Below are positions 1 to 64,000 of a stretch of DNA of 64,000 bases, in pieces; positions within the stretch are counted from its first letter, which is position 1, and every line of letters starts with the position of its first letter. Below the pieces are notes generated by a model. The model did no database searches and was not told where the DNA came from. It saw only the letters and a program-made list of their open reading frames with translations. Location of the stretch: the NCBI GenBank assembly GCA_028285465.1, contig JANQPD010000076.1:1-64000 (forward strand), written 5' to 3'. Made by a program: the position numbers and the translations under genes. Source of the DNA: Owenweeksia sp. (GTDB taxonomy: Bacteria > Bacteroidota > Bacteroidia > Flavobacteriales > Schleiferiaceae).

Positions 1-868
1 CTTTGGTTGTGATCTCGCGTTGTACTTCTTTAATAAAAATATCGAACTCCGGCATACCCGGCTCTACATCTGGCCCTAATACCGCTGCGTTTAACGAGTC
101 TGCTTCCAGGTTAAATGTAACGGAGCGCTCAACGATATGGGGCAAGGCCTGTAGTTTTTTACCCGAGGCTGCGCTGCCCGTAAAGGTGATGGTATCGCCC
201 GTTTGTACGTGCTCAACAATGCCCCGGCCCAGGCCACTCACCAACTGCAGGGCTCCTTCAGGTAAAATGTTAGCCTCTACAATAGCCCGCACTACTTCCT
301 CTGTCAGAAAAGAGGTATACTCTGAGGGTTTCACCACTGCGGGTACGCCTGCCATAAGGTTCACGGCTATTTTCTCCAGCATACCCCATACCGGAAAATT
401 AAAGGCGTTGATGTGCACGGCAACGCCCCGTTTGGGTACCATAATGTGGTGCCCGATAAAGGTTCCTCCCTTTGAAAGGGCTGCGGGTTGCCCATCCACG
501 TAATAAGGTAAATCCGGGAATTGCCTGCGCAAAGAGGCATTGGCAAATAAATTGCCTATACCCCCTTCAATGTCTACCCAGCTGTCTATCTTGGTAGCCC
601 CGGTCTGATAGCTGGTTTCGTAAAACGAATGCCTGCGTTCATGGAGATAGAGCGCCAGTGCCTTAAGCATGCGTCCACGCTCCTGAAAGGTCATTTTGCG
701 CAGTGCTGCTCCTCCTTTTTTACGCCCGTATTGCAGGATGGATGCATAATCAAGGCCCCGGCTGGATACAATGCCGATCGGGGCTCCGGTGATGGCATCA
801 ACGGCTTGTAACTCTTCGCCTTCCCCATCGGTCCAGGCACCCAGCACATAGTTTTGTATATTTTTCAT
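1..868 (-). CDS. paaZ: PaaZ, oxepin-CoA hydrolase / semialdehyde dehydrogenase (N-terminal part, cut by window edge)
   Basis: The minus-strand frame is open from an ATG at 868 to the left edge, giving 289 residues of an aldehyde dehydrogenase domain. PaaZ opens the oxepin-CoA ring with a C-terminal hydratase domain, which lies outside the window, and oxidises the resulting semialdehyde with this NADP-dependent domain. Visible are the cofactor-binding lysine K180 in VVKPSEYT, the glycine loop FTGSAASG near 229-236 and the general-base glutamate E255 in NLEADSLNAA. The catalytic cysteine would fall just past the edge. The start MKNIQNYVLGAW matches where the family usually begins. A TACCTTTA element lies 27 nt upstream. 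It belongs with the phenylacetate genes at 13-28 kb although unrelated genes separate them. A plain aldehyde dehydrogenase is less likely because the region around residues 138-190 matches PaaZ closely. Confidence 0.88.
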   Translation of the reverse strand, partial: MKNIQNYVLGAWTDGEGEELQAVDAITGAPIGIVSSRGLDYASILQYGRKKGGAALRKMTFQERGRMLKALALYLHERRHSFYETSYQTGATKIDSWVDIEGGIGNLFANASLRRQFPDLPYYVDGQPAALSKGGTFIGHHIMVPKRGVAVHINAFNFPVWGMLEKIAVNLMAGVPAVVKPSEYTSFLTEEVVRAIVEANILPEGALQLVSGLGRGIVEHVQTGDTITFTGSAASGKKLQALPHIVERSVTFNLEADSLNAAVLGPDVEPGMPEFDIFIKEVQREITTK

Positions 869-895
869 TCGGAAGAAAATACTTGTTTGGAGGGC

Positions 896-903
896 TAAAG
901 GTA
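896..903 (-). promoter_or_regulatory. Candidate -7 element (TACCTTTA) of paaZ
   Basis: On the minus strand this reads TACCTTTA, one base from the Bacteroidota -7 consensus TAnnTTTG, and sits 27 nt before the paaZ ATG. No clear -33 TTG was found at the expected distance. Confidence 0.35.
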
Positions 904-1055
904 CGGGCTATAGCCAGGGAGTACAAGTGCGTGCTTTACGGAGCTATGTTAAAGCCCATAAAGATGCCGGTCAAAAAGAAGGTTTCCTGGCCAGGTAATA
1001 TTTTGCTTACGCACTTTTTAACACAAATTTTCCTTTCTTTGAACCCTTCCGAAGG

Positions 1056-2207
1056 GTGCAAGCTTTTACGACAACAAGACACATTAAATTGAGCAAAATC
1101 AGGATATTGCATACCATACGCCAGGGGATGATCGGTGGAGGCGAAACGCATGTGCTGGACTTGGTAAGTGCATTGGATCCAGCGCTTTTCGAATCGGAGG
1201 TGTTGTCGTTTACAGACGGGGAAATGGTGAGCCGTCTCGCTGCACTGAACGTACCTTGCACGGTTATTTATACGGAAAAAGGCTTTGACTACAAGGTTTG
1301 GGGAAAGGTGTACGACTTGATCCGGAAAGGAAACTTTGACCTGGTACATGCGCATGGCACACGGGCTTGCTCCAACAGCTTCAGGGCTTCTAAAAAAAGT
1401 GGCCTGCCATTGGTTTATACCATTCATGGATGGTCTTTTCACCAGGATCAAGGTTTGTTAACGCGCACGGTACGCGAGCTCAGTGAGCGTTTTTTGGTGA
1501 ACCAAAGCGTTAGGAATGTAGCGGTATCGGAAAGCAACCGTGAAGAAGGCGTTAAGAAGCTCGGTATGCCCAACGCGGTGGTCATAAAAAACGGCATCAA
1601 TCTCCAAAAGTTTGACCCAGACAGAGTTTTTGAGCTCTCCCGGAACCACTTTGGAATACCGGAAGGAAAACTTCTTGTGGGCATGATCGCGCGCCTTACT
1701 GTACAAAAGGATCCACACACCTTCCTCAAAGCAGCTGCCGCGGTACTAAAGGTACTTGAGCACGTTCATTTTGTTTTAGTTGGAGGAGGCGACCTGGAAG
1801 AAAGTTGCCGCCAACTGGCGAAAGAACTAAACATAGAAGCCAGCGTAACATTTGCAGGGTTTCATACAAATGTGCCCGCTGTACTGAATATATTGGATGT
1901 GTATTGCCTGCCCTCTTTGTGGGAAGGGCTTCCCATAGGAATCCTGGAAGCCATGGCCATGCGCAAAGCCATTGTGGCTACCCCTGTAGACGGTACCAAG
2001 GAAATTTTAACGCATGGGCAAACCGGGCTTTTGTTTGATGAACAGGATGAGCAGCAACTGGCAAAGGCTTTACTGCACCTGTTGGAAAATCCTGCTATAC
2101 GCAAACAACTCGGGCAAAATGCGCAAAATGAAGTACGCAAGCATTATTCTACGCAGCGGGTGGCTGATGAGGTAGGAGCTTTGTATAAAGACGTTATCCG
2201 CGCTTAA
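1056..2207 (+). CDS. Glycosyltransferase family 4 (GT-B fold)
   Basis: This 383-residue protein has the two-domain plan of family 4 retaining glycosyltransferases, which add a sugar from a nucleotide donor to surface or capsular glycans or lipids. The N-terminal acceptor domain carries GGGETHVLDL near residues 27-36. The C-terminal donor domain carries the E-x7-E signature in EGLPIGILEAMA, followed by the usual VDGTKEIL and GQTGLLF segments. No signal or membrane helix is seen, so it acts on the cytoplasmic face. The start shown is GTG at 1056; an in-frame TTG at 1089 gives LSKIRILHTIRQG, closer to the usual beginning, and is an equal candidate. It stands alone between divergent paaZ and a convergent gene, so its substrate cannot be inferred. 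Confidence 0.85.
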   Translation: MQAFTTTRHIKLSKIRILHTIRQGMIGGGETHVLDLVSALDPALFESEVLSFTDGEMVSRLAALNVPCTVIYTEKGFDYKVWGKVYDLIRKGNFDLVHAHGTRACSNSFRASKKSGLPLVYTIHGWSFHQDQGLLTRTVRELSERFLVNQSVRNVAVSESNREEGVKKLGMPNAVVIKNGINLQKFDPDRVFELSRNHFGIPEGKLLVGMIARLTVQKDPHTFLKAAAAVLKVLEHVHFVLVGGGDLEESCRQLAKELNIEASVTFAGFHTNVPAVLNILDVYCLPSLWEGLPIGILEAMAMRKAIVATPVDGTKEILTHGQTGLLFDEQDEQQLAKALLHLLENPAIRKQLGQNAQNEVRKHYSTQRVADEVGALYKDVIRA

Positions 2208-2217
2208 CCCGTTTCTT

Positions 2218-2481
2218 TTAAAGCCGGGAGGTACTTTGCTTATCCTTCTTCCGGCCGAGTTTGCCGATCACCCCCAAAAGCAACAATACCCAAGGGGTGC
2301 CGTGCAGTAGCAGGTCAAACCAATCCATAAGCTGCATCCCCTCTGCACCACCGGCCACCCATTTCACTTTACCCCATATATGCGGCTCCGGAAAAAAGGG
2401 GGCAAGCCCCAGGGTTAATGCAACTACTGCAATAGGCAACAAATGCTTTCTACAAAAGATCAATAGGTTTTTCACGATCAA
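2218..2481 (-). CDS. Small membrane protein, uncharacterised
   Basis: This is an 87-residue protein with two predicted membrane helices, about residues 14-30 and 57-73, separated by a conserved-looking segment around GGAEGMQLMDWFDLLLHG. It ends in a basic tail. Similar short proteins occur in other Bacteroidota and are sometimes labelled RND transporter, but nothing here supports transport activity and no function is assigned. Its ATG overlaps the stop of the upstream KAS III-like gene by 4 nt, so the two are translationally coupled. Confidence 0.7.
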   Translation of the reverse strand: MIVKNLLIFCRKHLLPIAVVALTLGLAPFFPEPHIWGKVKWVAGGAEGMQLMDWFDLLLHGTPWVLLLLGVIGKLGRKKDKQSTSRL

Positions 2482-3542
2482 ATGCGGTAGGTAATCGCGT
2501 TTATATTCATACCTGCGCCAACGGAGGCCATAAGTACAACATCCCCAGGCCTAAGTTCGTGCCCCGCAAAATCATCCAACAATAACATATCGAGCAGCGT
2601 GGGTACGGTAGCCACAGAGCTGTTGCCCAAATACTGAATGGTCATCGGCATGATCCCTTCGGGCACCGCTTTTTTATAGGAACGGTAAAACCTTTTCACA
2701 ATGGCCTCGTCCATTTTTTCATTTGCCTGATGGATCAATATTTTTTTTATTTCTTCAACGCCCACCCCACTTTTGTCCAAACAACTTTTCATAGCCAGAG
2801 GCACCTGGTTCAAGGCAAATTCATAGATCTTATGCCCTTTCATTTTAATATACCGCGTTTCTTCGCCTAAATTGGTATTATAGGATTTGTCATAATAGAG
2901 GTAATACGCTTCTTCTTTGGTAAACGTTTGTGCCGCCACCGAAAGAATACCCTGGTCTCCCTCTCCTTCTACTGCTTCTATAACCGAAGCGGCGGCTCCA
3001 TCCGCGTAGATCATAGAATCCCGGTCATGCGGGTCTAGCACACGGCTTAGCGCTTCTGCCCCAATGATAAGGAATTTCTTTCCCTCTCCCGCTAGTATGT
3101 AATTGCGGGCAATAATCAGTCCTTGTATCCAACCCGGACAACCAAAAAGGATGTCATACGCCACACAGTCAGGATTTCTCACCCCAAGGTCGTGCTTTAC
3201 ACGGGAAGCCAGGCTTGGTAAGATATCCGTTTGCACCGTGCCACCGGGTATGTTTCCGAAATTGTGCGCTACAATAATGCCGTCCAATACCTCTATATCT
3301 AAACCGGCAGCGGCTATTGCCTTTTTTGCGGCTATACTGGCCATATCGGAAGTCTGGAGTTCCCGGCTTAAATAACGCCTCTCTTCAATGCCCGTAATGG
3401 CCTTGAATTTTTCAATGATCTCCGCGCTGTCCTTGTCTATTTTACTACCCGAAGCATCGTAGAAATGGGCATGGGCGAACCGAGCGTTAGGTATTACCTC
3501 CGTAGGGATATAAGCCCCTGTTCCTGTTATTTTGATGTTCAT
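2478..3542 (-). CDS. 3-oxoacyl-ACP synthase III-like enzyme (thiolase fold)
   Basis: This 354-residue protein is a KAS III (FabH-like) condensing enzyme, joining an acyl-CoA starter to malonyl-ACP or a related substrate. The full Cys-His-Asn triad is visible: C135 in FGCPGW, H271 in IHQANEK and N307 in LGNSSVATVP. The C-terminus has the usual GDVVLMASVGAGMN loop. It is slightly longer than housekeeping FabH (about 320-335), mainly around residues 20-45 and 220-235, so a specialised role in branched-chain or secondary lipid synthesis is possible. No acyl carrier protein or other fatty acid synthesis gene is next to it; its only partner is the coupled small membrane protein downstream. Confidence 0.85.
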   Translation of the reverse strand: MNIKITGTGAYIPTEVIPNARFAHAHFYDASGSKIDKDSAEIIEKFKAITGIEERRYLSRELQTSDMASIAAKKAIAAAGLDIEVLDGIIVAHNFGNIPGGTVQTDILPSLASRVKHDLGVRNPDCVAYDILFGCPGWIQGLIIARNYILAGEGKKFLIIGAEALSRVLDPHDRDSMIYADGAAASVIEAVEGEGDQGILSVAAQTFTKEEAYYLYYDKSYNTNLGEETRYIKMKGHKIYEFALNQVPLAMKSCLDKSGVGVEEIKKILIHQANEKMDEAIVKRFYRSYKKAVPEGIMPMTIQYLGNSSVATVPTLLDMLLLDDFAGHELRPGDVVLMASVGAGMNINAITYRI

Positions 3543-3786
3543 GTTGCACGATTGTCGTTCTCAATCCGAAAACAGAGGAGAGAAGCTGTACAGATTTGAC
3601 GCAAAGAACCGCAAAAAACACGAAAAACTCTACTCTTTAAACATGTTGCCTACTAAGCGTCCGCTTTTACCCTGTACATCATCCGGTAAATGCATTATGT
3701 CTTTGATAAAAAAATATTAACGTCATGTGAACAAAACCGTTTTTGTTTATGTTTTTGAAGAAATTGTTAAACAAAAATTGTTGATT

Positions 3787-4755
3787 ATGAAAAAGTTCCT
3801 TTTAAAATGGCCTATCTTATTGATTACCGCAGCTCTGCTTGCAGTGAGCTGTAGTGATGATGATGACGATAATGGCAACAATGATACCCAAAAAACCATT
3901 GCTGCCACTGTGGAGGGGGATGCCCGTTTTACACTCCTCCTGGACGCCTTAACCCGCACCAACCTGGTTGATGATTTGGCAGATGCCGGTGCAGAGTTTA
4001 CGGTTTTTGCGCCTAATGATGCTGCGTTTACGGCACTGTTGGGAGACATGGGATACAACAGTGTTGCTGAGTTGGAAACGGCTTTAACCACTCCTGTTTT
4101 ACGCAACATTTTACTGTATCATGTATTAGGTGCTAAGGTTACTTCTGATATGGTAGCTACCGGATACGCCACTACCGAAGCCACAAATGCAGACGGGGAT
4201 AAGCTAAGCTTGTTTACCCGCAGCAGCGGAGGTGTTTCTGTCAACGGTATCAGCAATGTGGAAGACCCCGACATTATGGCCTCAAATGGGGTAATTCATG
4301 AAGTGACTGCGGTACTTATGCCCTTAAATATTGTACAATTGGTTGCTTTGAACACAGAAACCTATTCTTCCCTTACCGCTGCCTTAGGTGCTGCAGATGG
4401 TAATTTGGTGGCTGTGTTGAGTAGCGAAACAGATATATACACCGTTTTTGCCCCGGACGATGATGCCTTTGCCGATTTGTTAACCACTACCGGTAGCGCT
4501 GACTTAAACGAACTGATCACCAATTTAGGCGGTACAGATGTGCTGGCTAATGTCTTGTTATACCATGTTGTATCGGGTAATATCAGAGCAGAAGATCTTT
4601 CTAACGGCCCTGTACCTACTGCTTTCCCCGGTAATTCTATTGACGTAGTCGTAGGTAGCGAAGTAACCCTTAACGGTACAAGCACAGTTAAAGAAACGAA
4701 TATACAGGGAACGAATGGGGTAGTGCACCGCATTAGTGCTGTATTGCAACCCTAA
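3787..4755 (+). CDS. Lipoprotein with two fasciclin (FAS1) domains
   Basis: From the ATG at 3787 the product is 322 residues. The frame extends upstream to a GTG at 3727, but only the later ATG gives a proper lipoprotein signal: MKKF, a hydrophobic stretch, then the lipobox LAVSC followed by an Asp-rich spacer (SDDDDDNGNN). Two FAS1 domains follow, about residues 36-170 and 178-322. Each has the TVFAPNDAAF or TVFAPDDDAF motif and ends with a YHV...NGVIHEV/NGVVHRI block. FAS1 proteins act in adhesion at the cell surface. The acidic residues after the cysteine resemble surface-export signals of Bacteroidota lipoproteins, which suggests surface exposure. The gene is monocistronic and ends at a strong hairpin. 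Confidence 0.88.
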   Translation: MKKFLLKWPILLITAALLAVSCSDDDDDNGNNDTQKTIAATVEGDARFTLLLDALTRTNLVDDLADAGAEFTVFAPNDAAFTALLGDMGYNSVAELETALTTPVLRNILLYHVLGAKVTSDMVATGYATTEATNADGDKLSLFTRSSGGVSVNGISNVEDPDIMASNGVIHEVTAVLMPLNIVQLVALNTETYSSLTAALGAADGNLVAVLSSETDIYTVFAPDDDAFADLLTTTGSADLNELITNLGGTDVLANVLLYHVVSGNIRAEDLSNGPVPTAFPGNSIDVVVGSEVTLNGTSTVKETNIQGTNGVVHRISAVLQP

Positions 4756-4785
4756 TTTGTTTAGCGACACAATTATCCTCATACC

Positions 4786-4820
4786 AAAGCGCCCCGCAAT
4801 GCGGGGCGCTTTATTTTTCT
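4786..4820. terminator. Bidirectional Rho-independent terminator
   Basis: A perfect 12-bp stem (4786-4797 pairing with 4801-4812, arms starting AAAGCGCCCC) with a 3-nt AAT loop and T-rich flank lies between the convergent fasciclin and prolyl oligopeptidase genes. The A/T ends of the stem let it serve both strands. Confidence 0.85.
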
Positions 4821-4840
4821 ATATCGCTTTTTAAAAAGCC

Positions 4841-7012
4841 TTATCCCTTTTCCATTGTCTCTTTGCTTCCGGGTAGTTTTCCATAGCCCATATTCCAGAA
4901 AAGGAATGCCCATTTATCTGCCTGCTCCTGGATGATCTTATCGGTTGGTTTTCCGGCTCCATGCCCGGCATTGGTCTCAATACGGATCAATACGGGCTTT
5001 TTTCCTGTATGATACTCCTGCAAACGCGCTGCAAATTTAAAGCTATGGGCGGGCACCACCCGGTCGTCATGATCTCCGGTAAATACCATGGTGGCCGGAT
5101 AGCTTGTGCCTTCTGTAAGTGCATGGTAGGGAGAATAGCCATACAGGTATTCAAACATTTCCTTACTATCTTCTGCAGTACCGTAATCGTATGCCCAACC
5201 GGCACCTGCCGTAAACTTATTGTAACGCAGCATATCCAAAACACCTACCGCGGGAAAAGCTACCTTAACCAAGTCCGGGCGCTGGGTCATTGTTGCTCCT
5301 ACCAGCAGACCTCCGTTAGACCCTCCGGCTATGGCAAGTTTATCTCCTGTAGTATACTTATTAGCTATCAGGTACTCCGCTGCGGCAATGAAATCGTCAA
5401 ATACGTTTTGTTTGTTCATCTTGGTACCTGCACTGTGCCATTCCTCCCCATATTCTCCTCCTCCACGCAGGTTAGCCACGGCATACACGCCTCCATTTTC
5501 TAAAAACAGAATGTTTGAGGTGCTGAAGCTCGGAGTAAGACTGATGTTAAACCCTCCATAGCCATACAGCAAAGTAGGGTTTGTACCATCCAGGGCCACT
5601 CCTTTTTTATGCGTAATGATCATCGGTACTTTTGTCCCGTCTTTTGATTGATAAAATACCTGGGTAGAAGTATACTGCTCCGGATCAAAGTCTACCCCGC
5701 TCTTATTGTACACCGATGACGCTCCGCTGGCAATGTCGTATTTGAACGTGGTCCCCGGATATACGTAGCTGGTAAAGCCATAATAGATCACCGTATCTTC
5801 CACCCTACCGCCAAAGCCTCCTGCCGAACCAAGGCCAGGCAACTCAATTTCACGTTCCATCTCTCCCTCCATACTGTATTGGTATACCTTTTCGGTAGCA
5901 TCTACCATATAGGTAGTAAAGAATTTGCCCCCAGCGGTACCTACGCTTAATACGTGCTCTGTTTCGGGGATGAAGTCCTGCCAATGCTCAACCCCCAGCT
6001 TATCGTAGGTGGTGCTTACAACCCTGCCATTTGGTGCATTCAGGTTGGTTTCAATAAATAGCTGCTCTCCTTCTGTATGAATAATACTATGGTCATTTTC
6101 ATAATTGGCTACCATATTTACGATGGGAGCGCCAGCTACGTCCAGGCGCTGTATGTACAGCTCATTCCCTGTGGTGGAAGTAGCTGCGGAGATTACCAGG
6201 TAGTTGTTGTCTTCCGTAACATATCCTCCTACGTACCTGCGTGGCGTTTTTTCTCCGCCAAAAATGAGCTTATCTGTATTTTGAGGGGTGCCCAATTGAT
6301 GAAAGTACAACTTGTGGTATTGAGTCATTCCGCTCAATGTACTGCCCTCCTTGGGTTTGTCGTAACTGCTGTAGTAAAAGCCTTCTTTGCCCTTCCAGCT
6401 AAGGCCCGAGAACTTGACATCTACCAGGGTGTCTTCTACCTGTTCCTTTGTTTCTGCATTAAGTACAATTACTTTGCGCCAATCCGAGCCTCCTTCTGAG
6501 ATCTGGTACGCCAACAAACTGCCATCATCCGTGAAGCTTAAACCAGCCAGCGAAGTAGTGCCGTCTTCAGAGAATTCATTGGGGTCGAGAAAAACTGCGG
6601 CTTCATCCTTGCTTTCACCGTTTTTAAACCGCAACAATACATACTGGTTCTGCAAACCGTTATTTTTATAAAAATAGGTGTAATTCCCCCTTACAAAGGG
6701 AGCCCCTACTTTTTCATAGTTCCAAAGGTTTGTTAAACGGGAATTGATCTCTTCACGATAAGGGATCTCTTCCAGGTAACCGAAGGTGACTTCATTCTGT
6801 GCCTTTACCCAAGACTCCGTCTCTTCGCTTAGATCATCTTCCAGCCAACGGTACGGGTCTGGCACCTCTGTACCAAAATACGTGTCGTATACACTGGTGT
6901 CTTTCCTGGTTTCGGGATAGTTCAATGTGGTTTCGTTTTCTGTTTCTGCGGGATTGCTACACGCACCAAGTGCTATAAGGGCCACCAGTGCAGTAATTTT
7001 CTTGTTTTCCAT
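4841..7012 (-). CDS. Prolyl oligopeptidase family lipoprotein (S9A)
   Basis: The chosen ATG at 7012 gives 723 residues starting with a lipoprotein signal (MENKKITALVALIALGAC). An upstream in-frame start at 7072 would bury that signal. After the cysteine comes an N-terminal strand region YPETRKDTSVYDTYFG typical of S9A, a beta-propeller to about residue 430, and a C-terminal alpha/beta-hydrolase domain. The triad is complete: S565 in GGSNGGLL, D649 in DHDDRVVP and H684 in NAGHGAG, spaced as in known prolyl oligopeptidases. It cleaves short peptides after proline, here anchored in the envelope, probably feeding peptide uptake. It is single-gene, with a shared terminator downstream. Confidence 0.93.
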   Translation of the reverse strand: MENKKITALVALIALGACSNPAETENETTLNYPETRKDTSVYDTYFGTEVPDPYRWLEDDLSEETESWVKAQNEVTFGYLEEIPYREEINSRLTNLWNYEKVGAPFVRGNYTYFYKNNGLQNQYVLLRFKNGESKDEAAVFLDPNEFSEDGTTSLAGLSFTDDGSLLAYQISEGGSDWRKVIVLNAETKEQVEDTLVDVKFSGLSWKGKEGFYYSSYDKPKEGSTLSGMTQYHKLYFHQLGTPQNTDKLIFGGEKTPRRYVGGYVTEDNNYLVISAATSTTGNELYIQRLDVAGAPIVNMVANYENDHSIIHTEGEQLFIETNLNAPNGRVVSTTYDKLGVEHWQDFIPETEHVLSVGTAGGKFFTTYMVDATEKVYQYSMEGEMEREIELPGLGSAGGFGGRVEDTVIYYGFTSYVYPGTTFKYDIASGASSVYNKSGVDFDPEQYTSTQVFYQSKDGTKVPMIITHKKGVALDGTNPTLLYGYGGFNISLTPSFSTSNILFLENGGVYAVANLRGGGEYGEEWHSAGTKMNKQNVFDDFIAAAEYLIANKYTTGDKLAIAGGSNGGLLVGATMTQRPDLVKVAFPAVGVLDMLRYNKFTAGAGWAYDYGTAEDSKEMFEYLYGYSPYHALTEGTSYPATMVFTGDHDDRVVPAHSFKFAARLQEYHTGKKPVLIRIETNAGHGAGKPTDKIIQEQADKWAFLFWNMGYGKLPGSKETMEKG

Positions 7013-7070
7013 ATTGTTTGGGGTTTTTTGGCATGAACCATAGGGCAGGTAAATATAAGCAGCTAACTTC

Positions 7071-7103
7071 AAAAAAAATCCCTGCCGGTAATACCGGCAG
7101 GGA
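7071..7103 (-). terminator. Rho-independent terminator of the giant T9SS gene
   Basis: TCCCTGCCGGTA (7079-7090) pairs with TACCGGCAGGGA (7092-7103). On the minus strand the stem is followed by eight T residues (7078-7071), just after the stop of the 2026-residue gene. Confidence 0.85.
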
Positions 7104-7130
7104 CTTTTCTATTTTAAAGAAAGAAAGTGT

Positions 7131-10100
7131 CTAATCCTGAAAAACTACTCTAAACACTTTAAAGCCTTTTTCACTACTCACTTTCACATTGTATACACCT
7201 GCTGCCAAATCAGAAATCCCTATCTCCTGACGGCCGGTGTTGCTGAAGTTGTAGCTGCGCAAAAGCCTGCCATCGATGGCCAATATCTCTACATCCAGCT
7301 TCTGGCTGTTTTTATCCATATCTTCAACATAGAACGCTCCTTTGGCCGGGTTCGGATATAAGGTTACCGTAGAAAGCTCATGTTCATCCAGGCTTATATC
7401 ACAATCTTCTACATAAATACTTACGGTAGCATCATCATCGGGACACGCAGCTCCACTCACTTCGTAGCGGAAGTCATAAGTCGCTCCTGCGGTCACTGCG
7501 GACGGATCAAAGTTGCTGCCGGTAAGGCCACCGCTGCTGTTCACATCCACCCAGGTTCCACCTGCCGTTACGCCTCCACCTAAATAGGTGCTGAGATCTA
7601 CTACAGCTGACGTATCGCAAAGGGTATCCGCTGCATCCGTTCCGGCATTGAGGGTTGCTTCTACCACACCCTGAACAGAATCTGCCGTACTGATACAAGC
7701 ACCGCTCACTATCATCTCATAAACATAGTAGTAGCGCGTAGGACCAAAGTCTGAGCTGTCTGCAGTAAGCAGGTTAGGCACCCCGTAAGGATAGCTTGCA
7801 CCTGCCGTTGGGCGCCACAAAATACCTGTACCGCTAATGGGGATCACGCCCATGAAGTAGGTACCTGCAGCCAGGAAGATGCCCACCTCTTTCTGGCTTG
7901 TATCCGCACCGGCAAAGCTCACCAGCTTACTTACCTGCAAGGTATCTGTTCTTGTAGGATCCAAAATGGCTACTACAAAATCCAGCGCTCCGTTTACAGC
8001 AAAGGTGGCCGAATCAATACGCACATCCTGATGCGCAGTGATAAACTGGCCATTTGTGAAGTTCCCTGTGGGGTAGGCATTGGCGCTGATGTTCAGCCCG
8101 GGGCCAACCACAGCACCAGGGCCGTTGCTCAATACAGATTGGGCCTTGAAAGTGCTGGTCACCGTAATAGGTACGTCAACGCTGTCGCCATAGGCAATGA
8201 AGTCATCATTGGCATCTGTCCACAAAATATCCGAGGCCGAAGTAACGCCTGAAAGGGTAGCCGTACCGGGGCCGCAAGTCGTATCACCCGTAAGAACCGG
8301 GGCCAGGAGACCTGCACAGCTAGCGCAGGCATCAACCTGTATGTCAAAGAATGCCGTATCCGCAGGACAGCCGGCTATACCTGGTACGGTATAATACAGG
8401 GTGTAATTACCTGCTAATGCCACAGGGTCTAGTATACTACCTGTGAGGCTGCCTCCAAGACCTGTACCGCCCCAGGTACCACCGGTTGCGGCATCTGCGG
8501 TAAGGAAAGTGCTCATGTCTACAGTACCTCCGTTATCACAGAAGGCCAGGGTGCTGCCGTTTCCGGCACTAAGGCTTATGATGTACGAGGTAACGGTTTG
8601 GGCAGTACCCATGCACATTTTGCTTACTACCAGATCAAAGGTGTAATAAATACGTGCCTGGCTGGAAAAGTTAGTACTGTCAATACTCATCAGGCCAGCC
8701 AAAGTGTAGGGGTAAGATGCTCCCGCGGTAGACCTGAAGAGCTGACCTGCACCGCTGATGAAATCTACATTCATGAAGTACACCCCTGGTGTGAGTACCA
8801 GGCCTACAGGCACCTGGTAGTCTCCGGTGGTAGTCCCTGTGGTGAATTCAGCGCTACGCTGCAATTCTGTATTTCCGCTGTCGTCTAACGAAATACGCAC
8901 GGCAGCTGTTACCTCGCCATTTGCACGTACCGTCATGCTGTCAATGCGAATGGTATCCATTACGGTAATCCATTGCCCATTGCTAAAGTTGCCAAACCCA
9001 CTGGCCGCGATGCTCGTTAACGGACCTACGTTTCCGGTGAGCCCTCCGTAGGCTGCCTCTATGACACTAACCGTGGTGTCGTTAGACGTAAAGAACGATA
9101 GCGTATCGTCATCGCTAAACACTACCTGGTTGGCCCCGTTTAACAGCACGAGGTTGCTGCCCAGTGTTGTATTGAACCCGGTAAGTCCAGGTGTACAAAT
9201 ACTGTCGTTAGCCACATTAGAGGCAAAGGAGGCGCAACTGGTAGCAAAAGCAAAAGGACCTACCCAGGTGCTCACATTACCTAAACCGCAGGAGTCCTGC
9301 ACATAAAATTCGTATCCTGTACCAGCTGTAAGGCTTGACAGGCTCAGTGTGTCATTGGTTGCAGCCATAGGTGTGCCTGTACCAAATGCAAAACCTGCCG
9401 GGCCATATTCCACATTCCAGTTAGAGGCGCCCCCGGTGGTCCAGAAGATATCCGCAGAAGTAGCCGTGATGTTGGTTACACCCAGTGCTGTGGGATCCGG
9501 GCATGCAGGCAGGGCTTCGTAAAAGAAATCGTCTACGTATACCTCCCATATATCTGTACCGTGTACGAATGCCACGTACTCTGCAGTACCAATAGCGGTT
9601 GTATTATCCAGCGGTATGGTAAACTCTGTATATACATCTGCGGTAGAGTTGGTCACCGTATCCAATATAACCAAAGTAGAAGCAACAAGTGGATCACTCA
9701 TCACTCCGATATATAGCTCTTGTCCTCCGTCTTCAAAAGCTGCCTTAAACCGGATCTGGTTCAAGCCGGAAGGAAGGTCAGAGAACTGGGGGCTTACCAA
9801 TATCGCGGTATCACCTCCTCCAAAATCACCATCATTTAATTCCACAGAGTTGGGTAAGCTTGGTGCGGGGTCAACCCCTGCATCGGGAGAGTCGTTGAGC
9901 TCTATGTCATTGGCACCCGGTCCGGTAACGGACCAGCAAGCGATACCGCCAAAAGGATCCTGGGCAGCTGCACCATCAAAATTCTGGCTGTAGGGAGCTG
10001 TAAAAGGTGCACATGAAGTAACAAAGCTAAAAGGGCCTACCCAACCGCTTACATCTCCTACTCCGCAGCTATCCTGCACGTAGAAATCGTACATAGTAGC

Positions 10101-13100
10101 AGCGGTCAGGCTTGAAATCGTAAGGGTATCATTCGTGGCCTGGACTAAAGTTCCCGACCCCAGTGTAAACCCTGCTGCTCCATACTCTACGTTCCAGTTG
10201 GAAGCGCCTCCCGTAGTCCAGAAAACATCTACAGTGGTTAAGCCAATGTTGAAAACACCCAGGCCACTCGGAGGGGTACAACTAGCCGGAGCATATTCAT
10301 CCGCTCCTATATCCGGGGTTGTACCGGAGCGCGTTTCTCCGTCAATGTCAATGGTAACCCCCACAGATGGGTCGGCTACATCATTGGCAATAGTGCCTAA
10401 TACATGAAGGTCAAAAGTTGCATCCACAAAGGCAGGATCACCTTCAAGCGAGTTTACATTACGGGTAGCATCACCAGACTGCCAGGCAGCCAGATCGGCA
10501 TAAGTGGTACTCAATATCTCGAAAGCGTTGGTCCCACCGGAATAATATACATTGTAGTCTATTACGTCATTGGATTTTAGCGCATCCAGCGATTCAAATG
10601 CATAGTCAGCAGTAGAATAGAAAATGTTGTTTTTTATGATCACGGTCGTATCCTGGTCATTAATCGCCATGGCCGGCTCTCCTACGGCATTGTTGTGGTA
10701 TACCTCTACAAATTCAAAATCGCTGAGGTAGATGCCATAATCCGTAGATGAAATAGACATATTGTTGATAACCCTGGAGTTTACAGTGGCTGAGTATCCA
10801 TCATTTCCATCGGTTACGTAAATCCCCCAGTCCGGTGCAACCACGCGATTAGCCAAAACTTCAAAATCATTTACATCCGTTAGGTAGATGCCGTCTCCAC
10901 CCGAGTTATTCAGGCTATCCACATCATTTCCTTCTACCAAAAGGTCCGTTTGTCCATCTACTTCGATGCCGTGGTCATCCTGATTGCGGAAAACATTATT
11001 GATGATCTTATTTCCCAAATTATGCGAGGCAGAAGAAGAGCCTCCGGTCAGGTGTACGCCTGTTTCCCCTCCGGTAATCGTACAATTGCTTATTGTGAGG
11101 TAATTGGCATTATCTCCGGTACTTGTTTCAAAAGAGAGGCTATTACTCGCTACAATACCAATAATATCCGTAGTAGTAGTAACCGGCATTTTAATGTGGC
11201 AGCTGTCTACGGTATTGGAGTCTGCGCTGTTTTCAAGCAAGATTCCCCAGCCATCGCTTGTGCTGTTATTGCTTATCGTCATGTTTCTAATCTCCACATG
11301 ATCGGCTCCGTCAAAATAAATGGTGGGCTCATCCGTGGTAGAGGTATGCGTGATTTCGGCAGTAGAGGCGCTTCCTCCATTAAAAATCACCTTGTTCACA
11401 GCACTTGCCCCGGGTATTTCGGTTAAGACAATGTTTTCGGTGTAGGTTCCGGCAACTACATTAAAGGTAACTGCAGCGGATACTCCACAAGAAGACAAAC
11501 CTGCCAGGGCATCATTGAAGCTGTTAAAGTTAGTGCCTCCGGTAGCCATACCCGGGTTAATCGTATAGGCACCACTAAGCGGTGCCGCACAGGCTGTAGT
11601 AAAGCTAAAAGGGCCTACCCAAGCGGAAACATTACCCACACCACAGCTATCGCGCACATAAAAATCATAATCCGTTTGAGCAGATAATGAGGTCAGCGTT
11701 AGGGTGTCGTTGGTAGCATTAATCATGGTTCCTGCTCCTTGCGTAAAACCAGTGGTTCCGTACTCCACATTCCAATTAGAAGCACCACCGGTAGTCCAGA
11801 AAATATCTGCCGTAGTAGCAGTCAAAGACGTAGCTCCTAAAGCAGAGGGGTCAACACAAGAGGGATTTGAAATGATAAGATTATCGATATACCAGCCATC
11901 CCTTTGCGCCGACCCATCCGACTCCAGGCTAAACCGGATCAGGATAGAGCCCGTAGAAAGACCAGAAAGGTTAAAGGATTCTGTCTTCCACCAGCTGTTT
12001 GAAATGGGTACATCACCAGTGCCCCAATCTGAATAGGAATCTTCGTGGAAATATTCTGATGTGGCATAGTCGGTTGATGCTCCGGTATAATTGGCTGCAG
12101 GTATAACCTGCCAGGTAGCGCCTGCATCCGTGCTATATTCGACATAACACTCATCATAAGTGCCTTCCGTCTTCGCAATCTGATCAAACGTTAAAACAGC
12201 ATTGGGGTAAGTAGATAAGTTAATCGGGTTAGGCAGTGTTAGCCGGTTGGTAGCGTTTGCACTATATTCGTTTCGGATAGAGGTAGTACCTGATGATTTG
12301 GCCGTATCAATTACAAAATCATCTGTATTGCCTGCAGCATTAACAAAATCCGTAAGGGTAGTTTCAAAGTCGTTGGTATAGGTTAAGACTAGGTCCGGCC
12401 CCAGTGTATTGAAGCTAAAAGGGCCCACCCAGGCCGATACATCCCCTACTCCGCAACTGTCGCGCACATAAAAATCGTAGGTAGTTTGTGCGGATAATGA
12501 GGTTAGGGTTATGGTATCATTTGTAGCGTTAATCATGGTTCCTGCTCCCTGAGTAAAACCCGTAGTTCCATACTCTACATTCCAATCGGAAGCCCCACCG
12601 CCAGTCCAGTAAACTTCGGCCGTGGTAGTGGTCGTATTAGCCGTGATAACTCCCAGGGCAGAGGGGACCTGGCAGGATGGAAATCCGTCTACTACTAAAT
12701 CGTCAATATACAGCTCCCACTCGTTTAAAGATATGGCGTGTAAGGCAATATACACCGTTTGCCCTACGTAAGCCGAAAGGTCATAGGTATATTGTTGCCA
12801 ACTGGACGGCGGCCCTACTAAAGTGTCGATGGTTGTAGTGAAGTCTGCAGCAGTATTACCCGTGCTGGACAAAAGCACATTAAACTCTTCTGTAAAGGAA
12901 GCACTTCTGTTTTTAGCATAAAAGGAAAGGCGGTCGCTTACCCCTGCTGTTACTGTAAATTGTGCAGTAACCAAGTAGTCATCATGTGCAGTGGATGCAT
13001 CATAATCGATCCGCGCTACATTTGTGCCGGAGTTGGCACTTCCGGTACCCGGTGCAGACTGAAACCAGGTATTGGCATCTCCATTGTTAATTACACTCCA

Positions 13101-13211
13101 CCCGGTAGGTGGGAACGTGCCTTCAAAGTCTTCTGTAAACTGAGCCAGCAGGCTTTGACCTAAGCCCATGACAAAAGTCAAAAGCCCGGTTAATAGTAAT
13201 TTTCTTTTCAT
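7131..13211 (-). CDS. Giant T9SS-secreted protein with FN3, anchor-J and beta-helix domains
   Basis: This 2026-residue protein begins with a Sec signal (MKRKLLLTGLLTFVMG...LLAQ) and ends with a type A T9SS sorting domain over about the last 80 residues (YPNPAKGAFYV ... GVYNVKV). In between: three jelly-roll (choice-of-anchor J) domains near 25-178, 276-450 and 1070-1235; four FN3-like repeats near 182-269, 454-540, 979-1066 and 1238-1325; a right-handed beta-helix near 545-975 rich in N-N-x-I turns; and two Cys-containing Ig-like repeats (around LAFCDNGGTVDMSTFL and DTLCDTSAVVDLSTYL). No catalytic motif was recognised. The domains suggest a surface adhesin or glycan-binding protein. It is monocistronic with its own terminator. 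Confidence 0.9.
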   Translation of the reverse strand: MKRKLLLTGLLTFVMGLGQSLLAQFTEDFEGTFPPTGWSVINNGDANTWFQSAPGTGSANSGTNVARIDYDASTAHDDYLVTAQFTVTAGVSDRLSFYAKNRSASFTEEFNVLLSSTGNTAADFTTTIDTLVGPPSSWQQYTYDLSAYVGQTVYIALHAISLNEWELYIDDLVVDGFPSCQVPSALGVITANTTTTTAEVYWTGGGASDWNVEYGTTGFTQGAGTMINATNDTITLTSLSAQTTYDFYVRDSCGVGDVSAWVGPFSFNTLGPDLVLTYTNDFETTLTDFVNAAGNTDDFVIDTAKSSGTTSIRNEYSANATNRLTLPNPINLSTYPNAVLTFDQIAKTEGTYDECYVEYSTDAGATWQVIPAANYTGASTDYATSEYFHEDSYSDWGTGDVPISNSWWKTESFNLSGLSTGSILIRFSLESDGSAQRDGWYIDNLIISNPSCVDPSALGATSLTATTADIFWTTGGASNWNVEYGTTGFTQGAGTMINATNDTLTLTSLSAQTDYDFYVRDSCGVGNVSAWVGPFSFTTACAAPLSGAYTINPGMATGGTNFNSFNDALAGLSSCGVSAAVTFNVVAGTYTENIVLTEIPGASAVNKVIFNGGSASTAEITHTSTTDEPTIYFDGADHVEIRNMTISNNSTSDGWGILLENSADSNTVDSCHIKMPVTTTTDIIGIVASNSLSFETSTGDNANYLTISNCTITGGETGVHLTGGSSSASHNLGNKIINNVFRNQDDHGIEVDGQTDLLVEGNDVDSLNNSGGDGIYLTDVNDFEVLANRVVAPDWGIYVTDGNDGYSATVNSRVINNMSISSTDYGIYLSDFEFVEVYHNNAVGEPAMAINDQDTTVIIKNNIFYSTADYAFESLDALKSNDVIDYNVYYSGGTNAFEILSTTYADLAAWQSGDATRNVNSLEGDPAFVDATFDLHVLGTIANDVADPSVGVTIDIDGETRSGTTPDIGADEYAPASCTPPSGLGVFNIGLTTVDVFWTTGGASNWNVEYGAAGFTLGSGTLVQATNDTLTISSLTAATMYDFYVQDSCGVGDVSGWVGPFSFVTSCAPFTAPYSQNFDGAAAQDPFGGIACWSVTGPGANDIELNDSPDAGVDPAPSLPNSVELNDGDFGGGDTAILVSPQFSDLPSGLNQIRFKAAFEDGGQELYIGVMSDPLVASTLVILDTVTNSTADVYTEFTIPLDNTTAIGTAEYVAFVHGTDIWEVYVDDFFYEALPACPDPTALGVTNITATSADIFWTTGGASNWNVEYGPAGFAFGTGTPMAATNDTLSLSSLTAGTGYEFYVQDSCGLGNVSTWVGPFAFATSCASFASNVANDSICTPGLTGFNTTLGSNLVLLNGANQVVFSDDDTLSFFTSNDTTVSVIEAAYGGLTGNVGPLTSIAASGFGNFSNGQWITVMDTIRIDSMTVRANGEVTAAVRISLDDSGNTELQRSAEFTTGTTTGDYQVPVGLVLTPGVYFMNVDFISGAGQLFRSTAGASYPYTLAGLMSIDSTNFSSQARIYYTFDLVVSKMCMGTAQTVTSYIISLSAGNGSTLAFCDNGGTVDMSTFLTADAATGGTWGGTGLGGSLTGSILDPVALAGNYTLYYTVPGIAGCPADTAFFDIQVDACASCAGLLAPVLTGDTTCGPGTATLSGVTSASDILWTDANDDFIAYGDSVDVPITVTSTFKAQSVLSNGPGAVVGPGLNISANAYPTGNFTNGQFITAHQDVRIDSATFAVNGALDFVVAILDPTRTDTLQVSKLVSFAGADTSQKEVGIFLAAGTYFMGVIPISGTGILWRPTAGASYPYGVPNLLTADSSDFGPTRYYYVYEMIVSGACISTADSVQGVVEATLNAGTDAADTLCDTSAVVDLSTYLGGGVTAGGTWVDVNSSGGLTGSNFDPSAVTAGATYDFRYEVSGAACPDDDATVSIYVEDCDISLDEHELSTVTLYPNPAKGAFYVEDMDKNSQKLDVEILAIDGRLLRSYNFSNTGRQEIGISDLAAGVYNVKVSSEKGFKVFRVVFQD
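9237..12668 (-). repeat. Four FN3-like repeats inside the giant T9SS gene
   Basis: Repeat copies lie at 12405-12668, 11592-11852, 10014-10277 and 9237-9500. Each encodes ALG...WTTGGASNWNVEYG, an NDT.T.SLTA block and DSCGVG.VS.WVGPF. Copies one and two are nearly identical in protein (NVEYGTTGFTQGAGTMINAT in both) and very similar in DNA, showing recent duplication or conversion. Confidence 0.85.
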
Positions 13212-13340
13212 ACTAATCTATTTGTTATCTCCTCATTTAAAAGAAGGAGAAATTTAACATTTAATTAGCCTCTAAGAAAAGTTTTGTTAAAAAATTAACC
13301 GCAAAAAGGACTAGCGCATTGCTTTACAGACAAATACACT

Positions 13341-13931
13341 TTACTTAAGCTTTTGCCAGGGTTTGTATATAGCTGAGTTTTCGGGCCTGTTTTCTTCTTT
13401 TTTCAACAAGGGCGTACATTCTTTCAGGCTTTCGAAACACTCCCGGGGAAGTTTTTGATATAGTTTAGTGCCCTCTGTTTTCCAGGCAATCATTTCATCG
13501 CTTAGCTGTTTTACGATCTTAGCCGGATTGCCCACTACCAGGCTACGCGGGGGAATCTTTGTTTCTGCCTTGACAAAAGAAAGGGCGCCTACAATGGATT
13601 CTTCTCCCAGTTCTACATTGTCCATAAGCACGGCATTCATACCTACCAGGCAATTCCTGCCGATCTGTGCTCCGTGTATAATGGCCCCGTGCCCGATATG
13701 CGCAGACTCCTGCAAGGTGATCGAAACACCGGGAAACATATGAACGGTACAATTCTCCTGCACATTACAGCCGTCTTCGATGGTGATGCGGCCCCAATCC
13801 CCGCGTATAGCGGCTCCGGGCCCCACGTATACATCCTTGCCGATGAGCACATCTCCGATCACCGCAGCGGTTTTATGAATAAACGAACTGGGGTGGATCA
13901 CCGGCTTTATGCCTTTAAACTCGTAAATCAT
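13341..13931 (-). CDS. paaY: PaaY, left-handed beta-helix thioesterase / carbonic anhydrase-like
   Basis: This 196-residue protein is built of hexapeptide repeats (IGDVLIGKDVYVGPGAAIRG onward) forming a left-handed beta-helix trimer. Histidines in VHMFPG, SAHIGHGAIIHG match the zinc ligands of the gamma-carbonic anhydrase/PaaY family. PaaY hydrolyses 2-hydroxycyclohepta-dienecarboxyl-CoA, a dead-end product of phenylacetate degradation, releasing CoA. The length equals PaaY (about 196-200) and exceeds YrdA-type proteins (about 170-180); the C-terminal helix with ECFESLKEC is PaaY-like. Together with paaJ and paaI nearby this favours PaaY over a generic gamma-carbonic anhydrase. Confidence 0.85.
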   Translation of the reverse strand: MIYEFKGIKPVIHPSSFIHKTAAVIGDVLIGKDVYVGPGAAIRGDWGRITIEDGCNVQENCTVHMFPGVSITLQESAHIGHGAIIHGAQIGRNCLVGMNAVLMDNVELGEESIVGALSFVKAETKIPPRSLVVGNPAKIVKQLSDEMIAWKTEGTKLYQKLPRECFESLKECTPLLKKEENRPENSAIYKPWQKLK

Positions 13932-13978
13932 GGTTTCGATGCTTTAGCATAAGTTCGTTGAATCGAGAAGCTATTGGT

Positions 13979-14584
13979 TTAGCTCCTGTATTTATCGTTT
14001 AACCCGAGGCCTTTTTCCAGCAGTCCCATTGCTTTTTGCAATCTGCGTTCTTTGGTAGCTTGTTGCTTCGCGCTTTCAATGTGTTCTATGTACTCCCGTT
14101 TTTTATAATCCGTAAGGCCCTCAAACGTTTCTTGTGCACGCGGGTTGTTTTCCAGTGCTTCATTTAAAAGCGCAGAGTGCTCGTACTTACCGGAACGCTG
14201 ATTAAAGCCCTGTACTTGTTCTCCTGTTTCATTTTTCTCTACGGCTTCCAACACCAGGTCGCGAAGCGCGGTTTCGTTGAGCATTTCCGGGCTGGTAAGT
14301 ATGTATTTACGCATAGATTTGGTGTCTTCCGAAGAAGCTTCCAAGACGCGGTGCTTATCCTGCAATAAGGCCCCTTTATGAAACCAAATGGCCGCATGGT
14401 TTTTAAACGCTACCAGGGTAATCATCACTCCTTTATACTCCAATGAGGGCGCTCCCCATTTTATTTTTTCTTCGATTTGTGGAGCGGTGCCTTTGATCAC
14501 GGCATACGCCTTCATTAAAATTGGGTGCGCGAGAGTCCCTTCTATATGCTTAAAATAAGCGCTTACTGTTTTGGGTTTAGGCAT
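13979..14584 (-). CDS. YdeI/OmpD-associated family protein (DUF1801 plus OmdA-like tail)
   Basis: This 201-residue cytoplasmic protein has an N-terminal DUF1801 fold (about 1-120, with EEKIKWGAPSLEYKGVMITLVAF and a HAAIWFHKG block) and a C-terminal helical bacteriocin-protection segment typical of YdeI (about 130-190: LLNEALENNPRAQETFEGLTDYKKREYIEHIESAKQQATKERRL). Proteins of this family have been linked loosely to stress or peptide tolerance, but the biochemical role is unknown. It sits between paaY and paaJ on the same strand; nothing ties it to phenylacetate metabolism, and it looks like a passenger. Confidence 0.8.
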   Translation of the reverse strand: MPKPKTVSAYFKHIEGTLAHPILMKAYAVIKGTAPQIEEKIKWGAPSLEYKGVMITLVAFKNHAAIWFHKGALLQDKHRVLEASSEDTKSMRKYILTSPEMLNETALRDLVLEAVEKNETGEQVQGFNQRSGKYEHSALLNEALENNPRAQETFEGLTDYKKREYIEHIESAKQQATKERRLQKAMGLLEKGLGLNDKYRS

Positions 14585-14622
14585 ATGTATATGATTTTAA
14601 GTTCTCTTCCCACCTTTTTCGT

Positions 14623-15831
14623 TTACGCCCTTTCCAACACTACTGCATACCCTTGTCCTACTCCAATGCACATGGTACAAAGGGCATATCTTTTCCCGCT
14701 TTCCAGCAGTTGAAGAGCTGCCGTTTGCAAAAGCCGGGCGCCACTCATTCCCAGCGGGTGCCCAAGGGCGATGGCCCCTCCATTGGGGTTAATGCGCGGA
14801 TCGTCATCGGCCAGGCCCATTTTACGTGTACAAGCCAGTACCTGGGCGGCAAAGGCCTCGTTGAGCTCCAGCACATCCATATCTGCCAGGGTAAGCCCTG
14901 CTTTTTTAAGGGCAATCTCGCTTGCATATACCGGGCCTATACCCATAACACGCGGTTCTACACCTGCCACGCCCATAGACACCATACTGGCCATAGGCTT
15001 TAAACCGTGTGCCTTCATACCTGCCTCAGAGGCTATCAGTAGAGCGCCTGCTCCGTCATTCAGGCCGGAGGCATTTCCTGCTGTTACCGTGCCTCCTTCT
15101 TTCCTGAAAGCCGGGCGTAGCTTAGCCAGCACTTCCGTGGTGGTGTTGGGGCGAATAAACTCATCCCGGTCAAACACCAACGGGTCTTTTTTTCTTTGCG
15201 GGATGCGCACCGCTGTAATTTCTTTTGCCAGCCTGCCGCTCTCTTGTGCTTCAGTAGCTTTCTTCTGGCTCCAGTACGCAAACTTATCCTGGTCTTCGCG
15301 GCTAATCCCGAATTGATCTACCAGGTTTTCTGCTGTTTCGCCCATCGCGTCTGTACCAAAACGCTTGAACATTTCGGGGTTTACAAAACGCCAGCCGAAG
15401 CTGCTGTCGTACATTTTTGAATCTGTACCGTAGGCCTTGCTCGGTTTACTCATTACGTAAGGAGCCCTGGTCATATGTTCTATTCCCCCGGCTACAAACA
15501 CCTCCCCATCTCCGTTCCGGATGGCGCGCATGGCTTGTGCACCCGCGCTCATCCCCGAAGCACAAAGGCGGTTCACGGTTTCTCCGGGTACGGTAAAGGG
15601 CAGGCCTGCCAGCAGCAACGCCATGCGCGCCACGTTGCGGTTGTCTTCTCCGGCCTGGTTGGCGCATCCCATTATTACATCGGCAATAGCGGAGGGGTCC
15701 ATAGAGGTATTGCGAGCCATTAACTCCCTGATCACGTGAGCGGCCAGGTCATCGGCCCGTACGGCCGACAAGCTGCCTCCAAAATTGCCTATGGGGGTGC
15801 GTACGGCATCAACAATATATGCTTCTTTCAT
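14623..15831 (-). CDS. paaJ: 3-oxoadipyl-CoA / 3-oxo-5,6-dehydrosuberyl-CoA thiolase
   Basis: This 402-residue thiolase has all active-site residues: nucleophile C90 in NRLCASGM, H358 in GGAIALGHPLGMSG and acid/base C388 in CTMCIGVGQG. It releases acetyl-CoA from 3-oxo-5,6-dehydrosuberyl-CoA and again from 3-oxoadipyl-CoA at the end of the phenylacetate route. The GIEHMTRAPYVMSKP and FGWRFVNPEMF segments are typical of the PaaJ/PcaF branch rather than acetoacetyl-CoA thiolases. It lies 20 nt downstream of paaI in the same operon. Since no other aromatic-ring genes are present, PaaJ is preferred over PcaF. Confidence 0.9.
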   Translation of the reverse strand: MKEAYIVDAVRTPIGNFGGSLSAVRADDLAAHVIRELMARNTSMDPSAIADVIMGCANQAGEDNRNVARMALLLAGLPFTVPGETVNRLCASGMSAGAQAMRAIRNGDGEVFVAGGIEHMTRAPYVMSKPSKAYGTDSKMYDSSFGWRFVNPEMFKRFGTDAMGETAENLVDQFGISREDQDKFAYWSQKKATEAQESGRLAKEITAVRIPQRKKDPLVFDRDEFIRPNTTTEVLAKLRPAFRKEGGTVTAGNASGLNDGAGALLIASEAGMKAHGLKPMASMVSMGVAGVEPRVMGIGPVYASEIALKKAGLTLADMDVLELNEAFAAQVLACTRKMGLADDDPRINPNGGAIALGHPLGMSGARLLQTAALQLLESGKRYALCTMCIGVGQGYAVVLERA

Positions 15832-15851
15832 GTATGCTGTATTTTGTTTTT

Positions 15852-16259
15852 TTAAGTCCAGGGTTTTGAGGTACGGTAAACGGTTCCCTTAAAATCCGCT
15901 ACCGTTTCCTCGTTTTGGTTGGTAACCGTCATCTGATATACGGCTATTTTCCGGTTAAGGGAAACCTCCTTGGCTACTACCGTTAAAACGTCTCCTGCTT
16001 CTATTTTTTTGAGGTGGGAAATGCTGGTTTCGATGCTCATGCTTTGTATGCCGTGGCTGTTCGCGGCAAAGGCGAGTGCGCTATCTGCCAGTGAGTAACT
16101 GATGCCCCCGTGCGCAATGCCAAAACCATTGGTCATTTCCTGGCGAACGGTCATCTGCAAACTACAGGCACCCTGTTTTACTTCCCGCACTTTTATACCC
16201 AGCCACTGGCTAAAGGCATCGTTCGTATACATCTTCTCTACTATTTCGCCCGGGTTCAT
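15852..16259 (-). CDS. paaI: PaaI hotdog-fold acyl-CoA thioesterase
   Basis: This 135-residue single hotdog domain has the HGG-x-h-x(6)-D motif of PaaI: H50-G51-G52 and catalytic D59 in HGGISYSLADSALAFA. The nucleophile-orienting segment NGFGIAHGG is also present. PaaI hydrolyses phenylacetyl-CoA derivatives and relieves CoA trapping when the pathway stalls. Its ATG overlaps the stop of the upstream unknown gene by 4 nt and paaJ follows after 20 nt, so the three form one operon. Confidence 0.9.
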   Translation of the reverse strand: MNPGEIVEKMYTNDAFSQWLGIKVREVKQGACSLQMTVRQEMTNGFGIAHGGISYSLADSALAFAANSHGIQSMSIETSISHLKKIEAGDVLTVVAKEVSLNRKIAVYQMTVTNQNEETVADFKGTVYRTSKPWT

Positions 16260-16750
16260 TCCTGCTCTCCTATTTCAGCGGCCGCAGAGCGTTCTACCAA
16301 TGCAATAATGGTATCCAAAGCAACGGCAAAACTCTCCTGTGCTTCGTAATCGGCTTCTGCCAACCGGCTTTTGAAAAGAGCATAATTGCGCAGGTCTTCG
16401 AACACTTTTGGACTTGCGCTGATCTGCTCAACGATCAAAGTGCCATCTACTTCCCGTTTTTGCGTTTCATATACTTCCAGGCGTTCATGGATCACTTCGT
16501 CTACCAGTTGGTGCGATACCATATGAACGGGGATGCCTGCCGATACAAAGGCATTGATCAAAACTACCGTGGCTCCTACCAGGGCTTCGTGCTCGCTGTC
16601 GCTGAAGTCATCCGCCAAGTTGGTGATAAACCCCATAAGTACGGGCTGGTCATCCATGATCTGCAACAGCAATGCTCCCTGCTCATCGGCCTTCATCGCC
16701 TCATAATCCGCTATGGTTTCTGCTATGAAGTCTTTGTTCTGGTGTTTCAT
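16256..16750 (-). CDS. Uncharacterised helical protein, first gene of the paaI-paaJ operon
   Basis: I do not recognise this 164-residue family. It is acidic, almost entirely predicted helix, and has no signal, membrane segment or cysteine cluster. Segments such as LLLQIMDDQPVLMGFITNLADDFSD and EHEALVGATVVLINAFVSAG suggest a compact helical bundle; a C-terminal segment (FAVALDTIIALVERSAAAE) is also helical. It overlaps paaI by 4 nt (ATGA), so its product is made alongside the thioesterase. A TACCTTTG promoter-like element lies only 4 nt before its ATG. Its place at the head of a catabolic operon suggests an accessory role in the pathway, but this is inference from position alone. Confidence 0.7.
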   Translation of the reverse strand: MKHQNKDFIAETIADYEAMKADEQGALLLQIMDDQPVLMGFITNLADDFSDSEHEALVGATVVLINAFVSAGIPVHMVSHQLVDEVIHERLEVYETQKREVDGTLIVEQISASPKVFEDLRNYALFKSRLAEADYEAQESFAVALDTIIALVERSAAAEIGEQE

Positions 16751-16754
16751 CCGG

Positions 16755-16762
16755 CAAAGGTA
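16755..16762 (-). promoter_or_regulatory. Candidate -7 element (TACCTTTG) of the paaI-paaJ operon
   Basis: A full match to TAnnTTTG on the minus strand ends 4 nt before the ATG at 16750. Transcription from it would begin at or next to the start codon, giving a leaderless or nearly leaderless message. Confidence 0.45.
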
Positions 16763-16864
16763 AACCTTTGAAATTCGAAAAAACGCGCGGCTTTAATGCT
16801 TCATTTAAACCGCCTATGTCCCTTGTGTCAAAACACCTTGAGATCTTCTTTCCAGGTTGCTCTG

Positions 16865-17611
16865 CTAGGCTTCTGTGCCGGCTTCACTCTGGGGCCTTAC
16901 TTTGTTTACAAAGAAGTCTTCCAGTTCTTTTAGTGTTTCTGAGGTCGTTTGGATGTCTTTCACAATAAACCCGTGATCCAGGATTACGATGCGCTGGCAA
17001 AACTCGGTAACGTGCCCCAGGTCGTGGCTCGATATAAGCATGGTCATGCCCGTTTCTTCATCCAGCCTTTTCAATTGATCGCGCAATTGGTATTGCGTTG
17101 AAGGGTCGAGATTGGCGAAGGGTTCATCCAGCACCAGTATTTCAGGGCCAGCCAGCAAGGCGCCTACTATGCCCACTTTTTTTTGGTTGCCCTTGGAAAG
17201 GTCGCGTATGTATTTCTTTCTCCCCAGGATCTCCCCCTTAAAAAAATCTTCATAGATGCTCAGCAACTCTTTTAGCTCATTGCTACCCAGCCCATGCAGT
17301 TTTGCTATAAAAGCAAAATACTCATCCGGAGTTAAATAATCGATAAGAAAGCCCTCGTCAATAAAACTCCCCGTAAAGTTTTTCCAGGCTTCGCTTTTGG
17401 CTACTTCAATGCCTTTGATGCTCACCTGGCCGCTATCCGGCAAAATAAGGTCGAGCAGGCAGCGATACAGGGTGGTTTTCCCTGCTCCGTTGTTTCCTAC
17501 CAGGCCAAAGCTTTGCCCTGCTTCCAAAGAAAGCTGTTGAATATCCAGTACCGTTTCGCCATTGTAGACTTTTTTCAGGTTGGAGATTGAAATGATATGA
17601 TCCATAATCAC
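16865..17611 (-). CDS. ABC transporter ATP-binding protein
   Basis: This 248-residue ATPase shows Walker A (GNNGAGKTT, about 37-45), the signature LSKGNQKKVG, Walker B with EILVLDEPFANLD and the switch histidine in ISSHD. The ATG at 17605 (MDHIISISNLKK) is an alternative start to the one at 17611. It powers the integral-membrane partner encoded 36 nt upstream, which is a DUF5687 permease. The pair resembles other two-gene Bacteroidota exporters whose substrate is unknown. Both genes sit inside the phenylacetate region without a clear metabolic link. Confidence 0.9.
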   Translation of the reverse strand: MIMDHIISISNLKKVYNGETVLDIQQLSLEAGQSFGLVGNNGAGKTTLYRCLLDLILPDSGQVSIKGIEVAKSEAWKNFTGSFIDEGFLIDYLTPDEYFAFIAKLHGLGSNELKELLSIYEDFFKGEILGRKKYIRDLSKGNQKKVGIVGALLAGPEILVLDEPFANLDPSTQYQLRDQLKRLDEETGMTMLISSHDLGHVTEFCQRIVILDHGFIVKDIQTTSETLKELEDFFVNKVRPQSEAGTEA

Positions 17612-17647
17612 GTGATTTTTTGTTTGTAATGTGCTGACTGAAAGGGT

Positions 17648-19120
17648 TTAGCCTTCCCGGAAACCGGCAGCGTTCCGGTATTTTTTCTCCTTGAAATTCT
17701 GGACAATGGCCGCAAACCACTGTTTATGGAAGGCAAGGCTGATCAGGCCAACGGCTCCCAGGGCGACTAAGCCCCAATAGGGTTTGCCAAAAGCGTTGAA
17801 GGAAAGCCAAATGAGTATAGGAAGCAGCATAAGGGGCAGCACAATAATAAATTGCACGGCACTGGTACCCTGGTAATTAAAGGCCGAGCCTTTACTGAGG
17901 TCTATGCGCTTGCGCTGGTAAGTAGAGGCGTACAAGAGCACGAAGGAGTTAAACCCAATGTTGTAGAGAAAGCAGGCCGTGTTTATCCACAGGGCCTTAA
18001 GCCCGAAATATACATACCCTAAGGAAATGAGGTAGGTAATGACGCAGGAGACCAGCAACAGCCAGAACTTTGCCCGGAAGAAAGACTCCATCGGGTAAGC
18101 CCGGGTAAGAATACCGTCAAAATAGGCGCTTTCCCAGCCTACCATAAATTGTCCGTAATTGATCATGAATATCCCGGTCATAAAAATGCCGACAAAAATG
18201 AATATACCAAAGCTATCTGCATATTGGGGCTCCCCGTAAAAGATCAAACCGTAGAAGCTAAAGAGCGCGGTAATAAACAAGATGCTTTTGGTGCGCTTGT
18301 TTCGCAGGATCAATTTCAGTTCATTGGCGATCATGGTACCTACCGCTCCTTTTGATTCCAGGTAGCTAAAGCTTTGGGTAGTGGCTTCCTTGTCGTGTTT
18401 TTTCCATTGATCGATATAACCTTGGTGAAACAAAAAGCGATAGTTAAGCCCGTATAGCAAGCCTACCGCAATTAAGGGAACTCCGGTAAACCAGGCCTGC
18501 CCAAGCGGCCCAAAAAGGCTTCCCGACCAGGATTGAAGGTCGAACCACTGCAAGGCGTTGCCCGTAAACAACAAGCCCACGAAAAGAGCAAAAGCGATAA
18601 AAGCCATTTGCTTTACTGCAGCTACTCTTTTCAGGTAAATGGCCACAAAATGATCAAACAGCACCAAGAGCAGCATTCCTAAAAGCCAATACAACATGGC
18701 GGGCAAGCCAAGCTCGGGCAGTACCCCACGAAAAGCAAAGGGGATAATAAACAGCAAGGGGAGGGCATTAAAAAAGTTAAATACACTGCCCCCAAGTAAG
18801 AAGTGGATCAGCTTGCTCTTGCGCACAGGGGTAAGCAGGTAATGCTGAAGGGTAAGCATATTCAGGTCTTGCAGAAAAAAGCGCATCGCCAGATCGGCAA
18901 GCATATAGTATAAGATAAACTGCCCGTAAATAGCCGTTACACTGCTCGCTTCGGGGTAGGCCTTCTGCAGGAGTTCCGGTAAGAAGAGGCCCGCCAGCAA
19001 AAACATGCCCCCGAAATACAGGATCAAAAACCCGACCAGGATCTTAACCCCCCACCCCTGGCTAAAGGCTTTGGCCCGCAATGATTTTTTCCATTGGTGT
19101 GCCCATAAGGTTCCGTACAT
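17648..19120 (-). CDS. DUF5687 family ABC transporter permease
   Basis: This 490-residue inner-membrane protein has many hydrophobic helices, among them the segments VKILVGFLILYFGGMFLLAGLF near residues 25-46, LLLVLFDHFVAIYL and VALGAVGLISLAFH near the end. The N-terminal W-x-H-Q-W-K-K-S-L-R-A/S start and the general layout match DUF5687, a family found next to ABC ATPases in Bacteroidota. It probably forms the membrane channel for the ATPase encoded downstream. Substrate and direction are not known. It begins about 50 nt after the stop of paaH, so it may be read from the paaG-paaH transcript. Confidence 0.85.
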   Translation of the reverse strand: MYGTLWAHQWKKSLRAKAFSQGWGVKILVGFLILYFGGMFLLAGLFLPELLQKAYPEASSVTAIYGQFILYYMLADLAMRFFLQDLNMLTLQHYLLTPVRKSKLIHFLLGGSVFNFFNALPLLFIIPFAFRGVLPELGLPAMLYWLLGMLLLVLFDHFVAIYLKRVAAVKQMAFIAFALFVGLLFTGNALQWFDLQSWSGSLFGPLGQAWFTGVPLIAVGLLYGLNYRFLFHQGYIDQWKKHDKEATTQSFSYLESKGAVGTMIANELKLILRNKRTKSILFITALFSFYGLIFYGEPQYADSFGIFIFVGIFMTGIFMINYGQFMVGWESAYFDGILTRAYPMESFFRAKFWLLLVSCVITYLISLGYVYFGLKALWINTACFLYNIGFNSFVLLYASTYQRKRIDLSKGSAFNYQGTSAVQFIIVLPLMLLPILIWLSFNAFGKPYWGLVALGAVGLISLAFHKQWFAAIVQNFKEKKYRNAAGFREG

Positions 19121-19170
19121 ATCATCTTAGTTTTACGGGTTGATCTACTCTGTGATACTCTTGTTCCAGG

Positions 19171-20328
19171 TCATTTAAAAAAAGTCTTGCCCTCCCGCGC
19201 CATTTTCCGCAAAAGGGGAGAGCAACGGTAGCGGTCTTCGAGGTATTCGCCATGCAAGTGGTCCAATGTATCCACACATTGCTGTATCCCTTTTTCATCC
19301 GCCCATTGCAGTAGTCCTTTGGGGTAATTTACCCCTTTGGTCATAGCCAGGTCTATATCCCCGGCTGAAGCAATGTTTAAATATAGGGCATCTACTGCCT
19401 CGTTGATCAGCATTACAAGAATACGCTCTAAGATCTGTGCGCCCAAGGTTTCGTTCTCTTCCGGTTCGGGTTTTGGAGCCCCTTCCTCATAGTTGTAAAA
19501 ACCCTTGCCTGTTTTGCGGCCCAGCCAACCCGCTTCTACCAGGCGCTTTTGGGTAAAATTGGGGCGGTACCTGGGGTCGTAATAAAAAGCTGAAAACACA
19601 CTTTCTGTTACAGCATAATTCACATCGTGGCCAATAAAATCCATCAAGGTAAAAGGCCCCATTCGGAAACCGCCCAAGGCGGTCATAGCCCAATCAATGG
19701 TAGCGGGGTCCGCTATGCCTTCTTCGTACATCCGTACTGCTTCGCCGTAAAAGGGGCGTGCTACCCGGTTTACAATGAAGCCCGGGGTGTCTTTGGCCAG
19801 CACACTTACTTTCCCCCAGCTGTCGATGATCGCCTTGGCCTTTTTCGTGGTTTCTTCCGAAGTAGATACAGCCGGTATGACCTCTACCAAAGGCATAAGC
19901 GGGGCCGGGTTAAAAAAGTGTATCCCGATAACCCGCCCGGGGTTTTTAACCGATGCGCCAATACTGGCGATGGATAAAGACGAAGTATTTGAGGCAAGGA
20001 TGGCCTTTTCTCCACAGATGCCTTCCAGCACTTCAAACACTTTCTTTTTAACTTCCAGCTTTTCAACGATCGCCTCGATCACGAGGTCGCTCCCGGCAGC
20101 CAGGTTCATATCGATGGTATAGGTAATCCGGCTCAATACCTCTTTGTTTTCCCCTTCTTTGAGCCGGCCTTTTTCTACCAAACGCGCTAGAATCTTCTCG
20201 TGACCCCTTCGTGCCTTTTGAAGTACTTCTTCCGAGGTGTCCACAAGGACCACTTCATTTTTCTGCTGCGCAGCAATTTGGGCAATCCCGGAGCCCATGG
20301 AGCCAGCGCCTATGACCGATGTTTTCAT
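19171..20328 (-). CDS. paaH: 3-hydroxyacyl-CoA dehydrogenase PaaH
   Basis: This 385-residue enzyme has the NAD-binding GAGSMGSG at 7-14, catalytic H137 in [18 protein letters not shown] with partner E149, and [14 protein letters not shown] at the domain junction. A second C-terminal dehydrogenase domain extends it to the PaaH/PaaC-type length rather than the 280-300 residues of housekeeping HBD. It oxidises the 3-hydroxyadipyl-CoA formed late in phenylacetate degradation. It lies downstream of paaG, separated by about 225 nt of repetitive sequence. Confidence 0.9.
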
Positions 20329-20340
20329 GTGTGGGGTTTT

Positions 20341-20535
20341 GTGTAGTTAGAGCTTAGTAAATTAGTAGTTAGAGTCTAGTAGTTAGTATTTAGACTTGAG
20401 TAGCTAGACTTGAGTGGTTAGAGTTTAGTAGTTAGTAGTTAGACTTGAGTGTTTAGAATTTCGTATTTGAGGTTTGTGATTTGGGATTTATGGTTTGCGG
20501 GGTTTAGTTTGGTATTTAGCGTTAGTAGATTTTTG
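20341..20535. repeat. Low-complexity TAGTTAG / TAGACTTGAGT repeat tract
   Basis: The gap between paaG and paaH is filled with degenerate TAGTTAG and TTAGAG(T)TTAG units. They include three exact copies of TAGACTTGAGT at 20391-20401, 20405-20415 and 20440-20450, followed by T/G-rich ATTTGAGGTTTGTGATTTGGG-type units. It contains no plausible gene. Confidence 0.8.
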
Positions 20536-20553
20536 CGGGAGGAAGTCTACAGC

Positions 20554-21333
20554 TTATTCTCCTTTAAACCTGGGTTTTCTTTTCTCCAAAAATGCTTTTG
20601 TGCCTTCCGCATAATCATAGCTTTGTCCGCACTCTGTTTGGTATTCATCTTCTAAGGCCAGTTGTTCTTCGAGGTTGTTTTGCGAAGAGGCATTGAGCAG
20701 CATTTTGGTACGCGCCAAAGCCAGGGTAGGCATTTGACTGAGCGTTTGTGCGATCTGCATGGCTGCTTCCGCAAAGCTTTCTTCCGGGAACACCCTGTAA
20801 AGCATCCCCATTTTTTCTGCCTCAGAGGCGCTCACCTTATCGCCCAGCATCATCAGAGCCGAGGCTTTTTGAAAACCGATAAGCCTGGGCAAGGCGTACG
20901 TTCCCCCGCTATCCGGGATTAGCCCGATTTTTGAAAAGGCCTGGATAAAGCTGGCTGATTCAACCGCCACTACTACATCCCCCGCCAGGGCTATGTTTGC
21001 TCCCGCTCCTGCTGCTACCCCGTTTACCGCACACACTATGGGTTTTTCCAGGGTGCGCATTTCTATAATGATCGGGTTGTAGTGCTCCGTTACTATTTTA
21101 GTAAGTTCCGGACCCTCAGGGTCTGTGGCTTCTGCGAGGTCCTGGCCTGCACAAAACGCTTTTCCGTTCCCGGTTAGGTAAACGCAACGCACGCTTTCGT
21201 CATTGGCTGCCTCTTTTAAAACCCCTTGCAGGTCCAGGGCCATTTCGCGTACAAAGCTGTTGTACTTCTCCGGTCGGTTGAGGGTAATTTTCAGTACCCC
21301 CTCCATTTTCTCAGTAAGGATATATGTGGACAT
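20554..21333 (-). CDS. paaG: 1,2-epoxyphenylacetyl-CoA isomerase (enoyl-CoA hydratase fold)
   Basis: From ATG 21333 the product is 259 residues (a TTG at 21351 in the same frame is less likely). It is a crotonase-fold enzyme with the oxyanion-hole segments KAFCAGQDL and NGVAAGAGANIALAGD. SFIQAFSKIGLIPDSGGTY, with D141, is the PaaG-specific active-site region that carries an aspartate where hydratases carry a glutamate. PaaG isomerises the ring epoxide to oxepin-CoA and also shifts a double bond later in the route. It is the only crotonase in the window, so a separate paaF must be elsewhere or PaaG covers for it. Confidence 0.87.
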   Translation of the reverse strand: MSTYILTEKMEGVLKITLNRPEKYNSFVREMALDLQGVLKEAANDESVRCVYLTGNGKAFCAGQDLAEATDPEGPELTKIVTEHYNPIIIEMRTLEKPIVCAVNGVAAGAGANIALAGDVVVAVESASFIQAFSKIGLIPDSGGTYALPRLIGFQKASALMMLGDKVSASEAEKMGMLYRVFPEESFAEAAMQIAQTLSQMPTLALARTKMLLNASSQNNLEEQLALEDEYQTECGQSYDYAEGTKAFLEKRKPRFKGE

Positions 21334-21348
21334 TCTTGGGTTTTGCCC

Positions 21349-21356
21349 CAAAGGTA
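21349..21356 (-). promoter_or_regulatory. Candidate -7 element (TACCTTTG) of paaG
   Basis: A full match to the Bacteroidota TAnnTTTG consensus on the minus strand, ending 15 nt before the paaG ATG at 21333. Confidence 0.45.
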
Positions 21357-21470
21357 TTCCTTATACATAAACTACACGCTTTCTTTTTAACCTTGCTTTG
21401 TAGTGTGATGCCCTAGCAAGGAGGAGCAGGATTCCACAAGCTGCTATATTTATATGTCTTGTGTACTTCG

Positions 21471-21992
21471 TTATTTATTTTTTCTCTCAACTCGTAATCC
21501 TCTTTCAACTAAAAAATCGTTCAAGTCAATGCATTCAACACCATTTTTTCTTGCAATGGCTGGTATCCTATTAGGTTTTATTTTGTTCTCATTTGAAATA
21601 AGTACGCAATGGTGAGTTTTGCAATAACCAATCAAATAGGGGTCTGCTTCCTCTTTTCCTTCAGCCTGTTTACTTGCTTTTAGGAATCCCGTATTATATT
21701 CTTGATTGATTATTGGAATAGTGGCATTAATACTTGCTGCATCGGTAAGGGTTACTAAATGCTTTTTCCATGTCTTTATCCATTTTTTAAGAAACTCCTC
21801 TTTTCCTTCATAGTCATTGATTTCTTGTTCAACAAAGTCAATGGTTTTGAACGCGCCTATTACTATTAAGTCTTCAATTTCTTCCCAGATTGCTGTAAAA
21901 ACAGGTATCTCTCTTTTAAATGTAAAATCTAAATGGATTAAGGCATTTGTATCAATAACATAGACTCGTTTATCAGAATTAAACAAGTCCAT
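21471..21992 (-). CDS. DUF4411-like PIN-domain protein (possible toxin)
   Basis: This 173-residue protein starts with VYVIDTNALIHLDF, the first acidic site of PIN ribonucleases, and carries later acidic residues (IDFVEQEINDYEGKEEF, KEEADPYLIGYCKT) and a C-terminal VECIDLNDFL. This layout matches DUF4411, a PIN-related family usually placed after a regulator with an HTH and an IrrE/ImmA peptidase domain, as here. PIN proteins cut RNA and often act as toxins. The stop of the upstream gene is 1 nt before this ATG. The DNA is clearly more AT-rich than the flanking paa genes, suggesting transfer. Confidence 0.82.
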   Translation of the reverse strand: MDLFNSDKRVYVIDTNALIHLDFTFKREIPVFTAIWEEIEDLIVIGAFKTIDFVEQEINDYEGKEEFLKKWIKTWKKHLVTLTDAASINATIPIINQEYNTGFLKASKQAEGKEEADPYLIGYCKTHHCVLISNENKIKPNRIPAIARKNGVECIDLNDFLVERGLRVERKNK

Positions 21993-21993
21993 A

Positions 21994-23142
21994 TTAAGCG
22001 TACAAAAGTTCTCTAGTTTTTGGGATATAAGAAAACCTTAGGCCCAAGAAATCAGAAAGGTCTTTCATACCTATTCTATTTTGGTCATAAGCCTGGAATG
22101 CGAGTGAAATGTACGTTCGCCCTCTTTCTTTGAATGATTCCTTGTGCATTTCTCTTCCTTTTGGCTCCTTTGATCTTCCAAAAGTTGGTTTACTCCATGC
22201 CTCATGCTTTTCAGCGTAAAATGCCTTTGAGGTCAATCCATGTTCTAATAGACTGCGCAGAATAGCTAACGGACCTACATGAAAATATATCGCAAGTTCT
22301 ACTAACTCTTTTTTAGCCCAAACTTTTTGGTTTTGCCTTTGGTGTTCAAGAACAGATGGCATTTGAAGAAGCTCTCTTGTTGGAACCAGTACCTCAGCAG
22401 AAAATGCATTGCACCACTTTTCAATTTGAATATTGGTCTGCATTGAGACATCACACAACCCTCCTTCATTTAATAGAACATGCCCCAATTCGTGAAATAG
22501 TGTAAATATTTTCGAATGGGCTTGTTCGCTACCCCTTTTTATACCGATAATGGGAATTACGTCATCGGTTATTGAAAAACCCCTTAATCCATCTTGTGTA
22601 AGGCTCAATTGGAAAACAGCAATACCCAATGACTCAACCCTTTCAATATATCTTTCAAGTGCGTAGTTGATGTTGGATACTTTTCTTATCTTATCTAATT
22701 CTAACAGCCTTCTTACTTTAGTAGCAGCTACTTGCGGCCTTTCTTTTATTGAAGCTTTTAGAGTAAATTTTGGAAAAAGGACATTCATTTCTTGTCTTAA
22801 CTCCAAATATGATTGTGCCAAAGCCCGAGCCTTTCTAACAGCCATTATCGTTTTTTCATGGAAATTTCCTATCTCAGAAGAATCAATAGTTCTTCTATCT
22901 TTAGGCAGGGGCTTTTCTTTCGGTGGATTTTGAAGTAATAAGGTAGCAATTGTTCTCTTATACGTTTTTGAAAACGCACGGAGTTCGTCTAAAGTAGGAA
23001 GCTTTTCACCCAGCTCTAGTTGGTTAAATCGTTTGGTGTTGATTTTCGTTTTCTCACTAGCCTGGTTTTTGGAAAGTGCAAGGGATTCTCTTGCCCAAAC
23101 GAGAACTTCCGAGTTAATATTTATTGCACTTGACTTCTTCAT
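21994..23142 (-). CDS. HTH (XRE) plus ImmA/IrrE metallopeptidase-domain regulator
   Basis: This 382-residue protein has an N-terminal XRE helix-turn-helix (about 10-62: SKNQASEKTKINTKRFNQLELGEKLPTLDEL) and a central zinc peptidase domain with HELGHVLLNE near residue 217 (HExxH). The C-terminal region contains a second small helical part. Such fusions repress their own operon and may degrade or be part of an antitoxin. With the PIN gene directly downstream it forms a two-gene module like COG2856-DUF4411 systems. Base composition is AT-rich relative to neighbours and the module splits paaG from paaD, consistent with horizontal insertion into the cluster. Confidence 0.87.
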   Translation of the reverse strand: MKKSSAININSEVLVWARESLALSKNQASEKTKINTKRFNQLELGEKLPTLDELRAFSKTYKRTIATLLLQNPPKEKPLPKDRRTIDSSEIGNFHEKTIMAVRKARALAQSYLELRQEMNVLFPKFTLKASIKERPQVAATKVRRLLELDKIRKVSNINYALERYIERVESLGIAVFQLSLTQDGLRGFSITDDVIPIIGIKRGSEQAHSKIFTLFHELGHVLLNEGGLCDVSMQTNIQIEKWCNAFSAEVLVPTRELLQMPSVLEHQRQNQKVWAKKELVELAIYFHVGPLAILRSLLEHGLTSKAFYAEKHEAWSKPTFGRSKEPKGREMHKESFKERGRTYISLAFQAYDQNRIGMKDLSDFLGLRFSYIPKTRELLYA

Positions 23143-23213
23143 TTCGATTTTTCAAAATAATCAAATTTACTCGATAGTCGTCATTTTCTTTTAATAAAGC
23201 ACAACACCGATAG

Positions 23214-23699
23214 CTATATGCACTTAAAATAGTCAAAGGGTTCTAAGCAACTGGTGCATTTATAAAGTGCTTTGCATGCCGTAGAGCCGAACTGGCTTAC
23301 CAACTCGGTTTTCTTAGAGCCACAGTTGGGGCACTGCACGGATTTAGGCTTTCCAAACAAAACGGATTTATCAGCAGAAGAGCCCTCCGGAGGGGCAATG
23401 CCGTATGCCCTGAGTTTTTCCTTTCCCTTTTCCGTCATCCAGTCGGTAGTCCAGGGGGGCGAAAGCACGGTTTCTACCTTTACTTTTTCGAGGCCTTCTT
23501 CTTTGAGTTTCTGCCGTATGTTTTGCTCTATTTCGTTCATGGCCGGGCAACCGCTGTAGGTCGGGGTAATTTGCACGGTTGCCCCCTCGGCAGAAACCTC
23601 AACCTGGCGTACCACGCCCATATCCACCACGGTAAGTACCGGGATCTCGGGATCGGTAACCTCTTCGAGGTATTGCCATATTTGATTTTCGGTAAGCAT
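23214..23699 (-). CDS. paaD: PaaD, MIP18-type maturation factor of phenylacetyl-CoA epoxidase
   Basis: This 161-residue protein has an N-terminal MIP18/DUF59 domain (about 1-95) with DPEIPVLTVVDMGVV and YSGCPAMN, and a C-terminal zinc-ribbon with CPNCGSKKT and CTSCLEPFDYFKC. This two-part layout is specific to PaaD, which helps assemble the Fe-S cluster of the epoxygenase complex. It follows the LRR gene by 51 nt. A TATCTTTG element ends 4 nt before its ATG, so it may also have its own near-leaderless promoter. Confidence 0.92.
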   Translation of the reverse strand: MLTENQIWQYLEEVTDPEIPVLTVVDMGVVRQVEVSAEGATVQITPTYSGCPAMNEIEQNIRQKLKEEGLEKVKVETVLSPPWTTDWMTEKGKEKLRAYGIAPPEGSSADKSVLFGKPKSVQCPNCGSKKTELVSQFGSTACKALYKCTSCLEPFDYFKCI

Positions 23700-23703
23700 A
23701 TTA

Positions 23704-23711
23704 CAAAGATA
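23704..23711 (-). promoter_or_regulatory. Candidate -7 element (TATCTTTG) of paaD
   Basis: Full TAnnTTTG match on the minus strand with 4 nt (TAAT) between it and the ATG at 23699, the same spacing as at 16755-16762. It predicts a leaderless or nearly leaderless paaD message. Confidence 0.45.
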
Positions 23712-23750
23712 CGTTTCGCGAAGGCTTTTTAGATGCGAAAAGTTATCCGG

Positions 23751-24518
23751 CTACATTGCTCTGTAAAACACCCGGAGCTGCCGGTTGGCCGGCACGGTTA
23801 AACAAGCCGGTACTACCAGGCTATTGTCAATATAGAGATATTCCAATGCCTGCATGTCACAAATAACTTCAGGCAAGATCAGGCCCCAACCGGCAAAGGC
23901 CACATCTAATTCAATCAGGCTTTGCAGTTCAAACAAACCTACAGGTAGCTCTACAAAGTGATTCCTCCCTAAGTAAATACGCTGCAGGCGCTTCATCTTG
24001 TCCATCCTTTCCGGCAGCGCCGTTAGCTCATTCTGATTGAGAAACAGGTACCTGAGTTTTTTCAGTTGGGTTACTTCCGGAGGCAGGTATTCCAGTTTGT
24101 TATTGTCGAGCTTCAGGCGTTCCAATTTCTTTAGCTTGCCTATTTCAGGGGGAAGGTTTGTCAGTTTATTGTACGCCAGGGAAAGATCTCTCAAGCTATC
24201 CAGGTATTGTATCTCTACGGGTAGGGAGGTAAGGTTGTTGTTGCTTAGGATGAGCTTTCTCAGCTTGGGCAATTGCCCTATCTCACGGGGAATTTCGTAC
24301 AGGTTGCAATTGTAAAGCACCAGCTCTTCCAGGTTGTAGAGCAGGGCAATGCTTGCCGGGAGCCGCCCGATCTTTTTGTTGCTGAGGTTTAGTTTTTTTA
24401 CGTCACGGGGGTTGGAAATGGCTTCATTGAAATCGCGGTATACTTTCCCGCAAGAGCACAGGCTCACCAAGGCAAGCCCTACGGCAAAAATCTTTATGTA
24501 TGGTTGGTATACCCTCAT
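23751..24518 (-). CDS. Leucine-rich-repeat lipoprotein inside the paa operon
   Basis: From ATG 24518 the product is 255 residues. It starts with a lipoprotein signal (MRVYQPYIKIFAVGLALVSLCSC); longer in-frame starts upstream would spoil it. About seven leucine-rich repeats of 23 residues follow, such as LRKLILSNNNLTSLPVEIQYLDS and LERLKLDNNKLEYLPPEVTQL. These are the LxxLxLxxNxLxxLP type that forms an arc-shaped binding surface. The C-terminal part is a cap (VICDMQALEYLYIDNSLVVP). It would be tethered in the envelope, so a direct role in the cytoplasmic epoxidase is not obvious. It lies between paaC (58 nt) and paaD (51 nt) on the same strand, apparently co-transcribed. Confidence 0.85.
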   Translation of the reverse strand: MRVYQPYIKIFAVGLALVSLCSCGKVYRDFNEAISNPRDVKKLNLSNKKIGRLPASIALLYNLEELVLYNCNLYEIPREIGQLPKLRKLILSNNNLTSLPVEIQYLDSLRDLSLAYNKLTNLPPEIGKLKKLERLKLDNNKLEYLPPEVTQLKKLRYLFLNQNELTALPERMDKMKRLQRIYLGRNHFVELPVGLFELQSLIELDVAFAGWGLILPEVICDMQALEYLYIDNSLVVPACLTVPANRQLRVFYRAM

Positions 24519-24576
24519 CTTTTGTAGTATAGAAACAAAAAGATGCATTGGTTGCCTAAGCAAGGTGGATGCGCGT

Positions 24577-25329
24577 TTACCAGCTTGCTTCCGGATGCAT
24601 GCGCGGCAGGTGCTGCATCTCGGCCAGCATGTAGCCTAAATACTCGGTATGCTCTCCTTGCTTGCCTCCTTTTTGCATCCAGCCATCTTCCGGTTTTTTC
24701 AGGGTAGCTATTTCCAGGATCTCAGCCGTTTTTTCGTGCCACTGTTGTTTTACACCCGCCAGGTCTACGCCTATACCTGCTTCGCACATCTTTTCGTCTA
24801 CTTCATCCATTTCAAAAAGCTCTCCTGTCCATTCCCAAAGGGCATCAATGGCTTTTTGTACACGCTTATGGCTTTCTTCTGTCCCATCGCCCAGGCGGAT
24901 AAGCCATTCGGCACTCCACTGGGCGTGATAGGTGATCTCCTTTATAGCTTTTTGCGCTATGGCTTGCAGGCGCTCATCTTTGCTTTGCAGAAGCCCTGTG
25001 TAAAAGAAATAGTTGAACGTATCAAAAAGGAACTGGCGGGCTATGGTTTTCCCCCAATCTCCGTTTTTTAGTTCCACCAGCAGGCAGTTGTGGTATTCTG
25101 TAATATCGCGGAAGAAAGCCATTTTGTCTTCGGTATACCCTTCTCCTTTCAACTCTGCCGCATATTGCATTAACATACGGGCTTGCCCCAAATGATCCAA
25201 CGCCACGTTTGAGAGGGCAATATCTTGTTCCAAAACCGGTCCATGGCCACACCACTCGCCCAACCGTTGCCCGAGGATCAGGGCGTTATCGCCTAACCGA
25301 AGGGTGTATTCCAATAATTCTTTTTGCAC
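24577..25329 (-). CDS. paaC: PaaC, structural subunit of phenylacetyl-CoA epoxygenase
   Basis: This 250-residue protein has a ferritin-like fold and pairs with PaaA, stabilising it without binding iron. Family marks include LGDNALILGQRLGEWCGHGP, the DIALSNVALDHLGQARML helix, ARQFLFDTFNYFFY and the C-terminal HTEYLGYMLAEMQHLPRMHP. The start is GTG at 25329 (MQKELLEY). It sits 89 nt after paaB. The PaaAC core with PaaB and PaaE carries out oxygen-dependent ring epoxidation of phenylacetyl-CoA. Confidence 0.93.
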   Translation of the reverse strand: MQKELLEYTLRLGDNALILGQRLGEWCGHGPVLEQDIALSNVALDHLGQARMLMQYAAELKGEGYTEDKMAFFRDITEYHNCLLVELKNGDWGKTIARQFLFDTFNYFFYTGLLQSKDERLQAIAQKAIKEITYHAQWSAEWLIRLGDGTEESHKRVQKAIDALWEWTGELFEMDEVDEKMCEAGIGVDLAGVKQQWHEKTAEILEIATLKKPEDGWMQKGGKQGEHTEYLGYMLAEMQHLPRMHPEASW

Positions 25330-25418
25330 GCTTACTCTTTTCTAAATCCAAGTTACTTATTCTACTCGTCCCGGTGAAACACCGGGAAAAGCCTATACCC
25401 TTAGTACGGGCTTAAGCC

Positions 25419-25709
25419 TTACATATGTCCTATTTCGTCAGGAATATCGTAAAAGGTAGGGTGGCGGTATACTTTATCATCTGCAGGCGTAAACAAAGGC
25501 TCCGTTTCATCTGGGCTGCTGGCGGTGATAGATTCGGAAGGTACCACCCAAATGCTGATCCCTTCGCTTCGGCGGGTGTATACGTCCCGTGCATTTTTAA
25601 TGGCCATTTCTGCATCCGGCGCATGCAGGCTCCCTACGTGTTTGTGGCTTAAGCCGTTTCGCGAGCGGATAAAAATCTCCCAGATCTTCCAGTTGTCTTT
25701 GTTACTCAT
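25419..25709 (-). CDS. paaB: PaaB, small subunit of phenylacetyl-CoA epoxygenase
   Basis: This 96-residue subunit has the family pattern WEIFIRSRNGLSHKHVGSLHA near 10-30, ALxNAR-like AIKNARDVYTRR and EGISIWVVPSESI. PaaB bridges PaaAC heterodimers in the complex. It begins 18 nt after paaA, and its length is usual for the family (about 90-100). Confidence 0.93.
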   Translation of the reverse strand: MSNKDNWKIWEIFIRSRNGLSHKHVGSLHAPDAEMAIKNARDVYTRRSEGISIWVVPSESITASSPDETEPLFTPADDKVYRHPTFYDIPDEIGHM

Positions 25710-25727
25710 TAGTGGTATTTTCAGGTT

Positions 25728-26678
25728 TTAAGCAGCACTGCTTTGTTTTTTTTGTGCCTGCTTAGCAGCATAAGCATTCGCAGCCTCACGCACCCAGGCC
25801 CCTGCATCGTGTGCCTTATTACGCGCATCCATACGCTGCTTGTTGCAGGGCCCATTGCCTTTAATCACATTGTAAAACTCTTCCCAATCTATTTCCCCGT
25901 GGTCGTAATGCCCTCGTTCTTCGTTCCACCTCAATGCATCATCGGGTACACGTAAACCCAGAAACTCGGCCTGGGGAACGGTTTTATCGATAAACTCCTG
26001 GCGAAGTTCATCGTTGCTTTTCCGCTTTATCTTCCACTTCATGCTTTGGGCCGAATTGGGGGAGTGGTCATCTGTAGGGCCAAACATCATGAGCGATGGC
26101 CACCACCAACGGTTAAGTGCATCCTGTGCCATCTTTTTTTGCGCTTCGCTTCCGCGGGCAAGGGTCATCATGATCTCATACCCCTGGCGCTGATGAAAGC
26201 TCTCTTCCTTACAAATGCGTACCATTGCGCGGGCGTAAGGGCCATAGGAGGTCCTGCACAGCATTACCTGGTTGGCAATGGCTGCCCCGTCTACCAACCA
26301 CCCGATAGCCCCCATATCGGCCCAGGTGGGGGTGGGGTAATTAAAAATGCTCGAGTATTTGGCCTTCCCGCTCAGCAGGTCTTTGATCAAGTCCATGCGG
26401 TCGGCCCCCAGTGTCTCTGCTGCCGAATAGAGATACAGGCCGTGACCGGCTTCATCCTGTACCTTGGCCAAAAGGGCTACTTTTCTACGCAAGGAAGGTG
26501 CACGGGTAATCCAGTTGGCTTCGGGCAACATCCCTACCACCTCACTGTGCGCATGCTGGCTGATCTGGCGAATCAGTGTTTTGCGATAGGCTTCGGGCAT
26601 CCAATCCTTGGGCTCTACCTTGTTTTCTCCATCTACATATTGCTGGAAGCGGTCTTCCAGGCTCGTTTCTTTTGTCAT
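25728..26678 (-). CDS. paaA: PaaA, catalytic di-iron subunit of phenylacetyl-CoA epoxygenase
   Basis: The ATG at 26678 gives 316 residues starting [15 protein letters not shown], in line with known PaaA; the frame continues upstream to 26747 but that part overlaps the promoter. The di-iron ligands expected in the family are visible: E46 in HSEVVGM, E76 and H79 in DEAGHG, and E159 with H162 in [10 protein letters not shown]. PaaA activates oxygen and epoxidises the aromatic ring of phenylacetyl-CoA. It is the first gene of the minus-strand unit paaA-paaB-paaC-LRR-paaD. A TATCTTTG promoter element lies 23 nt before the ATG. Confidence 0.95.
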
Positions 26679-26701
26679 AATCTTAACCGTTGATTCTGTT
26701 A

Positions 26702-26709
26702 CAAAGATA
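26702..26709 (-). promoter_or_regulatory. Candidate -7 element (TATCTTTG) of the paaABC operon
   Basis: Exact TAnnTTTG on the minus strand, ending 23 nt before the paaA ATG in the divergent paaA-paaE intergenic region. No clear -33 motif was found. Confidence 0.5.
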
Positions 26710-26794
26710 CGCGCTATGGCCTTTCCATAAAAATCGCGCAGGTACACGCTTCCGGTGACTTATGTTAGCTGCGAAAAACTCCCGCGCTGGCGTG

Positions 26795-26802
26795 TATATT
26801 TG
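26795..26802 (+). promoter_or_regulatory. Candidate -7 element (TATATTTG) of paaE
   Basis: Exact TAnnTTTG on the plus strand, ending 22 nt before the chosen paaE ATG. It lies about 85 nt from the opposed paaA element, so one regulator bound between them could control both. Confidence 0.5.
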
Positions 26803-26824
26803 CGGTTCTTATTTCAACAAAAAG

Positions 26825-27970
26825 ATGCTGAATTTCTTTAAAAAAGCCACCCGGAAAAAGGAAAGCCTGATCGCTGAAAGTAAAAGCAAAGGCCGGGCTA
26901 CCTTTCATACGCTAAAAGTACAGGATATAACACGCGAAACGGAAGACTGTGTTTCCGTAGCTTTTGAAGTGCCGGAAGACCTGCAACAAGCGTATACTTT
27001 TTTGCCGGGGCAATACCTCACCCTTGAAGCTGATATCGAAGGAGAAACCGTAAGGCGTTCTTACTCTCTCTGCAGCAGCCCGGTAGACGGGGAGTTGCGG
27101 GTGGCCATTAAAAAGGTAGAGCAAGGTGCCTTTTCCTCCTGGGCCAATACCAAACTTACCGTAGGTACCGAAATGCGGGTAATGACCCCGGAAGGTAATT
27201 TTTGTATAAAACCGGAAAGTGGAGCGCAAAGGAATTATGTGGCCTTTGCGGCAGGTTCGGGCATTACACCCGTATATTCCATTATGAAGTCCGTGCTGGA
27301 GTTAGAAGCAGGCAGCACATTTACCCTTTTTTACGGCAACCAAACCAGCAAAACGGTAATCTTCCGGGACAAAATCGATGGCCTTAAAAGTAAGTATATG
27401 GACCGCCTGGAAGTGCATCATGTGCTGAGCAGGGAAGACCAAGGAACGGATTATTTAAAGGGCCGCATCGATGAAGCCAAGTGTTTTGCTTTTGCAGATC
27501 GCTTCTTTGACCCTAAAGAGATCGATGCTTATTTTCTCTGCGGGCCGGAGGCCATGATCAACTGCGTGAGCGAAAGCCTTAAAAAGCTTAACGTGAGCAA
27601 AGACAAGATCCATTACGAGCTGTTTACCTCTCCCGCGCAAAGCCTGGCGCATAAAACAAAGGCTTCAGCCGAAAACAAGGAAAGCAGCATGCAAAGCGCC
27701 ATTACCGTAATCCTGGATGGAGATGAGACGCATTTTGACTTAAAGGCTGGTGGAGATTCCATTTTAGATGCCGCGCTGGATGCCGGGGCCGATGTTCCCT
27801 ATGCCTGTAAAGGAGCCGTATGCTGTACCTGCCGTGCCAAAGTTATTGAGGGTGCTGTAGAAATGGACATGAACTATGCCCTGGAAGATGACGAAGTAGA
27901 AGATGGCTATGTGCTTACTTGTCAAAGTCACCCTACTACGGAACGGGTGGTGGTAAGCTACGATGAGTAA
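26825..27970 (+). CDS. paaE: PaaE, reductase of phenylacetyl-CoA epoxygenase
   Basis: From ATG 26825 the product is 381 residues. It has an FAD domain with RRSYSLCSSP, an NAD(P)H domain with GSGITPVYSIMKS and a C-terminal FCGPEAM-like YFLCGPEAMI. A plant-type 2Fe-2S ferredoxin domain follows, with C-x4-C-x2-C in CKGAVCCTCRAK and the fourth cysteine in VLTCQSHP. It passes electrons from NADPH to the PaaA di-iron centre. Unlike the usual paaABCDE order, it is transcribed divergently from paaA. Its stop is only 3 nt from the stop of a convergent acetyltransferase gene. Confidence 0.93.
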   Translation: MLNFFKKATRKKESLIAESKSKGRATFHTLKVQDITRETEDCVSVAFEVPEDLQQAYTFLPGQYLTLEADIEGETVRRSYSLCSSPVDGELRVAIKKVEQGAFSSWANTKLTVGTEMRVMTPEGNFCIKPESGAQRNYVAFAAGSGITPVYSIMKSVLELEAGSTFTLFYGNQTSKTVIFRDKIDGLKSKYMDRLEVHHVLSREDQGTDYLKGRIDEAKCFAFADRFFDPKEIDAYFLCGPEAMINCVSESLKKLNVSKDKIHYELFTSPAQSLAHKTKASAENKESSMQSAITVILDGDETHFDLKAGGDSILDAALDAGADVPYACKGAVCCTCRAKVIEGAVEMDMNYALEDDEVEDGYVLTCQSHPTTERVVVSYDE

Positions 27971-27973
27971 GGT

Positions 27974-28423
27974 TCAGCGTTTGGCTTTCCGTATCATATC
28001 TACATGCCAGATCCCTACGTCCAGGTAAGGTTCCGAAACGGTTGTAAAGGCAAAACGCTCGTAGAACTCTTCCAGGTAACTTTGTGCCTGGATCTTAATG
28101 TTTTGGTCCGGGTATAGCTTCTCGCTATTTTCCAGCGCAAAGCGGAATATTTCCCGGGCGTAGCCATACCCCCTTAAGGGCTTCGCTACACATACGCGAC
28201 CGATGGAGGGCTCTGTATATACCGATTCGGGCGGAAGAATACGGGCATAGGCTAAGAGGCCGTCTTCGCCAATCCCCATAACATGATGCGCCATGTGATC
28301 GAAGCCGTCCAACTCAGGATATGCACATTGTTGCTCTACCACAAATACATCCTGGCGCAATTTAAGCAGAGCATACAGTTCATTGAGGTTCAGCGCAGAA
28401 AAAGATCGGGAAATGATTTGCAT
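27974..28423 (-). CDS. ElaA-type GNAT acetyltransferase
   Basis: From ATG 28423 the product is 149 residues; a longer frame to 28465 adds an unconvincing basic leader. LYALLKLRQDVFVVEQQCAYPELDGFD is the ElaA hallmark, followed by the acetyl-CoA loop VAKPLRGYGYAREI (R/Q-x-x-G-x-G/A variant) and IQAQSYLEEFYERFAF. It transfers acetyl groups from acetyl-CoA to an unknown amine substrate in the cytoplasm. It ends 3 nt from paaE on the other strand with no terminator between. Confidence 0.87.
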   Translation of the reverse strand: MQIISRSFSALNLNELYALLKLRQDVFVVEQQCAYPELDGFDHMAHHVMGIGEDGLLAYARILPPESVYTEPSIGRVCVAKPLRGYGYAREIFRFALENSEKLYPDQNIKIQAQSYLEEFYERFAFTTVSEPYLDVGIWHVDMIRKAKR

Positions 28424-28526
28424 GCTTGATGTTTTCTTGAGTTTACAGCCTTTCGGGCAAGGCATAGATCATACGCAATACATAAAATTCAACGGCATAC
28501 GACTTAGGATGTTTGCACATAGTGCA

Positions 28527-28555
28527 TAAAAAACCCCAACCTTGATGTTGGGGCT
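28527..28555 (-). terminator. Rho-independent terminator of the left sigma-factor operon
   Basis: CCCCAAC (28534-28540) pairs with GTTGGGG (28547-28553) around a 6-nt loop, followed on the minus strand by a run of T, just downstream of the barrel gene stop. Confidence 0.8.
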
Positions 28556-28577
28556 TCTAAAGTAAAAAATTGTGCGT

Positions 28578-29885
28578 TTATAAGGTCAGGCCCAAAGCCA
28601 GGTTAAACATATTGTAGTTGGGGCCACGGTTCTCTTCAAAAAACGGATTTAGGTCATAAGAGGCCGTTACCTTAAAGGCATTCCACCCTACCTGGGCCAT
28701 AAGCCCGTATCGATAGCGGGTGGTAAAAAAGTCATCATAAGCCTTTTCCTCCAACTCCCTGAAATCATTAGTAGTGTATTCCAGCTCCCGCTTGGCCACC
28801 ATCCTGATGCCTCCGTAGCCTCCTAAGCCCACTGTAAAAGATTCATCCGTTTCACCCACTTCGCTAAAATCCATTTGAAACATGACCGGGATATTAAAAT
28901 AAGAAATGTAATACTTGCTCTTATTGAAATTGGTCACATTGTTCCTCTCTTCAAATACAACCCCGGGGTTTAGGGAATCCTGGCTGAGTGCAAGTACATG
29001 GTTGTCGGTTAACCTGAAGTTGTGCGCACTCATTTCAAGCCCGTATTTTATGTAAAACTTGCTGAACGGGTTGCCTAGCCTGCTTTTCCATCCAAAGCCA
29101 ATAGCGAATGAAGTTGACCTCCAGAAATTAAGTGCTTGCGGGCCGGTAGAGGGAAGGGCACTGCTCCCATCTACCAATTGCTGGTTAAAGCCAAGAAAGT
29201 GGATGTCCAAATAAGCACCGGTCCGGTGAATCTTTTTATTCTCCGGTTCATCATCGGTATCTTCCTGATCAAAGCGTAAGGCGAAGGGTTCTTTGCTTCC
29301 GTTTTTCCTCTTGATGATAATGCCGTCTTCATTAATGATAACCGTTTTATTGCTATCTGTATCCATAACCACGGGAGGAGGGGTAGGCTTCATTCCCGGC
29401 AAAGGAGGCAAAGGAGGCATGGGAGGCACGGGCTCCCCGGCTTCCGTACGGGCTTCCATTTCCACTTCCCAGGCTTCCATTTTCGTTTCATAGGCTTCGG
29501 CCCAGGCTTCCCAGCGCGCTTCATAGGCTTCTCCCCAGGACTCCATAACGTCTTCCAGCATTTCGCCGCTGTCTTCGGCTCTTTCATTGGCCTGTTCTTT
29601 CAGCTCCTCCGCCTCTTCGCGGGTAATGTCGCCTGCGGCTAACTGCCGATCGATACGCTCCAGTGTTTCTGCCCTTTTCTTCTCTATTTCGGCTGCCTGT
29701 TTGTATACATCCGCTATAAGCTTATTCAGGTCTACCCCTATGAGCTTAGAGGGATCATCTGCTTCTATGATGATCTTTTTTCCCTGGATCTCAATCTCTA
29801 CCTCTTCTTTATTTTCCTTACCCGTAGGTTGACTGATGGCGGCAAATGCTCCGAGCATTGCCAATACACACATTGCTTTTTTCAT
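28578..29885 (-). CDS. Outer-membrane beta-barrel protein with Trp/Glu hendecad helix
   Basis: This 435-residue protein begins with a Sec signal (MKKAMCVLAMLGAFAAISQ). A periplasmic part follows: a charged helix about 55-150 that includes three 11-residue repeats (ESWGEAYEARW, EAWAEAYETKM, EAWEVEMEART), then a Pro-rich break (PPMPPLPPLPGM). From about 210 to the end, alternating aromatic and polar strands (FAIGFGWKSRL, YISYFNIPVMFQMDF, FTVGLGGYGGIRM, NMFNLALGLTL) and a final hydrophobic strand fit an outer-membrane porin-like barrel. It is the last gene of a four-gene unit with an ECF sigma factor, an anti-sigma protein and a lipoprotein carrying the same repeat. I infer a sensing or envelope-linking role; a pore function is also possible. 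Confidence 0.8.
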   Translation of the reverse strand: MKKAMCVLAMLGAFAAISQPTGKENKEEVEIEIQGKKIIIEADDPSKLIGVDLNKLIADVYKQAAEIEKKRAETLERIDRQLAAGDITREEAEELKEQANERAEDSGEMLEDVMESWGEAYEARWEAWAEAYETKMEAWEVEMEARTEAGEPVPPMPPLPPLPGMKPTPPPVVMDTDSNKTVIINEDGIIIKRKNGSKEPFALRFDQEDTDDEPENKKIHRTGAYLDIHFLGFNQQLVDGSSALPSTGPQALNFWRSTSFAIGFGWKSRLGNPFSKFYIKYGLEMSAHNFRLTDNHVLALSQDSLNPGVVFEERNNVTNFNKSKYYISYFNIPVMFQMDFSEVGETDESFTVGLGGYGGIRMVAKRELEYTTNDFRELEEKAYDDFFTTRYRYGLMAQVGWNAFKVTASYDLNPFFEENRGPNYNMFNLALGLTL

Positions 29886-29906
29886 TGTCTTCTGTTTTAG
29901 TGTTGT

Positions 29907-30401
29907 TTATTTTGGTTCCGTTGTTTCTTCTCTTTTTTCTGCTCTTTCTGCTGCTTTCTCCAGGTCATGGGCCAGCTTCTCCGCCCATTCGGCTACTCCT
30001 TTGGTTAGGCGCAAAGATGTTTCTTCTATTTCATCCGCATACTCGTCAGCCCAGGCCTCTATTTCTTTTGCGTACTCGTCTGCCCAGGCTTCTACTTCAG
30101 GGCCATTCTTTTCGCTCCACCTTTCCAGTGCGTCAGCCGAACGCTGCAGTTGTTTCTCAATATACCTGAATAGGCTATCGCGCCTGGCTATACGTTCGTC
30201 TTTTGAGAGGCTGTCCAGGCTTTTCCTTTCCCTGCGCAACTCTTCATGGATCTCATCCGTCCACTCCTTCATTTCATCCCGCATCTCCGCCAGTTCTTTT
30301 TTGAGTGCCTCTTGTCGTTTTCTTTCCTGCTGGGCATTTTGGTTTTGGCCGCAGGCCCAAAATGTGCCACACAAAATGGTCAATAGCCATACTTTTTTCA
30401 T
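29907..30401 (-). CDS. Trp/Glu/Ala-rich helical lipoprotein
   Basis: This 164-residue protein has a lipoprotein-like signal ending at C17 (TFWACGQNQ) and then is entirely charged helix. It contains two exact-period 11-residue units, EAWADEYAKEI and EAWADEYADEI, near residues 106-127, with further related WAEKLAHDLEKAAERAE. The unit shares E-A-W-A-x-x-Y with the repeats of the barrel protein encoded 21 nt downstream. No known family is recognised. It probably forms an elongated periplasmic coiled coil anchored in a membrane. It lies between the anti-sigma and the barrel genes and is likely part of the same device. Confidence 0.75.
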   Translation of the reverse strand: MKKVWLLTILCGTFWACGQNQNAQQERKRQEALKKELAEMRDEMKEWTDEIHEELRRERKSLDSLSKDERIARRDSLFRYIEKQLQRSADALERWSEKNGPEVEAWADEYAKEIEAWADEYADEIEETSLRLTKGVAEWAEKLAHDLEKAAERAEKREETTEPK

Positions 30402-30419
30402 CTTACGGTTGATTCGTTA

Positions 30420-31184
30420 TCAAAAAATTTTATCCAGGTTGATCTCCAGTTGAGGTTTTCCTTTAGGCGCTTCCGGCAATTCAAGGCCCTTGCCTGCCTT
30501 AAGGTTGTTGAACTGGTTATTAGCGTAGGCAAAGATCTTATCCTTAAGGTCTTTTTGCTTTTCTTTTTGGGCCTGTGTTTCTGCTGCCCAATCCCCGGAA
30601 ACGGGTCGGGTGTAACGCAATTTAATGCTTACTTTAGGCTTATCTAATTCTGCCACACGTGCAGGGTTTAAAGCAACCTCTTCCAATGCCGGCATGTTTT
30701 CTTGGGCAAAGCTTTCTTCCCACTCTGCTTCTTCATATACATAGCTTCTCAGGTTGCCCCCTGTACTTCCTCTCTTTAGTACGGGTACGCTTTTTTTCAC
30801 CGGTTTGCCTGCCTTGGTTTTGTTTCCCGTTTTTTTAGTTGGCTCCTCCTTTTTACCGGGCTCTGTTTTGTTTGGCTGGGCAGCGCCTGCAGAAGGTGGT
30901 GTATCGTTTCCACTCCCCGGCTTATCCGGCTGTACGCTTATGCCCTTTTCGCCCTGTGGCGTACTAATGCTTTCTTCATGGTTGTAGAAGTAGAGCAAAC
31001 TACTCAGCCCGATAAGCAGCGTTACGGCTGCCGCACGCAACAAATGCCCCGGCCTTAGTCCGGCACTTGCTCCTTTGCTTTGCGTGGCCGCTTCTATTTT
31101 AGTCCAGGCTTTTTCGCTTGGTTCTATGGAGTGCTCTTCCAACCCTTGCCTGAAGAGCTCATCTATGGGATGCTTGTCACTCAT
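30420..31184 (-). CDS. Anti-sigma factor-like single-pass membrane protein
   Basis: This 254-residue protein has a cytoplasmic N-terminus (about 1-46; DELFRQGLEEHSIEPSEKAWTKIEA is typical of Bacteroidota anti-sigma N-termini) and one membrane helix about 48-66 (LLRAAAVTLLIGLSSLLYFY). A Lys/Pro-rich periplasmic stretch of about 70 residues and a C-terminal region without a barrel follow. Its ATG overlaps the ECF sigma gene by 4 nt, the usual arrangement for a sigma/anti-sigma pair. It should hold the sigma factor at the inner membrane until an envelope signal arrives. Compared with the right-hand locus it lacks the fused barrel, which is a separate gene here. Confidence 0.8.
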   Translation of the reverse strand: MSDKHPIDELFRQGLEEHSIEPSEKAWTKIEAATQSKGASAGLRPGHLLRAAAVTLLIGLSSLLYFYNHEESISTPQGEKGISVQPDKPGSGNDTPPSAGAAQPNKTEPGKKEEPTKKTGNKTKAGKPVKKSVPVLKRGSTGGNLRSYVYEEAEWEESFAQENMPALEEVALNPARVAELDKPKVSIKLRYTRPVSGDWAAETQAQKEKQKDLKDKIFAYANNQFNNLKAGKGLELPEAPKGKPQLEINLDKIF

Positions 31185-31747
31185 GATTCTTTGTATAGTA
31201 ATTCGTTCTGTTCTCCTAATTTATTCTGTAACGCCTTGCGCGCTTTGCTTAACTGTGATTTCGAAGTATTCTCCGATATCCCCAGCATTTCCCCTATTTC
31301 CCGGTGCGTATACCCCTCGATGGCATATAGGTTAAAAACTGTTTTATACCCTAAGGGTAAGGCATCGATCAACCGCATTAAATGTTCTGCATCTTGCTTG
31401 TTATTTACATCCTGATGCGAAAAGCTACGGTGGTTTTCTTCTTCAACTTCTACAAACAGGTTTTTTTGGTAGCGGATATAGTTTAAGCTTTCGTTTACCA
31501 TTATACGCTTTATCCACCCTCCCAGGCTGCCCGACCCCTGGTATTGGTCTATTTTATTAAACACTTTGATAAAGGCATTGGACAATACTTCTTCTGCATC
31601 TTCCAAACTGCGCACGTACCGTCTGCAAACACTCAGCATCCCCGCTGCATATTTGTGATAAAGCTCACGTTGTGCCTTGGCATTTCCACGCCTGCATTGC
31701 TTGATGAGCTTTTCTTCGTTTGTTGGTAAGTGTAACAGTTTACCCAT
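31181..31747 (-). CDS. ECF sigma-70 family factor
   Basis: This 188-residue protein has region 2 (REL YHKYAAGML... EVLSNAFIKVFNKIDQYQG, core about 24-90) and region 4 with helix-turn-helix GYTHREIGEMLGISENTSKSQLSKARKAL near 140-170. It has no extra domains. It directs RNA polymerase to envelope-related promoters, probably including its own. Overlap of 4 nt with the anti-sigma gene supports a pair. A TATCTTTG element lies 34 nt before its ATG. Confidence 0.92.
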   Translation of the reverse strand: MGKLLHLPTNEEKLIKQCRRGNAKAQRELYHKYAAGMLSVCRRYVRSLEDAEEVLSNAFIKVFNKIDQYQGSGSLGGWIKRIMVNESLNYIRYQKNLFVEVEEENHRSFSHQDVNNKQDAEHLMRLIDALPLGYKTVFNLYAIEGYTHREIGEMLGISENTSKSQLSKARKALQNKLGEQNELLYKES

Positions 31748-31781
31748 TTTTGGTGGCTGTATGTTAAAGACACTCTTAAAA

Positions 31782-31789
31782 CAAAGATA
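31782..31789 (-). promoter_or_regulatory. Candidate -7 element (TATCTTTG) of the left sigma-factor operon
   Basis: Exact TAnnTTTG on the minus strand 34 nt before the sigma gene ATG at 31747. It matches the housekeeping consensus, so the operon may have constitutive basal expression. Confidence 0.45.
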
Positions 31790-31898
31790 GGTTGCCCGGG
31801 GTTAAAAAAATTTTAACCCTTTGATTGACAGGCAAAAAATTAATCCCTGATCAGGTAACAAGCAGGCCTGGTTAAAAGTGTTCGTACTTCTCTATCCC

Positions 31899-31935
31899 AA
31901 AATAAAAATCCCGGCCCTTTGCAGGGGCCGGGATT
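31899..31935 (-). terminator. Rho-independent terminator of the first T9SS protein gene
   Basis: AATCCCGGCCC (31907-31917) pairs with GGGCCGGGATT (31925-31935), followed on the minus strand by a T-rich run. It separates the secreted-protein gene from the left sigma operon. Confidence 0.85.
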
Positions 31936-31959
31936 CCGGGAAATAGGTAATATATAGTA

Positions 31960-34275
31960 TTACCGGGTTATGTTCAACTTGTATGTCTCGTGAGTGGTTT
32001 TAACAAAGTATATACCACTTTGGTATTCGTTTAGCTCGAGCTGTACGGTTCCCTTAGCAGGAATGAGGAAGCGCTTCACCAGTTGACCATTCATACTATA
32101 CAGACTTATTTCTTCCCGATGGTTGCTCAGGGACTTCAACTGTACCACATCGCGGGCAGGGTTCGGGAACATCTCCAGGGTAGGCACACCACTGCGCTGC
32201 TCCACCAGGCTAAAGGTGGCCTGTGCTTCAGTAATTGCATAATTGGTGTGGATGGGCTGTTGAAAGTCAAAGTAAATGTAGGCATCGTTGCTTACCTGTT
32301 CCCCATCTGCCAGTGCCGCTGCTGTATTGATGCTGAAACGCAAGCCCCCCTGGCTGCCTTCCAGGTCTGTGGTGCTATCAGGTAGCAGGATGTTGTCAAA
32401 GGTAAAAATGGCTACTTTATTATCCTCTATACGCACTTCGTATTCATGCGTAGCCCCGATCATCCTGAAGCTTTCCACATCCAGTTTTGAAGAAAGGGTA
32501 TCTACGATCACCACCTTATAAGCCGTGTCGTTGCCCGTGTTCTGAAAGCGGATGTAGTAATCCAGGGCAAGGGCTATCCCAGGTTGTGTAAACTCAATGT
32601 TTACCTGCTTATCGTTAGGGTCGTACGCAGCACGCACTTCCTGGTGTATGTCTTCGGTATTGTTACTCAGGTCGGCATCATTGCCAAAGCCAATCAACCT
32701 GGCTTGTAAGTGGAGCGTATCGCCCACATTGTTCGTGCTGGTATCTACTTCCAGCTCCACATTAAAATGATCTTTATCGAAACTGTTCATAGCGCCCAGG
32801 GTCCAGGATAGGGTGTTGCCATTCACCGTAGCCGTTGGGTTGGTGCTTACCAGGTTCACGCTGGCCGGAATATCCAGCTCCAGGGTACCCCCTGCAGCAA
32901 CGGGCAGGCCTAAGTTAGACACCACTACATTGTAATTTTCCGTAAACCCAAAGCGCGCTCTCCAGGCGCTTATTACATGTACAGAGACATCTTCAACGCT
33001 GGCCAGGCTTGCCCCTACATTATTTGTAGAGGTTGAGGCTGCAGTTAACGTAAAACCAGGCAAGCTGCAACTCGCGCTCACATTTGAGGAGACCTGGTCT
33101 ATTGAGGTAACGGAATTGACGGTATAGGTACCCGGGGCGAGGTTTACGGAATACATACCATTTTGATCGGTGGTAGCAATGGTGCCATCACTGAAATGCA
33201 CCGCCATACCTGGCACGCCTTGTTCGCCGGCGTTCAAGAGACAATCCTGATTGGCGTCTAAGAATATCGCGCCGTCTGCAAACGAAAAGCCCGCCAAGGT
33301 GCGGTAGGCACTGTTGTAGTTTACGCCGTTATATGTGGCCTGGTTACTAAACCCGTACAACTCCCCCTGGAATACAAGCATATTCAGGTTTCTGGGGGCC
33401 TGGGTAATGGTGCTTATCACGTTCCCGTCAAACTTGGCCATCGCCAAATTACCGGCAGTAGCCCCGTTAGAAATATACACCTCTCCATTATACACCTCGG
33501 CATCGCGCATATTGAGGCCGGTGTTTCCTTCAAAAATAGCCGTACTGCCCGACATTCTCAGGATTTCGCTGTTTGTAAATATGAGTAAGTCTCCATTGTA
33601 TTCCAGCAGTTTACGCGTGTTTTGACCTGGAAAAAGAGTACCGCCTGTTAGTGTGGTAATCGGGTTTACCCAGCTTCCGCCCGAAAGTTTAAGTATGTTC
33701 ACCGGGCCTGTTATGCTATTGGAGTCCAGGGCACCGGCTATATAAAGCTCTCCGTTGTAGTACAAAGCATCACTTATTCCCGCTGTATTGGTTGCCGGAG
33801 TGGGCAAAACCGTAAAACTGGTACCGTCATACAGGTATCCCCAGTCCCCATTGGAAAAACTTCCGTGTATCAGGAGCTGTCCGTTTACACCAAGCGTTTG
33901 CCAAACATCTCCCGTACTGGGCAGGCTTAAGGTACTCCAGGTGCTTCCGTTAAAATACTTAATGCCTCCGTTATAATAAGAGAAATAAGGTATTCCGTTT
34001 ACAGCCGCCGCACCGCTTATATACTGCAAATTAGAGGCGGTATATGAGGGATACGCACTCCAACTGGCTCCATTCCATACTTCTGTGTGAAAAGTGGTCG
34101 TTTGGTTTACGTTGTCGTAATCCCCATAGCTCACTGCTATGGAGCCTCCGATCTCGTACGCGATAGGAACATACGATACGGAGTTGGAAAGCCCCGAACC
34201 CACCTGGTTCCAGATCTGCCCAAAGCCCAGTAGGGTAAGTAGGCTAAGTGCACTTGTTAGTAGTAATTTTTTCAT
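31960..34275 (-). CDS. T9SS-secreted protein with propeller-like, SdrD-B-like and DUF7619 domains
   Basis: From ATG 34275 (longer frame to 34344 rejected because MKKLLLTSALSLLTLLGFGQ is a clean signal) the product is 771 residues. The N-terminal half repeats NG-x-W and YNG-x-L/D elements as in a beta-propeller. A carboxypeptidase-regulatory/SdrD-B-like domain follows (GAIFLDANQDCLLNAGEQGV), then two Ig-like domains. One of these matches DUF7619 (AYDPNDKQVN ... IRFQNTGND ... YIYFDFQQPIHTN). A type A T9SS sorting domain closes it (MFPNPARDVVQL ... GIYFVKT). It is a tandem paralogue of the next gene upstream and ends at its own terminator. Confidence 0.88.
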   Translation of the reverse strand: MKKLLLTSALSLLTLLGFGQIWNQVGSGLSNSVSYVPIAYEIGGSIAVSYGDYDNVNQTTTFHTEVWNGASWSAYPSYTASNLQYISGAAAVNGIPYFSYYNGGIKYFNGSTWSTLSLPSTGDVWQTLGVNGQLLIHGSFSNGDWGYLYDGTSFTVLPTPATNTAGISDALYYNGELYIAGALDSNSITGPVNILKLSGGSWVNPITTLTGGTLFPGQNTRKLLEYNGDLLIFTNSEILRMSGSTAIFEGNTGLNMRDAEVYNGEVYISNGATAGNLAMAKFDGNVISTITQAPRNLNMLVFQGELYGFSNQATYNGVNYNSAYRTLAGFSFADGAIFLDANQDCLLNAGEQGVPGMAVHFSDGTIATTDQNGMYSVNLAPGTYTVNSVTSIDQVSSNVSASCSLPGFTLTAASTSTNNVGASLASVEDVSVHVISAWRARFGFTENYNVVVSNLGLPVAAGGTLELDIPASVNLVSTNPTATVNGNTLSWTLGAMNSFDKDHFNVELEVDTSTNNVGDTLHLQARLIGFGNDADLSNNTEDIHQEVRAAYDPNDKQVNIEFTQPGIALALDYYIRFQNTGNDTAYKVVIVDTLSSKLDVESFRMIGATHEYEVRIEDNKVAIFTFDNILLPDSTTDLEGSQGGLRFSINTAAALADGEQVSNDAYIYFDFQQPIHTNYAITEAQATFSLVEQRSGVPTLEMFPNPARDVVQLKSLSNHREEISLYSMNGQLVKRFLIPAKGTVQLELNEYQSGIYFVKTTHETYKLNITR

Positions 34276-34356
34276 GATGCTGATAGTATTGATTAAACAT
34301 GGGTTTATCCCCTCCCCATATACTAAGACGAACGCCTGTTTCAAAACGCTGCATGT

Positions 34357-34391
34357 TCAAAAAAAAACCGGCCTCTTTTACAAGGCCGGCT
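34357..34391 (-). terminator. Rho-independent terminator of the right sigma-factor operon
   Basis: CCGGCCT (34368-34374) pairs with AGGCCGG (34383-34389) and is followed on the minus strand by nine T residues. It closes the sigma/anti-sigma-barrel/T9SS unit. Confidence 0.85.
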
Positions 34392-34412
34392 TCCCTCAAA
34401 TGAAAAAACAGG

Positions 34413-36815
34413 TTACCGGATCACGATCTTATGCGCAGATCTTTCAGATCGAATAAAGTATATCCCCCTGGGCAGGCGTTCAATTTCGAGCAGGTGGTCT
34501 TTTTCATGCTCTTTTATCTCAAAGGCTTTTACCGGCTTACCGTTTACGTCAAACAGGGTAAATGTAGCCTTGCCTGTTCCTTTCCATTTTATATAAAGTC
34601 TATCCCGGGCGGGATTCGGGTATACCTCCACCCACTGCTGCAGCGCATTCTCTACCAACGATACATTTTTTACAATGGCCGTTTTGGCGTGGTTCGTATG
34701 GATCGGCTTTTGGTAGTCAAAATAGATCTCCGCATCATTGTCAATGGTATCGCCTATGCCCAGGCTGGGGTTCAAACCTGCTGAAAAACTGATAAAGCCC
34801 TGGCTACCCAGGGAGTCTATAGCGCTATCCGGTAACATGATGTCGTTAAATTCCCATATAAGAATGTTGTTCTGTGCGCTGATGGAATAGGCATGGCTGG
34901 CGCTGTTCATAATAATAGCTGTAACGGGCAGGGTCAGGTCCAGGGTATCTACTACGGTAACTTTTACCGCTGGTGCATTCCCGGTATTTTGAAAGCGGAT
35001 GCGGTAATCGATACGGCTGGTACCCGGCTTGATCTGGGTCGCGCTAGGGGTTTTATCATTGGGGTCAAAGGCCCCTCTTACTTCCAGTTTTAAGGTATCG
35101 GTATTGTTGCTCAGGTCTACATCCCCGTTTATCCCGTTCAGAAGGGAGACCAAAGAAAGGGTGTCGCCCAGCTTATTGCCTGCGGTATCCGTTCTCAACT
35201 GCAGCTCAATGGTCTTTTCCTCAAACATGGCCAGGCCGTTAAAATTGAAGGAATAGGTATTGCCTGCCACACTGGTGGGTGGCGGTACTGCGCTTACAAA
35301 GGTCATGGTGGGCGGTAAGGTGAACTCCACATTTACCAGGCCGCTTATGTCTATACCCGGATTTTGAATCGCAACTTGGTAATTCTGTGTAAAGCCGTAA
35401 AGCGCCACCCCTGCATAAGACGACCCGTCTATCAAGGCATCTATGTCGCCATCGTGCTCCAGTGCAATATTTTGCTGAAGCTGTTGGTTGGCACTAAGGG
35501 CAATAGAGCTAGGCAGGTTGCATGTACTATGCAGGCGCTTATACAAGCGGGAGATACTCAGCGGAGAGTCAAAGCTATACACCCCTGCAGGAATTAAGAA
35601 GGAATAATTCCCCGATATATTGCTGGTGGTATGCAAGGAGGTTCCTCCCTGGGAAAGCCCTAATAAAGATGCGGGTAAATGCTCCTCGCCCGGATCGAGT
35701 ATACAGTTCCCGTTCCGGTCCAGGAATACCTGACCACTCATCCGCGCAAAACCTGTATTTGTTGAATACGCATAATTGTAGGGATGAGGGTAGAGCTGGG
35801 GGTCGAACGCCGTATCCCGTGCAAGAAGAAACAACTCATTTGAAGAACCGGAGATATGTCCTATCAGGGCAGGCAGGTTCGATAAACGGTTGATTGTCCC
35901 ATTGTCTACCTGAAAAACCTCGCTTATGCCACTATTTGAAAAGGAAAAGAAGCGCTCAGCACCCAACCGGGCCTGCCCTATAAGGGGGTGGGAGCCCAGG
36001 CTTATGGAGAGGCTATCTCTAAAGAAAATGCTATCGCCATCGATTTCATAAAGAGTTAAGCCTGGCCCTAAGCTCCTTTCTTTAGCCAAAAGCCAAAAGC
36101 TACCACTTTCTTCAAAAAAGGAAACCCCTAAAGAGCTTATTTTACTGAACCCAATGAACATGCTGGCCGGTACTTCCCAATTGTTATTTCTGCGTACCCT
36201 TACGGGGATCGTATCTCCAGACGTAAGATTGCCAAAGGTCCCCGAAGCATATAGTTCCGCATTTAGGAACGAAAGCGCTACAATTGTGTCGAAGCCTAAA
36301 AGGGAAGAGCTAAAGAGGTCCGTAAAAGACGTGCCATTATAAGCCGCCACATTGGTAAGGGAAGGGGCACCACTGCTAAACGGCCCTCCCATGTACAATT
36401 GCCCGTTGGCATAAAGCAGATCCCGGATACTTCCTGAAAAGTCCTGTGCAAAAAGCTTGCTCCAGTTCGTTCCGTTAAACCGGTATACATTTCCTGTATC
36501 TATACCCGAAGAGTAGCTTACATAAATATCGCCCCCGGGAGCCACCTCTATGTCGTACAGTTTTGGTGCCTGCGCCTGCAGGTTAACCGTTGGAAACAAG
36601 CTCCAGCTAAGCCCGTTCCATTTTGAAACAGCAAGGTTGCTATTCGTATCAAGGTAGGCCACATAGAGGTTCCCATTATCCTCTACCGAAACCGGAGTGG
36701 GATTTAACGAACCGCCATAGTCCAAGCCACTCCCTACTTTATTCCATACCTGCGCCACTCCTTGCTGCAGGGCAAGCGCAAATAGTAAAAGAAATATACT
36801 CCTCCTTAAATTCAT
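34413..36815 (-). CDS. T9SS-secreted protein, third gene of the right sigma-factor operon
   Basis: This 800-residue protein starts with a Sec signal (MNLRRSIFLLLFALALQQGVAQ) and shares the plan of its downstream paralogue. It has propeller-like YLDTNSN/FNGTNWS/YNGTSF repeats, an SdrD-B-like domain (GQVFLDRNGNCILDPGEEHL), Ig-like domains with the DUF7619 pattern (GAFDPNDKTPS, IRFQNTGNAP, EIYFDYQKPIHTNHA) and a T9SS sorting domain (VYPNPARDRLYI, GIYFIRS). Its ATG comes 3 nt after the stop of the fused anti-sigma/barrel gene, so both are almost certainly translated from one message. I infer it is a target or a surface partner of that protein. Confidence 0.88.
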   Translation of the reverse strand: MNLRRSIFLLLFALALQQGVAQVWNKVGSGLDYGGSLNPTPVSVEDNGNLYVAYLDTNSNLAVSKWNGLSWSLFPTVNLQAQAPKLYDIEVAPGGDIYVSYSSGIDTGNVYRFNGTNWSKLFAQDFSGSIRDLLYANGQLYMGGPFSSGAPSLTNVAAYNGTSFTDLFSSSLLGFDTIVALSFLNAELYASGTFGNLTSGDTIPVRVRRNNNWEVPASMFIGFSKISSLGVSFFEESGSFWLLAKERSLGPGLTLYEIDGDSIFFRDSLSISLGSHPLIGQARLGAERFFSFSNSGISEVFQVDNGTINRLSNLPALIGHISGSSNELFLLARDTAFDPQLYPHPYNYAYSTNTGFARMSGQVFLDRNGNCILDPGEEHLPASLLGLSQGGTSLHTTSNISGNYSFLIPAGVYSFDSPLSISRLYKRLHSTCNLPSSIALSANQQLQQNIALEHDGDIDALIDGSSYAGVALYGFTQNYQVAIQNPGIDISGLVNVEFTLPPTMTFVSAVPPPTSVAGNTYSFNFNGLAMFEEKTIELQLRTDTAGNKLGDTLSLVSLLNGINGDVDLSNNTDTLKLEVRGAFDPNDKTPSATQIKPGTSRIDYRIRFQNTGNAPAVKVTVVDTLDLTLPVTAIIMNSASHAYSISAQNNILIWEFNDIMLPDSAIDSLGSQGFISFSAGLNPSLGIGDTIDNDAEIYFDYQKPIHTNHAKTAIVKNVSLVENALQQWVEVYPNPARDRLYIKWKGTGKATFTLFDVNGKPVKAFEIKEHEKDHLLEIERLPRGIYFIRSERSAHKIVIR

Positions 36816-36818
36816 GTG

Positions 36819-38210
36819 CTACTTATTTTGCTCGTTTGTAAATCTGTAAATCATGCTCCACGACAAGTTGATGTCCCTTGGTTTCCATTGTACATTATTG
36901 CTTTTGTCAAAGTTCTGTAAATACTGGCGATAACCGGGTTCTACAGCCAAATAAAGGTTTCGGCTCAAGGCATACATAAGGGATAGTCTAAATTGTACGG
37001 AGCCTACGGCACTGCGAAACGCTGTGTTTTCCTGTTCCTCGAGCGTAAGCTGGGTCGGGTTTACTTGTACGGCGTTTTGCCCCAGTAAAAAGCTGTGGTT
37101 GTAAATGGCTTCTCCTCCCAGGCTCCATTTTCCTTTTAAAGGCACCTCGTAGTATACGCTGAAGGGCAGGCTGATAAAAGTGTACTCGTTGCTACCCCTG
37201 TAGTTATATGCAGACACATTGGTGCCGGTGAGGTAATCTATAATGTGCCCGGAGGCGGAGTCGATAAGCGGGATCTTATTGGTTTCATACGCATAATTAA
37301 CTGCTTGCGTAAGCTTGCGGTATTCTATACCTCCCCCTATTTTAAAATGTTTAAATACCCGGTATTTCAGTTCAACTCCCGCGTCAAAACCTATGCCCGG
37401 TTTTACTGCATTGTTTACCGCCTGGCCATAATCAACGTGTGTAGTGGGTGAGTTTGTAACATACCCCTCCGGGGCAAGGTTATAGGTGGCCATAGCAAAG
37501 GCCCGGACTTCCCATCGATAGTTATAGTCCGGGTATGCCTGAGTTTGCTTCTGTGTGCTTTCCTCTAAGGGTATTGGGCTGCCCGCACCGATTTCTTTTA
37601 GTGAAGGAGGAGATAAAGAAAGGCCGGGCAGCCCAAGGTCTTTAGCGGGTATATCGGTTAGCTTACCGGTCTGGTCTGTTTCTTCGAAAGGAGAGGACGT
37701 GGCGCCTGGAAGCTTTCTACCGGGCCCGGCCATTGCGCTGCTCGCTGCATCCTCTTTTTGCGTTGTTGTTTCTTTTTGCTGTGCTTCTATGCGTTCCGGT
37801 GTGAGAGCACCGGCAAATTCTTCTTCAGATCCTTGGCTTTGCGCTATTGTTTCCGAGGGGCTGAGAAGCCGCTCTCCGCTTTGGCTACTTTCCTGTTCTT
37901 CATTTTGCAGCGGTTGTTGAGAAGCCTCTTCATCCTCTATGCTGCGGGCCTTCTTGTTTTCAGAACCTTCCAGTACCGTATTGTTTCCAGGTGGGGTGGT
38001 AAAGCCTTGTGGTTCTTCCTCGCTCCACAACATGGGCACAGCCAGAAAAAGCCCTATGATGCAGGCCGCTAACAGGGCTGCCCAGTACCAACGGTATCTA
38101 TGCCTGGACCGACCGGCATCCAGCATTTGTTCCATATCGGTCCAGGCACCTTCACTTAGAGGCTCCTCGGCTTCCTGTAGTTGTTTTTTTATGTCGTCCC
38201 AGTCGGTCAA
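36819..38210 (-). CDS. Dual-membrane anti-sigma factor fused to an outer-membrane barrel (Dma-like)
   Basis: This 463-residue protein has three parts. Residues 1-38 are a cytoplasmic anti-sigma-like segment (DDIKKQLQEAEEPLSEGAWTDME). Residues 41-62 form a single inner-membrane helix (WYWAALLAACIIGLFLAVPM). About 63-235 is a polar Glu/Gln/Pro/Ser-rich linker. From about 236 to 463 come amphipathic strands (WEVRAFAMATYNLAP, FKIGGGIEYRKLTQAV, FISLPFSVYYEVPL, VQFRLSLMYALSRNLYLAVEPG, LSWSMIYRF) with an outer-membrane barrel pattern. The topology would cross both membranes with one chain, as described for Dma proteins of Bacteroides. It overlaps the ECF sigma gene by 4 nt and precedes a T9SS cargo gene by 3 nt. 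The linker is long enough to span the periplasm. Confidence 0.82.
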   Translation of the reverse strand: MTDWDDIKKQLQEAEEPLSEGAWTDMEQMLDAGRSRHRYRWYWAALLAACIIGLFLAVPMLWSEEEPQGFTTPPGNNTVLEGSENKKARSIEDEEASQQPLQNEEQESSQSGERLLSPSETIAQSQGSEEEFAGALTPERIEAQQKETTTQKEDAASSAMAGPGRKLPGATSSPFEETDQTGKLTDIPAKDLGLPGLSLSPPSLKEIGAGSPIPLEESTQKQTQAYPDYNYRWEVRAFAMATYNLAPEGYVTNSPTTHVDYGQAVNNAVKPGIGFDAGVELKYRVFKHFKIGGGIEYRKLTQAVNYAYETNKIPLIDSASGHIIDYLTGTNVSAYNYRGSNEYTFISLPFSVYYEVPLKGKWSLGGEAIYNHSFLLGQNAVQVNPTQLTLEEQENTAFRSAVGSVQFRLSLMYALSRNLYLAVEPGYRQYLQNFDKSNNVQWKPRDINLSWSMIYRFTNEQNK

Positions 38211-38755
38211 GCCTTTTGTAAATCTTTTATTTGTTTCTGCAGGATCTTTTTTGCGCGGGTAAGTTGCGAGCGGCTGGCGCTTTCACTTATACCCAGTTGT
38301 TTTGCTATTTCCCTGTGGCTATACCCTTCAACCTCGTATAAGTTAAACACCATTCGGTAGCCGTACGGTAAAGCGTTTATTAAATTAAGCAGGTATTGAG
38401 CATCGTGTGCCTGGCCGGCTCCGGGCAGTTTAGCCGGGGCGTATTCTTCAACGGCTCCGTCTACAAGCGGAAGTTTGTTTTTCTTGTTTTCATCCAGGCA
38501 TTCCCGCACCATAATCTTCCGTATCCAGCCTTCAAAGCTGCCTGTATTGCGAAAGCTTGCCAAGTTTTTAAACACTTTATAAAACCCTTTATTCATTACT
38601 TCTTCCGCCAACGAGCGGTTATAGCAATAGCGCATACACACGGCTTTCATCCGAGGGCCAAACCGCTCATATAAAGCGCGCTGCGCATTGCGGTTATTCT
38701 TCAGGCATTCCTTTATTAATGCTTGCTCGTTCTTGTGTTTCTCCTCCAATCCCAA
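38207..38755 (-). CDS. ECF sigma-70 family factor paired with the dual-membrane anti-sigma
   Basis: This 182-residue protein has region 2 (RALYERFGPRMKAVCMRYC ... EVMNKGFYKVFKNLA, about 27-66) with FEGWIRKIM, and region 4 with helix-turn-helix GYSHREIAKQLGISESASRSQLTRAK near 143-168. It is a paralogue of the sigma factor at 31181. An in-frame stop lies just upstream, and no ATG precedes region 2, so the start must be TTG at 38755 or TTG at 38749. Non-ATG initiation implies low expression. Its gene overlaps the anti-sigma/barrel gene by 4 nt. Confidence 0.9.
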   Translation of the reverse strand: MGLEEKHKNEQALIKECLKNNRNAQRALYERFGPRMKAVCMRYCYNRSLAEEVMNKGFYKVFKNLASFRNTGSFEGWIRKIMVRECLDENKKNKLPLVDGAVEEYAPAKLPGAGQAHDAQYLLNLINALPYGYRMVFNLYEVEGYSHREIAKQLGISESASRSQLTRAKKILQKQIKDLQKA

Positions 38756-38870
38756 GGGATTCTACTTTGTAAGACAGAGCGAAAAGCCTGAACGCTGCAT
38801 CCTATAAAAAAATAAATCTTCTCACTTCTGCATGTGCTAAGGTGCTTCGTACACAATGCCATAAGACGCT

Positions 38871-40532
38871 TTAAGTCCGGCTTCCCTCAAAAACGGAAAG
38901 ATAGCTTTCCTCCTCATGCTTTAAAAATGTATAGCCTTGAAATAGCTTTCTGTTGTCTTCCAGTCTATGTGCATAAGCCGTAAGGAGCAAAAAACCCTGC
39001 CCCGGATGTTTCTGTTGATACAGGCTAAGCAATACGAGGTACTCTTTCATGCCGGTGTTTGCCGGAAGCCGGCACGGCATGTTGATATAGTGTACATCCT
39101 GATCCCTGCCGTTTGTTTTTTGTACCATAGCCACATAATTGTAGTCCTGACCCCCTACTTTTTGTTTCTTATGCCGGACCTTGGCTACCCCATAAGATTC
39201 TATATTGTACTTAAGCAAGTAATACAAAACACTTACCCTGTCTATTTCGTCCGCCATAATTACGGGGTTTTTCAACTTCCGGGTTTGGCTTATTTTTTTG
39301 GCTACCGCATCGGGTGTAAATTTAGAAGAGAGGTAGTAGTTGCGGTAAAGGTTCTGTTCCCGCTTTTCAAGCACCAGGTTCTGTATCAGTTTTTGATCGT
39401 TTTGCTCGATTTCGAACAAGCAGGTGCCCAAACTATATAGCGAAAGAATGAGCGCTATGGCCTTTTTTCCCACGCGCTTAATTTCAATAACCTCTGCAGC
39501 CTTGTATACCAGCGTACTGAGCGAAAGTGCAAAAACAGGCGCCAGGCAAACCAGCGTTCTTTCAAAGGGCGCTTTGCCATGCAAGAACACCAATAGAAAA
39601 GTACCAAAGAGCACGTACAAGAGCACCCTTGCTCTAAAAGACAGGCCCGCCCAGGTCTTTTTCCTTTTGCCCGCTATAAATCCTATGCCAACAAACAGGA
39701 GCAAGCCCCAGCGGTTCGAAACAAAATAGGTAAGCACCTTAGGGAGCAATGTGCTTATTGCAAAGGTTTTAGTGGGCGGTTCCTTGGTAACAAACCTATT
39801 GTTCAACACATTTTCCAAGACAGGTAAATAGGCCAGGTAAACCAATAGAAAACCCGTGCCCAATGCCGCCAGCAACCATATGAGGTAACGCCTTGCTTTT
39901 TTCTTCTCTTTCCGGGGGCTTTTTTTAAATTTTGTATACCCTTCCCAACACAGGAAAAGCAAAAAAACAGCCAGTGGGTAAATGTTCGAGGGCAAGGTGT
40001 ACAGCAGCAGAAAGATGCCCGCAAATAGTGCTGCCAGGTGTGCCTGCTTATGGGTATCAAGGTATTTCCAACCATGATATAGGCTCCCAGCCAAAAAAAA
40101 GCCGCTGAGGTTATACCCGCGGAGCTGAAGGGAGAAATTGAGAAAAGGGAGGGTGCATGTCAACAGGAGTACCCCAAAAACCGCATAGGCCGGGTTTGTA
40201 AGTTGCCTTCCCAGCAGGTAAACATATAGCAGGCATCCCAACGCAAACACGGCCTGCAGTGCCCTGTAAAGGGGCAATTGATCCAGCGCCTCATAAAGAT
40301 CTGCAGTGCCCAGCAAACGGGCATACATTCCGTTTAAAAGATTGAAAAAAATGTGGTTATTTGGATCAGGGTAAGAAGTAAGCGTGGTTTTTACCTCAAC
40401 CAGTGCGTAATTTTTAAACGACAGGATCTCATCCCACCAGGCATCTTGATTCAGGTGAAGAAACAACCAATATCCAAAAGGCAACAAGGCTATCGCCCAC
40501 AGTAAAGCGTTTAGCGGTATTTTTTTTTGCAT
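38871..40532 (-). CDS. GT-C type membrane glycosyltransferase (ArnT/PMT-like)
   Basis: This 553-residue inner-membrane protein has about ten to twelve hydrophobic helices and a soluble C-terminal part after about residue 350. The first periplasmic loop carries an acidic DAWWDEILSF, the place of the catalytic aspartate in GT-C enzymes, and SYPDPNNHIFFNLLN follows as in the family. Enzymes of this fold move a sugar from a lipid carrier to lipids or proteins in the envelope. Substrate is not predictable. It is a single gene with no clear partner, about 115 nt upstream of the sigma locus. Confidence 0.75.
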   Translation of the reverse strand: MQKKIPLNALLWAIALLPFGYWLFLHLNQDAWWDEILSFKNYALVEVKTTLTSYPDPNNHIFFNLLNGMYARLLGTADLYEALDQLPLYRALQAVFALGCLLYVYLLGRQLTNPAYAVFGVLLLTCTLPFLNFSLQLRGYNLSGFFLAGSLYHGWKYLDTHKQAHLAALFAGIFLLLYTLPSNIYPLAVFLLFLCWEGYTKFKKSPRKEKKKARRYLIWLLAALGTGFLLVYLAYLPVLENVLNNRFVTKEPPTKTFAISTLLPKVLTYFVSNRWGLLLFVGIGFIAGKRKKTWAGLSFRARVLLYVLFGTFLLVFLHGKAPFERTLVCLAPVFALSLSTLVYKAAEVIEIKRVGKKAIALILSLYSLGTCLFEIEQNDQKLIQNLVLEKREQNLYRNYYLSSKFTPDAVAKKISQTRKLKNPVIMADEIDRVSVLYYLLKYNIESYGVAKVRHKKQKVGGQDYNYVAMVQKTNGRDQDVHYINMPCRLPANTGMKEYLVLLSLYQQKHPGQGFLLLTAYAHRLEDNRKLFQGYTFLKHEEESYLSVFEGSRT

Positions 40533-40725
40533 AAGAAGGTCTTATAAGTAGGTGCCTCGTACTTTTCCCTGTAAGAGACAAGTGGGCGCACCTCTTTTTT
40601 CCTCCTTCTTTTCTTCAGTTGTATAGACGGCAGGCCCCGGGTCATTCGCTGCATAGGTTTAAAAAACTTTTTCCTTTCGCTTCGTTAACAATTGCCTGAT
40701 ATGCTATGCCTACCTTGCGGCCCAT

Positions 40726-42858
40726 ATGAAACCGAAAAAGAAAAAGATGAAAGGAGCCAGTCAGCTCGAAGGAGCTATACTGGATACCTTGCGAAAAGAG
40801 GGCCTTAAAAGTTTTAACTACAAGCAGCTGAGCGCCCGGATGAAGATCAAATCGGAAAAGGAACGCAGGCTGGTACTGGCTGTACTCGAAAAGCTTGCCA
40901 AGGCTAACAAAATAGAGGAAGCGGAAAGGGGGAAATACCGCTATAAGCACGTCCCCAACTATATAAGCGGCCGGGTAGATATGACCAGCAAGGGCTCCGC
41001 TTATGTTATACGGGATGATGAAAACACGGAGGATATTTACATTTCACCAGGGGGTTTACACCATGCCCTGGACGGAGACCTGGTAAAGGTTTTGCTGTAC
41101 GCACAACGAAAAAACCGCAAACCCGAAGGTGAGGTAGTAGAAATCATAGAGCGTGCCCGCATGGAGTTTGTGGGTACGATTGAGCTCTCTAAAAACTATG
41201 GTTTTTTAGTACCCGACAGCCGTAAGATGCAGGTAGACCTTTACATTCCCAAAGACGAGCTGAAAGGTGCCCGGCACGGGCAAAAGGCCATTGCCCGGAT
41301 TACCGAATGGCCTGAAAAAGCAAGCAGCCCTTTCGGGGAAATAATTGAAGTTTTGGGAGACCCCGGCCAGCATGAAGTAGAGATACATTCCATCCTGGCC
41401 GAATACGGCTTGCCCCGCATGTTTCCCGCTGCAGTTGAACAAGAAGCAGAAAAAGTGATCGAAAAGATCCCGGAAAGCGAAATAGCCAGGCGCAGGGACT
41501 TTAGAAATACGACCACCTTTACCATAGACCCCGTTGATGCAAAAGACTTTGACGATGCGCTCTCTTTTCGAAAGCTGCAAAACGGCAACATAGAAGTAGG
41601 GGTACATATTGCCGATGTAACCCATTATGTACGCCCGGGCAGCGCTTTGGAAGAAGAAGCCGTGGAGCGTGCCACCTCCGTATACCTGGTAGATCGTGTA
41701 GTGCCTATGTTGCCTGAAAAACTGAGCAATAAAGTTTGCTCCCTTCGCCCCCACGAAGAAAAGCTCACGTTTAGTGCCGTTTTTGAAATGAATCCGGAAG
41801 CCCGGGTGGTAAAGCAATGGTTCGGGCGCACCATAATTTACTCCGACCGAAGGTTTACCTACGAAGAAGCACAAAAGGTTATTGAAACCGGGAAAGGGGA
41901 GCTGGCAGAAGAAATAACCACCCTTGACAAGCTGGCAAAGATCATGCGCAAAGAACGCATGCAAGAAGGGGCCATAGCTTTTGACAAACGCGAGGTGAAA
42001 TTTAAGTTGGATGCGGAGGGCAGGCCTACGGGAGTGTATTTTAAAGAAAGCCAGGACGCCAACCACCTCATCGAAGAATTTATGTTGCTGGCCAACCGCT
42101 CGGTGGCGACTTTTGTAGGGCGTAAACCAGATGGAAAAGCTTCCGACCGCACCATGGTATACCGCATCCACGACACCCCCGACCCGGATAAGCTCCTGGA
42201 CCTGGCCAACTTCGTAAAGCAGTTCGGTTACAGTGTATCTACACGCGAAAAGCGATCCATCTCCAAAAGCCTCAACAAGCTGCTCAGCGAAGTAAAGGGT
42301 AAAGGAGAAGGCAATATGATCGAAACCCTCACCGTACGCACAATGGCTAAGGCCATTTACAGCACCGACAATATTGGCCACTACGGCTTGTCTTTTGCGT
42401 ATTACACCCACTTTACCTCTCCCATCCGCAGGTACCCGGATATGATGGTGCACCGCTTGCTTCAGCGCTATCTGGATGGCGGCAAAAGCCCAGGTAAAGA
42501 TGCATACGAGGAGCTTTGTGCACACGCCAGCGACCGGGAGCGGCTAGCTACCGAAGCCGAGCGCTCTTCTGTTAAGTACATGCAGGTGAAATTTATGGAA
42601 GCACATGTTGGGGAAGCGTTTATGGGGGTAATCAGCGGGGTTACGGAGTGGGGGGTTTTTGTAGAGCTGCTGGACAATTACTGCGAAGGCATGATCCGCA
42701 TACGGGATTTTAAAGACGACTACTACAATTTTGACGAAAAGAACTTTTGCATTGTAGGCGAACGCAACGGCAAAGTGTTTCAATTGGGCGACCAGATCAT
42801 GATCCGGGTCAAAAACGCTGATTTAGAGAAAAAACAGCTAGACTTTGTGCCTGCTTAA
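40726..42858 (+). CDS. rnr: Ribonuclease R
   Basis: This 710-residue 3'-to-5' exoribonuclease has the family layout. It has an N-terminal helix-turn-helix (about 10-75), cold-shock domains (about 76-230) and a catalytic RNB domain from about 245 to 580 with TFTIDPVDAKDFDDALSF, whose aspartates bind magnesium. A C-terminal S1 domain (GEAFMGVISGVTEWGVFVEL) follows. It degrades structured RNA, including rRNA fragments and mRNA. It stands at the head of a plus-strand run with two small membrane-protein genes. Confidence 0.95.
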   Translation: MKPKKKKMKGASQLEGAILDTLRKEGLKSFNYKQLSARMKIKSEKERRLVLAVLEKLAKANKIEEAERGKYRYKHVPNYISGRVDMTSKGSAYVIRDDENTEDIYISPGGLHHALDGDLVKVLLYAQRKNRKPEGEVVEIIERARMEFVGTIELSKNYGFLVPDSRKMQVDLYIPKDELKGARHGQKAIARITEWPEKASSPFGEIIEVLGDPGQHEVEIHSILAEYGLPRMFPAAVEQEAEKVIEKIPESEIARRRDFRNTTTFTIDPVDAKDFDDALSFRKLQNGNIEVGVHIADVTHYVRPGSALEEEAVERATSVYLVDRVVPMLPEKLSNKVCSLRPHEEKLTFSAVFEMNPEARVVKQWFGRTIIYSDRRFTYEEAQKVIETGKGELAEEITTLDKLAKIMRKERMQEGAIAFDKREVKFKLDAEGRPTGVYFKESQDANHLIEEFMLLANRSVATFVGRKPDGKASDRTMVYRIHDTPDPDKLLDLANFVKQFGYSVSTREKRSISKSLNKLLSEVKGKGEGNMIETLTVRTMAKAIYSTDNIGHYGLSFAYYTHFTSPIRRYPDMMVHRLLQRYLDGGKSPGKDAYEELCAHASDRERLATEAERSSVKYMQVKFMEAHVGEAFMGVISGVTEWGVFVELLDNYCEGMIRIRDFKDDYYNFDEKNFCIVGERNGKVFQLGDQIMIRVKNADLEKKQLDFVPA

Positions 42859-42902
42859 AATTCCGCTTACTTTTATACACCAACAATTACAAACACTGAT
42901 CC

Positions 42903-43313
42903 ATGAAAAAAAGCAACATTGAAATACTGGCGCTCATTATCGGTTTATTGGTGTTAACAGCCTCAGCTTTTCTCATGTTTTCCGGAGCACTTAGCGGGGG
43001 CGATAGCATTTTTTACACCAACATTTCCATTGCCGTAGGCTTCCTGGTATATATTGTGTATAACTGGCTCGCTACCAACAGCCTGAATAAGGAAATACGC
43101 AATCTGCAACAACACGTTAAATCTTTGAAAGACGAGATAAAACGCAAAGAGGCAGCTCTGGAAGAAAAAGCACAACAAAACAAGGTGCTGGAAAACGAAA
43201 AAGCCGGCCTCAACCAACAACTTATAGAAGCACAGGAAAAAATTTCCGGGCTGGAGCAAGCGCTGGAAAAAGCCCGCGAAGAAAACAACCCTCCCTCGCA
43301 GGAAGAAGCTTAA
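42903..43313 (+). CDS. Two-helix membrane protein with C-terminal coiled coil
   Basis: I do not recognise a named family. The 136-residue protein has two membrane helices (about 7-28 and 40-58, hairpin) followed by a long coiled coil from about 60 to 128 (KEIRNLQQHVKSLKDEIKRKEAALEEKAQ...) and an acidic Pro-rich tail. The coil should lie in the cytoplasm, perhaps making oligomers. It is 44 nt after rnr and 14 nt before a LysE exporter gene, so the last two probably share a transcript. A TACTTTTA element lies at 42868-42875. Confidence 0.75.
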   Translation: MKKSNIEILALIIGLLVLTASAFLMFSGALSGGDSIFYTNISIAVGFLVYIVYNWLATNSLNKEIRNLQQHVKSLKDEIKRKEAALEEKAQQNKVLENEKAGLNQQLIEAQEKISGLEQALEKAREENNPPSQEEA

Positions 43314-43327
43314 CTACCCTATGATTT

Positions 43328-43939
43328 ATGGAGATCCTACTCTACTCCATTCCCTTAGGCATAACCCTTAGCCTGGCTGCCGGGCCCGTTTTTTTTGTAG
43401 TGATCGAAACCAGTATTTCCAAAGGAAAAGCGGCTGCTTTTTCACTGGATGTGGGGGCAGTATTAGCCGATTTCGTCTTCATACTCATTGCCTTTTATGG
43501 CAGCCAAAGCCTTTTAGACTCTATAAAGAACAACCCCTGGGTCACCTCGATCAGTGGTTTGCTCGTAGGGGTTTTTGGCGTTTACTACATTGTAAAATCC
43601 AGGCGCAGCGGGCAGCTCCAGCACCGCATAGAGATCACACGCAAGCGTTTCTTTTTTGTAAAGGGTTTTTTGCTGAACTTCCTGAATATCGGGGTGCTTA
43701 TTTACTGGATCGCCACTACGGTAATGATCGGTTCGGTAGTAGATCACGATCCGCAAAAAATGTGGTTTTTCTACGGTACGGTGATGGCTGTATATCTTTC
43801 CCTTGACCTGCTTAAAATATTTTACGCCAACCGGTTTAAAGCGCGCCTGGCCGGGCGTACACTACAGATTATTGAAAAGATCATCGGGTTTATCCTGCTG
43901 GGTTTCGGGATATTTATCGCCGTGCGCCATCTTTTCTAG
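43328..43939 (+). CDS. LysE/RhtB family exporter
   Basis: This 203-residue protein has six membrane helices and the LysE start PLGITLSLAAGPVFFVVIETSISKGKAAA, where the G-P-x-x-F segment and the following glycine are family marks. It also has KGFLLNFLNIGVLIYWIAT, matching the second conserved segment (N-x-x-N-P variant, here lacking the proline). LysE proteins export amino acids or related small molecules from the cytoplasm. It follows the coiled-coil gene by 14 nt. The TAGTTTTG promoter-like element of the next gene overlaps its stop codon. Confidence 0.9.
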   Translation: MEILLYSIPLGITLSLAAGPVFFVVIETSISKGKAAAFSLDVGAVLADFVFILIAFYGSQSLLDSIKNNPWVTSISGLLVGVFGVYYIVKSRRSGQLQHRIEITRKRFFFVKGFLLNFLNIGVLIYWIATTVMIGSVVDHDPQKMWFFYGTVMAVYLSLDLLKIFYANRFKARLAGRTLQIIEKIIGFILLGFGIFIAVRHLF

Positions 43940-43944
43940 TTTTG
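43937..43944 (+). promoter_or_regulatory. Candidate -7 element (TAGTTTTG) of the next T9SS gene
   Basis: Exact TAnnTTTG on the plus strand, beginning on the stop codon of the LysE gene and ending 55 nt before the ATG at 44000. Confidence 0.4.
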
Positions 43945-43999
43945 TTTAACTTGTCCTTTTTTAAGAAAACTGCTTTCCAACAATCTAAAACCTGCCCTT

Positions 44000-46648
44000 A
44001 TGAAAAGAGCTATCTTCTCAACCGCAATACTCATTTCTACTCTGGTTACAAACGCTCAAAACGGCACTTTTTCAAAGGCCTTAACTCTTCTTCCTGCCAA
44101 AGAAGAAAAAGCAGCGGCACCTGTTTCTTCCCGTTTTAAAACACTGAATAAACAAAGCTCAACCCCTATAATCTGGAGTGAAGATTTTTCGAATGGTATT
44201 CCAACCACCTGGGGAAATAACGGTTCAAGCACCTCTGCCCTATGGGAATATAGAGGGTCTTCTACAACACCTGGCATCAATACCGGATCAAGAGGAGGGT
44301 ATGCTGGCGCTGGCACCCCTATACAGTCGGCTACCCGGGCAAATGGATTTGTGATCTTTGATTCGGGCTTCCTCGATAATGGCGGTATTGCCGGGAATCA
44401 GGGAAATGGAACCGCCCCTGCTCCACATACCGGCAGGCTTACCACCCCAACTATAAACCTTTCGGGCCACTCCGATGTAGAATTGAAATTCACCTCCTAT
44501 GCCCGTCAGTTCCAGGCGATCTTTATGGTGGCCATAAGCATAGACAATGGGCTTAGCTGGCCGGATACCCTTCATTTTTACAGCCATTTACCCTTGGGGA
44601 GATCCAGCCCGACAAACGATGAGCTTTCGCGGAACATATCCAGTATTGTGGGAGGGCAAACGCAGGTGAAATTTCAATTCATCTTCGATTCGAAACCTGT
44701 TGGAGGCCTTTCCGGCTATTATTTTTGGATGTTGGATGACATCGAATTGCGCACCGCGCCAAGGCATGAGCTCAGGTTTATCAGAACGGGAAGTAAGCCC
44801 GCAGTTTCTTATGAGCCACAGCCTGCCGGCTCAGTACCTTATGGCATTTGGCACTTGAGCCAGACCCGGCCCATTGGAGGATCAGCCGGTCTTTTAAATT
44901 ACGGGGCTTCTGCCCAAACCGGTGTAAAAGTAGACATGCAGGTTTTCGATGCACAAATGAACCTTATTACTACCCTAAGCACCCCTACAGTTAGCTCCTT
45001 AGCCTCTCAAGATACTGTTTTGCCTTCCCTTTCAAGTTTGACGGGTACCTGGACCCCCACCTCACCGGGCGATTATACGCTGGTTTACAGCGCTATTTCC
45101 GACAGTGTTGGCCCGGCTAAACCCGGTTTATCCGTTACAGATACTATCGAAATCTTCGCAAGTAGCAAAACATACGGGATGGACGATAAACAAGTGGATA
45201 ACTACTTAAATACTTCCACTACTTTAAGTAGTGGACTTTTTGGGATCGGGATGCAGTATGACTTCCCAAAAGGAATGCCCGTTCCTACTTCCGATAGCAT
45301 TACAATAAAGGGCGTGGAAATACAGTTTTCGCCCATTATGAACGGCCTCAACAGCGATATCCAGATTGAGGTATACGATACCGCCGGGTTTAGTTATACG
45401 GGTGGATTTGGGGCTACAGCACTCCATAGCCAGGTGTATCCTTTAGACAGTATAAACCCTTCCGCCCCGGTATCTTTTTATTTTTCCGGGGGCACCGTTG
45501 GTGCTGATGGGCTTAGATTGCAAAAACGGTCTTATTTTATTGTGGTATGGCTTTTTGCCGGCCCTTCACCCATACTTATCGGAAACAGCCAAACCTGGGC
45601 CATTCCAGGTCCGTCTACCATTATGTACAGCATGAACGATGCGCGCTGGTATTCCGGGTTCCAAAATTCCCGGACCTTTAACGCTCCTATGGTGCGGGCT
45701 ATCCTGGGCAATGATTTCTGCCCAACGGATACTTTTTCTACAACCGTTACTGCCTGCGGCAGTTACCAGCCTCCCGGCTCTTCCAATACCTATACCCGTA
45801 CCGGTATCTATTACGATACACTAACCTCTTCCGGCGGATGCGATAGCCTGGTCCTTTTTGACCTTACCGTTTTGCCAAACCCGACAGGCAGCCTTTCCGT
45901 GACACATTGTGGCCCCTACACTTCTGCCAGCGGAAGAGTATACCAAAGTTCAGGTGTTTTTGTGGATACTTTGAGTTCTGCCGGTACCGGATGCGATAGC
46001 CTGGTAACACTGAGTCTGTCGCTTGTAAGCAGTTATACTACAAACCTTACGGCGCATACGTGTAGCGCTTACACTTCTCCTACAGGGAATTATGTTTGGA
46101 CAACCAGTGGGGCCTATTCGGATACATTACAGAGCACACAGGGCTGTGATAGTATTTTGCTTATAAACCTCACTGTGGAAACCGTAAATACCGGTATTTC
46201 TCAAAGCAATGCTATGCTCACCGCTATGGCTAATGTGGCCACATTTCAATGGTTAAACTGCGATACAGACAGCATTATCATTGGGCAAACAGGAAGAACA
46301 TTTGTCCTTTCAGCAAATGGTAACTATGCGGTAATTGTTACGCAAAACGGCTGTATAGATACTTCCTCCTGCGTTTTAGTAACCAGCATTGGTAAGGATG
46401 AGCCCGAGCATATTGCTCCGGGAATAACGGTATACCCAAACCCAAGCCATGATTGTTTTTACCTGCAGTTATCGCCCCGCTATAAAGGGGCCACTATAAA
46501 GGTTTACGATCTCTCCGGTAAGCTAGTTCTGGAAAAAGAGCTAAAACAAACCCAGACCAAACTGGAAATAAGAAAGAAAGGGACATACCTCTTAGAATTA
46601 TTTGACGGAAACAAGATCATTGACAAGGTCAAATTGGTGAAAAGCTAG
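44000..46648 (+). CDS. T9SS-secreted protein with jelly-roll domain and Cys-rich repeats
   Basis: This 882-residue protein has a Sec signal (MKRAIFSTAILISTLVTNAQ), a choice-of-anchor J domain (about 55-255: WSEDFSNGIPTTWGN ... FWMLDDIELR), a middle region of beta-strand domains, and three tandem repeats of about 45 residues near 575-735. Each repeat has a C/H-C-G/S-x-Y start and a GCDSLV or GCDSIL motif. A type A T9SS sorting domain closes the protein (VYPNPSHDCFYLQL ... KGTYLLELFDG). It is surface-bound or released and likely adhesive; no catalytic motif was seen. It is monocistronic with a strong terminator. Confidence 0.88.
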   Translation: MKRAIFSTAILISTLVTNAQNGTFSKALTLLPAKEEKAAAPVSSRFKTLNKQSSTPIIWSEDFSNGIPTTWGNNGSSTSALWEYRGSSTTPGINTGSRGGYAGAGTPIQSATRANGFVIFDSGFLDNGGIAGNQGNGTAPAPHTGRLTTPTINLSGHSDVELKFTSYARQFQAIFMVAISIDNGLSWPDTLHFYSHLPLGRSSPTNDELSRNISSIVGGQTQVKFQFIFDSKPVGGLSGYYFWMLDDIELRTAPRHELRFIRTGSKPAVSYEPQPAGSVPYGIWHLSQTRPIGGSAGLLNYGASAQTGVKVDMQVFDAQMNLITTLSTPTVSSLASQDTVLPSLSSLTGTWTPTSPGDYTLVYSAISDSVGPAKPGLSVTDTIEIFASSKTYGMDDKQVDNYLNTSTTLSSGLFGIGMQYDFPKGMPVPTSDSITIKGVEIQFSPIMNGLNSDIQIEVYDTAGFSYTGGFGATALHSQVYPLDSINPSAPVSFYFSGGTVGADGLRLQKRSYFIVVWLFAGPSPILIGNSQTWAIPGPSTIMYSMNDARWYSGFQNSRTFNAPMVRAILGNDFCPTDTFSTTVTACGSYQPPGSSNTYTRTGIYYDTLTSSGGCDSLVLFDLTVLPNPTGSLSVTHCGPYTSASGRVYQSSGVFVDTLSSAGTGCDSLVTLSLSLVSSYTTNLTAHTCSAYTSPTGNYVWTTSGAYSDTLQSTQGCDSILLINLTVETVNTGISQSNAMLTAMANVATFQWLNCDTDSIIIGQTGRTFVLSANGNYAVIVTQNGCIDTSSCVLVTSIGKDEPEHIAPGITVYPNPSHDCFYLQLSPRYKGATIKVYDLSGKLVLEKELKQTQTKLEIRKKGTYLLELFDGNKIIDKVKLVKS

Positions 46649-46662
46649 ATCTTTCTCCTTGT

Positions 46663-46696
46663 AAAAAACCCGGTAGTTTACCGGGTTTTTGTTTTT
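46663..46696. terminator. Bidirectional Rho-independent terminator
   Basis: AAAAACCCGGTA (46664-46675) pairs with TACCGGGTTTTT (46679-46690) with a GTT loop and further T residues. It lies between convergent genes and works in both directions by its A/T flanks. Confidence 0.88.
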
Positions 46697-48524
46697 AATC
46701 CTCTGCGAGCCATACGTTATTCTCCCTATTCACATCCGCCATAAAGCCTTCTTCATCCAATACTACCTTTTCAACCGATGCAGGGGCTATGTCCAGCGAT
46801 AATGCATAACCCGGGTGTGTCCAGGGCCATGGCTTTTGCCAGGGCACACCGGCAATTCCTTCTTCTGCGTACATGCTCACTATGGGAATGTGGTACGCAT
46901 ATACATTCCCTTCCTTCGTATACACCTTTAGCTTTACCGGCATCGGCATTTCTCCCTTTCGCTCCAGTTGTATAATGGTGTTTAAACCCCTGGGGCCGCT
47001 GTTCACCGAGTGTATGCCGTAATCGATTGTCTTAGTCGTATTCATCCAGAAGTTGAGGTACCAATCGAGCTGGATACCACTCTCTTCTTCCATTATCCTG
47101 AGAAAATCCCAGGGGTCAGGGTGCCTGAGCTTCCACTCCTCATAATAGCGCAGCATACCCCGGTCAAAATGTTCCTGCCCGATTACATAACGCAGTTGCG
47201 CCAAAAAGATCTGTCCCCGGCTATACGCAGATATACCGTACGTCCGGTTTTTGGAGAAGTAATCTGCCGGGGTGGCCAGGGGTTCTGTTTCCCCTTTGTT
47301 TGCAAGAAAGTCATAAGCCAGGTAGGCATTGCGGTGCGGGTTAAGCTGTGGAGAAGCAGCCATTTTGTTCAATACTTCTTCTTCGGCAAAACTGGTAAAG
47401 CCCTCATCCATCCAGGGATATTGGTTTTCGTTGCTGGCCAGCATGCCATAAAACCAACTGTGGGCACTTTCATGTACCATTACCCCTATCAATCCGTTTA
47501 GTTTTCCGGTACCTTTCAGCATGGTACACATAGGGTACTCCATACCTCCGTCTCCTCCCTGGATCACTGAAAACTGGGGATATACATACGTGCCAAACTG
47601 CTCATTCATCAACGTAAAAAACTGTGCGGTATATTTCGGAAGGCGGTTCCAGGTGCTGTCATAAGCCGGCAGGTAATAAAAATACAGGTCCGGCAAACGC
47701 CCCATGTTTTCCATGGCGGTGATCTTATAATCCGGGTCGGCCGCCCAGGCAAAATCATGTACACTATCGGCTACAAAGTGCCAGCTTTGCTTTTTCGCTT
47801 TGTTTTTGATCAAGGCATACTCCGTGTAATGCTCAAATTGCTTTTTTACGCGGTAGCGTTCATCCCTGTTCATCAGGCGCCCGGTGCCCGCTAGTTTTTG
47901 CCTGGAGTCGATGTCTATCGTTACTTCGAACCGGCCAAAGGGTGCGTAGAATTCCCTTGCCACATAGGGGTCCGGGTGCCAGCCATCCTCATCATACATA
48001 GCGAGTTTAGGGTACCATTGCGTCATGGTATAGTCAATGCCTTCGGCATTGTTGCGGCCACTGCGCCTGATTTGGATAGGTACCTGGCTGATAAACTGCA
48101 TTTCAAGTTTTGTACGCTGACCGGGAGCCAGGGGCGTATGCAAGCGTGCATGAAGTACTGTTCCCAGCACTTCATATGCCAGCGCTTCCCCGTCCTGGGT
48201 GAGGGAGCCTATGCGGTGGTACCCTTCTTCCCCATTTGTAAGCATGCCAATGCGCTGACCAATGCGTTTGTCCGGATCTGCAATATGCCGTGCCCGTATA
48301 TCCATCATGCTACCGGGTTGGAAAGCGTTAAAATACAAGTGATAAAATACCTCTCTGATCGTATCTGGGCTATTGTTGGTATATTCCAGGCGCTGGGTTC
48401 CGGTAAATTGATGCTTCTTCACATCAAAATCTATGTGCATGGTATACGCTACATGCTGCTGCCAGTAATTAGAAGGCTGCGCCAGCAAGCTAAAAGGGAA
48501 GAGGATAAGAAATAGTTTTTTCAT
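46695..48524 (-). CDS. M1-family zinc metallopeptidase, exported
   Basis: From ATG 48524 the product is 609 residues with a Sec signal (MKKLFLILFPFSLLAQ). The substrate-binding motif appears as GDGGMEYPMC (GAMEN-like). The zinc site HESAH is followed 18 residues later by the glutamate in WMDEGFTSFAEE, giving HExxH-x18-E. The N-terminal beta domain (QFTGTQRLEYTNNSPDTIREV) is as in M1 enzymes. It removes N-terminal residues from peptides, probably in the periplasm or on the surface; there is no T9SS sorting domain. The C-terminal domain is shortened compared with full aminopeptidase N. Confidence 0.92.
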   Translation of the reverse strand: MKKLFLILFPFSLLAQPSNYWQQHVAYTMHIDFDVKKHQFTGTQRLEYTNNSPDTIREVFYHLYFNAFQPGSMMDIRARHIADPDKRIGQRIGMLTNGEEGYHRIGSLTQDGEALAYEVLGTVLHARLHTPLAPGQRTKLEMQFISQVPIQIRRSGRNNAEGIDYTMTQWYPKLAMYDEDGWHPDPYVAREFYAPFGRFEVTIDIDSRQKLAGTGRLMNRDERYRVKKQFEHYTEYALIKNKAKKQSWHFVADSVHDFAWAADPDYKITAMENMGRLPDLYFYYLPAYDSTWNRLPKYTAQFFTLMNEQFGTYVYPQFSVIQGGDGGMEYPMCTMLKGTGKLNGLIGVMVHESAHSWFYGMLASNENQYPWMDEGFTSFAEEEVLNKMAASPQLNPHRNAYLAYDFLANKGETEPLATPADYFSKNRTYGISAYSRGQIFLAQLRYVIGQEHFDRGMLRYYEEWKLRHPDPWDFLRIMEEESGIQLDWYLNFWMNTTKTIDYGIHSVNSGPRGLNTIIQLERKGEMPMPVKLKVYTKEGNVYAYHIPIVSMYAEEGIAGVPWQKPWPWTHPGYALSLDIAPASVEKVVLDEEGFMADVNRENNVWLAED

Positions 48525-48611
48525 CTGCACTGCTAAGTTGTGGGAAATTGAAATTAAACGTTACGTTCAAAAGGCATTCCAATACAGGGATCTATGTATA
48601 GATGTGGTATA

Positions 48612-49475
48612 CTAATCCTTAAAAAAGTCTTTAAAGGCAAAGCTTTCTTTAAGGCGTACTCCCTTTTCCGTATGTTGGAGGGTGCATAGTTCATTTACAT
48701 GGTCATGTTCTAAAAAAAGGACATATTGCTGGTCAGCCGCAAGGTTCAGGAATTTCTCCTTTTCGCTTAATGTGATGAGCGGGCGTGTATCATATCCCAT
48801 TACATAAGGCAGGGGAATATGCCCTACCGAGGGCAGTAAATCTGCCATAAAAACCAGTTTTTGATCCTGATAATCCAGGATGGGGCACATTTGTGCATCC
48901 GTATGGCCACTCACGGTAAGTACATCAAAGCCCAAAGGGGTTTTGAAAATGCCATCCTGTTCGGGAACGTCCACAAAATGAAGTTGTCCGCTTTCTTCGA
49001 GCGGCAGAATGTTTTCTGTTAAAAAAGACGCTTTTTCACGCGGATTGGGCTTAGTGGCCCATTGCCAGTGCCGTTTATTGGTCCAGTACCGTGCATTTTT
49101 AAAGGTGGGCTCATAGCCCGTGCGCGTTTTATTCCATTGCACGGCACCACCTACGTGGTCGAAATGCAGGTGTGTTAAGAATACATCTGTGACCTCATCG
49201 GGAGAAAAGCCTCGTTTTTTAAGGTTTCCAAAAAGGCTGTCTTCCCCAAAAAGATAGTAGTAGCTAAAAAACTTTTCGCTCTGCTTTTGTCCTATTCCCG
49301 TGTCAATAAGCATCAGCCTGTTCCCATCTTCTATCAACATACAGCGCATGCTCCACGAGCACATATTGTTGCTGTCTGCCGGGTTGGTGCGGCTCCAGAT
49401 ACTCTTGGGCACTACGCCAAACATGGCTCCGCCATCCAACTTAAAGTTGCCCGTATTAAGGGGATATACATTCAT
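48612..49475 (-). CDS. Metallo-beta-lactamase-fold hydrolase
   Basis: This 287-residue protein has the zinc motif HLHFDHVGG (HxHxDH), a second-site histidine in VSGHTDAQM, the bridging aspartate in FMADLLPS and a last histidine in LEHDHVNE. The layout is near AHL-lactonase-like or similar cytoplasmic MBL hydrolases; no signal is seen. The actual substrate is unknown, and quorum quenching should not be assumed. A TACCTTTA element lies 18 nt before the ATG. It seems to be a single gene. Confidence 0.88.
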   Translation of the reverse strand: MNVYPLNTGNFKLDGGAMFGVVPKSIWSRTNPADSNNMCSWSMRCMLIEDGNRLMLIDTGIGQKQSEKFFSYYYLFGEDSLFGNLKKRGFSPDEVTDVFLTHLHFDHVGGAVQWNKTRTGYEPTFKNARYWTNKRHWQWATKPNPREKASFLTENILPLEESGQLHFVDVPEQDGIFKTPLGFDVLTVSGHTDAQMCPILDYQDQKLVFMADLLPSVGHIPLPYVMGYDTRPLITLSEKEKFLNLAADQQYVLFLEHDHVNELCTLQHTEKGVRLKESFAFKDFFKD

Positions 49476-49493
49476 CGTTGCAAAATTGAGGGC

Positions 49494-49501
49494 TAAAGGT
49501 A
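49494..49501 (-). promoter_or_regulatory. Candidate -7 element (TACCTTTA) of the MBL hydrolase gene
   Basis: One base away from TAnnTTTG on the minus strand, ending 18 nt before the ATG at 49475. Confidence 0.35.
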
Positions 49502-49526
49502 AACGGAAATGAAAAGCAGCGCCAAA

Positions 49527-50597
49527 CTACACTACTTTCTTCTCTATATAATCGGAGTTAAGCAGCCGGAGGGCTCCCATATATTTAAGGCCAAACTCGA
49601 GGAGGTCGCCCACCTTATAGTTTTGCTCATTTTCTTCTATATCAACCACCAGCATATCGCTGCTGGCGCCAACAAAGTCGAGCCCTTCGTCTTTGGGCAC
49701 CAGGTAATCGCTGCTTATATCCAGTAGGCCCAGGTCTAAAATGGCGCGATGCGAAGTTTTCCCCAGGTCTTCTTCTTTTAGTTCAAAAGTATCCCCGCTG
49801 GGGTTGGCTTCCATCTGGCCGATAGGCACCTTTGGCTTTTCGGTGATCTCAATGATCTCTGCATAGAGCTTGAGTACATCGTGGTGCATTTCCGGTAACG
49901 TACCTCCGTTTACCAGATCTGCGCCAAAGAACAAGGCCTCCCCAACTCTAAAATGGTTGATCCCTGCCGGCAGCTGGTGCATAGCAATAAGGGGGATCAC
50001 TACCGTAGTACCCCCGGTTACCCAGGGAATCTCTACATTGAAGCGGGCCTCTATAAGCTGTTTGTACAGCGAAAGTTGTATCAGTTTATCCTGGCTGGGC
50101 ATTACTCCGTGCAAACAGTTCAGGTTTGCCCCTATCCCGGTTACTTTAACATTGGGCAATTGGAAAATGGCCCCGTAAAAATCCATCAGTTCATCGCCCA
50201 TCACGCCTTCACGCAGATCGCCCAGCTCGATCATAATAATAATCTTATGTTGCTTGCCTTGCTTTTGCGCCTCGGCCGAGAGCAATTGTATGGTAGATAG
50301 TTCCGTGTTAAAACTTACATCGGCATATTTTACCACATCCCTTATAGCCCGTTTGGCCGGGGGTTTTATATACACTGTCTGCACCCGCGCGTCCAGTTCT
50401 TTTATTTTGCGCAGGTTGCTGATGCGGGCATCACATATTTCGCGAATCCCCAGGTTTATCACTTCCTTCAAAAAGGGCTTTACCCCACATAGCAATTTGG
50501 TTACGATAGCCCATTCTATATGGTTCTGCTTAAACCCTTCGTCCAGGCGGGCATAATTATGACGAAGTTTTTCTGCGTTAAGTGTTATAAAAGCCAT
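49527..50597 (-). CDS. Alanine/ornithine racemase-type PLP enzyme
   Basis: This 356-residue protein has the N-terminal alanine racemase barrel: K34 in IVTKLLCG is the expected pyridoxal phosphate lysine, and VTGGTTVVIPL and the glycine-rich GEALFFGADLV segments contribute to phosphate binding. It resembles the YhfX/ornithine racemase branch rather than Alr. The reaction is likely racemisation of a basic or neutral amino acid. It is the last gene of a four-gene unit, starting 4 nt after the stop of alanine racemase, which argues for a shared pathway with the M20 hydrolase and GNAT upstream. Confidence 0.85.
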   Translation of the reverse strand: MAFITLNAEKLRHNYARLDEGFKQNHIEWAIVTKLLCGVKPFLKEVINLGIREICDARISNLRKIKELDARVQTVYIKPPAKRAIRDVVKYADVSFNTELSTIQLLSAEAQKQGKQHKIIIMIELGDLREGVMGDELMDFYGAIFQLPNVKVTGIGANLNCLHGVMPSQDKLIQLSLYKQLIEARFNVEIPWVTGGTTVVIPLIAMHQLPAGINHFRVGEALFFGADLVNGGTLPEMHHDVLKLYAEIIEITEKPKVPIGQMEANPSGDTFELKEEDLGKTSHRAILDLGLLDISSDYLVPKDEGLDFVGASSDMLVVDIEENEQNYKVGDLLEFGLKYMGALRLLNSDYIEKKVV

Positions 50598-50601
50598 TGT
50601 T

Positions 50602-51756
50602 TCAATCTACGATTTTTCGTTTAATACCGGACGGTAAACGCGTAAGCAGTTCATAGTTCAGCTGGTCACTGAACTCACTAAAAGAAGAAACGGTAATTTC
50701 CATATCGCCTTGCTTGCCGATCAATACTACCTCATCGCCTTTTTCTACATTGTCCAGGTCGCTTACATCCAGCGTTATGCTGTTCATATTAACCGTGCCT
50801 ATCACAGGCACGCGTTTTCCCCTCACCAGCACCCGGCCCTGGTTGCTCAGGCTTCTGCTGAAGCCATGGCCATATCCCACCGGTACGGTGGCGATTTTAA
50901 TGTCTGTATTGGCCAGGTAACTGGTACCATACCCTATGTACTTTCCCTGTTGCACGGTTTTTACACTCATAATCCTGCTCTTCCAGCTGATTACCCGCTT
51001 TAGGGGGTCTTCATTTTTGAGGTCTTTGGGCAACACCGTGGTAATATAGGTTTCTCTTGATGGCCAGAAGCCGTATTGCAGAATTCCGATGCGCACCATA
51101 TCCATACGGGTCTTTGGCAAACGTATGGTTGCCGCACTACAGGCCGTGTGGTTTTTCTCTGCCTCTATGCCCTGTTTTTTCAGCTCTTTTCTAGCGGCTT
51201 CAAACGCTCCGTATTGTTCCTCTACCCGCAAAAAATTGGCAATGCTTTCCGCACCTGCATAATGTGTACATAAGCCTTTTAATTCTATTTGCGCATGGTG
51301 TTTCTTAAGGTAAGCCACCAGCTCCCGCAAGGCTTCTCGCTCAAACCCGGTACGGTTCATGCCCGTTTCCATTTCCAGGTGTATTTTCGCTTTTCTACCT
51401 TGTTTTTCAGCAACTTGCACCGCTTTTTTAAGACGGCTCATCTCAAATACAAAAAACTCTATCCCTTTCTCTATAGCCCAGGCCAACTGGTCGTTTTCCA
51501 GCAAGCCCATGATCATAATAGGTAACGCTCCCTGTACACAGGTGTGCACGCGTTCAGCCTCACGTGCATCAAAGGTGCTAAAGTGCTTGGCGCCCAGCTT
51601 ACGTGCCAGGGGAACGAAGCTTTCAATGCCGTGACCGTAGGCATTTCCTTTTACTACGTGTGACACCCGGCATGCATCTCCTACAAGGCCGTAGAGGTAA
51701 TTGAAATTGTTTTTAAGCGCGTCCTGGCTAAGTTCAATACAGCTGGTGCCTTCCAT
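50602..51756 (-). CDS. alr: Alanine racemase
   Basis: This 384-residue PLP enzyme has K36 in SHVVKGNAYGHG as Schiff-base lysine and the tyrosine of the second active-site half in YIGYGTSYLA, with C-terminal TVNMNSITLDVSD as in Alr. It interconverts L- and D-alanine for peptidoglycan synthesis. Here it lacks the fused MurF found in some Bacteroidota relatives. Its ATG shares one base with the stop of the M20 hydrolase gene (TAATG), and the second racemase starts 4 nt downstream. Confidence 0.9.
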   Translation of the reverse strand: MEGTSCIELSQDALKNNFNYLYGLVGDACRVSHVVKGNAYGHGIESFVPLARKLGAKHFSTFDAREAERVHTCVQGALPIMIMGLLENDQLAWAIEKGIEFFVFEMSRLKKAVQVAEKQGRKAKIHLEMETGMNRTGFEREALRELVAYLKKHHAQIELKGLCTHYAGAESIANFLRVEEQYGAFEAARKELKKQGIEAEKNHTACSAATIRLPKTRMDMVRIGILQYGFWPSRETYITTVLPKDLKNEDPLKRVISWKSRIMSVKTVQQGKYIGYGTSYLANTDIKIATVPVGYGHGFSRSLSNQGRVLVRGKRVPVIGTVNMNSITLDVSDLDNVEKGDEVVLIGKQGDMEITVSSFSEFSDQLNYELLTRLPSGIKRKIVD

Positions 51757-52880
51757 TACAACATGCTTTGCAAGAGTTGTACAAACATGCGTATCCCGGT
51801 TTCGGTAATTTCATCGGGATAATCATAATCGGGATTGTGCAAAGCGGGGCAATGCTCACCGGAACCAATGCCAAACATAGCGCCCTTTGTTTTTTGGGTA
51901 AACAGGCCAAAGTCTTCACCCCATTTAAAGGGTTGTGCGCGATCGGAATAATCTAACCCCAACGCTTCCGCGCTTTCCCGGATGTATGCATAGGCCTCTT
52001 TGTGATTTTGATTTGCAAAAAACACTTCGAGCCACTCTGTTTCGAGCAGCAATTTTTGCGCCCGGGCAATCGACTGCACTTCTTTTAATAATTCATTTAC
52101 CAGCTTGTCCATGGTGCGGTTATCCCAACTCCGCAAGGTTAAGTGTACTTCTCCATAGCCTGCGGAAACACCATATGCCTTTTCACCAAGCTCAGCGTAA
52201 ATGTGTGTGATCAGGCTAAAGTCTTCCCGGGCAATGTCTTTTTGAGACAGTTGTTCGCTTAACAGGAGGGTTTTTGCCATTGCTATGGCAGGGTTGTAGC
52301 CAGCTTCAGGCTCCGCGGCATGTGCTGTTTTTCCCTTAAACCGGAATATGACGCTACGAGCCGCAGCGGTGAAACTTCCTTTGCGGCAAACCACCTGGTG
52401 CAAGGGATAACCGGGAAGATTGTGCAGCGCAAAAGCCAGCTCAGTTTTAAACTGAAAGGCCGGGTCTTCCAAAATAGCACGTGCGCCTTTTCCATTTTCT
52501 TCGGCTGGCTGAAAAACCAGGCATACTTCTCCCCTTTCCGGTGGGTTTTCGGATAAGCTTTGTGCAACGCCTAACAATATTGTGCTATGCCCGTCATGCC
52601 CGCACTTATGTGAAACCCCTTCGTGCACGGAGGCATGCGCAAAATCGTTTACTTCCTGTATAGGCAGGGCGTCTATATCTGCACGGAGCAGGACCTGACG
52701 CCCTTTCTGATGCCCTTTAAAAAAAACAACGAGGCCGGTGCCGCCTATTTCTTGTATGCCCTGGTGGTTAAGTTTTTCCAGTTGTTTTTTAAGGTATGCC
52801 TGCGTATGTTGCTCTTCACCAGACCGTTCCGGGTGCTGATGCAAATACCGCCTGGTTTGTTTTAAACTTTCCAGGTTCAT
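51756..52880 (-). CDS. M20-family amidohydrolase (N-acyl-amino acid deacylase type)
   Basis: This 374-residue enzyme has the M20D pattern: LRADIDALPI, metal-binding HKCGHDGHS, PAEENGKGA, HNLPGYPLHQ and a lid domain. A final metal-binding HNPDYDYPD-type motif appears near the C-terminus. Such enzymes remove acyl groups from N-acetyl- or other N-acylated amino acids. The gene overlaps the upstream GNAT by 4 nt and shares a TAATG with alr. It is cytoplasmic with no signal. The combination with an acetyltransferase and two racemases suggests N-acyl-amino acid turnover. Confidence 0.88.
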   Translation of the reverse strand: MNLESLKQTRRYLHQHPERSGEEQHTQAYLKKQLEKLNHQGIQEIGGTGLVVFFKGHQKGRQVLLRADIDALPIQEVNDFAHASVHEGVSHKCGHDGHSTILLGVAQSLSENPPERGEVCLVFQPAEENGKGARAILEDPAFQFKTELAFALHNLPGYPLHQVVCRKGSFTAAARSVIFRFKGKTAHAAEPEAGYNPAIAMAKTLLLSEQLSQKDIAREDFSLITHIYAELGEKAYGVSAGYGEVHLTLRSWDNRTMDKLVNELLKEVQSIARAQKLLLETEWLEVFFANQNHKEAYAYIRESAEALGLDYSDRAQPFKWGEDFGLFTQKTKGAMFGIGSGEHCPALHNPDYDYPDEITETGIRMFVQLLQSML

Positions 52881-53314
52881 GCTCTTCTCTTTTTATAGCG
52901 CATTTCCAGGTATTTGTTGGTAAACCCCAGTTTTTCATATAATTTTTTTGCCGGGTTATCCGGTTCTACGTGGAGCGCAACATCACCCTCTGCCCGGTCC
53001 AGGGCCAGTTCCATGAGTTTTTTTCCTACCCCTTGTCCACGGGTATTCCCATTTACCGCAATGTATACCAGTATGTTTTCCGGGATATACCTGCGCATGC
53101 CTGTTTCGTTGATCACCGTAGCGCCTTTTATGCTTTCCTTTTCATGTGCCACCACCATAAAGCCTCCTTTATTTCTCACATATGCCAGGCAATTCTCAAT
53201 ATCTTCCAGGGGATCGCCATATGCTTCCAGGTGGGTGAAAAGAAAGCGGGCAATGGCCGCGTCAGACAAAAAATCGGTGCGTTTGTCTTCTTTTTGTATT
53301 ACTGTATATTCCAT
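52877..53314 (-). CDS. GNAT acetyltransferase, first gene of the racemase operon
   Basis: This 145-residue protein has the acetyl-CoA loop GNTRGQGVGKKLMELAL (R/Q-x-x-G-x-G/A) near 90-106 and the C-terminal PAKKLYEKLGFTNKYLEMRYKK typical of GNATs. Its substrate is unknown; amino acids or D-amino acids are suggested by its neighbours. Its stop overlaps the start of the M20 gene by 4 nt. The divergent gene starts 52 nt away on the other strand. Confidence 0.87.
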   Translation of the reverse strand: MEYTVIQKEDKRTDFLSDAAIARFLFTHLEAYGDPLEDIENCLAYVRNKGGFMVVAHEKESIKGATVINETGMRRYIPENILVYIAVNGNTRGQGVGKKLMELALDRAEGDVALHVEPDNPAKKLYEKLGFTNKYLEMRYKKRRA

Positions 53315-53365
53315 GCTTTTTATTTTGGTGCCGGTTGCACCGTTTACAAGTATAACTATTATTAA

Positions 53366-54289
53366 ATGAGTACAGGCAATAACAAGCCCGCTTATTGGAC
53401 TTCCCCAGGTTTTCTGTTCCCCATAGGTTTGTTAATGGCGATACTGACTGCTTGTTCACCGGGTTTGCGTATTTATGAGGCACGGATGGCTACGAGCGAG
53501 GGAAACAGCATGGCGTATGCCCTTAGCGAAGCAAAGGGCAAAAAAGACCGTAAGCTCTTGGTGTTTCTTCCGGGTGTTACGGATACTGCAGATGTTTGGG
53601 TAAGTGGTTTCTTCAAACGGTTATACACTGAAAATTTTCAGATACTAATCCCGGAAAAACGAGGAACAGATTATTCGGAACAAAGGGCTTATGACCATTT
53701 TTCAACCCGTTTGTATGACATAGAGGGCTTAGTCGCTGGTCTTGTAAAAAAAGGACTCGTGGATACTTCAACTCATGTAGTAGTAATGGGTGCAGGAGAA
53801 GGAGCCTACCTGGTACCCCAGCTCGCCCGCTCTGTTTCAGCCGATGGAATGCTGCTTGTGAACAACGGCCCTCTGCATTTCCTGCAGGAAGTGCGTTGGT
53901 TGTTAGAGGGAGATACTGCAAACCCCAAGGTAATCGCCATAAAAGAATACAACCTGATGTCTGCCTCTCAAATAAAAACCTTTGTAGAGGCAGCACATAC
54001 CGGCACGCCTTATCCGGGCTTCTTTTATGGAAAAGCAAGTGCCAACTGGCACAGCTACACGAAAAGATCCGTTGTAATGGACCTGTATTCAAGCCATATA
54101 CCCGCTATACAACTCTATGGGCAGGATTATCCTGTATTAAGCGATACGGCCCAAGCCGAATTTCTAAGGCTTACCCAGGTACGCTACCCGAGAGTACATA
54201 CGCATATTTTGCCAGCGCCTTTTTTTAGCCGCAAAGCGCTCGATGAAGATTTATGGCAAGTGCTTAGCCCGGTGTTTACCCCTCGCTGA
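53366..54289 (+). CDS. Alpha/beta-hydrolase-fold lipoprotein lacking the Ser nucleophile
   Basis: This 307-residue protein has a lipoprotein signal with lipobox LTAC (C30). The rest follows an alpha/beta-hydrolase pattern: KLLVFLPGVTDTADVW near 63-78 matches the oxyanion strand, and GAGEG at 142-146 occupies the nucleophile elbow. There the serine of G-x-S-x-G is replaced by glycine, so the enzyme should be inactive by the normal route. A late HTHILPAPFF could hold the catalytic histidine position. It may be a binding or scaffold protein, or use another mechanism. It ends convergently over rpiB by 14 nt. Confidence 0.7.
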   Translation: MSTGNNKPAYWTSPGFLFPIGLLMAILTACSPGLRIYEARMATSEGNSMAYALSEAKGKKDRKLLVFLPGVTDTADVWVSGFFKRLYTENFQILIPEKRGTDYSEQRAYDHFSTRLYDIEGLVAGLVKKGLVDTSTHVVVMGAGEGAYLVPQLARSVSADGMLLVNNGPLHFLQEVRWLLEGDTANPKVIAIKEYNLMSASQIKTFVEAAHTGTPYPGFFYGKASANWHSYTKRSVVMDLYSSHIPAIQLYGQDYPVLSDTAQAEFLRLTQVRYPRVHTHILPAPFFSRKALDEDLWQVLSPVFTPR

Positions 54290-54707
54290 TCTTATTCACC
54301 CTTCGCTCGTGCCGTCCTGCTTCAAAATCAGTTTTCAAAAAAGTATCCACGATAGCCAGGCCCGTTTCTTCCTCTATGAAACGCGCGGGTAGTGCCAGCA
54401 CATTCGCGTTGTTGTGTGCACGGGCCAGCTCGGCCAGTTCAACATTCCACGCCAGGGCCGAACGTATTCCCCGGTGTTTGTTTACGGTCATATTGATGCC
54501 GTTGCCGCTGCCGCAAATGACGATCCCAAAATCGGCCAGGCCCATTTCCACATCTAACGCTACAGGATGCCCAAAATCCGGATAATCCACGCTCTCTTCG
54601 GAGTCGGTGCCGAAGTTCTTAACGCTGTGCCCCTCCTCTTCCAGGGTGGTGGTGATCTTCGTTTTTAAGGTATAACCTGCGTGGTCAGATCCAATGGCAA
54701 TTTTCAT
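54276..54707 (-). CDS. rpiB: Ribose-5-phosphate isomerase B
   Basis: This 143-residue protein carries the RpiB/LacA pattern: GSDHAGYTLK near 7-16, VDYPDFGHPVA, the base cysteine in ICGSGNGINM near 65-74 and RGIRSALAWN. A C-terminal FEAGRHERRVNKI closes the active site as in RpiB. It interconverts ribulose-5-phosphate and ribose-5-phosphate. It overlaps the 3' end of the convergent hydrolase-fold gene by 14 nt. Length and motifs are usual for RpiB. Confidence 0.93.
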   Translation of the reverse strand: MKIAIGSDHAGYTLKTKITTTLEEEGHSVKNFGTDSEESVDYPDFGHPVALDVEMGLADFGIVICGSGNGINMTVNKHRGIRSALAWNVELAELARAHNNANVLALPARFIEEETGLAIVDTFLKTDFEAGRHERRVNKISEG

Positions 54708-55182
54708 ACGTACATGCAGTTTTTCGGGTTGTTGATAACATTTTATAAGCCCGCCTGTGTTTTGAAAGTCAACGGGTTGCTATTCACCAGCTTGCTCGTG
54801 TGTTGCTACAAGGCTTGTTCGTTTCTTTTTGAAAAAAGCACTTGACAAGCTCAAAAAATTTTACTTATACCTCTTTTCCGCAAAAAGGAAGTCCAAGTAA
54901 TGAATAGTTACGGTTCGTTTTTTCACCACAAAGCAAGGCGAAGTTAACAATGCACAGGCAAACAACTTTTCAAAAGTACGATCTTAAAAAGGGAAGCTAA
55001 CAATTGTTAGTTAAATTCGTTTTTTGTTTAAAATGAAGCCTTTGGTTTGCAGTTGGCTTGTTAGTTGTTGTGTAAAAGAGCTAAAAACTGATTTTTCAAA
55101 GGAGATGGGCAAAAAGTTTTCCCGTTCACTAACAGGATATAATAACCATCATACTTTAAATAAAATTTAAAAGAACATTAAT
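54708..55182. other. Intergenic region of about 475 nt, with palindrome and promoter-like sites
   Basis: No gene is seen here. The tract is AT-rich. It has a TTGACA (54842-54847) with TATACC 18 nt later (54866-54871), a sigma70-like pair unusual for Bacteroidota, a perfect palindrome CTAACAATTGTTAG at 54997-55010, and TACTTTAA shortly before the next ATG. It is long enough for regulatory sites or a small RNA. Confidence 0.5.
54997..55010. repeat. Perfect 14-bp palindrome, possible operator
   Basis: CTAACAATTGTTAG is its own reverse complement and lies about 170 nt before the YwqK-like gene. It could be bound by a dimeric regulator, though no regulator is adjacent. Confidence 0.4.
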
Positions 55183-56742
55183 ATGATATTAAGAACAATG
55201 CTGACGCTCACCTTGCTAAATGTGAGTTTCGTAGTATTGTCCCAGCAAAACGATAGCCTTGAGTTTACGACTTACTATTATGAATCGGGAGCGAAATCCA
55301 GCGAAGGCTATTTAAAAGCCGGACAACCCGAGGGCTATTGGAAAAGCTACTACCGCAACGGCAACCTGAAAGCAGAAGGCAACCGCAAAGGATACCAATT
55401 GGATGGACCCTGGCTTTTTTATGCTGAAGACGGACGTAAAACAGTAGAAATAAACTATGCGCAAGGTAAAAAAAACGGCCTGCGTAAAAGCTTTGATCCA
55501 CAAGGCAGGCTTGTAAAAACGGAGCCTTTCAAAGAAGATATGCTACAGGGTTTTGCCCAGGAGTTTTACCCCACAGGAGAGCTTAAAAAGGAGATTCCCT
55601 ATGTAGATAACCTAAAAAAGGGAGCGGGCTACGTATACGAAAAAGACGGTAGGGTAATTGTCCTGCATACCTACAAAGCCAATGTACTCACTAAGGAACA
55701 ACGCATAAACCGCAAGGATGAAAGCGGGCAGAAACAAGGCTTGTGGATTGATTTTTATGACAGCAAAATGATCCGCATAGAAGGGCCGTATGTAAACAAC
55801 CTGAAGAACGGCTATTGGAAGTATTACCAGCCCAACGGCAACTTGATCCGCGTGGAAAAGTGGGTAATGGGCGAGTTGATCGAAAATGCCGGCGAGGTAG
55901 CTAAAATAGAAGTGAAGAAGCGCCTTCACCCGGGAACGGGAAACCTGGCGTTCCGGGGTACTTACCGCAATGGAAAACCCGAAGGGGTGCACCGCGAATA
56001 CAATACCGAGGGAGAGGTAATAGCCGGGAAAGTATACAGCAACGGCATAGTGCTTTTTGAAGGGATCGTAGATGAAGAAGGGCGTAAGCAAGGCCCCTGG
56101 AAAGAGTATTATGAAACCGGAGAATTAAAGGCAGAGGGAAAATACCGGGACGATCTTAAGGTACAGACCTGGAAATATTACTACCGGAATGGCAAAGTGG
56201 AACAAAAGGGCGATTATATGCGTGGTTTGCCTGAGGGGAAATGGACCTGGAACTATGAGAGCGGCATAACCTGGAGGGAAGAAGAATTTGTAAGCGGATT
56301 AGAGGACGGACCTAGTATAGAATACAACGATACAGGGGCGGTAATAGCTCAAGGCGGGTATATTGAAGGACTCAAGGAAGGCCTGTGGTTTTTACAGATC
56401 AATGACCACCGTGAAGAAGGCCCCTATTTTGAAGACCTGCGCAATGGCGTTTGGAAGCATTACTATCTCAACAACGGACAACTTCGTTTCGAGGGCGCTT
56501 TTGAGAACGGCCAGGCCAGCGGCTTGCATAGTTTTTATTACCTCAATGGCCGGTTAAAGGAAAGGGGAAACTACGTGGGCGGAATAAAAGACGGCGTATG
56601 GGAATACCTGGACGAAGACGGGAAAAAGATCATTACCATCGAATATAAAGGAGGCGAAGAAGTGCGGTATAACGGGAAAAAGATCAGTTACGGCCGTAGG
56701 GTAGATAGGGAACTGGCCAAAGAACAACAAGCGGACAATTGA
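55183..56742 (+). CDS. YwqK-family protein with many MORN-like repeats, exported
   Basis: This 519-residue protein has a Sec signal (MILRTMLTLTLLNVSFVVLSQ) followed almost entirely by MORN-variant repeats of about 22-23 residues, with G-x-W-K-x-Y-Y-x-N-G and LKAEG-type patterns. There are roughly eighteen copies, for example EGYWKSYYRNGNLKAEG, NGYWKYYQPNGNLIRVE and DGVWEYLDEDGKK. Some database entries call the family a YwqK antitoxin, but no toxin gene is adjacent and the signal peptide points to the envelope. It may bind a ligand or glycan through its extended beta surface. It is monocistronic behind a long AT-rich region. Confidence 0.85.
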   Translation: MILRTMLTLTLLNVSFVVLSQQNDSLEFTTYYYESGAKSSEGYLKAGQPEGYWKSYYRNGNLKAEGNRKGYQLDGPWLFYAEDGRKTVEINYAQGKKNGLRKSFDPQGRLVKTEPFKEDMLQGFAQEFYPTGELKKEIPYVDNLKKGAGYVYEKDGRVIVLHTYKANVLTKEQRINRKDESGQKQGLWIDFYDSKMIRIEGPYVNNLKNGYWKYYQPNGNLIRVEKWVMGELIENAGEVAKIEVKKRLHPGTGNLAFRGTYRNGKPEGVHREYNTEGEVIAGKVYSNGIVLFEGIVDEEGRKQGPWKEYYETGELKAEGKYRDDLKVQTWKYYYRNGKVEQKGDYMRGLPEGKWTWNYESGITWREEEFVSGLEDGPSIEYNDTGAVIAQGGYIEGLKEGLWFLQINDHREEGPYFEDLRNGVWKHYYLNNGQLRFEGAFENGQASGLHSFYYLNGRLKERGNYVGGIKDGVWEYLDEDGKKIITIEYKGGEEVRYNGKKISYGRRVDRELAKEQQADN

Positions 56743-56777
56743 GAAAAAACGGTGCTCCTCCTCAGCCCCGTACGCCC

Positions 56778-56785
56778 TAACTTTG
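56778..56785 (+). promoter_or_regulatory. Candidate -7 element (TAACTTTG) of the Nudix gene
   Basis: Exact TAnnTTTG on the plus strand, ending 28 nt before the ATG at 56814. Confidence 0.45.
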
Positions 56786-56813
56786 AAGGATCAATTGCGC
56801 ATATGCTTCTCGG

Positions 56814-57374
56814 ATGGATATACAAAAGAAAAACTGGCAAACGCTTTCGAAAAAAGAAATATACACCAATCCCTGGATCGAGGTGACCGAAGCCCAGGTG
56901 TTAAATCCCAACGGAGGCAGAGGTATTTATGGGGTGGTACATTTCAAGAACCTGGCCATAGGCGTAATACCCGTAAGTGCCAGCGGACATACCTGGATCG
57001 TGGGGCAACACCGCTATCCTTTTAACGGAAAGTTTACCTGGGAGATCATAGAAGGAGGCGGGCCGCTGGAAACAGACCCCCTGGTTTCTGCCCGGCGGGA
57101 ATTGCTGGAAGAAGCCGGTTTAATAGCAAAAGAATGGAAGCTGATACAGGAAATGGAGCTCAGCAATTCGGCAACAGATGAAAAGGCCCTGATCTACCTG
57201 GCACAGGACCTTACGGAAACCACCCCTGAACCTGAAGATACTGAATTGCTTATGGTAGAAAAGATAAAGCTCCGCACTTTATGTGATATGGTGCTGCAGG
57301 GGGAAATAACAGACAGCCTGAGCGTGGCTGGGGTTTTAAAGCTTATGCAGATACATCCCGAACTTATTAAGTAA
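56814..57374 (+). CDS. Nudix hydrolase, ADP-ribose pyrophosphatase type
   Basis: This 186-residue protein has the Nudix core EGGGPLETDPLVSARRELLEEAGL near 81-104, with REL-x-EE and a one-residue shift of the first glutamate as in the ADP-ribose pyrophosphatase branch. The N-terminal strand KEIYTNPWIEVTEAQVLNP is typical of that branch. It would cleave ADP-ribose or another nucleotide sugar to AMP and sugar phosphate in the cytoplasm. It has its own promoter-like element and no operon partner. Confidence 0.9.
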   Translation: MDIQKKNWQTLSKKEIYTNPWIEVTEAQVLNPNGGRGIYGVVHFKNLAIGVIPVSASGHTWIVGQHRYPFNGKFTWEIIEGGGPLETDPLVSARRELLEEAGLIAKEWKLIQEMELSNSATDEKALIYLAQDLTETTPEPEDTELLMVEKIKLRTLCDMVLQGEITDSLSVAGVLKLMQIHPELIK

Positions 57375-57490
57375 GCTGCATTCGGTTTAAGATTTTAAAA
57401 CAGGCAGGTTAAGCAACATGCTCTTAGCGCTTATTAATTCAAGCGCGCTAAATAAAATATCTTTGCCGTAGTTTAAGTATCAAAGACTCG

Positions 57491-57521
57491 TTTTGCCTGG
57501 ATACAGGATACCTTACTTTTG
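57491..57521 (+). promoter_or_regulatory. Bacteroidota-type promoter (TTTTG-N18-TACTTTTG)
   Basis: A -33 TTTTG (57491-57495) and a -7 TACTTTTG (57514-57521) are 18 nt apart, within the usual spacing. It ends 52 nt before the ATG at 57574. A second TATCTTTG match lies at 57458-57465. This is the clearest two-part promoter in the window. Confidence 0.6.
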
Positions 57522-57573
57522 TGGTCAAATACATACACCTGGTAAAGAAAGCCGGGTGTGCAGCTTTATTTAT

Positions 57574-58188
57574 ATGCACAAGATCGTAACAATAGCTTTG
57601 TTTTTTGGTGTTTCCGTTCAGGGATTGAGGGGACAGGAAACCACACAGGACCCAAAAAAGGATCTGACCAACGGCACCATTGCCGAACAATTGGAATACG
57701 TAAAAACCAAAAGCGGCAATTACCAGGAGTACAAGGTGATTAAAAAAAGCTGGTACCATACCCTGGCCAGCAATGTAAACGATAGCCTGGCGTGGCAAAA
57801 AGCGGAAAAATCCCGCCTGATGCAGGATTTGCAAAACGAGCGGTTTGAAAAAGGGCAGCTGGCGAATGACCTGAGCGCTACTGCCGATAGCCTTACCGAA
57901 GTGCGGGCTATACAAACACGTATGCGCTGGATCGGTATCCCCATGGAGAAAACCGCTTATCGGTTGATCATGTGGGGCCTGGTATTGGGTTTTGCCCTAC
58001 TGGCACTCATTGCCTTTGTGCGCTCCCTGGCCGGAAAACGTAAGGCCAAACAAGCCGTACAAGACCTGGAAACCGTTCAGGAAGAGTTTGAGCAACACCG
58101 CAAAGCGGCACTTCTGCGCGAACAAAAGTTGCGCAGGGAGTTGCAGGATGAGATCAACCTGCGCAGGAAAAGAGAAGGTGGGCAGTAA
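57574..58188 (+). CDS. Membrane protein with periplasmic part and cytoplasmic coiled coil
   Basis: From ATG 57574 the product is 204 residues with a Sec signal (MHKIVTIALFFGVSVQGLRGQ). The frame extends to 57493 but includes the promoter. A helical periplasmic part (about 22-125), one membrane helix about 131-149 (LIMWGLVLGFALLALIAFV) and a charged coiled-coil C-terminus (about 155-204) follow. I do not recognise a function. Related Bacteroidota proteins have been labelled tRNA methyltransferase, but no such domain is present. It could be an envelope stress or division accessory protein. Confidence 0.75.
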   Translation: MHKIVTIALFFGVSVQGLRGQETTQDPKKDLTNGTIAEQLEYVKTKSGNYQEYKVIKKSWYHTLASNVNDSLAWQKAEKSRLMQDLQNERFEKGQLANDLSATADSLTEVRAIQTRMRWIGIPMEKTAYRLIMWGLVLGFALLALIAFVRSLAGKRKAKQAVQDLETVQEEFEQHRKAALLREQKLRRELQDEINLRRKREGGQ

Positions 58189-58247
58189 TCCTTAAGTGTT
58201 GCCGTATCTGGCATCCCGGGTTTTCCTGGAAATATGTTTGCATTTTA

Positions 58248-58267
58248 ATTAATGTTTAAACATTAAT
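58248..58267. promoter_or_regulatory. Perfect 20-bp palindromic operator candidate
   Basis: ATTAATGTTTAAACATTAAT is a perfect palindrome 28 nt before the DoxX ATG. A TATCTTAG, one base from the -7 consensus, follows directly at 58269-58276. The overlap of operator and promoter suggests repression by a dimeric winged-helix (MarR- or TetR-type) regulator encoded elsewhere. Confidence 0.6.
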
Positions 58268-58295
58268 ATATATCTTAGCCTTAAATTTCAAGGCT

Positions 58296-58679
58296 ATGAC
58301 TTCAGAGACCCTTCAACAAGTCCAGGTTACTAAAGGAAGGAATATTACCGGTTGGGTATTGACCGGGCTGGTTTTAGCAGGGCTTATGCTTAGCGGCCTC
58401 GCTAAAGTTACACAGGCCGAACAAATCGTAGAAGCGCTTGGCAATACGGGCTATGGCGGCTTTATCCCACTCCTGGGGGCTATTGAACTGGCGGTGGTCG
58501 TGCTTTTCCTGCTTCCCCTTACCCGCGGCTTTGGTGCGTTTGCCGTAGTAGCTTACCTGGGTGGGGTTATTGCTATGGAATGGAGCATGGGCGGCCCCCC
58601 TATGCCGGGCATTGCCCTTTCCGTATTGTTCTGGATCGGCCTTTATTTGCGCAACCCCCACCTCTTTAACGCCCGTTGA
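58296..58679 (+). CDS. DoxX-family small membrane protein
   Basis: This 127-residue protein has four membrane helices and the DoxX-like pattern GLVLAGLMLSGLAKVTQAEQIVEALGNTGYG near the start. Its position before yceI is typical of Bacteroidota DoxX-YceI pairs. DoxX proteins are tied to redox or thiol stress, but the exact role is open. The yceI gene starts 1 nt after its stop. A perfect palindrome lies at its promoter. Confidence 0.85.
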   Translation: MTSETLQQVQVTKGRNITGWVLTGLVLAGLMLSGLAKVTQAEQIVEALGNTGYGGFIPLLGAIELAVVVLFLLPLTRGFGAFAVVAYLGGVIAMEWSMGGPPMPGIALSVLFWIGLYLRNPHLFNAR

Positions 58680-58680
58680 T

Positions 58681-59202
58681 ATGTCTTTCCCCTTTTTATT
58701 AAGCGGCTTTGCGCTGCTTCTTTCTTCATTCTTTACCGCTGGTACTCTTAAGCCGGAAAACTCAAGCGTGCGCTTTGAGATCAGCAATTTTAAAGTAAAC
58801 ACGGTAGAAGGGCGTTTTTCCGATTTGGAGGGTACAGCCGTTTTTGATCCTGGCCAGCCAGAGGCGGCACAGATTGCCCTCAAGGTGCCGGTAAGCAGCA
58901 TCAACACCGGGATAGAAAAGCGCGATACCCACCTGCAGGCCCCGGAATACTTTGATGCGGCCCGCTATCCGTACATAAGCTTTAAAAGTACCGGGGTAAA
59001 CAAAACAGGAAAGGGTTTTATGCTCAGGGGCAATTTGCGCATAAAGGGGATAACGAAGCATATCGAAGTACCGGCCAGTTATGAAGCGGGTGGCTTGCGC
59101 TGTACCTTTGCCATTGACCGCTATGCCTATAAAGTAGGCGATAGCGGCAGTTTTACCATTGGGCGCGAAGTAGAAATAGAAGTGTTCCTGGCGTTTGATT
59201 AA
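58681..59202 (+). CDS. YceI-like lipocalin-fold periplasmic protein
   Basis: From ATG 58681 the product is 173 residues. A longer frame to 58561 overlaps doxX and is rejected because SFPFLLSGFALLLSSFFTAG is a clean signal. The rest is a YceI beta-barrel: SSVRFEISNFKVNTVEGRFSDLEG, KVPVSSINTGIEKRDTHLQAPEYFDAARYPYISF and a final EVEIEVFLAF strand. YceI proteins bind polyisoprenoid or other amphiphilic molecules in the periplasm. It is 1 nt after doxX and therefore co-transcribed. Confidence 0.92.
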   Translation: MSFPFLLSGFALLLSSFFTAGTLKPENSSVRFEISNFKVNTVEGRFSDLEGTAVFDPGQPEAAQIALKVPVSSINTGIEKRDTHLQAPEYFDAARYPYISFKSTGVNKTGKGFMLRGNLRIKGITKHIEVPASYEAGGLRCTFAIDRYAYKVGDSGSFTIGREVEIEVFLAFD

Positions 59203-59252
59203 GTTTTAAGGGCTACATCTTGAATCTCCCGTTCCTCACCTCTTCCAATTTT

Positions 59253-59282
59253 GATCATTTTGATGACGCCAACAAAATGATC
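59253..59282. repeat. 10-bp perfect inverted repeat downstream of yceI
   Basis: GATCATTTTG (59253-59262) pairs with CAAAATGATC (59273-59282), loop 10 nt. There is no T-run after it, so it is either a weak terminator or a regulatory/processing element between the convergent genes. Confidence 0.5.
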
Positions 59283-59330
59283 GAGCGAAGCCTTCGCAAG
59301 CATTACGTAAACGGTTTCCTGGGCTGTTCT

Positions 59331-60191
59331 TTATTCGTACGTTTCCTGTGATCCGTCTGTATGGACCTTTACCACCCGGGCGGTATTGTTTTTAGAAAAC
59401 TCCATAATCCACAGGGTGCCCTCAGGCATTTGCAATACCCCACAGGGAGACCAGTTCGCTGCTGATTCGAATACGGTTTCAACGGCACCCCCGGCCTCTA
59501 TTTTCTTTACTTTTTGCGCCCCGTATACGGCCACATATACCTCTTTATGTTTACCAGTGCACAAACCGAATATATAATGGCGGTCTGCGACCCCTCCAAA
59601 GGGGGGAGCGTCTTCTTTCAGTTCGTTTGCTACCACGGTAACCTCTCCCGTGGGGCTTACCCTTTTTACCTGCAGTTTATCTACCACATACAAGCTGTGG
59701 TCTGTTTTCGAAAAGTATAGCCAGCGTATATCCTCGAACCTATGAGAAGACATTTCCAAGCTTTGGCCATCCGGGCTTTGGCGCATAATAAGCTGGTACT
59801 CCCCTGCCCTTTTTGCCCAATATGAGTTGCCTTCCGCATCTCTCACCAGGGTATTGTTGTCGAGAAAACCTTCCACTTCAGGGACAGCTCTTTCCAATAC
59901 CCCTTCCTTGCTTAAACACCAAACGTAATTTCCCCATTTGTCTGTAGCTTCTCCCTTGTACCATTCGTGCTCGCCATAGAGGTTGTCTTGTTCGTCTATA
60001 TAAAGCTCGTGTGTATGCACGTTTTTTACGGCAATGCTGCGGTTTCCGCCAGGCGTAATTTTCCATACGTGTATCAAGTCGGTGTAAAAAACATTGCCCT
60101 GGCTGTCCCTGACGATACCAATGCCCGGATGCGCTTTGGCAGAGGGTACACAAAAAGCGAAGCAGAAAAAGGCAGTGATCAGTTTATGCAT
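59331..60191 (-). CDS. Exported NHL/SMP-30-like beta-propeller protein
   Basis: This 286-residue protein has a Sec signal (MHKLITAFFCFAFCVPSAKA) followed by strand repeats with D-x-x-G-N-x-Y/F and P-x-G patterns (VRDSQGNVFYTD, VRDAEGNSYWAK, RVSPTGEVTVV, MPEGTLWIMEF). These fit a six-bladed propeller of NHL or SMP-30/gluconolactonase type. No T9SS domain is present, so it should be periplasmic. Catalytic metal ligands of gluconolactonases cannot be assigned with confidence; a binding role is equally possible. Confidence 0.8.
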   Translation of the reverse strand: MHKLITAFFCFAFCVPSAKAHPGIGIVRDSQGNVFYTDLIHVWKITPGGNRSIAVKNVHTHELYIDEQDNLYGEHEWYKGEATDKWGNYVWCLSKEGVLERAVPEVEGFLDNNTLVRDAEGNSYWAKRAGEYQLIMRQSPDGQSLEMSSHRFEDIRWLYFSKTDHSLYVVDKLQVKRVSPTGEVTVVANELKEDAPPFGGVADRHYIFGLCTGKHKEVYVAVYGAQKVKKIEAGGAVETVFESAANWSPCGVLQMPEGTLWIMEFSKNNTARVVKVHTDGSQETYE

Positions 60192-60346
60192 GATGTGCTT
60201 TATATTTTGTAGCTAAACGGCTACCTGTAGTTTAAATAAACACTGGTTGACTAAGCTCGCAGGTGCTGTTAAAGTACCAAATCTTTTTTTGCCAGTTGAA
60301 GGGTTGAACCAAGGTATGATTGGAACAGGCTTATGTTTATTCTGTG

Positions 60347-60691
60347 CTAGGGCACATTTTTTACAATTTCCAGGCAATTGATAGATTTGTCTTTTTCAAA
60401 GTCTAAAATAGATGTTTTGTGCTCCAAAAGTAAATCGGAGATTGCCTGGGTTGTTTGATTGAGGCTTTTGATCCAAATGATCTTTGGTGGAGCTCCCCAA
60501 ATAACTGAAAACTCATAAAAGTCAGAATCGAATGTTACAATGATTAATTGTTTTTTTCGCGCGAAGGCCCAAATCTCCTTATCTGATGAGTTTTCAAGGC
60601 CTTCTAGTCGAACCTGAGTTGCATTAGGGAAGTGCGTTCCAATTTTTCGCAGAATCCGAAAAGAGATATTCTGATCAAATAAAAGTTTCAT
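60347..60691 (-). CDS. DUF5615 PIN-like protein (putative toxin)
   Basis: This 114-residue protein begins MKLLFDQNISFRILRKI and has SSDKEIWAFARKKQLIIVTFDSDFYE. This is the DUF5615 pattern of PIN-like nucleases, with acidic D6, D35-type and D54-D56 positions. It overlaps the upstream DUF433 gene by 4 nt. DUF433-DUF5615 pairs behave as toxin-antitoxin-like modules; this would be the toxin. Confidence 0.85.
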   Translation of the reverse strand: MKLLFDQNISFRILRKIGTHFPNATQVRLEGLENSSDKEIWAFARKKQLIIVTFDSDFYEFSVIWGAPPKIIWIKSLNQTTQAISDLLLEHKTSILDFEKDKSINCLEIVKNVP

Positions 60692-60909
60692 GACGCAAAA
60701 CCCAAATGATCTTCTCGGGTTGCGGCATAAAACAATGCTGCATGGATCATCGGCTCGGTCAATTCCGGGAATTCATCAAGGATTGATTCTTTTGTCATTC
60801 CATTGCCTAACCAATTTAAAATGTCGGCCACAGCAATCCTCGTACCGATTAAAATGGGTTTTCCAAATCTCTTATTTGGGTCAATAGTGATGTATTCTCT
60901 CAGATTCAT
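60688..60909 (-). CDS. DUF433 protein (putative antitoxin)
   Basis: This 73-residue protein has the DUF433 helix-turn-helix pattern: ITIDPNKRFGKPILIGTRIAVADILNWLGNGMTKESILDEFPELT. Such proteins bind DNA and serve as antitoxins for DUF5615 partners. The ATG-to-stop overlap with the downstream gene (4 nt) shows coupling. Length is usual for the family. Confidence 0.87.
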   Translation of the reverse strand: MNLREYITIDPNKRFGKPILIGTRIAVADILNWLGNGMTKESILDEFPELTEPMIHAALFYAATREDHLGFAS

Positions 60910-61245
60910 ACTTCAAAGATCGGTCATTTTTAATAGACTTCAAATAGGCTTTAACGCTTAAGTTATTGTGTTTTTTTACTTATTAGCATCATTTATTGCG
61001 CTACATAACCCCCCGTCAACGGGTACCAATGAGCCCGTGCTGAATCCGGCTTTTTCTGAACATAAGAAAAATATCGTATTTGCTATTTCTTCCGGCAACA
61101 CCCCATTAGAGCAGACCAAGAAATCCCACCTCTTTTTTTAAGAGCGGTTGAGTTCGCGCGACGAATAGTGGCGCCACCACATAGGGTCGGTAGTGGTGCT
61201 GAGCTGGTGCCATTTGCCGGGCTATACTTATATGGGCAGTGGGTT
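60910..61245. other. Gene-poor intergenic region of about 335 nt
   Basis: No complete gene is found. On the minus strand a short open stretch at about 61138-61220 (ending RELNRS and a stop) resembles a coding end with no start. It may be decayed sequence, but its family is not recognised. Confidence 0.4.
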
Positions 61246-62007
61246 TTATTCAAATATGGCTACCACCCGGGCGGGTGCCGCTGAAGCTCCAACGATTTTG
61301 AGGGGAAAAACAGCGACTTTAAACCCTTCGTAAGGTAGTTGATCTAAGTTTACCAGCTGCTCCATATGGCAATACTCTTTTCGTTGGCCAACCAGGTGAG
61401 CTTCCCAGAATAGTTCGGGGTTATTGGTTTCTTTCGCTTTTTTGATCAGGTATTTTAACGGCAGGTCCCAACCCCAGGAGTCGATCCCCATTACTTTAAT
61501 TCCTTGGTCAATGAGCCATTCGGTTGCCTGCGCACTCATTCCGGTTCCTTTGTCGGGGAAGTCCCGGGACCCGTTGTGCACATCTCTGCCTGTTTTGATC
61601 AAAACGATCATGCCTTCTTTAAGCGCTAACTTTTCCCTGTCCAGGAAACCGCGGATATCCTGAACGGTAATGGCGTCAAAATCCTCTTTGTGCGTCATAT
61701 CGATAACAATACCGTCTCCGTAGCACCAATCCAGGGGAACTTCATCAATGGTCTTGGCGCGTGCGCCATTTACGGTAGGGGAATAATGCCATGGCGCGTC
61801 AATATGGGTAGTGGAGTGTACCCCCATTTTTTTAATGGTATCATCTGCCCAACCTTTGAAACCTTTAGGGAACAATTTTTTTGGCAACCCTAAAAAACGC
61901 AACAATACACCTGCTTTTTGATGTGGTTTATGTTTGATCCTGACTTTCATAAACCAGGGATCGGACTTATTGTACTTTATGGGTTTTGATAGATCGATTA
62001 CTTTCAT
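61246..62007 (-). CDS. Cyclase-family (KynB-like) metal-dependent hydrolase
   Basis: This 253-residue protein has the family metal motif HSTTHIDAPWHY near 66-77 (H-x-x-T-H-x-D-x-P-x-H), RxFLDREKLAL, LIKTGRD and VMGIDSWGWDLP, ending in PAPARVVAIF. The family includes kynurenine formamidase, which hydrolyses N-formylkynurenine, as well as other metal-dependent hydrolases. No tryptophan-degradation genes are adjacent, so the substrate is open. It is cytoplasmic and single-gene, flanked by decayed-looking DNA. Confidence 0.85.
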   Translation of the reverse strand: MKVIDLSKPIKYNKSDPWFMKVRIKHKPHQKAGVLLRFLGLPKKLFPKGFKGWADDTIKKMGVHSTTHIDAPWHYSPTVNGARAKTIDEVPLDWCYGDGIVIDMTHKEDFDAITVQDIRGFLDREKLALKEGMIVLIKTGRDVHNGSRDFPDKGTGMSAQATEWLIDQGIKVMGIDSWGWDLPLKYLIKKAKETNNPELFWEAHLVGQRKEYCHMEQLVNLDQLPYEGFKVAVFPLKIVGASAAPARVVAIFE

Positions 62008-62093
62008 GGTTGTTTGGGTATTGTTTCAATGGCCCTGTCTATGAAGGGGCAGGCAGTAAAACTACTTTTTTGCCGGCTTCGATAGAAGTCTAT

Positions 62094-62192
62094 TTAAAAC
62101 ACTTTGCTTGGTGTGGCACAATCTACCGGTTTATTTTGCGTGTACCAGGCCTTGTCGGCAATGTAGAGGGTCTTTTTTACCTCGCCATACAT
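62094..62192 (-). CDS. Possible short reading frame or gene remnant, 32 residues
   Basis: An ATG at 62192 opens 32 codons (MYGEVKKTLYIADKAWYTQN and 12 more) ending in TAA. The amino-acid mix looks coding, but the length and the lack of a recognised family leave open whether it is a remnant, a tiny gene, or chance. It lies between the Fic and the cyclase genes. Confidence 0.3.
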   Translation of the reverse strand: MYGEVKKTLYIADKAWYTQNKPVDCATPSKVF

Positions 62193-62196
62193 GGTT

Positions 62197-63288
62197 TTAT
62201 TGATCTACAATATTTAACAGGCGTTTAAAGGCATAAATACCCGGTCTTCTTCCGGCACCCTGTTGCACCATGTCGATAATGCCGTTTTTTACCAGCGCAT
62301 GAAGCGTGCGCGCGGCACTAGGCCTGGGAATACCCGAGGCTTTTCGAAAATTACCGCTGGAAAAGATGGGTTGCACAAATAAAGAGTCCAGGCAATGTAA
62401 GGCAAACTGTGAATGGGTGCTGTCTACGATTTCTTTTTTTACCGTTTCATACAGGTCTATGATCGAACGCGTTTTTTGAATGTTTTTTTCGGCCTGCACG
62501 ATGATAGCCTGCAAAAAGAACCTGATCCAATTCGTCCAGTTTCCGCTATCCGTGATTTCTTTAAGGGCATCATAATAGTCCTCTCTATGGCTTTCTAAAA
62601 AATCACTTAGGTAAAAAACGGGCTCTTGTATAATTTCTTTGTGATAAAGGAATAGGGGGATCAGAATGCGTCCCATTCTGCCATTGCCATCCAGAAAGGG
62701 GTGAATAATTTCAAATTGCGCATGTACAATGGCGAGTTGCACCAATACATCGCGATCGTCATGATGCATATATTTTTCCCAATTGCTCAGTGCCTCCTGC
62801 ATAACCGGTACAGTGGGCGGTATAAAACGCGCTTCATGCACGGGTGCCCCCGGTGAACCAATATAATTTTGAATTCTTCTGAAATTACCCGGGTCTTTGC
62901 CCGCACCGCGCACTCCTGTCATCAATGTTTTATGCATCTTCCGGATCGTATTTAAGGACAAGGGGCGGTTTCGCATAACTTGGCGCCCTTGTATTAAGGC
63001 TAATCTATAGTTCAGCACTTCGAAAATGTCTCCTTTTTCATGCAATTCTCCATCTTCTTCCACTTCAAATTCCAGTACCTCTTCCAGTGTGGCTTGGGTA
63101 CCTTCTATCTTTGAAGAAAGTACGGCTTCCTGTGTGCGCAAAGGTGCTAGTAATACATCCGGATTTATAACCGATTGAAGTAAACCATCGTAACGGGCAA
63201 TATAACGGTTGGCTTTTCCCATCAAATCGATAAACTGATGCCATTCTATGTTTTTTAACGGAAGCACATGAGGTGTGTAGGGCTGCAT
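62197..63288 (-). CDS. Fic family protein with class II inhibitory motif and C-terminal wHTH
   Basis: This 363-residue protein has the Fic signature HPFLDGNGRMGR at 196-207 (catalytic H196), which transfers AMP or another nucleotide part to hydroxyls on target proteins. An N-terminal inhibitory helix carries S58-SKI-E62-G63, matching the S/T-x-x-x-E-G/N motif that blocks ATP in class II Fic proteins. A winged-helix-like C-terminus (about 300-355) is typical of the Fic_N-Fic-HTH group. Autoinhibition is built in. It is a single gene beside a decayed region. Confidence 0.9.
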   Translation of the reverse strand: MQPYTPHVLPLKNIEWHQFIDLMGKANRYIARYDGLLQSVINPDVLLAPLRTQEAVLSSKIEGTQATLEEVLEFEVEEDGELHEKGDIFEVLNYRLALIQGRQVMRNRPLSLNTIRKMHKTLMTGVRGAGKDPGNFRRIQNYIGSPGAPVHEARFIPPTVPVMQEALSNWEKYMHHDDRDVLVQLAIVHAQFEIIHPFLDGNGRMGRILIPLFLYHKEIIQEPVFYLSDFLESHREDYYDALKEITDSGNWTNWIRFFLQAIIVQAEKNIQKTRSIIDLYETVKKEIVDSTHSQFALHCLDSLFVQPIFSSGNFRKASGIPRPSAARTLHALVKNGIIDMVQQGAGRRPGIYAFKRLLNIVDQ

Positions 63289-63356
63289 ATTTGTGTCTTA
63301 CAGATGAGACACAAAGGCGCTTGTGTTGCATAGGTGAGACATAAGGCAATACCGAT

Positions 63357-63497
63357 CTATGAAAAACTTAACCCATTCTTTTTTAACCCGAGTTTGTTGA
63401 AGGGTCTTTTACTCCGCCTGTACATGGGGGACAGCTTAAAGTCGTATTTAAACAGTGTGTACCGGTCAATCAGCTTTGATCCTGTTTTGGCGATGCG
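63357..63497 (-). pseudogene. Possible C-terminal gene remnant of 46 codons
   Basis: A minus-strand open frame of 46 codons plus stop follows a stop codon at 63498-63500 and has no ATG near its beginning. Its product is basic and aromatic (segments SKLIDRYTLFKYDFKLSP and MYRRSKRPFNKLGL) and reads like the end of a real protein. The family is not recognised. A frameshifted or truncated gene is the best explanation. Confidence 0.35.
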
Positions 63498-63907
63498 TTA
63501 GTACAGGAACGTAGGGGTTTAGTTTTAGATATCAGTCAACACACGTACGAATATCCCAATTACTCCAAAGCTTGACAGTTCATCATCTTTGAGAATTATA
63601 GCTTCATATGTACTGTCCGTTGAATTCGGCTTCAACGCGGCATAGATTCCAGGGGTGGGCGAAAACTTTGATTATGCATGCCTTCACGGCCACTCTGCTC
63701 TCCCAAAACTTCAAGAGTGAACATTTCTAGATAATCTTGGAGGGCAAAATGTTCCTGAGTACTTGTGCATATACCTATATAAAAATAGGGATGAAGCATT
63801 CAGAAATTGGCCACTTTCGTGGCAAAGCTGCTCAGCGGGTGATTCTACTCCCCATATGTTGAAATCGGATGCTTCACTTGTTGATCGAAGGTGTGGCTCA
63901 GTGGGTT

Positions 63908-64000
63908 CTATTGCAAAAAGGCCTGATAGGCTTTGTAGAAATCGCCCCGTCTCCTGGCCGCAACGGCAATGATTTTGTCCTGGCCTACGGCCAATTCGCC
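63908..64000 (-). CDS. Possible C-terminal end of a gene entering from the right edge
   Basis: The minus frame is open from the window edge to TAG at 63908-63910, giving GELAVGQDKIIAVAARRRGD and ten further residues. Only 30 residues are visible. No family is recognised. It may be the end of a gene outside the window or chance. Confidence 0.3.
   Translation of the reverse strand, partial: GELAVGQDKIIAVAARRRGDFYKAYQAFLQ

Follow-up and report, generated by a model that had tools for sequence, protein, structure and literature searches.

What does a cell gain by placing, in one tight operon, an ECF sigma factor gene, the gene of a protein predicted to span both membranes, and the gene of a protein secreted by the type IX secretion system (T9SS), and is the secreted protein the output of such a system, the partner of its barrel, or both? 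This question is raised by a locus of Owenweeksia sp. lying in a window of 64,000 nucleotides, the whole stretch of DNA analyzed here. A sequence-only reading had likened the middle protein to the dual-membrane anti-sigma (Dma) proteins of Bacteroides and had suggested that the secreted protein either gates the barrel or is the main output. Dma proteins were discovered only recently, and little has been described of how individual T9SS cargo genes are controlled.

Operon layout, cargo proteins and promoters

The operon runs on the minus strand from the ECF sigma factor gene (sigma1) through the Dma-like gene to the first cargo gene (cargo1), with a 4-nt overlap at the first junction and a 3-nt gap at the second (Table 1); gene order, strand, junctions and coordinates (ORF positions 38755–34413) are as the sequence-only reading gave them. 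Scored against the general sigma70 families, the region 2 and region 4 domains of sigma1 lie far over the cut-off. Its reading frame does open at the TTG named earlier (38755), but a second TTG at 38749 is suggested as the likelier start, because it better fits both the promoter spacing and the starts in relatives, whose sigma1 TTG codons lie 20–27 nt past the -10 box.

Table 1. Features of the sigma1 operon and the adjoining cargo2 unit, in order of transcription (window coordinates).
Feature	Position	Strand	Basis
ECF-type promoter of operon, TGCAGC-N18-GTCTTA	38770..38799	(-)	Dyad kept upstream of sigma1 in four relatives
ECF sigma factor sigma1	38207..38755	(-)	Sigma70_r2 and r4_2 above cut-offs; TTG start
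Dma-like protein, putative anti-sigma, 463 aa	36819..38210	(-)	ORF, structure model, barrel alignment
Dma residues 1–42, cytoplasmic helical part, presumed sigma-binding	38085..38210	(-)	Predicted helices 4–12, 20–34
Dma residues 43–61, inner-membrane helix	38028..38084	(-)	Kyte-Doolittle 2.39; model helix 37–61
Dma residues 62–228, disordered periplasmic linker, 167 residues	37527..38027	(-)	pLDDT about 30
Dma residues 229–459, OmpA-type 8-stranded barrel	36834..37526	(-)	VIA-align, Foldseek
Dma residues 313–326, tip of hairpin L2 (IPLIDSASGHIIDY)	37233..37274	(-)	66% pairwise identity
Cargo1: signal peptide, beta-propeller-like N-terminus, Ig-like repeats, DUF7619, type-A T9SS sorting domain	34413..36815	(-)	Domain scans, model
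Intrinsic terminator after cargo1	34359..34395	(-)	13-pair hairpin and T run, -20.6 kcal/mol, z -4.4
Second sigma1-type promoter, upstream of cargo2	34324..34353	(-)	Exact match, same 18-nt spacer
Second cargo gene (cargo2), paralogue of cargo1	31960..34275	(-)	DUF7619 and T9SS sorting domain
Intrinsic terminator after cargo2	31905..31937	(-)	

That the third gene product is of T9SS type was borne out by domain scans. Cargo1 (800 residues) contains DUF11 and DUF7619 (the latter at E 7.9e-38) together with a sorting domain of type A (PF18962, E 3.5e-11), and the two cargo proteins score 34 (cargo1) and 36 bits against TIGR04183 (cut-off 23); both carry hydrophobic N-terminal leaders, as read directly from the sequence. 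The Foldseek list for cargo1 is led by integrin-alpha ectodomains (E 3.6e-14), and with TM-scores of at most about 0.3 and a model of moderate confidence we limit the likeness to a propeller plus Ig-like architecture. The genome (G000) encodes the T9SS translocon protein SprA (SprA_N, E 1.7e-159). A second SprA_N match, lying close to the end of a contig in a reading frame of 784 aa, may be another translocon-like gene or a fragment. Because the 3.8 Mb genome has about 148 T9SS sorting-domain matches, the presence of a T9SS cargo gene is by itself weak evidence of a link to its neighbors, and such a link must therefore rest on conservation and promoters.

The dyad TGCAGC-N18-GTCTTA precedes sigma1 in the window and in four relatives, with two mismatches in one of them (G023); in a control using regions from the other four genomes, 0/1000 dinucleotide-shuffled sets shared any such dyad. 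The window holds two exact copies (0.00 expected), before sigma1 and before cargo2; the latter gene, under this promoter type, runs on past the endpoint of the earlier reading (34413) to 31960. A strong terminator separates cargo1 from the second promoter. Sigma1, Dma and cargo1, and no other genes, are thus framed by a promoter and a terminator, and cargo2 is a separate unit with a sigma1-type promoter of its own. The promoter ahead of sigma1 suggests that the operon is autoregulated. The surroundings of the block are stable, with rnr at one side and a GNAT gene at the other. Just upstream of sigma1 in the window lies a membrane glycosyltransferase-like gene (38871–40532, minus strand; PMT_2, below cut-off), a look-alike of which has a sigma1-type promoter in the relative G022 (L069, around 6871).

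Genome-wide motif work combined a pattern search with the sequence stretches around the sites. The exact pattern occurs four times in the 3.8 Mb genome, once inside a gene; the three extragenic sites precede sigma1, cargo2 and, on contig C20, a 401-aa T9SS sorting-domain protein (33–66 nt ahead of its possible starts). A relaxed pattern (WGCAGCR-N17-RTCTTW) gives ten sites, made up of those three, six intragenic ones and one that lies between genes with no gene downstream of it. One-mismatch sites elsewhere in this genome are mostly intragenic and were discarded. In G022, from genus g9, the motif stands ahead of sigma1 and, with one mismatch, of cargo2. There it also precedes the genes of two further T9SS proteins, one of 507 aa and one of 519 aa (33–35 nt before the ATG), a small ORF and the glycosyltransferase-like gene. 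The 507-aa protein is a homologue of the 401-aa one (E 2e-22), so this target is common to both genera. The T9SS genes among the motif targets are not a base-rate effect, because sorting-domain genes make up about 4–5% of all genes (about 148 of an assumed some 3,300), and the promoter shared by the cargo genes gives direct support to the earlier suggestion that cargo is the main output. Among properly placed sites in G003 and G028 the motif is found only before sigma1; the wider regulon is therefore not universal. Six relatives that lack sigma1-Dma have 11 relaxed-motif sites, none of which was found ahead of a T9SS gene.

The Dma-like protein

The Dma-like protein matched no family above cut-off in the domain scan, and its architecture was read from a structure prediction that used five sequences (mean pLDDT 57.9, lowered by the linker; most barrel blocks 70–92). 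Three parts that had been proposed, an outer-membrane barrel, a single inner-membrane helix and a linker of about 170 residues, are present in the model (Table 1). The barrel was matched by VIA-align to the solved 8-stranded proteins NspA (Z 13.5), OprF (Z 13.4) and OmpA (Z 13.1), and the connections in the strand list, as we read it, are long and short by turns, the pattern expected of eight strands with both ends periplasmic. Basic residues ahead of the helix and acidic residues behind it fit an N-in topology. From this layout we infer an anti-sigma role, and the predicted topology would allow signaling from the surface through a single polypeptide, as the sequence-only reading supposed.

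Pairwise identity among orthologues is 37% across residues 1–42, 33–53% in the strands and 11% in the linker, and it peaks at the tip of hairpin L2, Dma's most conserved segment. If the topology is right, this tip is extracellular and surface-exposed. Surface loops are usually the most variable parts of such proteins, and the conserved hairpin is therefore a lead towards a conserved surface contact. The idea that the hairpin motif is cargo-specific was dropped, as weaker forms also occur in Dma proteins without a T9SS neighbor. Because an 8-stranded OmpA-type barrel offers no evident pore to gate, contact or tension is likelier than gating as the way in which the barrel would work.

Conservation of the three-gene order

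The named relatives of this locus come from metagenome-assembled Owenweeksia, Schleiferiaceae and Crocinitomicaceae genomes, which places the window in the order Flavobacteriales. A neighborhood survey found the three-gene order, whose conservation the sequence-only reading had left to be checked, in close and distant relatives and across families. Cargo directly follows Dma in 8/8 close loci, counting the window, a second copy in G005 and G091 from another family of the order. Dma orthologues within the family are about 23–37% identical to the window's Dma. The Dma-cargo gaps are 30 nt in G028, 2 in G022, 9 in G003 (6 with a GTG start), 21 in G023, and -4 and 11 in G005. In G091, Dma adjoins a cargo of the same family, with a sigma from a different branch; a domain swap there is unsupported, as the sigma falls into the group of C58-type sigmas (98/98) and the barrel has no clear placement. 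A further cargo gene in G028 (L068, 13275–15620) is split into two frames (13275–14372 and 14424–15620), likely as a pseudogene or through an assembly fault.

A profile search of genome contigs with four sequences gave only four loci. The class-wide profile search covered 395 genomes and took Dma loci at E up to 1e-10, of which 20 were inspected. Because cargo-linked members were the source of the profile, its counts describe this Dma branch and not all Dma, and part of the gene calls and the sorting-domain profile came from custom scripts that may miss weak cases. The gene after Dma belongs to the same cargo family at 12/20 of these distant loci and is another T9SS gene at 5/20 (three type-A and two type-B sorting-domain proteins, the latter just over the cut-off); one locus has a non-T9SS gene next, and two have no same-strand downstream gene. 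All eight of the same-family cargoes that were Pfam-scanned have DUF7619 and a sorting domain above cut-off, and 9/12 overlap Dma by exactly 4 nt (longest start), like the sigma-Dma junction. The DUF7619 trio is carried by five anonymous families (f53, f68, f70, f72, f74) plus f1 and f5; at the level of gene order, the sigma-Dma-cargo arrangement is thus class-wide. The sigma genes of f68 have a related promoter of their own, TGCAAC-N16-GTCTA. Two side observations come from the same loci: the Dma genes of L325 and L331 (f26) are followed by proteins of about 1460 aa whose T9SS sorting domain, of type B, barely exceeds the cut-off, and six f68 loci (L326–L329, L333, L336) have a T9SS sorting-domain protein of about 900–1240 aa directly upstream of the sigma gene.

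The coupling has limits. Six relatives (G014, G015, G019, G025, G026, G027) keep an rnr-cargo-sigma2 block without sigma1-Dma, the cargo lying upstream of a second ECF sigma gene, sigma2; the function of the cargo therefore does not need Dma, and this distribution suggests that sigma1-Dma was added to, or lost from, the control of a cargo with a role of its own. The window's genome has five or more further sigma-Dma-like pairs (contigs C58, C62, C47, C61, C21) beside which no T9SS gene was found, so the coupling belongs to one Dma branch. C58-type pairs (L075, 5911–9628, and equivalents) have a conserved 250-aa secreted protein as the next gene, and some other Dma genes have lipoprotein-like genes next. 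Dma branches thus seem to differ in their partner genes, and the trio suggests that they specialize by the genes that adjoin them.

A candidate surface-signaling switch and its alternatives

We consider it probable that the locus encodes a Dma-type surface-signaling switch that controls, as its output, a few surface proteins exported by the T9SS, with the cargo probably also the partner of the barrel. The barrel would anchor Dma in the outer membrane, the flexible tether would cross the periplasm and the helix the inner membrane, and residues 1–42 would hold sigma1. Sigma1 would be released when the barrel senses a change in the outer membrane or on the cell surface, perhaps by proteolysis of Dma, or by its tension or unfolding. 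Freed sigma1 would then transcribe its own operon, cargo2 and at least one further T9SS gene, and the cargo translated next to Dma would be both output and, probably, surface partner, so that the switch could report whether its own cargo has reached the surface. The trio supplies a candidate partner for the Dma barrel, a testable promoter sequence and a short list of targets. A broader version, in which Dma barrels throughout the class are engaged at the surface by the T9SS protein of the adjacent gene and report export success or surface occupancy to the sigma that supplies the cargo, is a more tentative proposal; if it holds, one polypeptide would tell sigma directly of surface-protein delivery, and sigma would top up the T9SS cargo.

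A less likely alternative is that sigma1-Dma controls T9SS cargo purely as output, with Dma sensing a glycan, outer-membrane stress or faulty barrel assembly but never the cargo. Dma2 of Bacteroides thetaiotaomicron has been proposed to be a glycan sensor, and its downstream genes are dispensable for the vesiculation phenotype (PMC13088901). The motif data, too, mark cargo genes as targets without implying contact, and the cargo persists without Dma in the six relatives above. Co-regulation needs no adjacency, yet cargo follows Dma in every close locus and a T9SS gene does so at 17/20 distant ones, the two genes often overlapping by 4 nt. These points count against output alone, as does the predicted surface hairpin, since no other part of Dma is as conserved.

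It is improbable that the barrel is mainly an outer-membrane dock for cargo, comparable to PorP/SprF, with the sigma arm only adjusting supply. The window's cargo is of type A (TIGR04183), a class that in Porphyromonas is covalently joined to LPS of the cell surface. Small 8-stranded proteins of the OmpA-like kind give the best alignments with the barrel, which had no PorP_SprF match in Pfam (E 0.1 threshold), a missing match that does not exclude PorP/SprF. A dock would account for the adjoining barrel and cargo genes and for the two class-level loci that pair Dma with type-B sorting-domain proteins, and docking of type-B cargo on PorP-like barrels is the subject of PMC9143113. That cargo lies beside Dma only through inherited gene order, with no functional link, is strongly disfavored: the neighborhood is stable (rnr, GNAT gene) and cargo is found there without Dma, but the trio is kept where the neighborhood differs, in another family of the order and several families of the class, and another contig, too, has a cargo gene with a sigma1-type promoter in front of it.

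The comparison with Dma proteins made by the sequence-only reading is apt. In B. thetaiotaomicron, Dma1/Das1 and Dma2/Das2 likewise place an ECF sigma gene beside a protein with an N-terminal anti-sigma part, one helix, a long disordered tether and a C-terminal barrel; removal of Dma frees the sigma, and its own operon is among the strongest targets, much as a promoter precedes the operon here (PMC13088901; Pardue 2024 cited therein). The systems differ in what follows: the genes downstream of dma2 encode DUF4943, DUF4858 and enoyl-ACP-reductase-like proteins, and the outputs described are vesiculation and polysaccharide loci, with no mention of T9SS (PMC13088901), whereas here T9SS cargo is both the next gene and the predicted regulon. 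The PorA-PorXY-SigP system of Porphyromonas gingivalis also lets a T9SS sorting-domain protein feed back from the surface to an ECF sigma, but by another route, a two-component relay with the secretion machinery as regulon (PMC7712824; PMC4800418), in contrast to a sigma beside a dual-membrane anti-sigma with cargo as targets. In Flavobacterium psychrophilum, one promoter motif is common to an ECF/anti-sigma pair and T9SS genes (the SM6 ECF regulon), but the targets are genes of the machinery, GldN and PorU among them, and the accessible part of that paper describes no barrel-bearing anti-sigma or co-encoded cargo (PMC9723704). FecR/TonB-dependent signaling, e.g., TfSigG-TfFecR, similarly relays an outer-membrane event to an ECF sigma that controls surface proteins, using separate outer- and inner-membrane proteins (PMC13352502) where one polypeptide is predicted to cross both membranes here.

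The coupling of Dma to T9SS cargo had been put forward as one not known to be described, and we likewise found no report of it in the literature searched, which included few subscription papers (a prior description is possible); there, Dma appears mainly in the context of vesiculation and polysaccharides, and the T9SS genes described as being under ECF control are all machinery genes. Dma proteins themselves are known in Bacteroides, and the T9SS-cargo branch, for which we found no prior report, carries the Dma concept beyond gut Bacteroides, to T9SS-bearing members of several Bacteroidota families.

The window also contains a second ECF module (28578–31747, minus strand), which is kept beside the cargo across the family. 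Besides sigma2 (31747–31181) it encodes an anti-sigma-like protein of 254 aa that has one helix, a small coiled protein and, as a protein of its own, a barrel, and it looks like a "split" relative of Dma. Its promoter type (31769–31796, minus strand) reads GGCAACCT-N3-TTTG-N9-TGTC, with one exact match in the genome; used as a motif control, the sigma2-type promoter gave two sites in the genome, too few to inform. The 254-aa protein has a conserved C-terminal tail, which is QLEINLxKLF-like in several relatives.
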